Shown here one piece after another: positions 1 through 55,501 of a stretch of 55,501 nt of DNA. Positions within the stretch are counted from its first letter, which is position 1; each line of letters begins with the position of its first letter. Below the pieces are notes generated by a model. The model saw nothing but the letters and a program-made list of their open reading frames with translations. It made no database searches and was not told where the DNA came from. Origin of the DNA: Chloroflexota bacterium (GTDB taxonomy: Bacteria; Chloroflexota; Limnocylindria; P2-11E); assembly GCA_005887995.1 (NCBI GenBank), contig VBJD01000033.1, positions 1 through 55,501 on the forward strand, written 5' to 3'. A program made the translations under genes and the position numbers.

Positions 1-324
1 CGCGGCGGCGGTGGGCCGAGCCGACCGCGCCTGCGGCTGGCCGCGTGGTGCCGACTCCTGTTCGCGCGCGGCTTCACGCGATGTATCACGCGGAAGATCG
101 TCTTGACGCGGCTCTGCGGCAGTGAGCGCGCGGCGTTGCTTCGGATCCATGCCCATCGCTGTCCACCTCCGTTGGGAACAGCAGCAGGTCAGATGCCGGA
201 GTGCGCCCGATGATGCTTTCGGGGGCCGTATGCTGCCCGCCGTCCGCGTCGACGAGCGCAGGGGCGACGACAAGCGCGAGCTGGTGCTCGTCGGATTCCA
301 CTGAGCGCGCGGTAGAGTCCGCGG

Positions 325-1674
325 GTGACCGAGGCGACCGCGACTCGAGATCCAGTCGACGCGATCTGGCGCGATCACGCCGTGCCGGGCGTCGCCGTTG
401 GGCTCATCGCGGATGGTGAGGAGTGGCTTTCCGGCTTCGGCGTGACGAACGTCGAGCATCCGCTGCCGGTCGATGCAGACACGCTCTTCCAGATCGGATC
501 GATCACGAAGACCTTCACGGCGACGGCGCTCATGCGACTCGTCGAGCGCGGAGACGTCGAACTGGATGCGCCGGTCCGCACGTACCTTCCCGACCTGGGG
601 CTGCGTGACGAAGATGTCGCGCGCCGCGTCACGCTCCGTCATCTGCTGACGCATCGCGGCGGTTGGTTCGGGGATTACTTCGACGACACCGGCGCGGACG
701 ACGACGCGCTCGCGCGCTACGTCGCGAACCTTCACACGCTCGAGCAGCTGACGCCGCTCGGCGCACTCTGGTCGTACAGCAACTCGGGATTCGCGCTCGC
801 GGCACGCGTGCTCGAGGTGCGGGCCGGCATGAGCGCCGAGGCGGCGCTCACCGAGCTCGTGTTGCGGCCGCTCGCGATGACGCGCTCCTTCTTCTTCGCC
901 CGCGATGCGATCACCCACCGGGTCGCGGCGGGCCACTTCGTCTACGACGACGGCACGCGCGTGGCCCGGCCGTGGTACATCCCGCGCAACGCGCACGCGA
1001 TCGGCGGGCTCATCTCGAGCGCGCGCGACATGCTGAAATACGCGCGCTTCCATCAGGGCGACGGTACTGGCGCCGACGGCGCGCGCGTTCTCTCGATCGA
1101 GTCGCTGCGCCTCATGCGCACACCGCAGGCGGCAGGACCGCTCGACGCGCACGCCGGTCTGGGCTGGTCACTTCGGGAGATCGGTGGCGTGCTCATGGCA
1201 AGTCACACCGGCGGCACGATCGGGCAGCAGGCGCTACTCGCGTGCGTGCCCGCGCGCAGCTTCGCGCTCGTCGTGCTCACGAATTCGGGCCACGGTTCGC
1301 TCGTGCATCAGGCGGTGCTCAATTGGACGCTCGCGGCGCGCCTCGGCATCCAGATCCCCGACCCGGTGCGCGAGGCACGAAGTGCGGATGAGCTCTCCGA
1401 GGTCGCCGGTGTTTACGAGAGCCCCGGCAACCACATCGAGATCAGCGTCGATGACGGCGAGCTGGTGATGCACAGCCAAACCAAGGTCTCGCTCGCGAGG
1501 GAGTACGAACGAAAGCCGCCACCGATGCCGCCCGCACGCGCGGCGTTCTGCGGAGTGGATCGCGTGCTCGTGCTCGACGGTCCCACGCGCAACGCGCAAG
1601 GCGAGTTCCTTCGTGACGCGTCGGGGAAGATCGAGTGGCTGCGGATCGGAGGACGAATCCACCGCCGCGCATAG
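325..1674 (+). CDS. Serine hydrolase, beta-lactamase/penicillin-binding-like family
   Basis: 449-aa ORF with GSITKTFTATALMRL (SxxK) and YSNSGF motifs (YxN). Confidence 0.9.
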   Translation: MTEATATRDPVDAIWRDHAVPGVAVGLIADGEEWLSGFGVTNVEHPLPVDADTLFQIGSITKTFTATALMRLVERGDVELDAPVRTYLPDLGLRDEDVARRVTLRHLLTHRGGWFGDYFDDTGADDDALARYVANLHTLEQLTPLGALWSYSNSGFALAARVLEVRAGMSAEAALTELVLRPLAMTRSFFFARDAITHRVAAGHFVYDDGTRVARPWYIPRNAHAIGGLISSARDMLKYARFHQGDGTGADGARVLSIESLRLMRTPQAAGPLDAHAGLGWSLREIGGVLMASHTGGTIGQQALLACVPARSFALVVLTNSGHGSLVHQAVLNWTLAARLGIQIPDPVREARSADELSEVAGVYESPGNHIEISVDDGELVMHSQTKVSLAREYERKPPPMPPARAAFCGVDRVLVLDGPTRNAQGEFLRDASGKIEWLRIGGRIHRRA

Positions 1675-1694
1675 GCCCGGTATGTTGTGAACCG

Positions 1695-2153
1695 ATGGAC
1701 GAGGCTTCGGTCATCCGATACATCGCCCAGACGTATCCCGATACCGACGTCGTCAGTGCGGCGAACGCGACGTTCTTCTCGTGTGACCCCGAGAAGCACT
1801 GGCCGAACTTCGCGACCATCGTCACGACGGACGAGCACGACGTGGCCCCGAACCTCGACCGGCCCTCCAGGCTCGACCGACCCGGTACCTACCGCCTGAA
1901 CATCGGCGTGAGCAAGGCCACCTTCGACGCGGCGGTCGGTTCGATGTCGGAACCCGACTACGCCGCGATCGACCGGCTGATGCCGCACCCGGTCTATGCG
2001 CTGCAGCACTGGGTCTGCATCCTGAACCCGTCCGACGTGACTTTCGACGATGTGGTCAAGCCGCTGCTCGATGAGGCGCACGAGCGGGTGGCCAGGGCCA
2101 GCCGCAAGGTCGCCGCAAGAGACACGCGACGTGGTGAGAGGGAGCTGGTGTGA
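1695..2153 (+). CDS. DUF6194-like protein
   Basis: MDEASVIRYIAQTYPDTDVV...FATIVTTDEHD...LDRPGTYRLNIGV...LMPHPVYALQHWVCILNP resembles the DUF6194 family from memory; internal ATG at 1695 preferred over 1635 because of overlap with the upstream gene. Confidence 0.7.
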   Translation: MDEASVIRYIAQTYPDTDVVSAANATFFSCDPEKHWPNFATIVTTDEHDVAPNLDRPSRLDRPGTYRLNIGVSKATFDAAVGSMSEPDYAAIDRLMPHPVYALQHWVCILNPSDVTFDDVVKPLLDEAHERVARASRKVAARDTRRGERELV

Positions 2154-2251
2154 GCGAGACGCCGATCGGCCCGGGCGAGGGCCGCAGCGCCAACCACGAG
2201 CGAGTGTGGGACCTGCTCGTCCTCGGCGCCGCCATCTCTTCACGCGTCTGA
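2150..2251 (+). CDS. Possible 33-aa small ORF coupled to the DUF6194-like gene
   Basis: GTG at 2150 overlaps the upstream TGA (GTGA); VSETPIGPGEGRSANHERVWDLLVLGAAISSRV; could be a remnant. Confidence 0.3.
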   Translation: MSETPIGPGEGRSANHERVWDLLVLGAAISSRV

Positions 2252-2283
2252 TCGCTGTCGTGAGCGGCTAAGGACCTTCGTCC

Positions 2284-2307
2284 GTATGGACGCTGCGGCG
2301 TCCATAC
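2284..2307. terminator. Perfect 10-bp hairpin GTATGGACGC-TGCG-GCGTCCATAC, possible terminator of ssrA
   Basis: Inverted repeat read directly; lies downstream of the ssrA 3' end; no T-tract. Confidence 0.45.
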
Positions 2308-2321
2308 AGAACTTCGTCGGC

Positions 2322-2354
2322 CGCGTTCCGGACGCGTGCGCGCGTCCGAACGCG
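2322..2354. terminator. Second GC-rich hairpin CGCGTTCCGGACGCG-TGCG-CGCGTCCGAACGCG immediately downstream of ssrA
   Basis: 14-bp stem with one bulged base and the same TGCG loop; 15 nt past the tmRNA 3' end. Confidence 0.5.
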
Positions 2355-2368
2355 ACCTCCTCGTTCTG

Positions 2369-2718
2369 TGGAGATGGGGGAGGGTCGAACTCCCCGTCCA
2401 AGGCCTTTGCCGAGACCGCGTCTACGAGCGTGGCCGGCGATTTCTTTTCTCGAGGACCCGAGCGCGCACCGACGCGCTCTCGGATCGCTCCAGGTCGGCT
2501 GACTTATTCCCGCTTACCGACCATCGGGCGGGCCGCACCTCCGCTTCATCGTCCTCCCCGGCCCGCGGAGGGGAGACCGGGGGGACGTCACTGCTAGTTA
2601 GGCAGCGAGTGCGTAAGAGTTGCCAGTTGTCTGGCTGCCGTCCTGATTAACGAGGGTGAAACGGCGTCCTCGGCTCGCAGCGATCTCGCCGCTGACCCTG
2701 TCGAAACCACGCATCCCC
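2369..2718 (-). ncRNA. ssrA: tmRNA
   Basis: Reverse complement starts GGGGATGCGTGGTTTCGACAG and ends GGACGGGGAGTTCGACCCTCCCCCATCTCCA (tRNA-like T-arm and acceptor); internal tag frame ...NQDGSQTTGNSYALAA-stop (stop at 2598-2600). Confidence 0.93.
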
Positions 2719-2787
2719 GTGGCCTTCGAAAAGGCACCATCAATCTTAACCGGCGTGAGCGACGCTCCATTCCGTCGCCGCGCTAGC

Positions 2788-3444
2788 GTGACCATCACGA
2801 TGAGATCGACCGCGGCAGCTGCGGCACCCACGTCGTCCGCGATCGGCGCCGTTCGCTACGTCGCGATCGGCGCGTCGGACGCGGTCGGCGTGGGCGCGAG
2901 CGATCCGCCGACGGGGTCGTGGCCGGCACGAGTCGCCGCGCATCTGCCGCCGGGCAGTGCGTTCGTCAACGTCGGCGTCTCGGGGTCGACGGCGCCGCAG
3001 GCGCAGGAGCAGCAGCTGCCGCGCGCCATCGCGCAGCGGCCGAACATCGTGTCGATCTGGCTCGCGGTCAACGACATGAATGCGCAGATCCCACCGGAGA
3101 CGTACGCGAGCGCGCTCGGCAAGATCGTCGCGGGCCTCGTACGCGCGACTGACGCGAAGATCTTCGTCGGCAACGTGCCCGACATCCGCGGCGTGCCGGC
3201 CTACAAGGACGTCGACAAGGATCTGCTGTTCGGGCAGATCGGCGCTTACAACGAGGCCGTCGCGTCCGTCGTGCGAGCGCATCCCGGGCGCGCGTTCGCC
3301 GTCGACCTCTTGACCGGAAGCGCGCCGCTCGTCTCGACGATGACCGTGTCCGAGGACGGCTTCCATCCGTCGGATGAGGGCTACCGGCTCATCGCCGACC
3401 GCTTCACAAAGAGGATGCGCGAAGAGGGCGTCCCGCTTCGCTAG
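2788..3444 (+). CDS. SGNH/GDSL-type hydrolase
   Basis: YVAIGASDAVGVGASDPP...GVSGSTAPQ...WLAVNDMN...DGFHPSDEGYRLIAD; start trimmed to GTG 2788 or ATG 2800 because the called ORF runs into the tmRNA. Confidence 0.8.
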   Translation: MTITMRSTAAAAAPTSSAIGAVRYVAIGASDAVGVGASDPPTGSWPARVAAHLPPGSAFVNVGVSGSTAPQAQEQQLPRAIAQRPNIVSIWLAVNDMNAQIPPETYASALGKIVAGLVRATDAKIFVGNVPDIRGVPAYKDVDKDLLFGQIGAYNEAVASVVRAHPGRAFAVDLLTGSAPLVSTMTVSEDGFHPSDEGYRLIADRFTKRMREEGVPLR

Positions 3445-4655
3445 GTCGCGGTCGCGACCTCGACCTGGGGCGCGGGCTTCGCCGGCTCGCGCGCGAGACC
3501 GGCCATGATGATCGTGCCGGCGACCATGAACCCAAGACCAATGAGGATCACGCCGCGCGGATCGAGCACGCCGAGCAAGAACGAGGCGGCGAACGGGGCG
3601 AGCGTCCCGCGGATGCCGAGGAGCAGCGACTGCGCCGCGGCGTAATCAGCGATCCGATCGGGCCGCGCGAGCTGCACGATGTTCGTGTGATACGTGAGTT
3701 CGCCACTTGCCTGCGCGAAGCCGGCCACGAGGGCGACCGGGAGCAAGAACCAGTAGCTCGGCGAGACGATGTAGCCGATCGGGACGACGAGGATGAGGAG
3801 CGTTCCGATGAACGTCTGCCGTAGGGACGAGCCTCGGTCGATGAGGTGTCCGATGACGATGTACGCGCCGACCATCGTCGCCGATGTCACCGCGGAGAGG
3901 ATGCCGATGAACGTGTTCGGTGCATCAAACCGGTCGACGAGCATGATCGGGAAGACCGCGAAATTCATGAGGTTCCCCCAGCCGAACACGGCGAAGGAGA
4001 GCAAGAGCCGCCGGTAACGATGGTCCCGCCATACGTCTCGCGCGATCGCGACGATCGGTCGGCGCGTCCCGAATCCACCCGCGCCTTCGTGCTTGATGTT
4101 GAAGAAGGCGATCGCGCCGGGGAGGGATAGGAGCGCCGCGCCTGCGAACACCCACTGCGCGGGGACGACGTCGATGAACGTTCCCGCGAGCGCAGCTGAT
4201 GCGATGGCAGCGATCGAGGCGCCGACCCGTACCTTGCCCATGACATACGCGCGCTCGCTGTCCGGGTAGATGCCACGCATGAGCGCCGTGTACGCCGCGA
4301 CGTTCGAGATCGCGATGATCCAGAACGCCACCGTCGTGATCGCGAGCATGAGCGGCGTCGTCGCGACGAGCATGCCTGCGACGAACAGCGAACGCGAGAT
4401 CGTCGAGGCCCCCGCGACGACCGGCACGGGGCGAAGGTGCGCGTAGAGGTAAGTGAAGAACGGCGCCAGCAGATGGCCGACGAAGGGTGCTCCCACGATG
4501 ATCGCGACGTCCGTCGGACTTCCGCCCATCCGCCGCACGACGACAGGCATGAATGTGACGAGCACCGAGACGAAAATGCCCGAGCAGATCGCCCCGAAGA
4601 CGTCGATCTGGAAGTTCCGCCGCACGCGCGATGGCAGCCAGTTGGGGTCCGTCAC
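3441..4655 (-). CDS. MFS transporter
   Basis: 404 aa, about 12 hydrophobic segments, MFS-like composition. Confidence 0.8.
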   Translation of the reverse strand: MTDPNWLPSRVRRNFQIDVFGAICSGIFVSVLVTFMPVVVRRMGGSPTDVAIIVGAPFVGHLLAPFFTYLYAHLRPVPVVAGASTISRSLFVAGMLVATTPLMLAITTVAFWIIAISNVAAYTALMRGIYPDSERAYVMGKVRVGASIAAIASAALAGTFIDVVPAQWVFAGAALLSLPGAIAFFNIKHEGAGGFGTRRPIVAIARDVWRDHRYRRLLLSFAVFGWGNLMNFAVFPIMLVDRFDAPNTFIGILSAVTSATMVGAYIVIGHLIDRGSSLRQTFIGTLLILVVPIGYIVSPSYWFLLPVALVAGFAQASGELTYHTNIVQLARPDRIADYAAAQSLLLGIRGTLAPFAASFLLGVLDPRGVILIGLGFMVAGTIIMAGLAREPAKPAPQVEVATAT

Positions 4656-4722
4656 CGTGTGACCCTAACGTCCGACCGAGGGGTGCGTCACTCCTTGTAA
4701 CGCCAGGCGCGCAGGCGTCCGG

Positions 4723-5601
4723 TTAGCGATCGGGACGGGGTCGATATCCGCCGGGTCGCGGGCCGCCGAAGGAGCGGCGGGGACCCCCGAAGCCACCGCC
4801 GCCTCCGCCGTACGGACGGCGGAAGCCGCCGGCAGGCCGGCGCATCGGACCGCGTGCGCCCGGTGCGGTCGAGGAGATGACGACGCGCCGGTTCGGCTCG
4901 AGGCCGACCGACTCGGTGCGCACGCCGCCGGTCTCCTGCACGACCAGATGCACGATGCGACGCTCGTACGCGAGCATCGGCTCGAGCGTCACCGCCGATC
5001 CGGTCGCCTTCACGCGCGCCGCGACACGGCTCGCCATCTCGCGAAGCTGATCCTCGCGACGACGCCGGTAGCCCTCGATGTCGACGGCGACGTGGACCGA
5101 GCGCCCGACCCTCTTCGAGGTGATCGCGCTCACGATCTGCTGGAGCGCGACGAGGTTCTCACCGCCACGCCCGATGAGCGCGCCGAGCTCACCGCCGCTC
5201 ACGTCGAGTCCGTCCTCGCGAGATTGCTCGCCGTACGTGACCTCCGCCTCGACGCCCATCCTCGCGAGCAGGTCGCGGAGGATCGTCGCGCCCTGCGCGA
5301 GATCCTCGGCGAACGCGGGAGGCGCTTCGTCCTCGTCGCGAGCGGCTGCTCGCTCCGCCGGGGAGTGGCGCGGTACCTCGGCCTCGTCGACCGTGGGCTC
5401 CGGCTCAGCTACCGCGTCCTCCTGGTAGGAGAGCAGGACGCGAGCGTCGTCTCCGCCCATGCCCAGGACGTTCGCGGGCTTGCCCTTCTCGAGCACCTCG
5501 ATGTCGACATCGGTGCGCTTTCGTCCGAGCGAGCGCAGACCGCGCTCGATCGCTTCTTCCACGGTGCGCCCGGTGAATTCCTCTCCACGCAGTGGGCTCA
5601 T
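4723..5601 (-). CDS. jag: Jag/KhpB-like RNA-binding protein (Jag_N, KH, R3H)
   Basis: EFTGRTVEEAIERGLRSLG, ALIGRGGENLVALQQIVSAI, R3H-like region; start set at 5601 (ATGA overlap with yidC). Confidence 0.88.
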   Translation of the reverse strand: MSPLRGEEFTGRTVEEAIERGLRSLGRKRTDVDIEVLEKGKPANVLGMGGDDARVLLSYQEDAVAEPEPTVDEAEVPRHSPAERAAARDEDEAPPAFAEDLAQGATILRDLLARMGVEAEVTYGEQSREDGLDVSGGELGALIGRGGENLVALQQIVSAITSKRVGRSVHVAVDIEGYRRRREDQLREMASRVAARVKATGSAVTLEPMLAYERRIVHLVVQETGGVRTESVGLEPNRRVVISSTAPGARGPMRRPAGGFRRPYGGGGGGFGGPRRSFGGPRPGGYRPRPDR

Positions 5602-6578
5602 CGCCTTCCCCTCCGTCGTCCGCGACGCCTTCCTCCAGCGCGCGCGGTATCGCCATCGCCGTTGCCATCGCCGTTGCCGTTCCCGCCGCTGCGCGCTCCG
5701 GCGCGCTCGAGATCCGCGCGGCCCTCGCGCACGATCTCCGCGGTCTCGCGCTTCATCGCCTTGTCCGCCGGCGTCGCGACCCCGCGCAGGAACGGCAGGT
5801 ACTTCGGGAGCTGTCCCCACCCGCTCACGAAGTACTGCTGCACGATCTGGAACAGCGTCGTCGCGATCCAGTAGAGCGTCAGTCCGGCCGGGAATGACGC
5901 GCCGAGGAACACTGTCATGAGCGGGAACGTGTAGGCCATCGACTGGAACATGCGCGCGTTCGGATCACTCGTCGCGACCGGCTTCGCCGGCATCGCCATG
6001 ACCGACGCGACGAGCTGCACCGCTCCGGCGAGCACCGGAAGGACGAAGAACGGATCGCGTTCGTGCAGCCCATTGAGCCAGGGGATCCAATGGGCACTCG
6101 TGTCGAGCGTGCCGCCCTCGGGGATCGCGTTGGGGATGAGCGGAAGAAGGATGCGGCTCGCCTCGTCGTGCGTGAGCGATGAAAGGCACGAGGCGCCGAG
6201 CGAATGCCCGAGGCCGCAGCCGAGCTGCACGAGCGCGGAGTACAGCGCGAAGAGGATGGGCAACTGCAGCACCAGCGGCAGACAACCCGCTGCGGGGTTC
6301 ACGCCGCGCTCCTTGTAGAGCTTCATCTGCTCTTCGGAGAAGCGCTGGCGGTCCTTGCCGTACTTCGCCTTGAGCTCGTTCATCGCGGGCCCGAGTTCCT
6401 GCATCGCGCGCTGTGAGCGGATCTGTGTGACGTACAGCGGATACACCGCGAGGCGGATGGCGATCGTCAGCAGGATGATCGCGAGGCCGAAGTCCCTCGC
6501 GAGGGAGTAGAAGAAGAGCGCGACCGCCATGAGCGGGTGGACGAGGAACGCGTCCCACGGCGCCTCAAGGAAGGGCAT
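5598..6578 (-). CDS. yidC: Membrane protein insertase YidC
   Basis: RLAVYPLYVTQIRSQRAMQELGPAMNELKAKYGKD...GCLPLVLQLPILFALYSAL; synteny. Confidence 0.95.
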   Translation of the reverse strand: MPFLEAPWDAFLVHPLMAVALFFYSLARDFGLAIILLTIAIRLAVYPLYVTQIRSQRAMQELGPAMNELKAKYGKDRQRFSEEQMKLYKERGVNPAAGCLPLVLQLPILFALYSALVQLGCGLGHSLGASCLSSLTHDEASRILLPLIPNAIPEGGTLDTSAHWIPWLNGLHERDPFFVLPVLAGAVQLVASVMAMPAKPVATSDPNARMFQSMAYTFPLMTVFLGASFPAGLTLYWIATTLFQIVQQYFVSGWGQLPKYLPFLRGVATPADKAMKRETAEIVREGRADLERAGARSGGNGNGDGNGDGDTARAGGRRRGRRRGRR

Positions 6579-6599
6579 CTACCTGATCACCATCCCTCG

Positions 6600-6827
6600 T
6601 TACCGCGCGCCCTTGCCCGCGGGTACCGGGTCGTAGCCGCCGCGCGAGAACGGGTTGCACGAGAGCACGCGCCGCGCAGCGAGGAGGCTGCCCATCAGCA
6701 GGCCCCGCTGTTCGATCGCCTCGATCGCGTACTCCGAGCAGGTCGGCGTGTATCGGCAGGCCGGCGGCAGCTCGGGGCTGATCCGCGCCTTGTAGAACCG
6801 CAGCAGGCGGAGCACGAGGAACTTCAT
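6600..6827 (-). CDS. yidD: Membrane protein insertion efficiency factor YidD
   Basis: [31 protein letters not shown]...[12 protein letters not shown]. Confidence 0.96.
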
Positions 6828-7159
6828 CGCCGTTCGCCGTCCAGTACCGTCGCGGCTTCGTCGCGGAGCTGTGGGAAGGGCGCGACGAGCGCCTCGCGCC
6901 GCGCGCTCACCACGATGTCGAGGCCGCTCGTCGGTCGCCCTGACGTCGTCGCGATGCGGAACGCCTCGCGTACGCGCCGGCGTGCGCGGTTCCGAGCCAC
7001 CGCAGATCCGACGCTGCGCGGCGCCACGACCGCCACGCGCACATCAGGCTCATTCGTCTGGCGCACGCGCGCGCTGAACGTGTCCTTGCGCACCGAACGG
7101 CCCTCTTTGCGGACGAGTTCGATATCGGCCGAGCGCCGCAAGCGCGCGGCGCGTACCAC
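6824..7159 (-). CDS. rnpA: Ribonuclease P protein component
   Basis: Position between yidD and rpm[18 protein letters not shown]...[27 protein letters not shown]. Confidence 0.93.
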
Positions 7160-7171
7160 GTCGGCGCTTAC

Positions 7172-7309
7172 CTAGACGACAGTGATGCGCTTGCGGCCAC
7201 GCGCGCGACGCTTCGAGAGCACCTTCCGGCCACCGGTGGTCTTCATTCGCGCGCGAAAACCGTGCACTCGCGCGCGACGGCGCGTCTTCGGCTGATACGT
7301 GCGCTTCAC
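7172..7309 (-). CDS. rpmH: 50S ribosomal protein L34
   Basis: (V)[47 protein letters not shown] start at 7309. Confidence 0.97.
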
Positions 7310-7518
7310 GATCGAGTCCCTTCTCCCCGGAGAACAACGAATCGCGTGACTGAACGCGATCAGGGCGAATCTGTGCGTTCGAGTGTATCGCGCGCGTCGG
7401 GTGTGCGCTCGTCGTATGGTTGCCCGCTCATTCGACGCGGTGCTACTGTTCGTCGGCTTCCAGCGGCGGACTTCCGGCATCGTCTTCATCGGTGTGGTGA
7501 TCTCGCGCATCGGCATTT

Positions 7519-8931
7519 GTGGGGAGCGTCATCATCGTGTTCGAGCGGAGAGAAGGCGAGCCGTTGAATCTCAAGGCGTTGTGGTCCGCCGCCCTCGGCG
7601 AATTGCAGCTCGGCCTGTCGAAGGGCAACTACGACACGTGGTTCAAAGAGACCGCGATCGTGTCCGAAGAGGACGACGTGTTCATGATCGGCGTGCCCAA
7701 CGCCTTCGCGCGAGAGTGGCTCGAGAGCAAGTACCGCAGCCAGGTACGCGAGACGCTCCAGCGGCTGCTCTCGCGGACCGTCGACGTGCGCTTCATCAAT
7801 ACGACGGCGGCGTCGGCGCGCGCGGAGCGCGCGTTCGCGCCGGCCGCCGGGGCGGAGGCACAGGGCCAGCCTGGGGGTGCGGACCGGCTCCGCGAGGCCC
7901 CGGTCAGCGCTCTGCTCAACACTCGGTACACCTTCTCCACCTTCGTCGTCGGCTCGAACAATCGCCTCGCCCACGCCGCCGCGCTCTCCGTCGCCGAGCG
8001 CCCCGGCCACAGCTACAACCCCCTCTTCATCTACGGCGGATCCGGCCTCGGGAAGACGCACCTCATGCACGCGATCGGTCACGCGGTCATCAGCCGCCAT
8101 CCGAAGAAGCGCGTCGCCTACGCGACGAGCGAGAAGTTCACGAACGAGTTCATCAACTCGATCCGCGCGCAGAAGGGCGAGGAGTTCCGCGAGCGTTATC
8201 GCCGCATCGACGTGCTGCTCATCGACGACATCCAGTTCCTCACCGGCAAGGAGGGCACGCAGGAGGAGTTCTTCCACACCTTCAACGCGATCCACGAAGA
8301 GGGGAAGCAGATCGTGCTCTCGAGCGATCGGCCGCCGAAAGCGATCGAGCGCCTCGAGGACCGGCTCCGTTCGCGTTTCGAGTGGGGGCTCATCGCCGAC
8401 ATCAGTACACCGGATCTCGAGACGCGCATCGCGATCCTTCGCGCGAAGGCTGAGGCGCAGTCGACGCCCGTGCCGCCGCCGGTGATCGACTTCCTCGCGC
8501 AGCGGATCGTCTCGAACATCCGCGAGCTCGAGGGCGCGCTCACTCGCATCGTCGCCTACGCAACACTGAACGCCGTGCCCGTCACGACGCCGCTCGCGCA
8601 GGAGATCCTGCAGAACATCCTCTACAACCCACGGCAGAAGACCCTTTCGCCAGAGAAGATCGTGGAGACGGTGGCCCGCTACTACGGCGTGCCGGCGGAG
8701 CAGCTGCGCGGCAAGGCCCGTGACAAGCAGATCGTGCTACCAAGACAGATCGCGATGTACCTCATGCGCGAGGAGACTGAGGCGCCACTGCTGCGCATCG
8801 GTGAGGCGCTTGGTGGTCGCGATCACTCGACGGTCCTCCACGGCTGCGAAAAGATCGAGCGCGAGATGGCGGAGAACGACGACTTCCGGCGCGACGTCGG
8901 CGCCGTCCGGGAGATGCTGTACGCGGACTAG
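7519..8931 (+). CDS. dnaA: Chromosomal replication initiator protein DnaA
   Basis: [49 protein letters not shown]-terminal [15 protein letters not shown]. Confidence 0.98.
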
Positions 8932-9298
8932 CGACCGCTGCCGTGTCAGCCGCTGATTTCGCCAGAAAAACCGGCCGATTTCGCGCCTCCCTCGCATGTG
9001 GATAAGGCCGCCTAATGTGTGGATAAGCGCACCCATTTGTGGACATCCCCACCTCAAGTGCGCGCCGACAGACGCCACGTGTCACGGTATCCGACAATGT
9101 GACTGAATGCGTCCAGGTTCATCCGCAAGCCGTCCCGACGGTATCCACGGTGAGGCGGCCGGGTGTGCCTGCGTCGCTGAGCGCGTCGTGGCGCGGCGGG
9201 ACGAGACGGCCGTATATCGGAAGCCGCATAGTCCACACCACTAGTGCTAGTGACTACTTCGTCTTAGATATCTCTTCAGGGAACGACTGGGAGGGCGC
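8932..9298. other. oriC: Putative chromosomal replication origin (oriC)
   Basis: dnaA-dnaN intergenic region with TGTGGATAA boxes at 8997-9005 and 9018-9026 and a near-match TGTGGACAT at 9038-9046; more AT-rich stretch near 9225-9290. Confidence 0.85.
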
Positions 9299-10426
9299 GT
9301 GAAGGTCACTTGTCTACAAGAGAACCTCGCCCGCGGGCTTCAGACCGCGGGGCGCGCGGTCTCGACGCGCGGGAGTCTTCCGATCCTCGGCAATGTGCTC
9401 CTGCGGACCGAGAACGGCCGTCTGAAGCTCACCGCCACCAATCTCGAGGTCGGCATCAACGTGTGGGTACCGGCGAAAGTGGATGATGACGGCGCGATCA
9501 CCGTGCCGGCGAAGCTCTTCACCGACTTCGTGAACTCGCTGCCGCCGGGGCCGGCCGAGCTGTCGCTCAACGTGCGGACCAAGACAGTGCATCTGAGGTC
9601 GGGCCCCTATGAGGCGAACTTCAAGGGCATGGACGCCGAGGAGTTCCCGATCATCCCCGTTGCGCCGGACAAACCGACGACGAAGATGGCGAAATCGACA
9701 CTGCGTCGCATGATCAACGAGGTCGCGTTCGTCGCGACGACCGACGACAGTCGACCAGTCCTCACGGGTGTCCTCACGACGTTCGATGGCGACAAGCTCA
9801 CGATGGCCGCGGCGGATCCGTATCGCCTCTCGGTGCGCACCGGCTCACTCCTGACCCGGGTCGAGAGCAAGCTCGAAGTGATCATCCCCGCGCGGAGCCT
9901 GCAGGAGGTCTGGCGGATCATCGACGATACCGACGATGCGGTCGATGTTTTCGTCACGCCGAACGGCAGCCAGGTCATCTTCCACACCGAGGAGGCCGAC
10001 CTCGTCTCGCGCGTCATCGAGGGGCAGTTCCCGAACTATCGGCAGGTCATCCCTAGCGGCAAGGCGGCGACGCGCATCGTCGCGCACCGTGAGGAGCTGC
10101 TCCAAGCGACGCGTCTCGCTTCGCTCTTCGCGCGCGACTCCGCCAATATGCTGCGCTTCCAGGTGGATCCGAACGCGCAGCCACCTCTCATCATCAGCGC
10201 GACCGCGGCGGAGGTCGGCGACAACACCGCACGGGTCGATGCGACGGTCGACGGGCAGAACACGACGATCGCGTTCAACTCGCGCTTCATCTCGGACGCG
10301 CTCGGCAGCCTCACCGCGCCCGAGGTGGCGCTCGAGCTCGGCGGACCGCTCGCGCCGGGCGTCGTAAAGATCGTCGGCGACGATAGCTACCTCCACGTGG
10401 TGATGCCGCTTCGCATCCCGGCCTAA
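9299..10426 (+). CDS. dnaN: DNA polymerase III beta subunit
   Basis: VKVTCLQENLARGLQTAGRAVSTRGSLPILGNVLL...; ends VVMPLRIPA. Confidence 0.97.
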   Translation: MKVTCLQENLARGLQTAGRAVSTRGSLPILGNVLLRTENGRLKLTATNLEVGINVWVPAKVDDDGAITVPAKLFTDFVNSLPPGPAELSLNVRTKTVHLRSGPYEANFKGMDAEEFPIIPVAPDKPTTKMAKSTLRRMINEVAFVATTDDSRPVLTGVLTTFDGDKLTMAAADPYRLSVRTGSLLTRVESKLEVIIPARSLQEVWRIIDDTDDAVDVFVTPNGSQVIFHTEEADLVSRVIEGQFPNYRQVIPSGKAATRIVAHREELLQATRLASLFARDSANMLRFQVDPNAQPPLIISATAAEVGDNTARVDATVDGQNTTIAFNSRFISDALGSLTAPEVALELGGPLAPGVVKIVGDDSYLHVVMPLRIPA

Positions 10427-11575
10427 GTGCGCGTCAGCCGGCTCGGCCTCGAGGACTTCCGTTCGTACGCGGAAGTCGATCTCACGCTCGCACGCGGGAC
10501 GACCGCGTTCGTCGGCGCGAACGGAGCCGGGAAGACGAATCTCCTCGAGGCGATCCACCTCGCGGCGCGTGGCGATTCGCCGCGAGCGCACGACGACACC
10601 GAGATGGTGCGCTGGGGCACGACGACCGCGCGGGTGCGTATCGAGGTCGATCGACCCGAGGGGCAGCGGCGCATCGAGCTCGTGCTCTTCTCGCCGCCCG
10701 AGGGCGAGCGCCGGCGACCGCGCCGGTATCTGCTCGACGGCGCGGGAAAGCGCCCGGACGACCTCGCGGGGGAGCTCGTCGTCGTCGCGTTCTTCCCCGA
10801 GGACGTCGCTCTGCTGGGCGCGGCGCCGAGCGCGCGCCGGCGCTATCTCGACGCGATGCTCGCGCAGATCGAGCGAGCGCATCGCCGCGAGACACGCGAA
10901 TTCCAGCGCGTCGTCGAGCAGCGCAACGCGCTGCTTCGCGTCGCGCGCGACGAGCTCGAGGTCCCCGAGGCCGAGATGGCGTTCTGGGATCGCGAGCTCG
11001 TGCGTCTTGCATCGAGCATCTCGCTGCGACGGGCGCGTGTGGTGGCCGAGCTCGTCGAGCCATTCCGTGAGGCGAGCGCGCAATTCGCTGGTGCCACGCT
11101 CTCTCCACTCGCTGAGCCCTTGCCCCCGGGGCTCGACCTGGCGTACGGCGGTCAGGTTCAGGGCGACAGCGTCGAGGAACGGACCGCGGCATACGAGGTG
11201 CTCCTGGGCGAGAAGCGCGAGCGCGAACGCTGGCAGGGCGCGACGCTCGTCGGGCCGCATCGCGACGACCTGCTGGTGACCGCGGGTGGCCGCGACCTCC
11301 CATCCTTCGCGTCCCGCGGCGAGCACCGCAGCGCAGTCCTGGCGCTCAAACTCGCGGAGGCGAGCTGGCTGCGGTCGCGCGTCGGTTCCCCACCGGTATT
11401 CCTTCTCGACGACGTGCTCTCCGAGCTCGATCCATCGCGACGCGACGCTCTCGCTCGCGCCATCCCCGAGGACGCGCAGGCCCTCGTCACCGCGGCCATG
11501 ACCACGGCGCTGCCGGACACGCTGCGCGACCGCGCCGCGATCATCCCGGTGCGTCGCGGAGAGGTCGGTCGGTGA
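10427..11575 (+). CDS. recF: DNA replication/repair protein RecF
   Basis: RLGLEDFRSYAEVDLTLARGTTAFVGANGAGKTNLLEAIHLAA; PVFLLDDVLSELDPSRRDAL. Confidence 0.96.
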   Translation: MRVSRLGLEDFRSYAEVDLTLARGTTAFVGANGAGKTNLLEAIHLAARGDSPRAHDDTEMVRWGTTTARVRIEVDRPEGQRRIELVLFSPPEGERRRPRRYLLDGAGKRPDDLAGELVVVAFFPEDVALLGAAPSARRRYLDAMLAQIERAHRRETREFQRVVEQRNALLRVARDELEVPEAEMAFWDRELVRLASSISLRRARVVAELVEPFREASAQFAGATLSPLAEPLPPGLDLAYGGQVQGDSVEERTAAYEVLLGEKRERERWQGATLVGPHRDDLLVTAGGRDLPSFASRGEHRSAVLALKLAEASWLRSRVGSPPVFLLDDVLSELDPSRRDALARAIPEDAQALVTAAMTTALPDTLRDRAAIIPVRRGEVGR

Positions 11576-11886
11576 AGCCGATCGGCCGCGCGGTGGACCG
11601 GGCGCTTCGTGCGCTCGGTCTCGACCGCGACATCGCCCGCGCGGACGCGGTGCGCGCCTGGGACGACGCGGCGGTGAGCGTCCTGGGGGACGACGCGCGC
11701 CTCTGCCAGGCCGTCCGGGCCGATGGCGACACTCTCGTGGTGACCGTGCCGACGGCGCAGTGGGCCGGCGAAGTGCGGCTGCGCGAACGCGAGCTCGTCG
11801 CCGCCCTCGCGGCGCGCGCACCTTCGAGCGGCGTCACTCGGATCCGACCTGTCCCATCGTCGCGCGCGCCCACACCTGCGCGCTGA
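11572..11886 (+). CDS. DUF721/DciA-like protein
   Basis: Small protein overlapping recF by 4 bp; VRADGDTLVVTVPTAQWAGEVRLRERELVAAL; position after recF is typical. Confidence 0.75.
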   Translation: MKPIGRAVDRALRALGLDRDIARADAVRAWDDAAVSVLGDDARLCQAVRADGDTLVVTVPTAQWAGEVRLRERELVAALAARAPSSGVTRIRPVPSSRAPTPAR

Positions 11887-11906
11887 TATCTGGGAGACTC
11901 GCGCCA

Positions 11907-13985
11907 ATGCCCGCGACGTCATTCACCACCAAAGTCGGCAGCACGTCAGATGTGCGACCGAGCAAGTCCGAGGTCGTCGTCGTCAGCGAGCCCGAGACCG
12001 GCGCGCAGCTGCGCACGAAGGGACGGCTCTATCTCCTGTGCGAGGTCGCGGGCCCGGGATCGCCCACGACCGGCATGCAGGTCGCGCGCGAGGTCGCCGA
12101 CCTTACGAAGCAGGAGTACTACTACGACCTCTCCGGCGGCATCGAGGTGAGCTTGCGACGCGCGCTGCGGCAAGCGAATCGGCGCGCCTATCAGAAGCTG
12201 AAGGAAGGCCGCGCGAGGATCAGCCTCCACATCGCCTGCGCGGTCGTCGTGAACAACGAGATCTACGGATCGCGCGTCGGCGCGGCGCAGGTGTTCCTCG
12301 TGCGGCGCGCGAGGCTCTTTCTCCCGGGCGACGAGCCCGGGGAGCTCGCGGACTTCGTTCATCGCACGAGCGCGCGCGAGGCCGCGTCGCTCGGCACGGA
12401 CGGTGACGTCGTGCCGAAGGTGTGGCGTCAAACGATCGAGCCGGGCGACACGCTCATCATCGCGGCGAGCGCGCTCATCGACGGGCTCGGCGCGGAGGCA
12501 CTGAAGAGCGCCGCGGTGACCCTGCACCCGCGCGCCGCCGCCGACCATATCCACAACCGCGCGGTCGCGGACGGCGTCGAGGGCAGCGATGCCGCTCTTT
12601 TCGTCGAGCTCACGCAGTCCGCCGGCGCGGCGGCGCGTGTGGCGTCGGCGCCCGCATCGCTCAAGGAACCGACCGAGGTCGTGATCGCGGAGACCATCCG
12701 CTCGCGCATCGACGCGATCTGGCGTCACCGGCAGCGCATCGGCGGACTGGTGAAGACGGCGGCGTCGCCCGTCGCATCCGCGGCGACGAAGGGCGTGGCC
12801 GTCGGGCTCGAGCTCATGCCGAAGCGCGGCGCGACGCTGCCGCGGCATCCGGACACCGCGCGCCAGCGCTCGCTGCGCCAGCGCCGCGCGGTCACCAGCC
12901 TCGCGGTCGTGCTGCTGCTCGCCGCGGTCGGCGTCGGCGGCCTCGCCTATCGCGACTACGAATCGAATCGCGCGGGCCGCGACTATCAGAACGCGGTCCT
13001 ATCCGCGGAGGACAGCCTCGCGTCCGCGCACCGTCTCGCCGATCGGAAGCCTCCGGATCCCGCGGGCGCGCGCGCGAAGATCGCGGCCGCGCTCGCGAAG
13101 GTCGACGAGGCGAGTAGATCGCCGCTCGCGGAGAAGGGCCGGCTCGACGCGCTTCGCGCCGACGCCGCGCTGCTCGAGGATCGGCTCGATGGTGTGGTGA
13201 TCGACCTCGATCGGATCGCGGCCGGCTCGAAGCCACAGCAGATCATCGGCAACGTCAACGGTCTCTACGTCGCCGATCCGGGAGCGGGTCGGCTGTGGCG
13301 CATCTTCGGCGATCCACTGCAGACGGGCGTCGTGATGCAGAGGGGAGATAAGGGGGTCGGCGCGCCATCGCTTCTCACATGGCAGAGTGACGTCCTCTTC
13401 GTGCTCGATGACTCGCGCAAGATCTGGCGCGCCGAGGGCAATCAGGTGAACGACGTGACGCCTGACGACAACACCATCTGGAAGTCGACGACGGCGATCG
13501 CGGTGTTCACCCAGAATCTCTACGTCCTCGATGCAGCGTCCGGCCAACTCTGGAAGCACGAGTCGCCCGACTCGATCTCGTTCACGAAGGGCACGGCGTA
13601 TCTCGCGACGCCGCTTGTTCCGAACACGGCGGCCTCGCTTGCGATCGACGGTGACGTGTGGATCGTCACCACCACGAATGAGATCCAGCGGTTCCGCCGT
13701 AATCCCCTCGCGCTCACCGCGGGGCGCGTGGATTTCACGCCGAAGTGGCAGGGCGAGACGGTTCGACCCGCGGCCATCCAGGCCGTGAACGGCCAGACGA
13801 ACATCTACGTCCTCGATCCGGCGGCGCGTTACGTCGTCCAACTCTCTCGCGACGGCCGCGAGCTACTGCGGGTGGCCCTTCCGCCGACGCTCGCCGCCGC
13901 GACGGCGTTCTACGTCTCCGAAGGGTCGCGCGTGGCGTACACGGTGCATGGCTCGAAGATCGTGGCGACGAGCCTGGACCGTTAG
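11907..13985 (+). CDS. Degenerate PP2C-like domain, one TM helix, C-terminal beta-propeller-like ectodomain
   Basis: N-terminal PP2C-like pattern (GRLYLLCEVAGPG..GMQVAREVADL; VGAAQVFLVRRARLFL; GDTLIIAASALIDGL), TM VTSLAVVLLLAAVGVGGLAY, repeated propeller-like strands; start 11907 preferred over 11760. Confidence 0.72.
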   Translation: MPATSFTTKVGSTSDVRPSKSEVVVVSEPETGAQLRTKGRLYLLCEVAGPGSPTTGMQVAREVADLTKQEYYYDLSGGIEVSLRRALRQANRRAYQKLKEGRARISLHIACAVVVNNEIYGSRVGAAQVFLVRRARLFLPGDEPGELADFVHRTSAREAASLGTDGDVVPKVWRQTIEPGDTLIIAASALIDGLGAEALKSAAVTLHPRAAADHIHNRAVADGVEGSDAALFVELTQSAGAAARVASAPASLKEPTEVVIAETIRSRIDAIWRHRQRIGGLVKTAASPVASAATKGVAVGLELMPKRGATLPRHPDTARQRSLRQRRAVTSLAVVLLLAAVGVGGLAYRDYESNRAGRDYQNAVLSAEDSLASAHRLADRKPPDPAGARAKIAAALAKVDEASRSPLAEKGRLDALRADAALLEDRLDGVVIDLDRIAAGSKPQQIIGNVNGLYVADPGAGRLWRIFGDPLQTGVVMQRGDKGVGAPSLLTWQSDVLFVLDDSRKIWRAEGNQVNDVTPDDNTIWKSTTAIAVFTQNLYVLDAASGQLWKHESPDSISFTKGTAYLATPLVPNTAASLAIDGDVWIVTTTNEIQRFRRNPLALTAGRVDFTPKWQGETVRPAAIQAVNGQTNIYVLDPAARYVVQLSRDGRELLRVALPPTLAAATAFYVSEGSRVAYTVHGSKIVATSLDR

Positions 13986-14015
13986 GACCGCTCTGGGCGC
14001 GCGTTGGTCGGCTAG

Positions 14016-14726
14016 ATGATCCCGCTCCACGACGCGAACCCGACGCGGAACATCCCGATCGTCACGCGCCTGCTCCTGTTCACCAACATCGCGATCTGGG
14101 TGTACATCGTCTATCTCTCGCGGACCGCCGGCGCCGTCGAGGCGTTCTACGACCGCTGGGCGTTCGACTGGTCCGCATTCATCGGGGCGCTCTCGCGCCC
14201 GTGGAACGTCGATACGCTCCAAGCCTTCATCCCACTGTTCACACACCAGTTCCTGCACGGCGGGTGGCTCCACGTGCTCGGAAACATGCTCTACCTGTGG
14301 ATCTTCGGCGACAACGTCGAGGACAACATGGGCAGCCTGCCGTTCCTCGGGTTCTACCTCCTATGCGGAGCGATCGCTGCGATCGGTCAGGGACTCGTCG
14401 CGCCGTCCCCGATGGTCGGCGCGTCAGGCGCGATCGCGGGCGTCCTCGGCGCGTACCTGGTCCTCTACCCGACGGCGCGCGTCTCAACGCTCATCTTCCT
14501 CGGGCTGTTCATCAGCGTGATCGATCTGCCGGCGATCATCGTGATCGGCTTCTTCATCGTCCTGCAGATACTCGAGGGCGTCGCGGAGCTGCGCATGACG
14601 ACACACGCAGCGGCGCAGCAGGTCGCGTACTTCGCGCATCTCTTCGGGTTCGCCGCGGGTATCGTTCTGCTGTTCGTGTTCCGTCAGCGCGCGGCGCCCC
14701 GCCGCGCGCGCGTCGGCTGGGGTTAG
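14016..14726 (+). CDS. Rhomboid family intramembrane serine protease
   Basis: HQFLHGGWLHVLGNMLYLWIFGDNVED; GASGAIAGVLGAY (GxSG); H in the later TM. Confidence 0.93.
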   Translation: MIPLHDANPTRNIPIVTRLLLFTNIAIWVYIVYLSRTAGAVEAFYDRWAFDWSAFIGALSRPWNVDTLQAFIPLFTHQFLHGGWLHVLGNMLYLWIFGDNVEDNMGSLPFLGFYLLCGAIAAIGQGLVAPSPMVGASGAIAGVLGAYLVLYPTARVSTLIFLGLFISVIDLPAIIVIGFFIVLQILEGVAELRMTTHAAAQQVAYFAHLFGFAAGIVLLFVFRQRAAPRRARVGWG

Positions 14727-14735
14727 CCTTAATCG

Positions 14736-15236
14736 ATGCTCGTGCCATGCACGGTCGAATCGGTCCGCGTGCACGTGCTTACCGGGCAGCACGTCGTGCT
14801 CCTCCAGGCGCGCGAGTCGAACCGTCTTCTCCCGATCTGGATCGGTCCCGATCAGGCGCACAGCATCGCGACGCGTATCGCGGGCATCGCGAGCGAACGT
14901 CCGCTCACGCACGATCTGATGATGGACGTGCTCTCAAAGCTCGGAGCGGAGATCACGCGCATCGTCGTCCGCGATCTCGTCTCCGACGAGAGCGGCGGTG
15001 GGATCTTCCACGGAAGCCTGTTCCTGCAGCTCGGCGAGAAGGAGGTCGAGATCGACTGCCGTCCCTCGGATGCCATCGCGCTTGCGGTGCGCTGCAGCGC
15101 GCGCATCCTCGTCGCCGACACGGTGCTCGACCGGTCGGCGATCCTCGCGGAGAGCGAGGAGAGTCAAAACCTCACCGTCTTCAAGGAGTTCATCGAGTCG
15201 CTCCCCGAGGATCCGCAGACACCACCGCCGAGTTAG
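14736..15236 (+). CDS. Bifunctional nuclease (BFN, DUF151) family protein
   Basis: LLPIWIGPDQAHSIATRI...RPLTHDLMMDVLSKLGAEI...DCRPSDAIALAVR. Confidence 0.9.
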   Translation: MLVPCTVESVRVHVLTGQHVVLLQARESNRLLPIWIGPDQAHSIATRIAGIASERPLTHDLMMDVLSKLGAEITRIVVRDLVSDESGGGIFHGSLFLQLGEKEVEIDCRPSDAIALAVRCSARILVADTVLDRSAILAESEESQNLTVFKEFIESLPEDPQTPPPS

Positions 15237-15249
15237 TCCAATTAGCACC

Positions 15250-15999
15250 GTGATCCCGGCGACCGAAAAGGCCGGCACGAGCGCGCCCGTCGTCGATGTG
15301 GTCGTCCCCGTGTACAACGAGGAGCGCGACCTCGGCCCCAACATTCGCAAGCTGCACGCCTACGTTTCGGATCGCTTCCCGTTCCCGACGGTCATCACCA
15401 TCGCCGACAACGCGAGCCGCGATGGCACGCTCGCGCTCGCGCGGCGGCTCGCCGAGGAGTTGCCGGGAGTGCGCGTCATGCACCTCGACATGAAAGGGCG
15501 TGGCCGCGCGCTTCGTGCGGCGTGGACGCAGAGCGACGCGCAGGTCGTGACGTACATGGACGTGGACCTGTCGACCGACCTCGCGGCGCTGCTCCCGCTG
15601 GTCGCGCCGATCGTCGCCGGCGAGAGCGACGTCGGGATCGGCAGCCGTCTCGCGCGCGGCGCGCACACCCGCCGCGGAGTCAGACGCGAATTCATCTCGC
15701 GCGCGTACAACCTCGTGCTGCGCCTCGCCCTCGGCGCGCGCTTTTCCGACGCGCAGTGCGGCTTCAAGGCCGTGCGCGGCGAGGTGGCGCGGCAGATCGT
15801 GCCGCGCATCGAGGACCAGACGTGGTTCTTCGACACCGAGCTGCTTGTCCTCGCGCAGCGCGCCGGCCTGCGGCTGCACGAGGTGCCCGTCACGTGGACC
15901 GACGATCCCGACTCGCGCGTCGACATCCTCCGCACCGCGATCGACGACCTGCGCGGCGTGATACGCCTTCGCTTTGGGTCGCGGAGGCGCGCTCCCTGA
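15250..15999 (+). CDS. Glycosyltransferase family 2, dolichyl/polyprenyl-phosphate hexose synthase-like
   Basis: VVVPVYNEERDLGPNI...TYMDVDLSTDLAALLPLV...FSDAQCGFKAVR...DTELLVLAQRAGLRLHEVPVTW; GTG start 15250. Confidence 0.88.
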   Translation: MIPATEKAGTSAPVVDVVVPVYNEERDLGPNIRKLHAYVSDRFPFPTVITIADNASRDGTLALARRLAEELPGVRVMHLDMKGRGRALRAAWTQSDAQVVTYMDVDLSTDLAALLPLVAPIVAGESDVGIGSRLARGAHTRRGVRREFISRAYNLVLRLALGARFSDAQCGFKAVRGEVARQIVPRIEDQTWFFDTELLVLAQRAGLRLHEVPVTWTDDPDSRVDILRTAIDDLRGVIRLRFGSRRRAP

Positions 16000-17189
16000 G
16001 CGCACGATCCGATCGCGCCATCGCGCTGTCGCTCGCGGCGATCGGCGTCCTCACCTACCTCGCGGCGGGCTTCGGCCTGCTCACCGACTACGACTACTAC
16101 GGCCGCCTCGCGCAGGCGCTCGACGGCGGACGCTGGTGGCTCGACGAAGCGCCGCCCTGGCTCAACGAGCTCCTGCCCTGCGGCGACGGACGGTACTGCG
16201 TCGCGTATCCGCCGCTTCCGGCTCTCCTCACGGCGCCACTCGCCTTCTTTCTTCCGACCGCGCTCGCGCAGGTCCTCGTGTCGCGCATCGCCGGCGGCGC
16301 CTCCGGGGGCGTGCTCTTCCTCGGGCTTCGCGCGTTCGGCGCGCCGCGTCTCGTCGCCATCGGCGGTGCCGCGCTTTCGGCGCTCGGCACGACGCTCTTC
16401 TTCTCGTCAGTCGACGGACGCGCGTGGTTCGACGCGCACGCCGTCGCGATGCCGTTCCTCTGCGCGGCGTTCCTCTTCGCGTCGCGCGGCGATCGCCCCT
16501 GGCTGCTCGGCGCGGCGATCGGGCTCGCGACGCTCGCGCGTCTCCCCATCGTCGCCGCCACGCCGGCGCTGGTCCTGCTCCTCTCGCTGCGCGGCGGCAT
16601 CCCGCTGGCGCGCGCGCTCGGCGGCGTCGTGCTGGGCGGCCTGCCGTTCGCAGCGATCTACGTGCTCTACAACCTCCTGCGCTGGGGGACACCGCTCGAC
16701 GCGGGGTACGCGATGCTCACCGTCGGTGACGTGTTCTTCACGAGGGGACTCTTCAGCCTCTTCTATCTGCCGCGCCACTTCCAGGCGATCTTCATCGAGC
16801 CGCCCGACTTCGTCGAAGGCACGCCGTGGTTCCTGCGTCCGAGGGGGGTCGGCATGTCGCTCTTCCTGACGACGCCCGCGTTCGTGTGGATCTTCGCGAG
16901 CCTGCGCCACATGCGCCGCGATGCCGCGCTCGCGCTCACAGCGGTCGCGGCGCTGCTCGCACTGCTCCCTGATGTGCTCCACGGGACGGTCGGCTTCCAG
17001 CAGTTCGGCTACCGCTTCAGCCTCGACGCGCAGCCGTTCCTCGTCGCGCTCGCCGTCGCGGGCGACGCGCGCACGCGGGACGGCTGGCGTTCGCGGCCCT
17101 CGATCCCCTTCATCGTCGCGACGGTGCTCTCGGTCGCGATCAACCTCTACGCGACGATCGCGATCACGCGCTTCGGCTACTGGCAGTGA
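15996..17189 (+). CDS. Polytopic GT-C-like membrane glycosyltransferase
   Basis: LTDYDYYGRLAQALDGGRWWLD...YCVAYPPLPALLTAPLAFF plus many TMs; the called start at 15522 overlaps the GT2; an in-frame CTG at 15996 overlaps the GT2 stop, so the start is uncertain. Confidence 0.65.
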   Translation: MSARSDRAIALSLAAIGVLTYLAAGFGLLTDYDYYGRLAQALDGGRWWLDEAPPWLNELLPCGDGRYCVAYPPLPALLTAPLAFFLPTALAQVLVSRIAGGASGGVLFLGLRAFGAPRLVAIGGAALSALGTTLFFSSVDGRAWFDAHAVAMPFLCAAFLFASRGDRPWLLGAAIGLATLARLPIVAATPALVLLLSLRGGIPLARALGGVVLGGLPFAAIYVLYNLLRWGTPLDAGYAMLTVGDVFFTRGLFSLFYLPRHFQAIFIEPPDFVEGTPWFLRPRGVGMSLFLTTPAFVWIFASLRHMRRDAALALTAVAALLALLPDVLHGTVGFQQFGYRFSLDAQPFLVALAVAGDARTRDGWRSRPSIPFIVATVLSVAINLYATIAITRFGYWQ

Positions 17190-20100
17190 CGGAAGAGACC
17201 GAGCGCGCCGATCGCCGCGCGCGCATCGCGATCGCCGCGGTCATCGCCGTCGGCGTCGTCCTGCGATTCCTCGTCCTTCCCGCGAAGGGCTTCCCGTCGG
17301 ACGTCGCGACGTTCCAGGCCTGGGCGAGCCGGCTCGCCGAGGTCGGGCCCTCACGCTTCTACGAGCCCGGGTACTTCTCCGACTATCCCCCCGGCTACCT
17401 CTACGTGCTCTGGCTCGTCGGCCTCGTGTTCGACGGGCAGACGAAGTTCATCGTCAAGGCCGCGTCGATCCCCGCGGATATCGCCATCGCGTTGCTGTGC
17501 GTCTGGATCGTTTGGCGCGCGGCCGGTCGAGACCGCGCGGTCCTCGCGGCAGCGCTGTGGATGCTCGCACCCGGCCCGATCTTCGCCGGTCCGTATTGGG
17601 GACAGGTCGATGCGGTCGGGACCGTCCCGTTCCTGCTCGCGCTGATCTTCGCGGGACGCGGCAGCTGGGCGACCGCCGGGGCGATCGCCGGACTTGCCGC
17701 GATGGTGAAGCCCCAGTTCGGCGTCGCGCTGATCGTCGTCGCCGCGGGCGCGCTCTTCGTCTGGATCCGCGACGCGGACTGGCGGCCGCCGCTGCGCACC
17801 GCTGTCGCGGCCCTGCTGACGATCCTCGCGCTCGGCGTGCCGTTCCGCGCCGGCCCCGGCGAGCTCATCGACCTCGTGCGCTCGGCGTCCGAGACCTATC
17901 CCTTCACCAGCCTCTACGCGTTCAACATCTGGTCGATCGTCGGCGACTTCTGGAAGCCCGACGACCAGTACGTCGTCCTCGGCGCGATCCTGCTCCTTGC
18001 CGGTCTCGCGAGCTCGTGCGCGCTCCTCTGGTGGCGTCGCGATGTCGGCGCCTTCCTCGCATGCGGCGCGCTCGCCGCATTCGCCTTCTACTTCCTGCCG
18101 ACACGGGCGCACGAGCGCTATCTCTTCCCCGCGTTCGCGCTGCTCCTCCCGCTCGCGGTGCTCCGCGCGCGCCTGCTGGTGCCGTACATCTCGCTCGCGA
18201 TCGCGTTCGCGGCCTCGCTGTACTTCGCCTTCACGCGCTACCCGCAGAACGACCTGCGGTCGCCGCAGTGGCTCGAGGACTCGCTCTTCACCCGCAACGG
18301 CCAGATCGCGCTCGCTCTGCTCATGCTCGGGCTCGCCGCGTTCATTGCCTGGCGGCTGTTCCGCGGCGATGCGGCGCTGGAGGCGGATGAGGAGACGATC
18401 ACCATCGCGTCGCGGCCATTGCCGCCTCCCGCGCGGCCGGACGATCGCTGGCGTCTGCCGGCCGCGCTGTCTCTCGGGCGACCCCCGACTCGTCGCGACA
18501 TCGCGAGCGCGTTCCTGGTCGCGTTGGTGGTGCTCGTCACACGCGGGTACCGGCTCGATCAGCCGCGCGACATGTACTTCGACGAGGTCTATCACGCGCG
18601 CACGGCGTACGAGCTCCTCGCGCAACGCGAGCCGTACGAGTGGACGCATCCACATCTGGCGAAAGAGATCATGGCCCTCGGCATCCTCGCGTTCGCCGAC
18701 GATCGCGTCGTCGGCACGGAGCCCGCGAATTCACAGGTGCGGGCCTTTGCCGTCGCCAACGACGGACTACGCGCGGTCGTTGAGCCAGACGCGCTGGTCC
18801 TCCGTGACCGTAGCGGTCGTCAGCTCGCCCGCGCTCCGATCACGAATCTGGATCGCCCGGATGCCGTGGGCTTTGACGGCGAAGACGTTGTGTTAGTCAC
18901 CGAGTTCCAGGTCGCGCGGCTCGGCCGCGACGGGAGCGTGAAGCAGCGCGTGAGGCTCACGACCATGAGCAGAAGCGCCCCGAGGTCTCTCGTCATCGAG
19001 AACGGCCGGATCGTGATCGCTGGCGACGGTGGCATCGAGATCTACCAATCGCTCGAGACGAAACCACAGGTGATCCCAACTCCAGTCGTGGCCGCGACCG
19101 CCAAAACCGATGGCAGTGTTGTCTATGCGGTCGACCAAGCCGGTGTTGTTCATGTCATCGACGTCGCGAACGCCAAAGAGACGGAGACGCTGAACGCGCG
19201 CGGTCCCGCTGGCGCGATCGCGTACGCGCAGGGCCCGAACCGCCTCTTCCTCGCGCGGACAGACACTCCGGCGCTCGACATCATCGACCTCGAGGGCCAC
19301 GCGACCGACACCGTCCCGCTCGGCAACGCGCGGACCGGTGACTTCACGGAGGGCGCGAAAGCGCTGGCGGTCGTGCCACGCACGCAGTTCCTCTACGCGC
19401 TTGTCCCGGGGAAGGTCGTTGCGATCGAGACGCACGGCGCGTCGCCGTTCGCCTCGACACCGGTGCGCGAGTCGGATCGGTTCCTCGGCGTCGACGGCCA
19501 GGACGACAAGCTCGTCGTCGCGGGGAGCGATGCGGTCGAGCGCATCGAGACCGGGAGACAGGCGCTCGCGTGGCGCATCCCTGGCGTCGTGTTCGGGGCG
19601 CTCCTGGCGTTCTTCCTGTACCTGCTCGCGCGGCGCCTCTTCGCGTCGCCGCTCGTCGCGTACCTGGTCGGCGCCGCCGTCGTGCTCGACGGATCGATGT
19701 TCGCGCAGGCGCGCATTGGCATGAACGACATTTACGTGACGACGTTCATCGTCGGCACGTGGTACTTCATCGTCGCCGCTCATCGACCGCGTCGGGCGGC
19801 ATGGCTCGACCTGCTCATCGCCGGCGCGCTCATCGGGCTCGGCGCGGCGTCGAAGTGGGCGGCGATCTACACGCTCGCCGGGATCTTCGTCGCCTCACTC
19901 GCGGTGACCGCGTACGCGTACGAGCGCGGCCGCCCCGGCACCGGCGGCCCGCTCGATCTCTTCGCCGGGAAGGGCCGCAACGCCGCGTTCCTCTTCGGCT
20001 GTTTCGCGCTGATCCCTGCGGTGCTCTACCTCGGCTCGTACGTGCGCTGGTTCGGCGGTCCGACGGCGCCGTATGGCTGGAATCTCGTCGAGCTGACGCA

Positions 20101-20776
20101 GCAGATGTACTGGTACCACAGCTCTCTCACGGCGCCGCACTGCGCGGGATCGCCGTGGTGGGCGTGGCCGCTCGACCTCAAGCCGGTGTACTGGTATTTC
20201 GGCGGGAGCACCGGGAACTTCAACGGCTACATCTATGACGCGGGCAACCCGATCATCTTCTGGGCCGCGCTTCCCGCGGCGGCGATCGTCGGCGGTCTCG
20301 CGTATCGCGCACGATCGGTGACGCTGGGCTTCGTCGCGCTGGCGATGCTCACGCAGTTCGTCGCGTGGATCCCCATCTCACGCGTCCTGTTCTTCTATCA
20401 CTTCTTCACGGCGCTGCCGTTCTACCTTCTGTGCCTCGCCATCGTGCTCGCGATCCTCTGGGAACGACGACGTACCGCGGTCAGGGTGTTCGCGATCCTC
20501 GCCGTCGTGGCATTCGTCTTCTTCTATCCGTACGTGTCCGGCCTACCGGTACCCGGCGAGCTCGGGTCGGCGTATCAGATCCTTCCGACCTGGGCATACG
20601 ACCCGACGTTCAATCCGACCGATTCGTGCCCGACGCCAGTGTCCGCCGCGACGGCGACGAGCCTTGAGATCGGCATCGCGTGGATCGTCGAGGTCGGCGC
20701 GCTCGCGCTCGCGCTCGCGGTCGCCTTCGCATACGAGCCAGCCCGCCGGCTGCTCGCGCGCATCGGCGTCATTTAG
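17186..20776 (+). CDS. Fused GT-C (Gpi18/PIG-V-like) and PMT-family protein with inserted beta-propeller-like segment
   Basis: N-part: FPSDVATFQAWA...SDYPPGYLYVLW...GQVDAVGTVPFLL...MVKPQFG...RAHERYLFP; C-part: YFDEVYHARTAYELL...THPHLAKEIMALG, then about 290 aa of propeller-like sequence, then RIPGVVFGALLAFFLYLLARRLF...RIGMNDIYVTTF. Confidence 0.85.
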   Translation: MTEETERADRRARIAIAAVIAVGVVLRFLVLPAKGFPSDVATFQAWASRLAEVGPSRFYEPGYFSDYPPGYLYVLWLVGLVFDGQTKFIVKAASIPADIAIALLCVWIVWRAAGRDRAVLAAALWMLAPGPIFAGPYWGQVDAVGTVPFLLALIFAGRGSWATAGAIAGLAAMVKPQFGVALIVVAAGALFVWIRDADWRPPLRTAVAALLTILALGVPFRAGPGELIDLVRSASETYPFTSLYAFNIWSIVGDFWKPDDQYVVLGAILLLAGLASSCALLWWRRDVGAFLACGALAAFAFYFLPTRAHERYLFPAFALLLPLAVLRARLLVPYISLAIAFAASLYFAFTRYPQNDLRSPQWLEDSLFTRNGQIALALLMLGLAAFIAWRLFRGDAALEADEETITIASRPLPPPARPDDRWRLPAALSLGRPPTRRDIASAFLVALVVLVTRGYRLDQPRDMYFDEVYHARTAYELLAQREPYEWTHPHLAKEIMALGILAFADDRVVGTEPANSQVRAFAVANDGLRAVVEPDALVLRDRSGRQLARAPITNLDRPDAVGFDGEDVVLVTEFQVARLGRDGSVKQRVRLTTMSRSAPRSLVIENGRIVIAGDGGIEIYQSLETKPQVIPTPVVAATAKTDGSVVYAVDQAGVVHVIDVANAKETETLNARGPAGAIAYAQGPNRLFLARTDTPALDIIDLEGHATDTVPLGNARTGDFTEGAKALAVVPRTQFLYALVPGKVVAIETHGASPFASTPVRESDRFLGVDGQDDKLVVAGSDAVERIETGRQALAWRIPGVVFGALLAFFLYLLARRLFASPLVAYLVGAAVVLDGSMFAQARIGMNDIYVTTFIVGTWYFIVAAHRPRRAAWLDLLIAGALIGLGAASKWAAIYTLAGIFVASLAVTAYAYERGRPGTGGPLDLFAGKGRNAAFLFGCFALIPAVLYLGSYVRWFGGPTAPYGWNLVELTQQMYWYHSSLTAPHCAGSPWWAWPLDLKPVYWYFGGSTGNFNGYIYDAGNPIIFWAALPAAAIVGGLAYRARSVTLGFVALAMLTQFVAWIPISRVLFFYHFFTALPFYLLCLAIVLAILWERRRTAVRVFAILAVVAFVFFYPYVSGLPVPGELGSAYQILPTWAYDPTFNPTDSCPTPVSAATATSLEIGIAWIVEVGALALALAVAFAYEPARRLLARIGVI

Positions 20777-20777
20777 G

Positions 20778-21707
20778 TCAGGGGCTCGCCGATGGCGTCG
20801 GTGACTCCGACGGCGTCTCCGTCGGTGTCGCTGAGGGTGACGGCGACGGTGATGCGCTCGCGCTCGGCGACGGTGATGCGGTCGCGCTCGGGCTCGGCGA
20901 CGCCGTGATCGACGGTGGCTGGCCGGGAGCGACGGCGAAGAGCACCGCGATCGCGCCGCTCACGACGAGCAGCACGATCACGATGAACATCGCGAGCCCG
21001 ACGATGCGGCGCGGCGCACTCGCGGCGCGCCCAAAGGGCAGGGCTGAGTGCACGATCACGGTGACGTTGTCCTCACCGCCGCGCGAGTTCGCGAGCTCGA
21101 CGAGCCGTTGCGCCGCACTGTCGAGGTCGTCACCGCTCGTGCCGACGACGAGGGCGATCTCTTCCGGCTCGACATGACGCGTGAGGCCGTCGGAGCAGAG
21201 CACGAGTCGGTCGCCGGGTCGGAGCTCCTCGACATACACGTCGGCTTGAACGCCGCGCGGGTCGCCGACGAAGCGCGTGATGCCGTGCGCCGGGATGCCG
21301 CTGTGATCCTCGGTGACCTGACGCGAAGCGCCGTCACGCACGAGGTACGCGCGGCTGTCGCCGAGATTTGCGATCACCGCCTGACCCTTGGCGACGGCCG
21401 CCGCGACGAGCGTGCTCGCGGCCGAGGCGTTCCCCGACGTGTCGGCGGCGCGCAGCACCGCGGTGTTCGCGTCGCGTACCGCGTCACCGAGGCGCTCGGC
21501 CAGCGGCTGCGCGCGCGGCGCCGCGAAGAAGCGCGCCGCGAGCTCGTCGACCGCGGCACTCGCAGCGACCTCGCCGCCTGGCCCTCCGCCGACGCCGTCG
21601 GCGACGGCCATGAGCGTCACGTCGCGATCGTCTCGGACGAGGTAGCGGTCTTCGTTCCCTTCCCGAATGCGGCCGGTGTCCGTCCGCGCCGCCGTGCGCC
21701 TAGCCAC
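20778..21707 (-). CDS. PP2C-family Ser/Thr phosphatase with TM helix and Ser/Pro/Thr/Ala-rich tail
   Basis: TGRIREGNEDRYLV, AVADGVGGGPGGEVAA, ANLGDSRAYLV, CSDGLTRHV, GGEDNVTVIV; tail SPSPSATASPSPSASASPSPSPSATPTETPSESPTPSASP. Confidence 0.93.
   Translation of the reverse strand: MARRTAARTDTGRIREGNEDRYLVRDDRDVTLMAVADGVGGGPGGEVAASAAVDELAARFFAAPRAQPLAERLGDAVRDANTAVLRAADTSGNASAASTLVAAAVAKGQAVIANLGDSRAYLVRDGASRQVTEDHSGIPAHGITRFVGDPRGVQADVYVEELRPGDRLVLCSDGLTRHVEPEEIALVVGTSGDDLDSAAQRLVELANSRGGEDNVTVIVHSALPFGRAASAPRRIVGLAMFIVIVLLVVSGAIAVLFAVAPGQPPSITASPSPSATASPSPSASASPSPSPSATPTETPSESPTPSASP
20842..20889. repeat. 24-bp tandem repeat, 2 copies, within the PP2C tail coding region
   Basis: GGCGACGGTGATGCG(C/G)TCGCGCTC repeated at 20842-20865 and 20866-20889. 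Confidence 0.85.
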
Positions 21708-22966
21708 TAATCCGACTTCTTACCGCAGTCCTTCCCACCCACGAGGAACAGGTGCGCCGTGTCACCCCGTTCGAACTGCGTGTTCGCGGCCGGCTGCTGC
21801 CGCGCGACCGTGCACGGCGTGCCGCGCGCAGCGGGGTCGACCTCCCAGCCGACCGGCGCGCGGAAGCCCGCGGCGATGAGGATGTTGCCGGCCTCGATCA
21901 CATCCTTTCCGACGACGCTCGGCGTCGTCGTGACCGCAGCGCTGCGCGCCGGCGCGGCCGTCGCGGAGGTCGTCGCACGTCCCTGGAAGCTCGCGAAGAC
22001 TATGAGCGTCCCCACGAGCACGGCGATGACCGCGAGGAGCGCGACGGTGCTGTCGATCTGTCGACCGCGGCCCGCACGCAGCGGCCGGGGCGGTGGTGGA
22101 GTGAGCACGCCGGTCGCGTCGCCGCGCTCGCTCGCCGCGAGGAGCGCACGGGCGAACGTGCCGGCGCGCTCGTAGCGTTGCGATGGCTCGCGGGCAAGCG
22201 CACGGCGCACGACCTCATCGATCTGCTCGCTCACCCCGACACGTGCGGTGCGCAGCGATGGCGGCGGCCCGTCGAGCCGCTCGCGCAGGAGGTCGTCGGT
22301 CTCCATCTCGGCGTAAGCCGGGCGTCCCGCTAGCAGCTCGTACGCGACGAGGCCGAGGCTGTAGATGTCGGATCGTTCGCTCGGCGCCTCGCCCGCGATG
22401 CGTTCCGGCGCGATGTATCGCGCGGTGCCTATGAGCTCGTGCTCGCGCGGACCGCGTGCCGCGCGCGCGATGCCGAAGTCGGTGAGCTTCGCCGTGCCGC
22501 GCTCGTCGACGATGACGTTCGCGGGTTTCACGTCGCAGTGGATCACGCCCGCTTCGTGCGCCGCGTCGAGCGCCGCGGCGATCTGTGACACAAGGCGCGC
22601 GGCCTCGTGTGACGGAAGCGGGCCACGCTCCCTCACGACGTCGCGCAGCGTCTTGCCGCGCACGAACTCCATGACCATGAAGGAGTCATCGCCGTCACGA
22701 CCCTCGTCGTAGACGGTGACGACGTTCGGATGGCTCACCGACGCGGCGCGCCGCGCCTCGTCGGCGAAGCGCTCACGGAACGCCTCATCGGCGTCACCGC
22801 CGAGGATCTTCACCGCCACGTCGCGGCCGAGCCGCTCGTCGCGCGCGTGCCACACCTCGCCCGCCCCGCCCGCGTCGATCCGCTCGAGGAGGCGGTAGCG
22901 GGAGGCGAGCACGCGGGCTTCGCCGGCATCATGCCGAACAGCGGCCTTCCGCTTGTCAGCTGACAC
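21707..22966 (-). CDS. Serine/threonine protein kinase with one PASTA-like extracytoplasmic domain
   Basis: RYRLLERIDAGGAGEVW...VAVKIL...GVIHCDVKPANVIV...LTDFGIARA...YIAPERIAGE; TM; TPSVVGKDVIEAGNILIAAGF; GTG start 22966 instead of 23845. Confidence 0.92.
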   Translation of the reverse strand: MSADKRKAAVRHDAGEARVLASRYRLLERIDAGGAGEVWHARDERLGRDVAVKILGGDADEAFRERFADEARRAASVSHPNVVTVYDEGRDGDDSFMVMEFVRGKTLRDVVRERGPLPSHEAARLVSQIAAALDAAHEAGVIHCDVKPANVIVDERGTAKLTDFGIARAARGPREHELIGTARYIAPERIAGEAPSERSDIYSLGLVAYELLAGRPAYAEMETDDLLRERLDGPPPSLRTARVGVSEQIDEVVRRALAREPSQRYERAGTFARALLAASERGDATGVLTPPPPRPLRAGRGRQIDSTVALLAVIAVLVGTLIVFASFQGRATTSATAAPARSAAVTTTPSVVGKDVIEAGNILIAAGFRAPVGWEVDPAARGTPCTVARQQPAANTQFERGDTAHLFLVGGKDCGKKSD

Positions 22967-22986
22967 GTCCGCTCCCACGGCAAGCG

Positions 22987-24135
22987 TCAGGCCAGCGTGA
23001 CGAGCGCGTGTAGCGCCTCCTCGAACACGTGGTCGTTGCCGACGATCGCGAGCTCCTCGCGCAGCAGATCCTCGATCCCCGCCGAGGGAAGCGGAACGAC
23101 GCGTATCGACCGCGTCGCGCCATCGACGACGACGGCCGCGGTGACGTGATGCGGATCGGGCGCGCGCTTGAGCACGAACTCGAAGAGCGAACCGGCGTGG
23201 CGTGCCTGCAGCCGGATCCCCGACGTGTCGCCCGGCTCGATGCCGCGCTCGAAGCGCGGTCGGATGCGGATGTCGACCCGCGCGCCGTCGCGTCGCGCCA
23301 TCTCGAAGAGGAGTCCGCCGGCCTCCGACGGCGCGAGACTGCCCTTGCTGCGCCAGCGGAGGCGCGACGCGAGCCATCCGACGAGGAGCAACGCCTGCGA
23401 CGGATGGATGTCCCGCCCGTCCATGTCGACACCGAAGCCGACGCGCACGCCGACGATCTCGTCGAGGCATGGCCGCCACGCTTCGACGTCGAAGAATCCG
23501 GCGACGAGCTCGCGCCACGGCGTGAGACGCGTCCAGTTGAGGTCGGTGACGCCGAAGCGACGACCACGTTGCGTCGCTGCGAGCGCCGCGATGACCGGCA
23601 GCGTGCGATCGGGCCGCGCGAAGTCGGATGAATCGACGATGAACCGATCGGCGATCGCGAGAAGGTCGTCGAAGCGTCGCGCCTCCTCCGGCGGCGTGCC
23701 CGTCCACCACAGGAACACCGGTAGGTCCGGCACCAGGAGCGGGATGACGACGCTCGCGACGCGGTCGTCGGCATCTCCGCGTACGCGCGCGAGGATCTGT
23801 TCGTAGTAGACCTGCGAGCTCTCCTCCGGGCGCGGCGCGTGGCAATGCAGCTGCACCGCGACGTCAGCGCCTTCACGCTCCCGGTCGCCGTACACGATGA
23901 TCGCGCGTGAGGGATGGCGGTTCGAGAGCCGCATCGTCGCCCGCGCCGCGCGCAGCGCGTGCGTGTCGCGGTCCGCGTACACGACGAGGTTCAGGACCGT
24001 GGCGCGGGCGACGGAATGGCTCTGTTCCTTGGCATGCGCACCGGCTGCGCGGCGCAGCCGCGCGAGCTCGCGCTCGAGCGCCGCGATCGACGGAACGGGC
24101 GCGCCCCAGACCGCCTCGTCGATCCCCGTCGTCAT
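22987..24135 (-). CDS. opcA: Glucose-6-phosphate dehydrogenase assembly protein OpcA-like
   Basis: NLVVYADRD...[13 protein letters not shown]...[17 protein letters not shown]; directly downstream of zwf (ATGA overlap); alternative start 24147. Confidence 0.88.
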
Positions 24136-25772
24136 GGCCTGCGCCACGCCCTGTCGTCACGCTCGATGAGCGTGTCGGCCTCCGTCGGCCCCCACGAGCC
24201 GGCGTTGTAGGTCGCGAGCGCCGGGACGCCGCGAGACCACGCACCGAGGATCGGATCCACGAATTGCCACTGCTGCTCGACCTCGTCCCGGCGTGTGAAC
24301 AGCGTCGCGTCCCCGCGAAGCGCGTCGAGGATGAGCGTCTCGTAGGCGTCGGGCGCATCGACCATGAACGACGCGCCGTAGACGAAGTCCATGTTGACGG
24401 TGCGGATGCGCAGGCCCTGGACCGGCACCTTCGCGCCGAACGTGAGGCTGATGCCCTCGTCGGGCTGGATGCGCAGGACGAGCTCGTTCGCCTCGAGACC
24501 CTCCGAGGCGTCCTTGGTGAAGATCCGATGCGGCGCGATGCGGAAGCGGATCGCGATCTCCGTCGCGCGCTTCGGTAAGCGCTTTCCGGTGCGGATGTAG
24601 AAGGGGACGCCCTCCCAGCGCCAGTTGTCGATGAAACACCGGAGCGCGACGAACGACTCGGTCTGCGAGTCGGCCGCGACGCCCTTCTCCTCACGGTACG
24701 CGGGCACGGCCCTCCCCTCGATGTATCCCCGCCCGTACTGGCCGCGCACCGTGCGGGCGCCTACCTCACGGTCGGAGATCGGTCGCAGCGCGCGCAGCAC
24801 CTTCACCTTCTCGTCTCGCACCGCGCGGTCGTCGAACGCGGCTGGTGGCTCCATGCCGACGAGCGCCATGAGCTGCAGGAGGTGGTTCTGCACGATGTCG
24901 CGCATCGCGCCGGCGTGCTCGTAGTAATCGGCGCGCTCCTCGACGCCGAGCGACTCGGCGACGGTGATCTGCACGTGGTCGACGTACTGCCGGTTCCAGA
25001 TCGGCTCGAAGATGCCGTTCGCGAAGCGCAGCACGAGGATGTTCTGCACGGTCTCCTTGCCGAGGTAGTGGTCGATGCGGAACACCTCATCCTCGCGGAA
25101 GACCTCATGCACGACTCCGGTGAGCTCCATCGCCGTCGCCAGGTCGCGACCGAACGGCTTCTCCACGACGACGCGCGACCAGCCCGGGCCACGCAACTCG
25201 TGCTTGCCGATGGCGCGCACGATCGGCGCGTAGGCCTGCGGCGGCGTGGCGAGGTAGAAGAGGCGATTGCCGTTCGTGCCAGCCTCGACGTCGACGCGGT
25301 CCAACGCCGCGCGGAGCGCGTCGTAGCCCGCGTCGTCCGGCGTCGCGACGAAGCGTACGTTGCGCGCGAACGCGCCCCACACCTCCTCGTTGATCGGCTT
25401 CGTCCGGCTGAACTCCGCGACCGCGTCGTGCAGTTCCCTGCGGAACGCGTCGTCGCTCTGCGCGCTGCGCGCCGCGCCAACGACGGCGAACGACGCGGGG
25501 AGGAGCCGCTGCAGCGCGAGGTTGTATAGCGCGGGCAGCAGCTTGCGGCGGGTGAGGTCGCCCGATCCGCCGAAGAGCACGAGCGTCGCGGGCTTCGGCA
25601 CCCGCTGAAGGCGCAGCCCTTCGCGCAGCGGATTCGCTTCCGCTGCGCTCTCTGTCCGACCGCTCGCTGGCGCTGCTGTCCTACCGCTCGCTGGCGCTGC
25701 TGTCCTACCGCTCGTTGTCACTCGCGAGGTGGTCTCGCTCCTCGCGGCGAAGCCGCTCGTCCCTCGGCTCAC
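24132..25772 (-). CDS. zwf: Glucose-6-phosphate dehydrogenase
   Basis: [52 protein letters not shown]; possible alternative GTG start at 25601. Confidence 0.96.
25660..25719. repeat. 24-bp tandem repeat, about 2.5 copies, at the 5' end of zwf
   Basis: CCGCTCGCTGGCGCTGCTGTCCTA at 25660-25683 and 25684-25707, partial third copy to about 25719. Confidence 0.88.
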
Positions 25773-25775
25773 TTT

Positions 25776-26675
25776 CTATTCCGTTTTCACGGCGTGACCG
25801 CCGAATTGGTTGCGCAGTGCCGCAGCGACCTTCATCGCGTACGAGTCGTCTTGCCGCGAGGTGAAGCGCGCGAAGAGGGAATGCGCGAGCACGGTCGCAG
25901 GAACGTCGTGATCGATCGCCTCTTTCACCGTCCAGCGCCCTTCGCCGGAGTCCGCGACCCAGCCTTTGATGTTCGCGAGGTCGCTGCCTTCGGCCTCGTA
26001 CGCGCGCTCGAGCAGCTCGAGGAGCCACGAGCGCACGACGCTGCCCTGCAGCCACACCTTCGCAACGGTCCGCATGTCGAGCGCGAACTCGCTCGCGTGC
26101 AAGAGCTCGAAGCCCTCGCCATACGCCTGCATCATCCCGTACTCGATCCCGTTGTGGACCATCTTCACGAAGTGGCCCGCGCCGTTCTTCCCGAAGTGCG
26201 CCCAGCCATTCGGTGGTGCGAGCGTGTCGAGCACGGGCTTGGTGATGTCGACGGCGCGCTTCGGTCCGCCGACCATCATGCAGTAGCCGACCTGTAACCC
26301 CCAAACCCCCCCGGATACACCAATGTCTAGAAAATCGAAACCGTGTTCACCGCAGCGTTGGCCCCGACGCATCGAGTCGCGGAAGTTCGAGTTGCCGCCG
26401 TCGATGAGCACATCGCCCTTCGTCCCGTACTGCATGAACTCGTCGAGCGCGTGGTCTGTGGCGTCGCCGGCGGGGACCATCGACCACATCACGCGTGGCG
26501 GACGTAGCGCTTTGGCCATCTCTTCGATCGAGTAGGCGCCGACCGCACCCTCGCCCTTCTTCTCGTCGACCGGCCCTGCGCTGCGATTGCCCGCGACGAC
26601 GCGATGGCCACCACGCAGCAGCCGCGTCACCATGTTCCCGCCCATCCGTCCCAGTCCGTAGATGCCGATGTCCAT
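25776..26675 (-). CDS. gnd: 6-phosphogluconate dehydrogenase (decarboxylating), short form
   Basis: MDIGIYGLGRMGGNMVTRLLRGGHRVVAGNR...IDGGNSNFRDSMRRG...GAGHFVKMVHNGIEYGMMQAYGEGFELL; start 26675 instead of 26849. Confidence 0.95.
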   Translation of the reverse strand: MDIGIYGLGRMGGNMVTRLLRGGHRVVAGNRSAGPVDEKKGEGAVGAYSIEEMAKALRPPRVMWSMVPAGDATDHALDEFMQYGTKGDVLIDGGNSNFRDSMRRGQRCGEHGFDFLDIGVSGGVWGLQVGYCMMVGGPKRAVDITKPVLDTLAPPNGWAHFGKNGAGHFVKMVHNGIEYGMMQAYGEGFELLHASEFALDMRTVAKVWLQGSVVRSWLLELLERAYEAEGSDLANIKGWVADSGEGRWTVKEAIDHDVPATVLAHSLFARFTSRQDDSYAMKVAAALRNQFGGHAVKTE

Positions 26676-26741
26676 GTCGAACCCCCAACGCGCGCCGGTG
26701 CGCGAAGGATATTCGCGGCCTCCGTGCGCTACTTTCGTTCC

Positions 26742-28598
26742 GTGGCGACGGTCGCCGCTTCCTCGACGCGGCTCGATCTGTACCGTCAGATCGCGCGACA
26801 GCTTCGTGCCGACAGCATCCGCTCGTCGACCGCCGCGGGGTCGGGACATCCGACCTCGTCACTGTCGGCCGCGGATCTCATGGCGGTACTGCTCGCCGGC
26901 CACCTGCGCTACGACTGGTCGAAGCCGCGTGATCCGGCGAACGACCACCTCATCTTCTCCAAGGGACATGCGTCACCGCTCGTGTACGCGGTGTTCCGCG
27001 CGGCGGGCGTCATCGACGACAAGGAGCTCCTCACGTTCCGGAGGCTCGGCTCCCGGTTGCAGGGTCACCCCACACCGGTGCTGCCGTGGGTCGACGTCGC
27101 GACCGGATCCCTCGGCCAGGGCATGCCCATCGCGATCGGGATGGCGCTCGCAGCGAAGCGGCTGTGGGACGCGCCGTTCCACGTGTGGACCCTCGTCGGC
27201 GACAGCGAGACCGCCGAGGGCTCGGTGTGGGAGGCCTTCGATCTGGGCGGCCACGAATCGCTGAACAACGTCACGCCGATCATCGACGTCAACCGTCTCG
27301 GCCAGCGCGGCCCGACCGAGCTGGAGTGGGACACCGATGCCTATGCCGCGCGCATCGAGTCGTTCGGCTGGGAGGTCCTCGTCATCGACGGACACGACCT
27401 CGCCGAGACCGACGACGCGTTCGCACGCGCGCGCGACGCCGAGCGTCCGACGGCGATCGTCGCGCGTACCGTGAAGGGCAAGGGCGTGTCGTTCATCGAG
27501 GACAAGGAAGGCTGGCACGGCAAGGCGCTGTCCGCCGACGAGGCGAAACGTGCGCTCGCGGAGATCGGCGACGAACCGTCGCGCACTTTCGAGACCACAA
27601 AGCCGGATCCGTGGCGGCCGCCGCAAACGACGAAGAAAGCGCCGCAGTTCAAGACCTACAGCGAGCCCGTCGCGACGCGGCGCGCGTACGGCGACGCGCT
27701 CGCGGCGCTCAGCGTCGCGCGCAGCGATGTCGTGACGCTCGACGCAGAGGTGAGCAACTCGACGCACTCCGAAGAGGTGAAGAAGGTCGCACCGGAGCGC
27801 TTCTTCGAGATGTACATCGCCGAGCAGAAGATGGTGGCGGCAGCGGTCGGCATGCAGGTGCTCGGGCTGCGGCCGTTCGCGTCGACGTTCGCGGCGTTCT
27901 TCACGCGCGCCTACGACTTCATCCGTATGGCCGCGATCTCACGCGCGAACATCCGCCTTTCCGGATCGCACGCCGGCGTGTCGATCGGCGAAGACGGCCC
28001 CTCGCAGATGGCGCTCGAGGACCTCGCGATGATGCGCGCCGTTCACGGGAGCACCGTGCTGTATCCCTGCGACGGCAATCAGACGGCGAAGCTCGTTGCG
28101 GCGATGGCCGACCGCGAGGGCATCGTGTACATGCGGACCACGCGCGCGAACACACCGGTGATCTACGGCGCGGCCGACGAGTTCGCGATCGGTGGCAGCC
28201 GCGTCGTGCGCGGCGGCGGCGCGGACGACCGCGTTACCGTCATCGCGGCCGGCATCACGCTCCACGAGGCGATCAAAGCCGCCGATGCGCTCGCGAAGGA
28301 GGGCACGAAGGTCCGCGTCATCGACGTCTACAGCGTGAAGCCGATCGACGCGAAGACCCTCCTCGCGGCCCTCGTCGCGACGAACGGCCATGTCGTCGTC
28401 GTCGAGGACCATTGGCCCGAAGGAGGCATCGGTGAGGCGGTGCTCGACGCATGCGCCGAGGGCGGCCTTGTGACCGCGGTCTCGTGGAAGCACCTCGCGG
28501 TACGCGAGATGCCGGGATCTGGCAGGCCGGCCGAGCTGCTGCACGCCGCTGGAATCGACGCCGACTGCATCGCGACCGCGGTGAAGAGTCTCCTCTAG
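26742..28598 (+). CDS. tkt: Transketolase
   Basis: GSGHPTSSLSAADLMAVLL...TGSLGQGMPIAIGMALA...VGDSETAEGSVWEA...GVSIGEDGPSQMALEDLAMMR; start about 26742 (divergent gnd). Confidence 0.94.
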   Translation: MATVAASSTRLDLYRQIARQLRADSIRSSTAAGSGHPTSSLSAADLMAVLLAGHLRYDWSKPRDPANDHLIFSKGHASPLVYAVFRAAGVIDDKELLTFRRLGSRLQGHPTPVLPWVDVATGSLGQGMPIAIGMALAAKRLWDAPFHVWTLVGDSETAEGSVWEAFDLGGHESLNNVTPIIDVNRLGQRGPTELEWDTDAYAARIESFGWEVLVIDGHDLAETDDAFARARDAERPTAIVARTVKGKGVSFIEDKEGWHGKALSADEAKRALAEIGDEPSRTFETTKPDPWRPPQTTKKAPQFKTYSEPVATRRAYGDALAALSVARSDVVTLDAEVSNSTHSEEVKKVAPERFFEMYIAEQKMVAAAVGMQVLGLRPFASTFAAFFTRAYDFIRMAAISRANIRLSGSHAGVSIGEDGPSQMALEDLAMMRAVHGSTVLYPCDGNQTAKLVAAMADREGIVYMRTTRANTPVIYGAADEFAIGGSRVVRGGGADDRVTVIAAGITLHEAIKAADALAKEGTKVRVIDVYSVKPIDAKTLLAALVATNGHVVVVEDHWPEGGIGEAVLDACAEGGLVTAVSWKHLAVREMPGSGRPAELLHAAGIDADCIATAVKSLL

Positions 28599-28637
28599 CA
28601 TTCACAGAGCGGGCGACCGCAGGAAGGGGAGAAGAGC

Positions 28638-29201
28638 GTGGAGATCTGGATCGTCCTCGCCGTCATCGCCCTCGTCGCGTTCTTCCTCATCGGCATCTAC
28701 AACCGCCTCGTCACGCTGCGTCAGCGCGTCCGTGAGGCGTGGAGCGACATCGACGTCCAGCTCAAGCGGCGGTACGACCTCATCCCCAACCTCGTCGAGA
28801 CGGTGAAGGGCTACGCCGCGCACGAGAAGACCGTCTTCGAGAACGTGACGAACGCGCGCGCGAACGCGATCGCCGCCGGCGCGACCGGGACGCCCGAGCA
28901 GCGCGCGCAGGCCGAGAACGTCCTCACCGGAGCGCTGCGCTCGGTCTTCGCCGTCGCGGAGAACTACCCGCAGCTGCAGGCGTCTCAGAACTTCCGCGAC
29001 TTACAGGAGCAGCTCACCGCGACGGAAGACAAGATCGCCTTCGCGCGGCGCTTCTACAACGGCAACGTGCGCGACTACAACACGGCGCTGCAGACGTTCC
29101 CGACGAATGCGCTCGCAGGCGCGTTCGGATTCACCTCGGAGCAGTACTTCGAGCTCGCGGACGCGGCGGAGCGGACCGCACCGAAGGTGTCGTTCAGCTA
29201 A
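28638..29201 (+). CDS. LemA family protein
   Basis: IYNRLVTLRQRVREAWSDIDVQLKRRYDLIPNLVETVKGYAAHE. Confidence 0.95.
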   Translation: MEIWIVLAVIALVAFFLIGIYNRLVTLRQRVREAWSDIDVQLKRRYDLIPNLVETVKGYAAHEKTVFENVTNARANAIAAGATGTPEQRAQAENVLTGALRSVFAVAENYPQLQASQNFRDLQEQLTATEDKIAFARRFYNGNVRDYNTALQTFPTNALAGAFGFTSEQYFELADAAERTAPKVSFS

Positions 29202-29207
29202 CGGAGC

Positions 29208-30131
29208 GTGGTCGCACCGCCACAGCGGCTGAATATCTACGAGGCCGTCGCTGCGAACCGCTGGCGCACGCTTGCGCTCGTCGCGGTGTTCGCCGCCGTC
29301 GTGTCGCTGCTCGCGTACTTCGTCGGCGAGTACTTCGCGCCGGGCGGCGGCATCGCGGCACTGCCGATCGGCGTCGCGTTCTCAGGCGTCTCCGCCGCAA
29401 CGTCGTACTTCGCGGGCGACCGGGTCGTTCTCGCGCAGAGCCAGGCGCGGGAGCTCGGTCCGGGTGAGGAGCCGCAGCTACGGAACATCGTCGAGACGCT
29501 TGCGATCGGCCTCGGGATCCAGCCGCCGAAGCTCTACCTCATCGATGACTCGGCCCCCAACGCCTTCGCCACCGGCCGCGATCCGGCACACGCGTCGATC
29601 GTGGTGACGCGCGGCCTCCTCGACAAGCTCGACCGCACGGAGCTCGAAGGCGTGCTCGCGCACGAGATGAGCCACGTGGCCAACCGCGACATTCGGGTCA
29701 TGCTCCTCGTTACGGTCCTTGTGGGCACGGTCGCGCTCATCACCGATGTCATGTGGCGCTCGATGCGCTTCGGCGGCGGGCGGCGCGGGCGTGACCGCGG
29801 TGGCGCGGGTGGGATCATCGCGCTCGTCGCGATCGTGCTTGTGATCCTCACGCCGATCATCGCGGCGCTCATGCAGTTCGCCGTGTCGCGGCAGCGCGAA
29901 TACCTCGCCGACGCATCCGGCGCGCTGCTCACGCGCTACCCCGCCGGGCTCGCGAACGCCCTGCGCAAGATCGCCGCCGATACCGAGCCCCTTGAGGTCG
30001 CGAACAAGGCGACGGCGCCGCTGTACATCGCCAATCCACTGCATGACGCCCCGACGTTCCTCGATGGCCTGTTCAACACGCACCCACCGATCGCGGAACG
30101 GATCAAGCGGCTCGAAGCGATGGGCGCGTGA
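29208..30131 (+). CDS. htpX: M48 family zinc metalloprotease, HtpX-like
   Basis: LEGVLAHEMSHVANRDIRVM (HExxH); YLADASGALLTRYP; HPPIAERIKRL. Confidence 0.93.
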   Translation: MVAPPQRLNIYEAVAANRWRTLALVAVFAAVVSLLAYFVGEYFAPGGGIAALPIGVAFSGVSAATSYFAGDRVVLAQSQARELGPGEEPQLRNIVETLAIGLGIQPPKLYLIDDSAPNAFATGRDPAHASIVVTRGLLDKLDRTELEGVLAHEMSHVANRDIRVMLLVTVLVGTVALITDVMWRSMRFGGGRRGRDRGGAGGIIALVAIVLVILTPIIAALMQFAVSRQREYLADASGALLTRYPAGLANALRKIAADTEPLEVANKATAPLYIANPLHDAPTFLDGLFNTHPPIAERIKRLEAMGA

Positions 30132-31129
30132 GCTGGCGCGTCGCCGCGGCGCTCGCGGTGCTCTCAGTTCTCGCGGCGGCGGGCATCGGACTTGGCAGCG
30201 GCCGTCTCTTCCGACCATCACCGACGCCGCACGTCGTGAGCGTCACCTTCACGCCCGCACCGACGCCGAGCCCATCGCCGATCGACGAAGCGACGCTATT
30301 CCGCCAGCCGCTCTCCGCCGGTTGCGCGACGGCCCAGGGCGTGTGGATCGTGACGAACGGCGGTGGCCTGCTGCGCTACGAGGGCGGTACATGGCAGCAG
30401 GTCGACGGCACGCTGCGGTCGCTCACGAACGTCGCGTGCTCGCCGGATGCGGCCTACGCCGTCGGCCTCCTCGGCGCCATCCTCATCGGCGACGAGCAGA
30501 CGCGACAGATCCGCTCGACCGACGTCACGACACAGGACCTCTTCGGCGTGTCGTCGCTTCCCGACGGTGCGCTCATGGTCGGCAGCAATGGCACCGTCTT
30601 CGTCCTCGACAACGGGGACATCCAGATCTTCGCGAAGGGGATCGACGAGTCGCTCTACGGCGTCGTCGCGTTCTCTCTGGAGTCCGCGTGGGCCGTGGGC
30701 GACTCCGGCATCACGTACCGACTCGACGCGCGCGGCTGGAACCCCGTCGGTACCGGCCAGGCGAACGCGCTCCGCGCCGTCGCTGCGACGAGCCCGAGCA
30801 ACGTCGTCGCGGTCGGCGACGCCGGAACGGTGGTCGTATGGAGCGACGGCAGCTGGCGCGCGATGCCGAGCGGTGTCGACGTCGATCTGCGCGATGTGAT
30901 CGACGAGCCCGGTGTCTGGATCGTGGGTGACAAGGGCACCCTCCTGACCACGAACGACACGACGCCTCAGGGAACGTTGCGACGCGTCGATCTCCGGACG
31001 GAGTGCGATCTCGTGTCGATCTTTGCGCGCAAGGATGAGGTGTGGGTCATCGGACGCGCTGGGCTGGGCGGCGCCGTGTGGCAGCTGCGGACCGACGGGT
31101 CTCTCATTCGCAAATGGGGTGGGTGCTAA
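30128..31129 (+). CDS. Exported/anchored beta-propeller-like (YCF48/WD-like) protein
   Basis: N-terminal hydrophobic segment, TPAPTPSPSPID linker, repeated G-x-x-W-x-V-G-D-x-G strands. Confidence 0.7.
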   Translation: MSWRVAAALAVLSVLAAAGIGLGSGRLFRPSPTPHVVSVTFTPAPTPSPSPIDEATLFRQPLSAGCATAQGVWIVTNGGGLLRYEGGTWQQVDGTLRSLTNVACSPDAAYAVGLLGAILIGDEQTRQIRSTDVTTQDLFGVSSLPDGALMVGSNGTVFVLDNGDIQIFAKGIDESLYGVVAFSLESAWAVGDSGITYRLDARGWNPVGTGQANALRAVAATSPSNVVAVGDAGTVVVWSDGSWRAMPSGVDVDLRDVIDEPGVWIVGDKGTLLTTNDTTPQGTLRRVDLRTECDLVSIFARKDEVWVIGRAGLGGAVWQLRTDGSLIRKWGGC

Positions 31130-31139
31130 ACGGTTGCGC

Positions 31140-31299
31140 CGCGAGCGTCTAGCACGACCGCTCGCGCTCTCTCGCCACGCCCCGGCAAGGCCCTGCTGAA
31201 TGAGAGTTGGTCCGAGCCGGGGCTCACTCCCGTGAGGCTCGTTCGCGCGAGCTGTCGCGCTCCCGCTCGCGTCGCAGCCCGGCGCGCTAGACGCTCGCG
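31140..31299. repeat. 160-bp intergenic element bounded by 14-bp perfect inverted repeats
   Basis: CGCGAGCGTCTAGC at 31140-31153 and its reverse complement GCTAGACGCTCGCG at 31286-31299. Confidence 0.6.
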
Positions 31300-31333
31300 T
31301 CCGTCGCGTCCATCGCGTCCATAGACTCGCCCC

Positions 31334-32545
31334 ATGCAGCAGCCGCCGCTGGCAGGCACGCGCGTGCTCGAGGTAGGCAATTACATGGCCGGTCCGTTCT
31401 GCGGCATGCAGCTCGCGGACCTCGGCGCCGATGTCATCAAGGTCGAGGATCCACGCGGTGGCGATCTTTCTCGTCGCCTCGAGCCCATCGTGGACGGCGA
31501 GAGCGGCAACTTCGTCCGCCTCAATCGCGGCAAGCGCAGCATCGCGCTCGATCTGAAGTCGCCTGAGGGAACGGAGGCGTTCCGTCGCCTCGCGTCGCAC
31601 GCCGACGTCATCGTCGAGAACCTCCGGCCGGGCACGATGGGCGATCTTGGTCTCGCGCCGCGCGATCTGCTCGACGCGAACCCGCGTCTCGTCTACGCCG
31701 CCGTGACGGGATGGGGACTCGAGGGCCCGTACGCCGATCGACCCGCGCTCGACATCATCGTGCAGGCGATGAGCGGACTCATGAGCGTCACCGGCGAGCC
31801 GGGAGGCCCTCCTGTGAAGGTCGGCGTCTCGATCTCCGACCTTGCCGCGGGTCTCTACGCGACGATCGCGGTCATGGGCGCGCTCGCCGTTCGTGCGCGC
31901 GACGGGCGCGGGCAGCTCGTCGATGTGTCGATGTTCGAGTCGTCAGTCTCGCTCGCCGTCTGGGAAGCCGGCACGTATTTCACCACCGGTGAGGTGCCGC
32001 GCGCCGCGGGCTCGGCCCACAAGCTCGTCGGGCCGTACCAGGCGGTGCGTGCTGCGGACGGCCACTTCGTCATCGGCGCGACGACGCCGCCGAACTGGAC
32101 CGCGTTCTGCCGCGCGCTCGGCCTCGACCGCCTGGTGTCCGATCCGCGCTTCGCGGACGCGACGGCGCGGCGCGAACACGCCGACGCGCTCATCCCGCTC
32201 ATCGAAGAGGTCACCGCGACGCGACCCGCCGAGCACTGGCTGGCCGTGCTGCGCGACGCCGGCGTCCCCTGCGGCGCGATACAGGACTACGGACGCGTCT
32301 TCAACGACGCGCACCTCGAAGCACGCGAGTTCTTCGTCGACCTCGAGCATCCGACGCTCGGCCGGCTGCGCGCCTTCGGCACGCCGCTGCGTTTCGAGTC
32401 GTCGCGTGCGCGCATCGAGCGCGCCGGGCCGCGCCTCGGCGAGCACACCCGCGAGATCCTCGCCGAAGCGGGCTACGACCAGCGCGAGATCGATCGGCTC
32501 CTCGCGAGTCGCGTCGCCAGCGAGCCGGAGGCAGCTCCAGCGTGA
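31334..32545 (+). CDS. CaiB/BaiF CoA-transferase family III protein
   Basis: LAGTRVLEVGNYMAGPFCGMQLADLGADVIKVEDPRGGDLSR...FVRLNRGKRSIALDLKSPEG. Confidence 0.95.
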   Translation: MQQPPLAGTRVLEVGNYMAGPFCGMQLADLGADVIKVEDPRGGDLSRRLEPIVDGESGNFVRLNRGKRSIALDLKSPEGTEAFRRLASHADVIVENLRPGTMGDLGLAPRDLLDANPRLVYAAVTGWGLEGPYADRPALDIIVQAMSGLMSVTGEPGGPPVKVGVSISDLAAGLYATIAVMGALAVRARDGRGQLVDVSMFESSVSLAVWEAGTYFTTGEVPRAAGSAHKLVGPYQAVRAADGHFVIGATTPPNWTAFCRALGLDRLVSDPRFADATARREHADALIPLIEEVTATRPAEHWLAVLRDAGVPCGAIQDYGRVFNDAHLEAREFFVDLEHPTLGRLRAFGTPLRFESSRARIERAGPRLGEHTREILAEAGYDQREIDRLLASRVASEPEAAPA

Positions 32546-33321
32546 TCACGAAGGAGGCGCGCCTCGCCCTCGCCGACGGCATCCTCACGCTCACGTTCGA
32601 GCGGCCCGCCGCGCGCAACGCGATGACCTTCGACATGTATCAGGCGCTCGAGGACGCGTCGCGACGAGCGAACGACGATGACGGTGTGCGCGCGATGGTC
32701 GTGACCGGCTCTGGCGGCGCCTTCGTCGCAGGGACGGACATCGCGCAGTTCCGGACGTTCACGACCGCGCAGGACGCGTACGACTACGAGGATCGGATGG
32801 ACCGCGTGCTCGGCGCGCTCGAGGCCGTCCGGAAACCGACCATCGCCGCGATCGGGGGCGCGACGACGGGCGGCGGATTGGCGATCGCCGCGGCCTGCGA
32901 CCTGCGCATCGCGACGGCGGCCGCGACATTCGGCATGCCCATCGCGCGCACGCTCGGCAACTGCCTGTCGCTCGCGAACCTCGCGCGCATCTCCTCGCTC
33001 GTGGGTCTCGCGCGCGCGAAGGAGCTGATCTTCACCGCGCGCATCGTCGGCGCCGACGAGGCGCGCGTCATTGGGCTCGTGCACGAGGTCGTCGCCGACG
33101 ACGCGGCGCTGTCCGCCCGCGTGGCGGAGCTCGCGCGGACGATGAGCGGCTTCGCCCCACTGACGCTCTGGGCGACGAAGGAGGGGCTCCGCCGCCTGCG
33201 CGAGCGCATGGTCGCCGACGACTCGCACGATCTCGTGGCGCTCTGCTACACGAGTGAGGACTTCCGCGAAGGCGTGCGGGCGTTCATCGAGAAGCGCAGG
33301 CCCGAGTGGAAAGGACGATGA
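32542..33321 (+). CDS. Enoyl-CoA hydratase/isomerase family protein
   Basis: LTFERPAARNAMTFDMYQAL...FVAGTDIAQF...KPTIAAIGGATTGGGLAIAAACDLRIA. Confidence 0.93.
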   Translation: MITKEARLALADGILTLTFERPAARNAMTFDMYQALEDASRRANDDDGVRAMVVTGSGGAFVAGTDIAQFRTFTTAQDAYDYEDRMDRVLGALEAVRKPTIAAIGGATTGGGLAIAAACDLRIATAAATFGMPIARTLGNCLSLANLARISSLVGLARAKELIFTARIVGADEARVIGLVHEVVADDAALSARVAELARTMSGFAPLTLWATKEGLRRLRERMVADDSHDLVALCYTSEDFREGVRAFIEKRRPEWKGR

Positions 33322-33800
33322 CGAGTTATTTCCACGAGGAGCAGCGCTTGGGATCGTTCGTCTGGGCGGTCATCGCGCTCATCGCGATACCGGTCGTCGC
33401 GATAACGATCGAGGTGGCGATGCGGGACCTGAGCAGGGTCCTGCCGCTCATGCTCGGACCGCTCGTGATCCTGCTCGTCGCCCTCCTGCTCGGATTTGCG
33501 CGGCTCGTGACGGACGTCGACCAGACCGGGGTGCACGTGAACTTCCACCTGCTGTGGCCGGCGCGACACATCCCGATCGACGACATCAAGCGCGCACAGG
33601 CAACGGCATACAACCCGCTCTCGTATGGCGGCTGGGGCGTGCACTACATGCTGGTGCGCGGCTGGTCCTTCGACGCCGGCGGCGGGCATGGCGTCCTGGT
33701 GGAGACGAACAGCGGTCCGCGCGTGATGATCGGCTCGCACCGCGCCGCCGAGCTCGAGGCGGCCATCGCCCGCGCGGTCGCCGAGCGCGCGGGAGGGTGA
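33318..33800 (+). CDS. Membrane protein with PH-like C-terminal region
   Basis: Two TM segments, then HIPIDDIKRAQATAYNPLSYGGWGVHY...VLVETNSGPRVMIGSHRAAELEAAI. Confidence 0.75.
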   Translation: MTSYFHEEQRLGSFVWAVIALIAIPVVAITIEVAMRDLSRVLPLMLGPLVILLVALLLGFARLVTDVDQTGVHVNFHLLWPARHIPIDDIKRAQATAYNPLSYGGWGVHYMLVRGWSFDAGGGHGVLVETNSGPRVMIGSHRAAELEAAIARAVAERAGG

Positions 33801-33910
33801 CGGCGCTCCTCGAGGACACGCTCACGCAGGCAGGCGGAAGATCGGCAGAGGACAACGCTGCGCTCGTCGCGGCAGCGGCGAAGCTCAAGCCTGGAGGAGG
33901 GGACACGTGA
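33797..33910 (+). CDS. Candidate 37-aa small protein
   Basis: GTG at 33797 overlaps the upstream TGA and its TGA at 33908-33910 overlaps the downstream GTG at 33907; VTALLEDTLTQAGGRSAEDNAALVAAAAKLKPGGGDT. Confidence 0.5.
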   Translation: MTALLEDTLTQAGGRSAEDNAALVAAAAKLKPGGGDT

Positions 33911-34341
33911 ATGCACCCGATCTCGATCGCGCGCGATCCCACCGCCCCCGTCTGGTGATGACCCACGACGTCGGAGCACAGGTCCACGGTGCCGGGCCGA
34001 TGGGCCGCTTCAACCAGCGGCTGGCCGTCGCCATCACGTCGCGTGTGGGCACGATGTGGACGGCCTATCTGTTCGGGCTGCTCGCGCTCATCTCGTTGCC
34101 GGCGGCGCTCGCGTCGCGCGACGTGATCATCATCGTCGCCTGGATCGCTCAGACGTTCCTGCAGCTCGTGCTGCTCCCGATCATCATCGTCGGCCAGAAC
34201 GTCATCCAGATCGCGAATGACGCCCGCGCCCAGGCGGATCACGAGACGCTCACCGCGATCCACAGGCTCTCGGTCGAGATCCACGCGATCAACGAGACGC
34301 AGACGAAGATCCTCCACGCGCTCGAGCGCGGCAGGACATAG
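33907..34341 (+). CDS. DUF1003-like membrane protein
   Basis: FNQRLAVAITSRVGTMWTAYLFGLLAL...FLQLVLLPIIIVGQNVIQIANDARAQADHET. Confidence 0.75.
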   Translation: MNAPDLDRARSHRPRLVMTHDVGAQVHGAGPMGRFNQRLAVAITSRVGTMWTAYLFGLLALISLPAALASRDVIIIVAWIAQTFLQLVLLPIIIVGQNVIQIANDARAQADHETLTAIHRLSVEIHAINETQTKILHALERGRT

Positions 34342-35100
34342 GTGAAGTCGCTGCCGCTCGACGCGCACGCGCATCTCGATGCGATGCTCCCGGCGCGCGC
34401 GATCGCACGTGCGGGCTTCGTCCTCGCGATGACGCTCTCATCGGATGAGGCGAGGATCGCGCTCGCCCGAGCGGACGAGCGGGCGGTGTGGGGCGTCGGC
34501 TGTCATCCGCGGCGCGCACGTGCGGTGCGCGCCTTCGACCGTGACGAGTTCACCGAACTGGCCCGGCGCTCGCCGCTCATCGGCGAGATCGGGCTCGATC
34601 TGACCTCGCGCGTGCCGATGCCCGCGCAACGAGCGACGTTCCGGGCCGCACTCGCGGTCGCCTGCGCTCTCGGGCGCGTCGTGTCGATCCATCCCCATCG
34701 GACGAGCAGCGCGGTCCTCGACGAGCTGCGGCGTCGTATGCCTCCCGCCGCCATCCTTCACTGGTGGTCGGGAAATGACGAGGAGACGCGCCGTGCCGTA
34801 GCCCTCGGCTGCTATTTCTCGGTGCACCGAGCCGTCGCGCGACTCCGCATCTGGCAGGATGTCCCGCCCGAACGCCTGCTCGTCGAGAGCGACATCAGGT
34901 ACGCCGACCCACCAGCGTCGTCGCCCACGAGCGTCGCGCGCACCGAGGTGCTCCTCGCCGCGCGAACCGCTGCGCGACCGGAGGAGATCCGTGCTGGCGC
35001 ATGGCGCGCGCTGCGGGCGATCATCGCCGCGTCGCGCTCGCACGCACTGTGGCCACGGCCCTTTCTCGACCAGGTACGCTCCGAGGTCAGTGTGCGGTGA
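34342..35100 (+). CDS. TatD-family hydrolase
   Basis: LDAHAHLDAM...VWGVGCHP...LIGEIGLDL...VSIHPHRTSS...LLVESDIRYADP. Confidence 0.85.
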   Translation: MKSLPLDAHAHLDAMLPARAIARAGFVLAMTLSSDEARIALARADERAVWGVGCHPRRARAVRAFDRDEFTELARRSPLIGEIGLDLTSRVPMPAQRATFRAALAVACALGRVVSIHPHRTSSAVLDELRRRMPPAAILHWWSGNDEETRRAVALGCYFSVHRAVARLRIWQDVPPERLLVESDIRYADPPASSPTSVARTEVLLAARTAARPEEIRAGAWRALRAIIAASRSHALWPRPFLDQVRSEVSVR

Positions 35101-35115
35101 TCACGCACGCGGGCG

Positions 35116-35829
35116 TCACACGCCGCGTTCCCAGATCGCGAGGTCGTGGGCGAACACCACCCGCCAGGGGTCAAGCTCCTGAAGGCGCGCGACCCAGGGG
35201 GCGTACGGCGGATGCGGCTCACCTTCGCGATCGAGCCGCCACGCGAGGAGCGCGCGCGTGTAATCGCTCGTCTCGTTGAAGGCCTGGCCGGCGACGACGA
35301 TCCGGCCTTCCTGCGTGTCCACGACGAACGACTGATGGCCGTCGGTGTGGCCGGGGGTCGGGATGATGCGAACGCCGCGCGCGATCTCGGCCTCCTCGCC
35401 GTTCAGGACCTCGAGCATCGCTCCTGGAAAGTCGATCGTCTTCTTCGGCAGCGAGTAATCGAGCGTCGTGCGCGCGGCGTCACGCTCGGCCTTCTGGATG
35501 AAGATCGGCGTGCCCGGAAAACGCCAGTTGTTGCCCGAATGGTCGATGTGCAAGTGACAGTTCGCGATCGCGCGGACCTCGCTCGGCTTCACGCCCATCT
35601 CGCGCAGCGCGTCGTCGAAGTCGCGGACGACCGGATGGAAGAGCGCCTCGGCCTTCGCGTGCCCGAGCGCGAAGCCGGTGTCGAGCAGGATCGGGCCGTC
35701 GGGATGTCGAATGAAGAAGGACGTCACGACGATCACCGCCCCCTGCAGGTGCGGCGCGCGCGGAAACTCCATCGGCACGGTGTAGTGGCCCTGATGGATG
35801 CGGATGACATCGCGTCGCCGAAGAGCCAC
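35116..35829 (-). CDS. MBL-fold metallohydrolase (N-acyl homoserine lactonase-like)
   Basis: NCHLHIDHSGNN (HxHxDH), PTPGHTDGHQSFVVDT. Confidence 0.88.
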   Translation of the reverse strand: MALRRRDVIRIHQGHYTVPMEFPRAPHLQGAVIVVTSFFIRHPDGPILLDTGFALGHAKAEALFHPVVRDFDDALREMGVKPSEVRAIANCHLHIDHSGNNWRFPGTPIFIQKAERDAARTTLDYSLPKKTIDFPGAMLEVLNGEEAEIARGVRIIPTPGHTDGHQSFVVDTQEGRIVVAGQAFNETSDYTRALLAWRLDREGEPHPPYAPWVARLQELDPWRVVFAHDLAIWERGV

Positions 35830-36483
35830 TTAGTCCGATGTCGACGGAGGCGGGGACGACCCGTCTCCGTCGTCGCCCCAGATATCCGGAGGCGTGATCC
35901 CGTCCTCGAGCTCGTCGATCGCGTCGAAGACGTCGTCGCTCGGCACAGCCAGTCCTGATAGCTCGAGCAATGTCGTCCCCGGGGCGCTCTGCCAGTCCGG
36001 CGATCGCTCCAGAATGGCGTGGAGCCGAGCGCATTCGAGGTCGCCCTCCGCCGTCCGATGCCACGGGTAGACCGCGAACACATCGAGGTCGCGCTCACGC
36101 GTAGAGACGAACCCGCGCGCTTCGAGCCCTCCCCAGACCTCCATCCGCACGAAGGCCTCGGCGGTCCCCCAGCGGACCGCGAACGCTTCTCTCACCAACC
36201 GGGTCGGCGCGAAGGCGATGGATCGCTGCGGCGACCGAGCCATGCCTTCGTCTATCACATCGACCAAGGCGACGAGCGGTCTCGCGCCGACGCGACCGTG
36301 CTCGCGCGGCATGAGCCGCCGGTCACTCAGCTTGTCCTCTGGACCGCCCGCCAGTCTCGCGCCGCCTCGCACCACGAGCTCGAGCAGTGCGAGGAAGACG
36401 ATCTCGTGTGGGTCCGCGCGCGGTCCTTCGATGAGGACCATGGCCTCGGGCGCCGATAACGGAGCGGTCGACGCGCTGCTCAT
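35830..36483 (-). CDS. Hypothetical protein
   Basis: MSSASTAPLSAPEAMVLIEGPRADPHEIVFLALLELVVRGG...; start at 36483 (ATGA overlap with the upstream permease stop); no recognised family. Confidence 0.6.
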   Translation of the reverse strand: MSSASTAPLSAPEAMVLIEGPRADPHEIVFLALLELVVRGGARLAGGPEDKLSDRRLMPREHGRVGARPLVALVDVIDEGMARSPQRSIAFAPTRLVREAFAVRWGTAEAFVRMEVWGGLEARGFVSTRERDLDVFAVYPWHRTAEGDLECARLHAILERSPDWQSAPGTTLLELSGLAVPSDDVFDAIDELEDGITPPDIWGDDGDGSSPPPSTSD

Positions 36484-37412
36484 GCGGTGCGCAGTCGCGG
36501 GTCCAGCGCGTCGCGCAGCGAGTCGCCGAAGAGGTTGAAGCCGAAGACCGCCAGGCTGATCGCGACGCCCGGTGCGATCGCGAGCCACGGCGCGCGCTCG
36601 AGGAACTGCATTCCCGCGCCGCGCAGCATCAGTCCCCACGACGGGGTGGGCTCGAACACGCCGAGGCCGAGGAACGACAGCGATGCCTCGAGGAGGATCG
36701 CTTGCCCGAGGAACGCGGTCATCATGATGAGGTACGGCGCGAACACGTTCGGCGCGATGTGCCGGAACATGATCCGCATCGCGCGCGCACCGACCGCGCG
36801 CGTGGCCTCGATGTACGGCATCTGCACGACGGAGAGCGCGCTCGAACGCACGACACGCGAGACGCGCGGGATGATCGGCACGGTGATCGCGGCGATGACA
36901 TTGGCGATCTTGTCCTCACCGGTCCCGAGCGCCGCGACCACGGCGATCGCAATGACGATGAGCGGGAACGAGAGCAGCACGTCCATGAGGCGCTGGATGA
37001 TCTGATCGACCCGCCCGCCGAAGTACGCGCCGACGATGCCAAGGATGAGGCCGAGCGTGCACCCGACGATCGACGCAGTGAAGCCGACGAGGAGCGCGGT
37101 GCGCGCACCGAAAAGGAGCCGCGAGAAGACGTCGCGTCCGAAGTTGTCGGTGCCGAGAAGATGCTCCGGTGAGGGTGGCGCGAGCAGGTCCTTGAACGAG
37201 ATCGCCGTCGGGTCGTATGGGGCGATGCGATCCGCGAGCAGCGCGGCGAGGATCATCGCGAGCACGAGGACCAGGCCGAACGCACCGAGCGGACGTCGCG
37301 TTATGAACTCCCGCCAGAAGCGCACGAATCGCTTTCGCGGCGTCGACTCGAAGTAGCGCCGGCGAGCGAGAGCTTCGGCCTCGCTCTCGAGCGCGGTGGC
37401 TCGCTCCGTCAT
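36480..37412 (-). CDS. ABC transporter permease, DppC-like
   Basis: ISFKDLLAPPSPEHLLGTDNFGRDVFSRLLFGARTALLVGF; start at 37412 overlaps the upstream permease. Confidence 0.93.
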   Translation of the reverse strand: MTERATALESEAEALARRRYFESTPRKRFVRFWREFITRRPLGAFGLVLVLAMILAALLADRIAPYDPTAISFKDLLAPPSPEHLLGTDNFGRDVFSRLLFGARTALLVGFTASIVGCTLGLILGIVGAYFGGRVDQIIQRLMDVLLSFPLIVIAIAVVAALGTGEDKIANVIAAITVPIIPRVSRVVRSSALSVVQMPYIEATRAVGARAMRIMFRHIAPNVFAPYLIMMTAFLGQAILLEASLSFLGLGVFEPTPSWGLMLRGAGMQFLERAPWLAIAPGVAISLAVFGFNLFGDSLRDALDPRLRTA

Positions 37413-38356
37413 GAGTACCGGATGCGCGGGTCGAGGAACACGTAGATCAGGTCGACGATGAAGTTCACGATCACGAACACCGACGCGAGCAGCAGCACGA
37501 GCGCCTGGATCAGCGGGTAATCGCGGTGCGTGACCGCGTCGACGAGCAGCTTGCCGATCCCGTTGAGGTTGAACACCTGCTCGGTGACGACGAGTCCGCC
37601 GATGAGGAACGCGAACTCGAGGCTGATGACGGTCACGACCGGGAGGAGCGCGTTGCGCAGCGCATGGCGCACGACGACGAGCGTCTCGCGCAAGCCTTTC
37701 GCGCGCGCGGTGCGCACGTAGTCCTCGCGGAGCACCTCGAGCAACGTTGAGCGCGTCATACGCATCGACACCGCGGAATAGCGATAGCCGACGGAGACGG
37801 CGGGGAGGATGAGCTGCGAGAGGTTGGCGATCGGGTCCTCGGTGATCGGCGTGAACACGAGCGGCGGCGCCCAGCCGAAGAACGTGATCGTGCCGAGCAC
37901 GAGCATGATGCCGATCCAGAAGCTCGGCATCGCGAGGCCGCCGACGCTGAAGATACGTATCGCGTAGTCGGCCCACGTGTCCTGCTTCACCGCGGCGATG
38001 ACGCCGAGTGGCAGCGCGAAGGCGACCGCGAAGAGCGTCGCGATGACCGCGAGCTCCAGCGAGAGGGGCAGCCGCGTCCACACCTCATCGATGACCGCGT
38101 GGCCCGTCCACAGCGACTGGCCGAAGTCGAGGTGCGCGAGCTGTGTCATCCAATCGACGAACTGCGTCCACAGCGGCTTGTCCAGCCCGAGGAGGGCGCG
38201 CTCGCGGTCGATGACGTCCTGCGGCACGCTCGATCCGGCGTAGCGCAGGGCGACGATGTCTCCCGGGACGAGCCGCATGACGACGAACGTGAGGACCGCG
38301 ACGCCGACGAGCGTCGGGATCATGAGCAAGAGCCGCCCGACGACGTACCGCCTCAC
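37409..38356 (-). CDS. ABC transporter permease, DppB-like
   Basis: MRRYVVGRLLLMIPTLVGVAVLTFVVMRLVPGD...LGLDKPLWTQF. Confidence 0.95.
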   Translation of the reverse strand: MRRYVVGRLLLMIPTLVGVAVLTFVVMRLVPGDIVALRYAGSSVPQDVIDRERALLGLDKPLWTQFVDWMTQLAHLDFGQSLWTGHAVIDEVWTRLPLSLELAVIATLFAVAFALPLGVIAAVKQDTWADYAIRIFSVGGLAMPSFWIGIMLVLGTITFFGWAPPLVFTPITEDPIANLSQLILPAVSVGYRYSAVSMRMTRSTLLEVLREDYVRTARAKGLRETLVVVRHALRNALLPVVTVISLEFAFLIGGLVVTEQVFNLNGIGKLLVDAVTHRDYPLIQALVLLLASVFVIVNFIVDLIYVFLDPRIRYS

Positions 38357-38367
38357 GGTCGGTACTC

Positions 38368-38418
38368 GCGCGGCTTTCGCCGCGCTCGGCTGCTTGGCGT
38401 GTGCGCTTCGCGCACGCC
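38368..38418 (-). promoter_or_regulatory. Two tandem GC hairpins between substrate-binding protein and permease genes
   Basis: GCGCGGC-TTTC-GCCGCGC (38368-38385) and GGCGTGTGCGC-TTC-GCGCACGCC (38396-38418, with a bulge). Confidence 0.55.
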
Positions 38419-38453
38419 GCGGTAGAGTCGGCCGGCCCCTGCCTCTTTCCTAG

Positions 38454-40145
38454 TTAGCTCTTCGCGAGCCAGACCGTGGTGAGGTCCTGGTTCGTGTAGT
38501 GGTTCGAGCCGATCTGCCAGCCGCGAACGATCTTGAGGTACGGGATGATCCGGTACCACCACAGCACCGGGTACTGGTAGGCCTTCTCGTCCATCGCGTA
38601 GCGCTCGATGTCGCCCACGAGCTTGACGCGCTGCGCCGGGTCGGTCTGACGGCTCTGCGCGTCGATCATCCCATCGAGCTTGTCGTCGTCGTAGTACGCG
38701 AAGTTGAGGCCCTTGCCCGCCTTGCTCGCCGACCAGAACTTCGCGAGCTGCAGGTCGGGCTCGTCGAGGAAGTCGCAGTTGAAGTCAAGCGCGACCTGGA
38801 AGTTGCCGGCGCGGAGGTCCGCTTGGTACGGCGAGGTCTCCTTCACGTCGTGCGTCGCCGTGATACCGACCTGCTTCCACTGATCGATGAGGAAGACCGC
38901 GACCGGCTCGTACGGCGTCGTGATGTTGCGGTTCAGGAACTTGAACGAGAGGTTCGGGACGCCAGCGTCGGCGAGAAGCTTCTTCGCCTCGGCCTTCGCC
39001 GCGGCCGCGTCCTTGCCGAAGCCGCGGATCTTCGCGAGGTCCGCGTCGGACATCGCGAATGGGCCCTTCGGGCGCATGAGCCCACCGACGTCCTTCACGA
39101 TCGTCGTCTTGCTGAGCGCCTCGCCTCCCGCATAGCGGTCGATGGCGAGCGACAGCGCCTGGCGGACGCGCACGTCGTCGAACGGCTTCACCTTCGTGTT
39201 CGGCACGACGTAGTTCACGCAGATCCACGGCGCCTCCTGGATCGCGAGGTCGTTGGGCAGCGCACGTGAAAGGTCGTCACGCTGTTGCGGTGTGAACCCG
39301 CGGAACTCGATCATCGCCTGCTTGCTGCGGATCGCGTTCACGCCCGCGGTCGCGTCGGTGATGATGAGCGCCTTGTAGCCATCGAGGTACGGCAGCTTCG
39401 TGCCGTCCTTGTCCTTCCCGAAGTAGTCCGGATTCTTCTTCCCGACCCAGTCCTGACCCTTCGTGTTCGAGACGTAGGTGAAGGGGCCGGTACCCATGAT
39501 GTTCTTCTCGTACCAGCGCGGGTCGGCCTTGAGCTTCGCGGCGCTGTAGATGAAGTTCCACGGCGACGCGAGGTTCGTGAGGAACGACGCCGACGGGTAC
39601 TTGAGCTTGAACTCGATCGTGAATTTGTCCGGCGCGTTCACGGCCGACACGACCGCGTACGCACCCGCGCGGGGCGAACTCTGCCCGGCCGCGGTGTTCG
39701 GCGTGATGATCTTGTCGTACGTTGCCTTGACGTCCTCGGACGTCATCTGCGTGCCGTCATGGAACTTCACGTCCTGACGGAGCTTGATCGTCACGGTCAT
39801 TTTGTCCGCGGAGACGGTCGGGTTCCCGTCCGCGACGTCGGGGATGACCTTCGTGAGGTCGTTCGGGTCGAACTTGTAGAGCAGGCTGTAGTGCGGCGCG
39901 ATCGGGTGCAGGAGCGCGAAGGTCGTCTCGCGATGCCCGTCGAAGGACGGCGGCTCCGCGTTGACGACGAAGGTGAGCGTCCCGCCCGGTGTCGGCTTCT
40001 CGCCGCCCGCCAGCGAGGCGGCAGGCGAGCCGGAGGTGCCCGGCTTGGCCTGCTGCGCGCAGGCCCCGATCACCAGCGTGGCGGTTACGAGGAAGACGAA
40101 GGCGATTCGAGCACGAAGCAAAGCTTCCACCCCCTTGACCTTCAT
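38454..40145 (-). CDS. ABC transporter substrate-binding lipoprotein, family 5
   Basis: Lipobox-like LVIGACAQQ; GGTLTFVVNAEPPSFDGH...SADKMTVTIKLRQDVKFHDGTQMTSEDV. Confidence 0.95.
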   Translation of the reverse strand: MKVKGVEALLRARIAFVFLVTATLVIGACAQQAKPGTSGSPAASLAGGEKPTPGGTLTFVVNAEPPSFDGHRETTFALLHPIAPHYSLLYKFDPNDLTKVIPDVADGNPTVSADKMTVTIKLRQDVKFHDGTQMTSEDVKATYDKIITPNTAAGQSSPRAGAYAVVSAVNAPDKFTIEFKLKYPSASFLTNLASPWNFIYSAAKLKADPRWYEKNIMGTGPFTYVSNTKGQDWVGKKNPDYFGKDKDGTKLPYLDGYKALIITDATAGVNAIRSKQAMIEFRGFTPQQRDDLSRALPNDLAIQEAPWICVNYVVPNTKVKPFDDVRVRQALSLAIDRYAGGEALSKTTIVKDVGGLMRPKGPFAMSDADLAKIRGFGKDAAAAKAEAKKLLADAGVPNLSFKFLNRNITTPYEPVAVFLIDQWKQVGITATHDVKETSPYQADLRAGNFQVALDFNCDFLDEPDLQLAKFWSASKAGKGLNFAYYDDDKLDGMIDAQSRQTDPAQRVKLVGDIERYAMDEKAYQYPVLWWYRIIPYLKIVRGWQIGSNHYTNQDLTTVWLAKS

Positions 40146-40175
40146 GCGCGGCCGATGCCACGCGGCGTCAGAACA

Positions 40176-41327
40176 CTAGCGCGTACGTACAGGTAGGGGA
40201 GAGGGTTCACTGGCCGGCGCGGCGCGGCGGCGGATGACGTCCTCGTAGACATGGACAAGCTCCCCCGTCACGTGGCGCCAGTCGTATTCCGGTGCGCGCC
40301 GCGCGCCCGCCTCGCCGATGCTCTGCCGCAGTTCCGGCTGAGTGATCAGCCGTTCGATGGCGTCGGCGAGCGCCTCGGGGTCCTTCGGCTCCACGAGGAG
40401 GCCCGACACATTTCGCTGTACGACACGCTTGTAGCCATGGATGTCGGAGGCGATGACCGCGCAGCCCGCGGCCATCGCCTCGAGGAGCACGATCCCGAAC
40501 GACTCCTGCCCCGTCGACGGCGCGACGTAAATGTCCGCGGTCTTGTAGAAGCTCGCCTTGTCCGCATCCTCGACGCGGCCGGCGAAGAACACGTCGGCGA
40601 GACGCTGCCGATGCACGAAGCGGCGGACGTCGCCGATCTCTGGCCCGCGGCCGACGATTATCAGCCGCGTCTCTGGATATTTGGGCTTGAGACGCGCGTA
40701 CGCGCGCGCGAGATACATGGTGCCCTTGCGCGGCTCGACGCGGCCGACGAAGAGGATGTTCACCTTGCCGTCGCGGAACTCGGGGAACGGCTTCGCGTGA
40801 GCGTAGAAGTCGACGTCGACCCCGTTCGGGATGATCCGGTACTCGCCCGGGAAGTAGCGCGACACGAAGTGCCGCGCCGCGCTCGACACCGCGACACGCT
40901 GGTCGAACTTGGCCATGTAGTGATCGAGCACCACGCGACCGAGCCAGTACGAGATCGAGAAGCCGCCGAACGCGTGGAACGTCGCGACGTTGGGGCATTT
41001 CGCCGAATCGAGGATCTGGAACGAGAGGAACGGCACGAACGGCTCGTGGTGGTGGATGATGTCGAACTTCTCGCGCTCGAGCATGCGCGACACGAGCCAT
41101 TCGAGTCGCAGCGAGAGCGTGACGCGCCCGATGCTCCCGTTGAACGGCACGGCCACCGCCTGCCCGATCTGGATGACATCTTGCGCCGGCGGGTCGTCGC
41201 CCCAGGGCGCGGTCAGGATGCGCACCTGATGACCCATCGCGCGGAGGTGCGCGTACGTCTCGCGGATGTGCGCGTTCGCGCCGCCCGGCCGCGGATACGC
41301 GTACGGACTGACGATCCCGATTTTCAC
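40176..41327 (-). CDS. Glycosyltransferase family 4, PimA-like
   Basis: VKIGIVSPYAYPRPGGANAHIRETYAHLRAMGHQVRIL...VGRVEPRKG...PSTGQESFGIVLLEAMAAG; GTG start 41327. Confidence 0.9.
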   Translation of the reverse strand: MKIGIVSPYAYPRPGGANAHIRETYAHLRAMGHQVRILTAPWGDDPPAQDVIQIGQAVAVPFNGSIGRVTLSLRLEWLVSRMLEREKFDIIHHHEPFVPFLSFQILDSAKCPNVATFHAFGGFSISYWLGRVVLDHYMAKFDQRVAVSSAARHFVSRYFPGEYRIIPNGVDVDFYAHAKPFPEFRDGKVNILFVGRVEPRKGTMYLARAYARLKPKYPETRLIIVGRGPEIGDVRRFVHRQRLADVFFAGRVEDADKASFYKTADIYVAPSTGQESFGIVLLEAMAAGCAVIASDIHGYKRVVQRNVSGLLVEPKDPEALADAIERLITQPELRQSIGEAGARRAPEYDWRHVTGELVHVYEDVIRRRAAPASEPSPLPVRTR

Positions 41328-42055
41328 TTCGCCTTCTTCCGCCCCATGCGACGCCGCGCGCGCTTCACCGGATCCTTCACCATCGACCGCCACTGCTGAC
41401 GGGCAACGCCGTCCAGATGCTCCCCAAGCGTCCAGTGTCGTCCGTCCGGCGTGGTCGTGCGTTCGGCGATCGCGCGGCGCAGTTCCGCCATGCTGGTGCC
41501 CTCGAAATCCGTCCACGCCGTGCCGACGAGCCGCGCGTGGTGCGCGTCGCTCGAGCCCGTCGCGGCGACGTGCAGCACGTGTTCGTTGAGCCACGCTGCG
41601 CGCTGCTGCCGGACGCGCCCGGCGTACGAGGGATTGCGCAGCTCGATGCCGTCGACACGACACTCCGCCGCCGCGTTGACGAGGGCGCGCAGCGCGCCCT
41701 CGCCGATCGAGAAGGTGAGATAGGACAGCGGGTGGGGCACGATCGCGACCCCGCCCATCTCGTGGATCTGCGCGACCGTCGCGGCGAGCGCGCCGAACAT
41801 CGGCACCTCGTCCTCGATCCACAGCGCGAGGAGGTGACCGGAGCGCGTCGTGACTTCGACCCCCGTGACGACCTCGACCGCGCTGTTTCGGCGCGCGGCG
41901 AGATCGCGGAGGACGAACGACCCGCGGATGTCGTCGTGATCGGTGAGCGCGATGACGTTCATCCCCGCACGCTCCGCGGCGTCGAGGATCGCCTCCGGCG
42001 GCGCGAGCCCGTCGCCCAGGTCGGAGTGCAGCTGGAGATCCGCCTTTCCGGTCAA
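41324..42055 (-). CDS. PHP-domain phosphoesterase
   Basis: DLQLHSDLGDGLAPPEAILDAAERAGMNVIALTDHDDI...GVEVTT...IVPHPLSYL...GSSDAHHARLVG; TTG start 42055 overlaps the upstream stop. Confidence 0.88.
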   Translation of the reverse strand: MTGKADLQLHSDLGDGLAPPEAILDAAERAGMNVIALTDHDDIRGSFVLRDLAARRNSAVEVVTGVEVTTRSGHLLALWIEDEVPMFGALAATVAQIHEMGGVAIVPHPLSYLTFSIGEGALRALVNAAAECRVDGIELRNPSYAGRVRQQRAAWLNEHVLHVAATGSSDAHHARLVGTAWTDFEGTSMAELRRAIAERTTTPDGRHWTLGEHLDGVARQQWRSMVKDPVKRARRRMGRKKAK

Positions 42056-42894
42056 CGTTCCGCCCAGACGCGCTCGAATACCGTCCACTGATCGGGCGCG
42101 CCGCGCACGTAGCGTTCGAGCACCAGCGCCCACTTCCGGACGCCTTCGCGCACATCCGCCTCGCGGTCGCCCGTGGCGATGAGAGCGAGCGGCGGCTCGA
42201 ACGACGCCACGAACCGCCCGTTCTCGCGCCCCGAGAACGCCGGCACGACCGGCGAGCCGGTGCGCAGCGCCAGCGCGATGTGGGCCGACGGGATGAGCGT
42301 TTCGCGTCCGAAGAACGCGACGCGCTCGCCCACGCCGGTCACCGCGCGGTCCGCGAGGACACCGAACACCTTTTTATCGCGCAGCGCGCGGTACACCGCG
42401 AGCGGCGTCTCGGTCGGCACGAGCTGCAATCCCATGCCGCGACGCGCACGGTTGACGGCGCGCTGGAAGTCCGAGTGCTCGGCCTCGACCGGCAGCACGA
42501 CCTCGTATCCGTGCGCGTTCAACATCTGACCGACCACGGAGATCGGCCCGAGATGCGCCGACGCGACGACGACGCCTTTGCCCTGTGCCTCCGCGGCAAG
42601 GAAGTGCTCCCAGCCACGGTGCTCGATCGAAGCGAGAAGACGGTCGGGAGCGATGTGCGGGACATGGAAGACCTCGAGGTAGTTTCGAGACTGCTCCACG
42701 AACACCTGGCGAACCAAGCCGGCGCTGGCGCGCTCCGGCGCGATGACGCGCAGGTTCTCCATGACGTTCGCGCGCGCACGCGGCGACGCGAGGTACGCGC
42801 CGGTCCCAAGGACCTCCGCAAGGGGCGCGCTGACGCCGTTCGGAATGAGAGGCAGCGCGCGCTCGGCAGCGCGGACGAGGGCGCTGGTGGCCAT
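42052..42894 (-). CDS. LpxL/PatA-like lysophospholipid acyltransferase homologue with altered HX4D/E motif
   Basis: VVVASAHLGPISVVGQML in place of the HX4D/E motif; ALRTGSPVVPAFSGREN; start 42894. Confidence 0.85.
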   Translation of the reverse strand: MATSALVRAAERALPLIPNGVSAPLAEVLGTGAYLASPRARANVMENLRVIAPERASAGLVRQVFVEQSRNYLEVFHVPHIAPDRLLASIEHRGWEHFLAAEAQGKGVVVASAHLGPISVVGQMLNAHGYEVVLPVEAEHSDFQRAVNRARRGMGLQLVPTETPLAVYRALRDKKVFGVLADRAVTGVGERVAFFGRETLIPSAHIALALRTGSPVVPAFSGRENGRFVASFEPPLALIATGDREADVREGVRKWALVLERYVRGAPDQWTVFERVWAER

Positions 42895-43799
42895 CAGCCT
42901 TGAGCCGACTCGGGCCACATGGGCCGGAAGATGTACCACTGATCGGGGTCAGGTCGGATGAGGCCCTCGAGCGCGCGGACGATCGACTGCGTCGCCTGCT
43001 CGAGGTCTTTCGCGGTCTGCTTCGTGCGCTCCACGAAGATCGGCGGCAGCGCGGTCCCGCGAAAGCTGTTGTCCCGCTCGCGCTTCACCGCCGCGACGAC
43101 GATGGGCGCGCCCGACACCCGTGCGAGAGCGGCGGCGATCGTCGGGAACGTCGTCGCCTTGCCGAAGAACTCGGCCTGCACGTTGTCGAGCTCCTGCGCG
43201 CGTGGCCCGAGATCCATCATGAAACCGACCATCTCGTTGCGACGTAGTGCCGCGAGGACGCGCTTCGCCGATCCCTCCGGCGGCAGGATGACGACGTTCT
43301 TGTGCTCGCGGTTCGCGACGAGGAAATCCATGAGCCGCTGGTTCTCGAGCTCGTCCGCGACGACGGTGATCGGGATCTCCTGGGCGATGCGTGCGCCGCC
43401 GAGCTCGAAGTTGCCGAAGTGCGCCGAGACGAAGATGAGTCCCTTGCCGTGGTCGAGCGCCTGCTGTAGGTGCTCGTTCGAGCGATCGTCGATGGTGACC
43501 ATGCGCTCGAGATCCGCGGCGTGGAGCTTGGGGAACCGCATGATCTCAGTGAGGTACTTCCCGAAGTTCCGGAAGCTCCGCCTTGCGACGCGCGCGACCT
43601 CGGGATGGTCCTGCGGGCGCCCGAGCACGACCGAGAGGTTGTGCTTCGCGATCTCGCGCTTGGTATTCCAGAAGAGGTACGCCAGCTCACCGCCGAGGAC
43701 GGCGCAGGAATACACGAAGCCAGGCGGGAGACGCTGCACGAGGGCAGCGCCCGCCCGCCACACCCAGTAGCCGGCGCCGTGGGACAGGCGTTCGAGCAT
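42894..43799 (-). CDS. LpxL/PatA-like lysophospholipid acyltransferase
   Basis: IFVSAHFGNFELGG (HX4E); FFGKATTFPTIAAALARVSGAPIVVA; DPDQWYIFRPMW. Confidence 0.9.
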   Translation of the reverse strand: MLERLSHGAGYWVWRAGAALVQRLPPGFVYSCAVLGGELAYLFWNTKREIAKHNLSVVLGRPQDHPEVARVARRSFRNFGKYLTEIMRFPKLHAADLERMVTIDDRSNEHLQQALDHGKGLIFVSAHFGNFELGGARIAQEIPITVVADELENQRLMDFLVANREHKNVVILPPEGSAKRVLAALRRNEMVGFMMDLGPRAQELDNVQAEFFGKATTFPTIAAALARVSGAPIVVAAVKRERDNSFRGTALPPIFVERTKQTAKDLEQATQSIVRALEGLIRPDPDQWYIFRPMWPESAQG

Positions 43800-44944
43800 T
43801 ACCTACCGGTAAGTGTGCGGTTGTCCTCGCCCCTGATGAATGCTTCCACGCCGTCGCGCGCCTGGTCGTCGGGGATCTGCTTCGGTGGCGACTTCATGAA
43901 GTACGCCGACGGCGCCACGAGCGTGCCACCGAGGCCACGGTCGAGACCGATCTTGCAGCAGCGGATCGCGTCGATGACGACTCCGGCGCTGTTGGGCGAG
44001 TCCCAGACCTCGAGCTTCAGCTCGGCGTTCAGAGGAACGTCGCCGAAGGTCGTGCCCTCCATGCGGATGTAGCACCACTTCCGGTCGAGCAGCCACGGCA
44101 CGTAGTCCGACGGTCCGACATGCACGTCGTCCGCCGGCACGGGGTAATCGAGCATCGAGGTGACCGCGTTCGTCTTGCTGATCTTCTTCGACTCCAGGCG
44201 TTCGCGCTCGAGCATGTTGAGGAAGTCGGTATTGCCTCCGAAGTTCAACTGATACGTACGGTCGAGACGAACGCCGCGGTCCATGAAGAGGCGCGTCAGG
44301 ACGCGGTGGGTGATCGTCGCGCCGACCTGTGACTTGATGTCGTCACCCACGATCGGCAGCTTCTTCTCCGCGAAGCGCTTCTGCCAGCGAGGCTCGCGGC
44401 CGATGAACACGGGGATGCAGTTCACGAAGGCGCAGCCCGCCTGGAGGATCTGCTCGACGTACCACCGCGTCGCGTCCTCGCTGCCGACCGGCAGGTACGA
44501 CACGACGACGTCGACCTTGCGCTCCTTGAGGATGCCGACGATGTCGTCGGTCTCGCCCGGTGCCTTGGTGATGACCTGCGAGAGGTACTTGCCCAGGCCA
44601 TCGAGCGTCATCCCGCGGCCGACCTTCACGCCGGTCTTGGGGACGTCCGCGAAGCGGTACGTGTTGTTCGGCTTCGCGTAGATCGCGTCGGCGAGGTCTT
44701 TGCCTACCTTGTTCTTGTCCACATCGAACGCCGCGACGAACTCGATGTCCGCGAGGTGGTAGCCGCCGAGATCGACGTGCATGATCCCCGGTATCTGGTC
44801 GCCCGGCTTCGCGTTGCGGTAGTAGTACACGCCCTGCACGAGCGAGCTCGCGCAGTTCCCGACCCCAATGATCGCCACACGGACCTTGCGTCCGGCGCGC
44901 CGGCGGGTCGGCCGTGCCCTGGTAACGCGTTTCTTCGCGGGCAT
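43799..44944 (-). CDS. ino1: myo-Inositol-1-phosphate synthase
   Basis: [24 protein letters not shown]...[42 protein letters not shown]...[16 protein letters not shown]. Confidence 0.95.
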
Positions 44945-44958
44945 ACTTCAACGTCTCC

Positions 44959-45567
44959 TTATGTGTTCCTGAGCGCGCTCGCGACGTGCGCGATGCGCTG
45001 GACGGCGGTGACGGTCGCAAGAAACGCGATGACGGCGACCGCCACCGCGAAGAGCTGTGAGTTGCCGGAGATCGCCCACGCGGCGACTCCGAGGACGAAG
45101 AGCAGAAGCCGCGCTTCGCGCGGCGTGAAGCCGACGCTGGCCGTGAGCCCGAGCGACTCGGCCTTGGCGCGGATATACGGGACGAGCGATCCCGAGATGA
45201 GGGCAACGAGAGCGCCCCAGAAGAGGAACGTGTCGTCGCGATGCGCCGCATACACGACTGCCGCGCCGATGAGGAGCGCGTCCGAGATCCGGTCGGCGGT
45301 GGAATCAAGGAACGCCCCGAACTTCGTTCCGCCCCCCGCGGCCTTCGCGACCTGGCCGTCGAGCGTGTCGGCGAGCGTGCCAACGAGCAGCACGATGAGC
45401 GCGAGCGCGGGTTGTCCGCCGCCGAGGAGTGCCGCTCCGAGAGCCGTCAGCAGAAGTCCCACGATCGTGACCGTGTTCGCGCCGACCCCGGCGCGATGGA
45501 GCCAGCGGGCGAGGGGCGCGAGGCCGCCGCGCATCCCTGTCGCGGCGCGAGGGGGGACGAGGCTCAC
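44959..45567 (-). CDS. CDP-alcohol phosphatidyltransferase, phosphatidylinositol-phosphate synthase-like
   Basis: DTLDGQVAKAAGGGTKFGAFLDSTADRISD (CDP-OH-P motif with K in place of R); GTG start 45567. Confidence 0.88.
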   Translation of the reverse strand: MSLVPPRAATGMRGGLAPLARWLHRAGVGANTVTIVGLLLTALGAALLGGGQPALALIVLLVGTLADTLDGQVAKAAGGGTKFGAFLDSTADRISDALLIGAAVVYAAHRDDTFLFWGALVALISGSLVPYIRAKAESLGLTASVGFTPREARLLLFVLGVAAWAISGNSQLFAVAVAVIAFLATVTAVQRIAHVASALRNT

Positions 45568-45857
45568 AGGGGGTTCATCAGGGTCCGGTAGCTCCGGTCC
45601 TGAAGATCGGCGAATCGCTCGCGATCGAACGTGCAGTGCACCTCGCGGCCGACGCGCTCGGTGCGCACGATGCCCGCGCGAGTGAGCCGGCGAAGGTGCC
45701 ACGACATGAGCGGCTGGCTGATGCGGAGGCGGCGCACCAGCTCGGAGACGTTCAGCTCGCCCTCGGTCGCGAGGATCTGAACCGCGCGAAGGCGCGTGAC
45801 ATCACCGAGCGCGCGATGGAACGCCTTTAGCTCACGAAGGTATGACTGGCTAAGCAT
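45564..45857 (-). CDS. ArsR-like winged-helix transcriptional regulator
   Basis: RALGDVTRLRAVQILATEGELNVSELVRRLRISQPLMSWHLRRLTRAGIVRTERVGREVHCTF; start 45857. Confidence 0.9.
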   Translation of the reverse strand: MLSQSYLRELKAFHRALGDVTRLRAVQILATEGELNVSELVRRLRISQPLMSWHLRRLTRAGIVRTERVGREVHCTFDRERFADLQDRSYRTLMNPL

Positions 45858-45919
45858 GCTCCCCGTCCGCCATGAATATCGTTGCCGGAGGTAAGTATAA
45901 GCGAAACTTGAACTGTTTG

Positions 45920-46582
45920 TCAGACCTCGCCGACGAGCAGCGGCGCGCTCGTCGGTGCCTGCGCGCCCGCGGCGTCTTCGAGCGTGATCGCCGTGGCGTC
46001 GCCTACGCGCAGCTGCTCGTGCAGCTCCATCGTGATCACGCCGGTGAGCACGGGCGCCATGCCTACGGCCGTCGCCACACCGCCTCGGATGACCCATGCC
46101 TCGTACGCCTTCCCCGCTGGCGGAGGCGGAAGCGCGAGCACGAGATACGCCACCCCGTCGCGGGGCAGGACGAGCGCGCCGCGAAGCGGTGCGTCAGCCT
46201 GCGGTTGCAGCGGCACGACGCGCGCTCCGGTGGCGACCGCGCTGAGCGCGCGGGCGTAGTCGTCGCGCAACGCGCGCTCGTGGAGGAAGGCGTTGAAGGA
46301 CACGACGAGCGCGACCGCGAGCACGGCCGACGCGGCGTAGCCCAGTGCCGGAAAGCCGCGCCACCACGTGCGCTCGTGCCGCGCGACGATCCGCCGGCGG
46401 AGGTCCGCCGCCGCGGGCATGGCCGGTTCGGGTGCGAGCGCAGCGAGGGTCGAGCGATGCGCTTCGAGCTCCGTCTGGCACACCGCGCACTCCGCAAGAT
46501 GGCGGTCGATCGCATCGCGCTCCCCGCGGTCGAGGAGCCCGAGGGCGTAGAGGCCGAGGTCGTCCGTCGGATGCTGCGTCAC
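45920..46582 (-). CDS. Anti-sigma factor (RskA-like, zinc-finger type)
   Basis: LGLYALGLLDRGERDAIDRHLAECAVCQTEL (HxxxCxxC); TM; RskA-like C-terminus; GTG start 46582. Confidence 0.9.
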   Translation of the reverse strand: MTQHPTDDLGLYALGLLDRGERDAIDRHLAECAVCQTELEAHRSTLAALAPEPAMPAAADLRRRIVARHERTWWRGFPALGYAASAVLAVALVVSFNAFLHERALRDDYARALSAVATGARVVPLQPQADAPLRGALVLPRDGVAYLVLALPPPPAGKAYEAWVIRGGVATAVGMAPVLTGVITMELHEQLRVGDATAITLEDAAGAQAPTSAPLLVGEV

Positions 46583-47151
46583 GGCGCCTCCTCGGCGAGC
46601 GTTCGGCGCAGCTGGCTCATCGCGAGGCGCGCGCGGCTTTTCACGGTCCCGAGCGGCGCGCCGGTTCGCGTGGCGATCTCGGTCTGCGTGAGGCCGCCGT
46701 AGTACGCCAGCACGAGGACCTCGCACTGCTCGCGAGGCAGCGCCTCGAGCGCGGCGCGCACCTGTGAACGGAGCGCGACCCGTTCCACGAGCTCCTCCGC
46801 GAGCGGATCACGGATGTCCTTCGCGGCGTCGAGCGCGCTTTCACGTCGAGCGCGGCGGCCTTTGGTGCGTTGCCAGTCGATCGCCGCATTCCGTGCGATG
46901 GCGAGCAGCCACGTCCGCACCGAGCCACGTGACTCCGAGTAGACGCTCGCGCTCCGCCACAGCGCGTGGAATGCGTCCTGGATGACCTCCTCAGCGGCCT
47001 CGGGGTTCGGGAGCAGTGCTCGCAGCACGCCGAACACCATCCTCCCGTAACGGTCGTACAGGTCGCCGAGGGCGTCGGCGTCACGCGCCGCGACGCGTGC
47101 CACGAGCGCGCGGTCGCTCTCAGCCGTGCTACTGGGTACGACGTTCGACAC
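46579..47151 (-). CDS. ECF sigma factor
   Basis: ALGDLYDRYGRMVFGVLRALLPNPEAAEEVIQDAFHALWR...LPREQCEVLVLAYYGGLTQTEIATRTGAPLGTVKSRARLAMSQLR. Confidence 0.96.
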   Translation of the reverse strand: MSNVVPSSTAESDRALVARVAARDADALGDLYDRYGRMVFGVLRALLPNPEAAEEVIQDAFHALWRSASVYSESRGSVRTWLLAIARNAAIDWQRTKGRRARRESALDAAKDIRDPLAEELVERVALRSQVRAALEALPREQCEVLVLAYYGGLTQTEIATRTGAPLGTVKSRARLAMSQLRRTLAEEAP

Positions 47152-47251
47152 GACTGCGGATCACTCCATGGCGATGCTCGCACTGATCCGATCGCGCCGC
47201 AGCCGTCGTATCTCCCGCCGGACTTCATCACCAACGGGAGGGATCGTTCGC

Positions 47252-47671
47252 ATGTCAATGTCCACGCTGCTCTCGCCAACCACCGTCCTTCGACTCGGCG
47301 GTGCCGTTCTGCTGTTGCTCGGCCTCATCGGGCTCAGCGGCGTCACCAACAACATCGCGGCCTTCAACCTCGACTCCGGGGAGAACATCGCGCACGTCGC
47401 GCTCGGCATCGTCGGGCTCGCCGCGGGCTTCGGCACGCGGAACGCCGAGCTGCATCGCTGGCTCGTCGCGTTCATCGCGCTGTCAGGCCTCTTCACCGGC
47501 ATCTACGGGTTCACGCTCGCTGCCGGCGACGAGATGCACCGCAACTTCTTCGGCCTCGCCAACCTGGAGAACCCGGCAGACAACGTCCTGCATCTTGTCG
47601 TCGGCATCTGGGCCGCGGCCGCCGCGTACCTCAACCGCCCCGCGATGGCGATGTCCGAGGCGCGCACCTAG
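47252..47671 (+). CDS. DUF4383-like membrane protein
   Basis: Four TM segments, NIAHVALGIVGLAAGFGTRNAELHRWLV...NPADNVLHLVVGIWAAAAAY. Confidence 0.75.
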   Translation: MSMSTLLSPTTVLRLGGAVLLLLGLIGLSGVTNNIAAFNLDSGENIAHVALGIVGLAAGFGTRNAELHRWLVAFIALSGLFTGIYGFTLAAGDEMHRNFFGLANLENPADNVLHLVVGIWAAAAAYLNRPAMAMSEART

Positions 47672-47778
47672 AGTCCGCGCTTCCTCCTCGACTGCGCGAG
47701 CGCGCCGTGATGAGGCGGCGCGCTCGCGGCGTCTCGCGAGAGGCAGCGAGCGGTTGGGACGAGTGACAGAATCGCCGA

Positions 47779-49110
47779 ATGCCTGAGGCGAAGCCCCTCG
47801 CGGCGCGCATGCGGCCGCGTGACCTCTCGGAGTTCGTTGGGCAGGAGCACATCGTCGGCGAGGGCCGCGTCCTGAGAAAGGCGCTCGACGCGGGGCAGAT
47901 CCCGGCGATGATCCTCTGGGGACCGCCGGGGACCGGGAAGACGACGCTCGCGGCGGTCGCGGCGGGCATGGCGAAGGCGCGCTTCGTCGGGATCTCCGCC
48001 GTGTCAAGCGGCGTCGCGGAGCTTCGAAAGCTCATCGAGGAGGCGCGGAAGATCCGCGGCCTCACGAACCAGCGCACCGTGCTGTTCATCGACGAGATCC
48101 ACCGCTTCAACAAGGCGCAGCAGGACGTCGTCCTCCCGTACGTCGAGAACGGCGACGTCATCCTCCTCGGCGCGACGACGGAGAACCCTTCGTTCGAAGT
48201 GAACTCCGCCCTTCTCTCCCGCTCGCGCGTGTACGTGTTGCGCCCGCTGTCAGAGGAGGATGTGCGCACGATCGTCCGTCGCGCCCTCGCGGACGAGCGC
48301 GGCCTCGCGGGGAAGGCGCGTCTGTCGCGGGAGGCCGAGGACGGGCTCGTCGCGGTGTCGAACGGTGACGCGCGCGTGGCGCTCAACGCTCTCGAGCTCG
48401 CGCACGACGCGACCGGCGGCGCGCGCGAGATCACGCTCGCCGACGTCCGCGAGGCGCTGCAGCGGCGCAGCCTGCTGTATGACCGCGCGGGCGATCAGCA
48501 CTACGACACGATCAGCGCGTTCATCAAGAGCGTGCGCGGCTCCGATCCGGACGCGGCGCTCTACTGGCTCATGCGCATGATCGACGCGGGCGAGGACCCG
48601 ATGTTCATCGCCCGGCGCATCGTCATCCTCGCCGGCGAGGACGTCGGCCTTGCGGATCCACAGGCGCTCGTCATCGCGAGCGCGGCGCAGCAGGCGACGC
48701 ACCTCATCGGTCTGCCTGAGGCGTACTTCCCGCTTGCGGAGGCCACCGTGTACTGCGCGCTCGCGCCGAAGTCGGACTCGCTGAAGCGCGGGCTCGGCGA
48801 GCTGCAGCGCGACCTCGAGGAGACGCGGGCCGATCCAGTGCCACTCCACCTGCGCAACGCGCCGACGCCGCTCATGAAGCAGCTGGGCTACGGCAAGGAC
48901 TACAAGTACGCGCACGACTACGAGGGGCACATCGCGCCGGACGAGACGTACCTGCCGGAGAACCTGCAGGGGCGCCGCTACTACGAGCCGACGGACCTCG
49001 GCGCCGAGGCCGAGCTCAAGCGGCGGCTGGCCGAGCTGGGACGAATCGTGCGAGGAAGAGGCCAAGCTCGAACAGGAGATACATCGGGACAGCGACCAGC
49101 GTCTGGTTGA
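47779..49110 (+). CDS. rarA: Replication-associated recombination protein A (MgsA/RarA AAA ATPase)
   Basis: [24 protein letters not shown]...[14 protein letters not shown]...[14 protein letters not shown]...[17 protein letters not shown]. Confidence 0.96.
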
Positions 49111-49828
49111 ACGGATCGGGCGTTGGCGTGATCACCGCTCCGACGACGAACGCCAGCAGGAAGACGTATCGCCGCTGTCTTGTCAGCCACGACCGCGGCA
49201 CGACGCCGACACGGACGACGGTGTAAATGATCGCGGGGACCTCGAAGACCAGCCCGACTCCGAGGATGAACGTCGTCACGAACGAGATGTAATCCGAGGC
49301 ACGGAGCTGGTTCTCGATGACGTCCCCGCCGAAGTTGATCAGGAACTTGATCGCGTTCGGGAGGAGGATGAAGTAGCAGAACGCCATGCCCGTGAGGAAG
49401 AGGCCGAGCACGGGCAGCACGGTGAGCCGAACAAAACGGCGTTCCTTCGGGAACAACGCCGGATCAATGTACGCGTAGATCTCAAAGAGGATGACCGGCA
49501 TCGCGAGCGCGATTCCGCTGAACAGCGAGACACGCAGAAAGGTCGTGAAGTTCTCCGTAGGACTGAGGGCGATCAGCTTCGTGCGGGTCTCGTGGCATAT
49601 GTACTCGGGCACGACGTACGGGAAGTGGCTCGGATCGACGTGGAAGAACTCGCAGTTCACCGGCACCAGGAGGATCCGGACGATGTCGACGGAGAAAAGG
49701 AACGCGATGATGGTCGTGATGAGGACGGCGATGCCGGCGACCATGAGACGGTCGCGGAGCTCACCGAGATGCTGGACGAGTGAGAGCTCCTTATCGCGCT
49801 CAGACGTCGTCGCTGCCATGGCGGCCAC
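49016..49828 (-). CDS. tatC: Sec-independent protein translocase TatC
   Basis: [20 protein letters not shown]...[43 protein letters not shown]. Confidence 0.96.
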
Positions 49829-49856
49829 GCTACCGCACGTAGAATTGAGGTGTTCC

Positions 49857-49928
49857 GCCCCCGTAGCTCAGTGGATAGAGCGCAGGCCTCCGAAGCCTGA
49901 AGCAGCGGTTCGAGTCCGCTCGGGGGTA
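49857..49928 (+). tRNA. tRNA-Arg (anticodon CCG)
   Basis: Cloverleaf: GCCCCCG / CGGGGGT acceptor, D-arm GCTC-AGTGGATA-GAGC, anticodon arm CAGGC-CTCCGAA-GCCTG, T-arm AGCGG-TTCGAGT-CCGCT. Confidence 0.93.
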
Positions 49929-50010
49929 CCGATCAAACGCAAATCAGGCCACGCTCGATGGGCACCGTTCCTGCACCTCCTCCGTGCGAGATCACAGCGG
50001 AGGTGAATGC

Positions 50011-50274
50011 GTGGGCCTGATCCTGTTCCTCATCGTGGGCCTGATCGCAGGATTCATCGCGCGTGCCCTTGTCCCGGGGCCTGACCCCATGGGCTGGGTG
50101 GGCACGATGGTCCTCGGCGTCATCGGGTCGTTCGTCGGCGGCACGCTTGCGGCGTTGCTGTTCGGCGGCACGCTCGAGCTCAGCGCTTCGGGGCTCATCG
50201 GCTCGATCGTCGGGTCGGTGATCGTCCTCTTGCTCTGGCGCGCCATGGGCGGCGAGCGGACGCGCGTCGCCTAG
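50011..50274 (+). CDS. GlsB/YeaQ/YmgE family stress-response membrane protein
   Basis: GLIAGFIARALVPGPDPMGWVGTMVLGVIGSFVGGTLAALLFG; GTG start 50011. Confidence 0.93.
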   Translation: MGLILFLIVGLIAGFIARALVPGPDPMGWVGTMVLGVIGSFVGGTLAALLFGGTLELSASGLIGSIVGSVIVLLLWRAMGGERTRVA

Positions 50275-50471
50275 GCGGCGTGATCCGGCTGCGGCTCGTC
50301 ATCGACCGGCCGCAGCCGGCTCACATGGATCCAAAAGCGCCCGAAGCGGTTCTTGACGAGCCATTCCTCTTGATTCGGTGAAGAGCGGATGAGCTCGCCC
50401 TCGCGCCACTCGTCGCTGTGCACCGGGGAGTAGCGGACGCGTACGCCCTTCCTCAGTTCCAGCGTCGCCAT
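50271..50471 (-). CDS. Small hypothetical protein
   Basis: MATLELRKGVRVRYSPVHSDEWREGELIRSSPNQEEWLVKNRFGRFWIHVSRLRPVDDEPQPDHAA; overlaps the upstream ATPase stop. Confidence 0.65.
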   Translation of the reverse strand: MATLELRKGVRVRYSPVHSDEWREGELIRSSPNQEEWLVKNRFGRFWIHVSRLRPVDDEPQPDHAA

Positions 50472-51661
50472 CAGCGAGGAACGATACCGGCTGCGCCCTC
50501 GTCCAACCGCCGGACGTACTCGCCGAACATCGGCTCGACGAAGTCGTATTTGCCACGTCCGAGTCGCGTGACGAGACCGCGTGCGCGCAGCGCCTCGAGC
50601 GCCCGCAGCACCTCGGGGCGCGGGATGCCGCTCTCGGCCGCGTAGAGCACCGCGCCGTGCGCGATGCGCTTTGCCACTTGCTGGAGGTATTTGCCTCCCG
50701 CGAGCTCGGTCCAGTGCAGCGCGAAGGGTCGCTCGAGCTCGCGGAGCGCCTGCTCGTACGCGACGGCGACGTGCTCGGCCGACACGACGCGGGCACCGCT
50801 GTCGCGCATCAGGTAGTAGAGCGCGGCGCAGAGCTGCATCGTGTCCTGCGGGTGGCCGCCGGTCGCGTCGAGCATGCGGTCGACGCTCGCATCGTCGATC
50901 GTGATCTTCTTCTGCGCGAACTTCTCGCGGATGTACTCGAGCCAATCGTCGGGCGCGATACCGAAGCGGTGCCCGCCCGCATCGGCGAGATCGATGGGCA
51001 CGGCGAAGCGGTAGAACGCACGACCCTTCTCGCTGAAGAGCTGCTCGAGGATGCCCTCTTCGCTGCCGAGGAATGCGTACGCGACGCCGCGCTGCGCCTG
51101 AAAGCGGCTGCGCATGACGTCGAACACGCGCGGGCCAAGACGTCCGGCCGCCTGGAACTCGTCGAAGACGACGATGACGCGCTTGCCGGTCCGTGCCGCG
51201 AGCGTCCGCGGAAGATCGAGCGCGCCATCGAAGAATCGCTGGTCGTTCTTCTCCCGCGCGAGGTCGAGCGCGATCTCGACGTGCTCGTACTTCACCTTCA
51301 CGGATGGCCGCACGCCGGCGGCGATCGCCTTGGCGTGCTCGAAGCTGCGCTCGGCCCCCGACACGTTCTCGAGAAGCGCGTCGACGAGCCGTTCGCCGAG
51401 ACCGCGCACGTCAGTCGCGCCGAGACAGTCGACGTACGCGGTGAGCGCGCCACGGCGATGCAGCCGCCGCAGGACCTCGAGAATGATCGAGGTCTTGCCG
51501 ATGCGACGTGGCCCGGCGAGGAGGACGTGGTTGCCGTCCCAGAGCCGCTCGCCGATGCGGCGGATGTACGTCTCGCGCCCGACGAGATCTGCCGCCGGCA
51601 CGGGGCCGCCGACGGGGAAGTGGGGAGGGGGAGCGCTTACGCGCCCGAACGGACCAGGCAT
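50471..51661 (-). CDS. P-loop ATPase (archaeal ATPase_2/AAA-like) with C-terminal winged-helix-like region
   Basis: LVGRETYIRRIGERLWDGNHVLLAGPRRIGKTSIILEVLRRL; VIVVFDEFQ; DATGGHPQDTMQLCAALY; LRALRARGLVTRLGRGKYDFVEPMFGEYVRR. Confidence 0.88.
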   Translation of the reverse strand: MPGPFGRVSAPPPHFPVGGPVPAADLVGRETYIRRIGERLWDGNHVLLAGPRRIGKTSIILEVLRRLHRRGALTAYVDCLGATDVRGLGERLVDALLENVSGAERSFEHAKAIAAGVRPSVKVKYEHVEIALDLAREKNDQRFFDGALDLPRTLAARTGKRVIVVFDEFQAAGRLGPRVFDVMRSRFQAQRGVAYAFLGSEEGILEQLFSEKGRAFYRFAVPIDLADAGGHRFGIAPDDWLEYIREKFAQKKITIDDASVDRMLDATGGHPQDTMQLCAALYYLMRDSGARVVSAEHVAVAYEQALRELERPFALHWTELAGGKYLQQVAKRIAHGAVLYAAESGIPRPEVLRALEALRARGLVTRLGRGKYDFVEPMFGEYVRRLDEGAAGIVPR

Positions 51662-51744
51662 CGCCTAAGTATACATGCAATGCATCAATCAGATACGTCC
51701 GATGGATACAAGACATCGACGCGCGTTGTGACAGCATTCGTGGC

Positions 51745-52179
51745 GTGGGATTCCTCGATCGACTCCTCGGGCGGCGCTCCGCTGAAAGGCAGGCGCGGCT
51801 CGAGCGCGCGGCTGCCGATGTCGACCGCGAGCTCGCCGCGAACATCGAGCTTGCATCGATGTTCGATCAGACGCAGCAAGCCGTCGTGTTCGAGAACGCG
51901 CAGTTCGCGCGGCACCGCGACGTGCTCCGTGCCGAAGTGCCGACCACACTGGTGGCGCTTGTCTCGGTGTATGAGCGGATGACCGCGACCGAGGATGCGA
52001 TGGAGCGCCGCGGGCCCGCGAACACGATCACGCCTGACGACAAAGAGCTCATCCAGACATGGGAGGGCGATGTGCGTGATGCGCGGCGACGATTGCGCGT
52101 CGCCGTAGCTGCGCCCGCGGCGACGCTACTAGGACGTCTTCTCGCACGCTTGCGTGGGAGCAAGAAGAGCAGGCGGTGA
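51745..52179 (+). CDS. Hypothetical helical protein
   Basis: VGFLDRLLGRRSAERQARLERAAADVDRELAANIELASMFDQTQQ...; GTG 51745; stop overlaps the PBP start. Confidence 0.6.
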   Translation: MGFLDRLLGRRSAERQARLERAAADVDRELAANIELASMFDQTQQAVVFENAQFARHRDVLRAEVPTTLVALVSVYERMTATEDAMERRGPANTITPDDKELIQTWEGDVRDARRRLRVAVAAPAATLLGRLLARLRGSKKSRR

Positions 52180-54605
52180 GCCACTGCCCTGCCTATGGCA
52201 CGGGCCGTGCATCCGTTACACAACCGATGGCTAATCGTCTGTCGCCTGGTCGCGCCTACCGGGCGTACCGGTTCCCACACCGAAAGGGCGGACGCCTTTC
52301 GCGTCGTCCGGGTTCGGTCGTGAAGCTCGGACCGCTCGCGAGCGGTCTGTCGGCGTTCATGCTCGCGATGCTCGCGATGGGCGGTGTCGCCGCGGCCGCG
52401 GTGTTCGGCTATTTCGCCGCTGATCTCCCGGCGGCGCACGACCTCGCGAGCGTTCCCATCCCGCTGTCGACGCACATCTACGACCGCTCGGGCGAGCACC
52501 TTCTCTACACACTCGAGGAGGAGCGGCGCGAGCTCATCGGCCTCGACAAGATCCCGCAGAAGATGCAGGACGCGACGGTCTCGATCGAGGACAAGTCGTT
52601 CTGGTCGAACCCAGGGATCGACGTTGGCGGCATCATCCGCGCCTTCAACGCGAACCAGGCGAGCGGGAAGATCACGCAGGGCGGCTCGACGATCACCCAG
52701 CAGCTGATCAAGACGCGCCTCCTGGGCGACGACCCGACGTTCACGCGCAAGATCAAGGAGGCGATCCTCGCGGTCGAGGCGACGAGGACCTTCAGCAAGA
52801 AGCAGATCCTCGAGATGTACTTCAATCAGATCTACTACGGGAATCAGGCGTACGGCATCCGCGCCGCGGCGAAGACGTACTTCGGCATCACCGACCTGTC
52901 CAAGCTCACGCTCGGGCAGGAGGCGCTCCTCGCTGGTCTGCCTCAGGCGCCGTCGGCGTACGACCCGATCCAGAACATGGATGGTGCGAAAGCGCGGCGA
53001 GCCGACGTGCTCGACTCGATGGTGGAGAACGGCTACATCACGAAGGTCGAGGCCGACGCCGCGAAGGACGAGCCGATCAAGGTGCAGGCCGCGACGACCT
53101 CGCTGTACGCGCCGCACTTCACGTTCCGCGTGCGCGAGCAGCTCATTCGCGACGTCGGCGAGAAGGCCGCGTACCAAGGCGGGCTGACCGTGCTCACGAG
53201 CCTCGACTGGAACATGCAGCAGCTCGCCGAGAAGGAAGTGAAGGACCACGTTGACGCCCTGAAGGGCAACAACGTGAACAACGCTGCGATGATCACCCTC
53301 GATCCCACGACCGGCGAGGTCCTCGCGTACGTCGGCTCCTACGACTACTACCAAAACACGCCGAAGATGCGCGGCGACTACGACCACGCCGGCATCGCGC
53401 TCCGCCAGCCGGGATCGACGTTCAAGATCTTCACCTACCTCACGGGCTTCCTGCGCGCGGGCATGACCGCGTCGACGCGCTTGTACGACATCGAATGGGA
53501 GCTGCCCGATGGCAGCGGCAAGCCGTACCACCCGCACGATGCGCCGCAGGGCGACGGCAAGTCGCAGCAGCACGGGCCGCTGACCATCCGGCAGGCGCTC
53601 CGCGAGTCGCTCAACCTCCCTGCGCTGCAGGTGACGCGCACCGTCGGCGTCGACGCGATCATCGACACGATCCACCAGATGGGGATCGACCGCGACTGGG
53701 ACCGCAGTCGACTTGGCCTCTCGTTCGGCATCGGCGCCGGCGAGATGCGTCTCATCGACATGGCCAGCGCGTACCAGGTCGTCGCGAACCTCGGCGTGCG
53801 CGTTGAGCCGACGCTGATCATGAAGATCCTCGACCGCGACGGGAAGGTCGTGCGCGACTACACGAAGCCCGAGGGTCGACAGGTCATCGATCCGCGTATG
53901 GCCTGGGTCTTCGACGACATCCTCAAGGACAACACCGACCCGAACGGCTCGTTCGTGTTCGGGCCGTGGACGAACATCGGCCGTCCCGCCGCCCTCAAGA
54001 CCGGAACGACCGACAACCTGCAGGACGTCCTGGCGATCGGCTGGACGCCGCAGCGTCTCACCGCGATCTGGATGGGCAACTCCGATAACTCGGAGATGCG
54101 CGGCATCAGCTCCGCGCTCGGACCCGGCGTGCTGTGGCGCGATTACATGAAGACCGTCGTCGGTGGGTTACCGGTGAAGTGGTACGACCGTCCGTCTGGC
54201 ATCGTCGACAAGGTCGTGTGCGTGAACCCGTCGCTGTACGGCGGAAATGGATCGGGCGAGCTGCCCGGGCCGGGATGCCCTGCGAACTTCCGCTTCACCG
54301 AGCACTACGTCGAGGGCACCGAACCGAAGAAGACCGACGCCGACTTCTACCTCGGTGGCTGCATCAGTCTCCGCGCGCCGTTCGTGGACTGGCAGCCCTG
54401 GTACAGCCGCTGGGCTTCCGAGGCTGTATCCGGTGTGCACTCGTACGGCCGCTTCAGCTGGTCGATCTGCGGATTCGCGCCGAAGCCGTCGGCTTCGCCG
54501 TCCGGTTCGCCAGGTTCGTCCGGGTCTCCGGGGCCAGAAAGAACGCCGGTACCGACGCGGACTCCGCCAGGCCCACCCACACCGCCGCCCACGAAGAAGC
54601 CGTAA
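52176..54605 (+). CDS. Class A penicillin-binding protein (transglycosylase/transpeptidase)
   Basis: VSIEDKSFWSNPGID...QGGSTITQQLIKTRLL...RTFSKKQILEMYFNQIYYGNQAYGI...RQPGSTFKIFTYL...ALKTGTTDN; Pro/Ser/Thr-rich tail. Confidence 0.96.
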   Translation: MSHCPAYGTGRASVTQPMANRLSPGRAYRAYRFPHRKGGRLSRRPGSVVKLGPLASGLSAFMLAMLAMGGVAAAAVFGYFAADLPAAHDLASVPIPLSTHIYDRSGEHLLYTLEEERRELIGLDKIPQKMQDATVSIEDKSFWSNPGIDVGGIIRAFNANQASGKITQGGSTITQQLIKTRLLGDDPTFTRKIKEAILAVEATRTFSKKQILEMYFNQIYYGNQAYGIRAAAKTYFGITDLSKLTLGQEALLAGLPQAPSAYDPIQNMDGAKARRADVLDSMVENGYITKVEADAAKDEPIKVQAATTSLYAPHFTFRVREQLIRDVGEKAAYQGGLTVLTSLDWNMQQLAEKEVKDHVDALKGNNVNNAAMITLDPTTGEVLAYVGSYDYYQNTPKMRGDYDHAGIALRQPGSTFKIFTYLTGFLRAGMTASTRLYDIEWELPDGSGKPYHPHDAPQGDGKSQQHGPLTIRQALRESLNLPALQVTRTVGVDAIIDTIHQMGIDRDWDRSRLGLSFGIGAGEMRLIDMASAYQVVANLGVRVEPTLIMKILDRDGKVVRDYTKPEGRQVIDPRMAWVFDDILKDNTDPNGSFVFGPWTNIGRPAALKTGTTDNLQDVLAIGWTPQRLTAIWMGNSDNSEMRGISSALGPGVLWRDYMKTVVGGLPVKWYDRPSGIVDKVVCVNPSLYGGNGSGELPGPGCPANFRFTEHYVEGTEPKKTDADFYLGGCISLRAPFVDWQPWYSRWASEAVSGVHSYGRFSWSICGFAPKPSASPSGSPGSSGSPGPERTPVPTRTPPGPPTPPPTKKP

Positions 54606-54626
54606 TCCGCACCTAGACTGGCCCGC

Positions 54627-55501
54627 GTGAGGGCGGCACAGGCCGCGTCGTTCTATGCCCCCGTCGACGCTGAGCTGCGTGAGCTCGAGTCGCGCCTGCG
54701 CGACGTCGGCCGCGCCGCGCACCCCACGTTCCAGGCCGCGGTGGAGCATCTTTTCTCATCGCCGGGAAAGCTCCTGCGTCCGACGCTCGTCTTCCTCTCG
54801 GCTCGCTTCGGCACTCGGCCCGATCGCGCCGTCGTGCTCAACCTCGCGCAGTCGCTCGAACTGGTGCACACCGCGTCGCTGGTGCATGACGACATCGTCG
54901 ACGACGCGGATCTGCGCAGGAACGTGCCGACGGTCAACGCGATGTGGACCGACGACATCGCGCTCATCGTCGGTGACTACCTGTTCGCGAAGGCCTACGC
55001 GCTCGCCGCGGTGCTGCCGAAGCCCGAAGTGATCGCGATGGTCGCGCAGACCGTGTTCGCGCTCTGCGACGGCGAGCTCAAGGAGGTGACGATGGAGCGG
55101 CGCCTCCCGACAGAGGACGCGTACCTGGAGCGCATCGAGCTGAAGACCGCTTCGCTGTACGCCGCGTGCTGCCAGGGCGCCGCGCTTCTCACCGACGCGG
55201 ATCCCGAGCACGTCGCCGCGCTCGGCGCGTTCGGCACGAACCTCGGCCTGGCGTTCCAGATCACCGACGACGTCCTCGATCTCGTCGGCGACGAGGCGGA
55301 GTTCGGCAAGGCGGTCGGCCGCGATCTCGCCGAGGGCATGCCGACGCTGCCGATGATCTACGCCGCTATGGATGCCGACGGCCACAGCGGCGAGCTCGCG
55401 CGCCGCATCGTCGCGACGGACAAGTCAGATGACGACGTGCACGACCTGCTACGGACGATCCGGGCGACGAACGGTCCTGAGCGCGCGCGTCAGCGCGCGA
55501 T
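54627..55501 (+). CDS. Polyprenyl/isoprenyl diphosphate synthase, truncated by window end
   Basis: GTG 54627 frame: VRAAQAASFYAPVDAELRELESRLRDVGR...GKLLRPTLVFLSARFG...SLVHDDIVDDADLRRNVPTVN...AFQITDDVLDLVGD; open to 55501; absent from the ORF track. Confidence 0.93.
   Translation, partial: MRAAQAASFYAPVDAELRELESRLRDVGRAAHPTFQAAVEHLFSSPGKLLRPTLVFLSARFGTRPDRAVVLNLAQSLELVHTASLVHDDIVDDADLRRNVPTVNAMWTDDIALIVGDYLFAKAYALAAVLPKPEVIAMVAQTVFALCDGELKEVTMERRLPTEDAYLERIELKTASLYAACCQGAALLTDADPEHVAALGAFGTNLGLAFQITDDVLDLVGDEAEFGKAVGRDLAEGMPTLPMIYAAMDADGHSGELARRIVATDKSDDDVHDLLRTIRATNGPERARQRA

Follow-up and report, generated by a model that had tools for sequence, protein, structure and literature searches.

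A fused GT-C::PMT membrane protein of Chloroflexota with a predicted beta-propeller inside the first outside loop of its PMT module

We analysed a window of 55,501 nucleotides (the whole of the stretch of DNA taken from contig VBJD01000033.1 of a Chloroflexota bacterium, assembly GCA_005887995.1) and found that it encodes a fused GT-C::PMT protein (Table 1). The reading frame named in the original prediction is open and intact, and all of the motifs quoted for it are present, namely SDYPPGYLYVLW, WGQVDA, MVKPQ, RAHERYLFP, FDEVYHARTA, THPHLAKEIMALG, RIPGVVFGALLAFFLYLLARRLF and RIGMNDIY. It begins with a GTG start codon, which overlaps the stop codon of the upstream gene (GTGA). The membrane protein encoded by this upstream gene gives a weak NCBIfam match to the LA_3751/LA_3752 putative glycosyltransferases and one to PRK13375 mannosyltransferase, and adjoins the fusion in nearly all loci of the family, L048 being an exception. 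It is preceded by a GT2 gene, for which dolichol monophosphate mannose synthase 5mlz is the top hit in the PDB (E=9e-10). Most loci of the family have a different GT2 as neighbour, on the opposite strand, which leaves the 405-aa membrane protein as the sole steady neighbour. Farther upstream, at 11760-13985 of the window (+ strand) and in conserved synteny with the fusion, lies a gene for a protein with a PP2C-like N-terminal part, a transmembrane segment and a propeller-like outside part. An origin of the insert described below from this propeller-bearing neighbour was not supported, as no similarity was found between the two (E=2.4).

Table 1. Features of the fusion gene and its neighbours, in positions of the window
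Feature	Position	Strand	Basis
GT2, dolichol/polyprenol-phosphate mannose synthase-like, candidate donor maker	15244..15999	+	Pfam GT2, E=4e-20
Polytopic membrane protein, 405 aa, upstream of and overlapping the fusion; possible third GT-C enzyme	15972..17189	+	
Fused GT-C::PMT protein, 1196 aa	17186..20776	+	intact ORF and homologues
GT-C module, aa 14-395, GT87 / GPI-mannosyltransferase-like, about 12 TM helices	17225..18370	+	Pfam, profile match, helices
D39, putative catalytic base of the GT-C module	17300..17302	+	invariant in 43/43 homologues
Linker between the modules, aa 396-435, predicted cytoplasmic	18371..18490	+	low pLDDT, net positive charge
PMT part 1: TM1 and start of EL1, DE motif D466-E467 (nt 18581-18586), THPHLAK	18491..18706	+	
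Predicted seven-bladed beta-propeller within EL1, aa 508-789 (282 aa)	18707..19552	+	AlphaFold2, Foldseek, profiles
Blades 6-7, conserved propeller side: LxNxRTG, ExHGxSP, D770	19304..19552	+	
PMT part 2, aa 790-1145: TM2-TM11, EL2 R843-x4-D848, EL5 R1066-x2-F1069, short EL4	19553..20620	+	
C-terminal tail, aa 1146-1196, poorly conserved, one extra TM helix	20621..20773	+	

Pfam places GT87 at aa 67-298, PMT at aa 792-949 and PMT_4TMC at aa 967-1136 of the protein, each above its curated cut-off, and adds a weak hit to Beta_propel in the central part. These matches bear out the proposed order of two modules, GT-C followed by PMT. Each module has about 12 transmembrane helices, as judged from the helix count and the charged loops. 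The topology was assigned by hand from helices and loop charges, with no predictor run. By the positive-inside rule, this assignment puts the linker and the turns rich in arginine on the inner face, and the propeller, like the two catalytic loops, on the outer face.

The N-terminal module matches GT87 with 30.7-33.4 bits against a cut-off of 25 (E=5e-8 for the GT-C module alone), and among solved structures GPI mannosyltransferase 1 is its nearest profile match (E=8e-5). Originally described as a Gpi18/PIG-V-like GT-C module, it needs correction in its family name alone: GT87 is the curated match, and the Pfam PIG-V model gave no match at E<=1 on the fusion protein. The putative catalytic base D39 follows TM1 of this module, at the beginning of the first helix in EL1, and K175 and H309-E310-R311 are likewise invariant in 43 of 43 homologues. 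By position and motif rather than by alignment, D39, K175 and H309 appear to resemble D58, K195 and H322 of the GT87 enzyme PimE, the acceptor of which is a glycolipid (PMC12041525). The module thus shares its fold family, and a similar placement of the EL1 aspartate, the lysine and the histidine, with PimE and GPI mannosyltransferase 1, but differs from both in being fused to a PMT.

The second module scores 53.2 bits against the PMT model (cut-off 22.7) and 50.6 bits against PMT_4TMC (cut-off 32.4), and its profile matches yeast Pmt1 (E=8e-9). With the NCBIfam equivalog NF058602 (protein O-mannosyltransferase) it reaches 49.3 bits against a cut-off of 800, and we therefore do not claim it as that equivalog. 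Its first part is the most conserved stretch of the whole protein, with 84% mean identity within the family. Mutation has identified D74, D176, R441 and Y444 as important residues of MtPMT (PMC12331936), and their counterparts D466, D848, R1066 and F/Y1069 are kept in all 43 homologues, D466-E467 corresponding to D74-E75. The last of these positions, in EL5, is F or Y among the homologues, and yeast Pmt1 has F as well. With the bacterial PMT of M. tuberculosis, Rv1002c (PMC12331936), the module shares the 11-TM core, the DE motif in EL1, the aspartate in EL2 and the R-x2-aromatic motif in EL5, whereas Rv1002c has neither a GT-C fusion nor an EL1 domain and carries a WW-like segment in its EL4. 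The eukaryotic Pmt1/Pmt2 and Pmt4 (6p25, 9e61) likewise have a large outside domain inserted in one loop of the PMT core; there, however, the domain is a MIR beta-trefoil in EL4, and here it is a propeller in EL1. A MIR domain was not matched in the EL4 of the fusion protein, which is only about 68 aa long.

The interruption of the PMT module, announced as about 290 aa in the first long outside loop, measures 282 aa and is located in EL1, between the catalytic DE motif and TM2. Its boundaries follow from PMTs that lack the insert, including P0003 of L060: in these the helix after THPPLGK continues uninterrupted into GWRI, so that the counterpart of ALGILAF is followed directly by F-GWRI. AlphaFold2, run on 26 aligned homologues, yielded a model with a mean pLDDT of 80.5 and a pTM of 0.76, in which the insert forms 28 strands, that is seven blades of four, mostly at a pLDDT of 80-95. 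The pLDDT falls below 50 close to the active site and around some parts of EL4. A Foldseek search with the insert returned solved propellers throughout the ranking, with TMt values of up to 0.82 to seven-bladed propellers (7big and 5yzv; a seven-bladed designer protein and a bacterial WD40 domain). Sequence profiles, which use no structure, independently point to the surface-layer propeller 1l0q (7e-8), Tako8 (1e-6) and YncE at the insert. The propeller-like nature proposed for the insert is thus confidently predicted. Three homologous inserts and that of the distant L068 match PQQ_2/BamB; for the distant L059, whose insert is modelled poorly in its middle, we rely on the general propeller nature alone.

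Conservation is distributed unevenly over this domain. Within the family, positions conserved at 90% or more amount to 21 of 46 in blade 6 and 7 of 37 in blade 7, compared with 1 of 82 in blades 2-3. Across the class, D770 is invariant and an E-P-H-G-N-like motif is common. Overall, the propeller retains 42% identity within the family and 18% to class relatives, and with such fast evolution a specific ligand is not evident. The pattern probably reflects a docking side that is conserved, close to the junction, and an outer side that varies, and variable blades 2-3 together with a conserved blade 6 would fit a docking role and a scaffold role equally well.

The search for the same architecture in other genomes found it across the class. 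Matches were obtained in 60 of the 61 relatives searched, and direct reading of the frames placed GT-C module, PMT module and insert in one frame in 22 members of the family and in 21 members from other families of the class, counting L059, whose lineage no tool placed, among the latter. All 43 proteins, of about 1,140-2,500 aa, have the order GT-C, then PMT with insert, and every one of them has kept the propeller, at a size of about 280 to about 450 aa. Class relatives are longer than family members: their inserts span about 300-450 aa, and a second insertion of about 50-200 aa, hydrophobic in those read, lies between TM6 and TM7 of the PMT. In the PMT tree the fused forms make up one clade (SH-aLRT 96-99). 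Outside the class, a sample of 300 genomes of the phylum contained separate PMT proteins (about 500-750 aa) or separate GT-C proteins, and the PMTs read from these lineages have no insert. GT-C and PMT genes within about 3 kb of each other were not found in the other Chloroflexota sampled, so the two enzymes are not always coupled. Many genomes of one family of the class (f4) encode an additional stand-alone PMT, which forms its own clade. In the tree of the GT-C module the backbone was unresolved and two rows (L031, L032) had been chosen wrongly, so it was not used to date the fusion. The architecture is new and its component folds are already known; the propeller-bearing GT-C::PMT form is real and class-wide, and evidently old.

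Several side observations concern individual genomes. A genome of the same genus contains a stand-alone GT-C paralogue, 58% identical and without the PMT part (L101:1131-3176, - strand). Class relatives of 2,180-2,530 aa occur in L066, L068, L072, L078 and L080, most of which have more than 500 aa of extra N-terminal sequence that is possibly untranslated, as the frames were read from stop to stop; L078 has a C-terminal extension of roughly 970 aa. A plasmid or phage origin found no support, with no match in plasmids and no PHROG.

In the clostridial phylum, to which L060 belongs, PMT matches occurred in 8 of 200 sampled genomes. A GT87/Gpi18-type GT-C gene adjoins the PMT gene in L122, L123 and L127 and lies nearby in L128, and L121 (3521-6592) encodes a GT-C::PMT fusion of 1023 aa in the same order as ours. 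The same two enzymes are thus paired, but the clostridial PMTs, that of L121 included, form a clade separate from the fused Chloroflexota forms (support 100), and the L121 fusion therefore most likely arose independently. Adjacency and independent fusion together support a functional partnership of the two enzymes. Instead of a propeller, the clostridial PMTs carry a domain of 139-150 aa, in some of them (L121 included) of the F5/8 type, which lies in EL1 before the DE motif. EL1 has accordingly accepted outside domains recurrently, and the sequences seem to mark it as a recurrent docking site for domains.

These findings suggest a single-chain machine for protein glycosylation. We propose, as an evenly balanced proposition, that the protein is a fused GT-C enzyme with two active sites in an extracytoplasmic protein O-glycosylation pathway, with the propeller positioned above the PMT groove. 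The PMT module would use a polyprenyl-phosphate donor to transfer a hexose, most likely mannose, onto Ser/Thr of exported proteins, and the GT87-like module would add a further residue to that glycan from a polyprenyl-phosphate sugar. The propeller may sit on the outer face above the acceptor groove, although the model has a pLDDT below 50 near the active site; blades 6-7, next to the junction, would pack their conserved side on the enzyme, and the variable blades could contact the acceptor or a partner. We infer the two activities, which sugar is used, the sequence of the reactions and what the propeller does. A single protein that begins a glycan and also lengthens it is plausible, and gains likelihood from the catalytic residues conserved in both modules and from the adjacent and fused genes in clostridial genomes. 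The synthase-like GT2 and the membrane protein directly upstream point towards the same pathway. A more far-reaching version, in which the EL1 propeller holds the exported protein over two sequential active sites, so that the enzyme is a complete acceptor-capturing initiator and extender of O-glycans and an alternative to the eukaryotic MIR solution, may be entertained tentatively.

Other explanations have to be weighed against this proposal. A chimeric assembly or a fused reading frame is extremely improbable: the MAG L057 does split the frame inside the insert, but the fusion is intact in some 40 MAGs with a conserved neighbourhood within the family, and an isolated assembly fusion is ruled out by the conservation across the class, with separate halves in lineages outside it. 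In L057 (5989-10304) the break inside the propeller leaves the fusion as two ORFs. Yeast PMTs function as dimers, and fusing membrane partners is a common route to a fixed stoichiometry. The protein could accordingly be a covalent GT-C pair, comparable to the Pmt1-Pmt2 heterodimer, with a GT-C half that is mainly structural or serves the same hydroxyl step instead of extending the glycan. This we consider unlikely, as that half derives from GT87-like rather than PMT stock and has retained a putative catalytic base and donor-binding residues of its own in 43 of 43 homologues.

The acceptor might also not be a protein. A lipid or a cell-wall polymer could be decorated instead, with the propeller binding the polymer or a surface-layer component. 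The glycolipid acceptor of PimE (PMC12041525) would be in keeping with this, as would the Methanosarcina surface-layer propeller, the best solved natural propeller by profile (E=7e-8). PMT_4TMC and the counterparts of all four MtPMT active-site residues, however, point to protein acceptors, and make a non-protein acceptor rather doubtful. Finally, the propeller may act in EL1 as a passive scaffold or as an aid to stability, without a part in acceptor choice, which would be compatible with either enzymatic model. Conservation centred on blades 6-7 near the junction, while the remainder drifts, is what such an element could leave behind. Yet all fused homologues read in the class have the propeller, with a size that varies, and a different domain occupies the clostridial EL1, which suggests selection for a domain at this place; we regard the scaffold role as a minority possibility that still deserves attention.

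In eukaryotes, interest in how PMTs select their acceptors has centred on the MIR domain in EL4. The fusion protein presents a different domain at a different loop, always with a second GT-C enzyme attached in the cases read, and thereby offers a clean case in which to test acceptor selection and glycan extension within a single polypeptide. It also implies an O-glycosylation system across an uncultured class of Chloroflexota. In the literature accessible to us, which left subscription papers mostly out of reach, we found no PMT with a propeller, no O-mannosylation in Chloroflexi, no biochemical work on any of the fused proteins and no paper describing such a system. In two of the clostridial genomes (L123:1209-8001 and L127:264-6979), the PMT, the GT-C enzyme and a membrane-anchored WG-repeat protein are encoded in a run, neighboured by a cellulase-like protein that has long repeats of Thr-Pro and is a possible O-glycosylation substrate.
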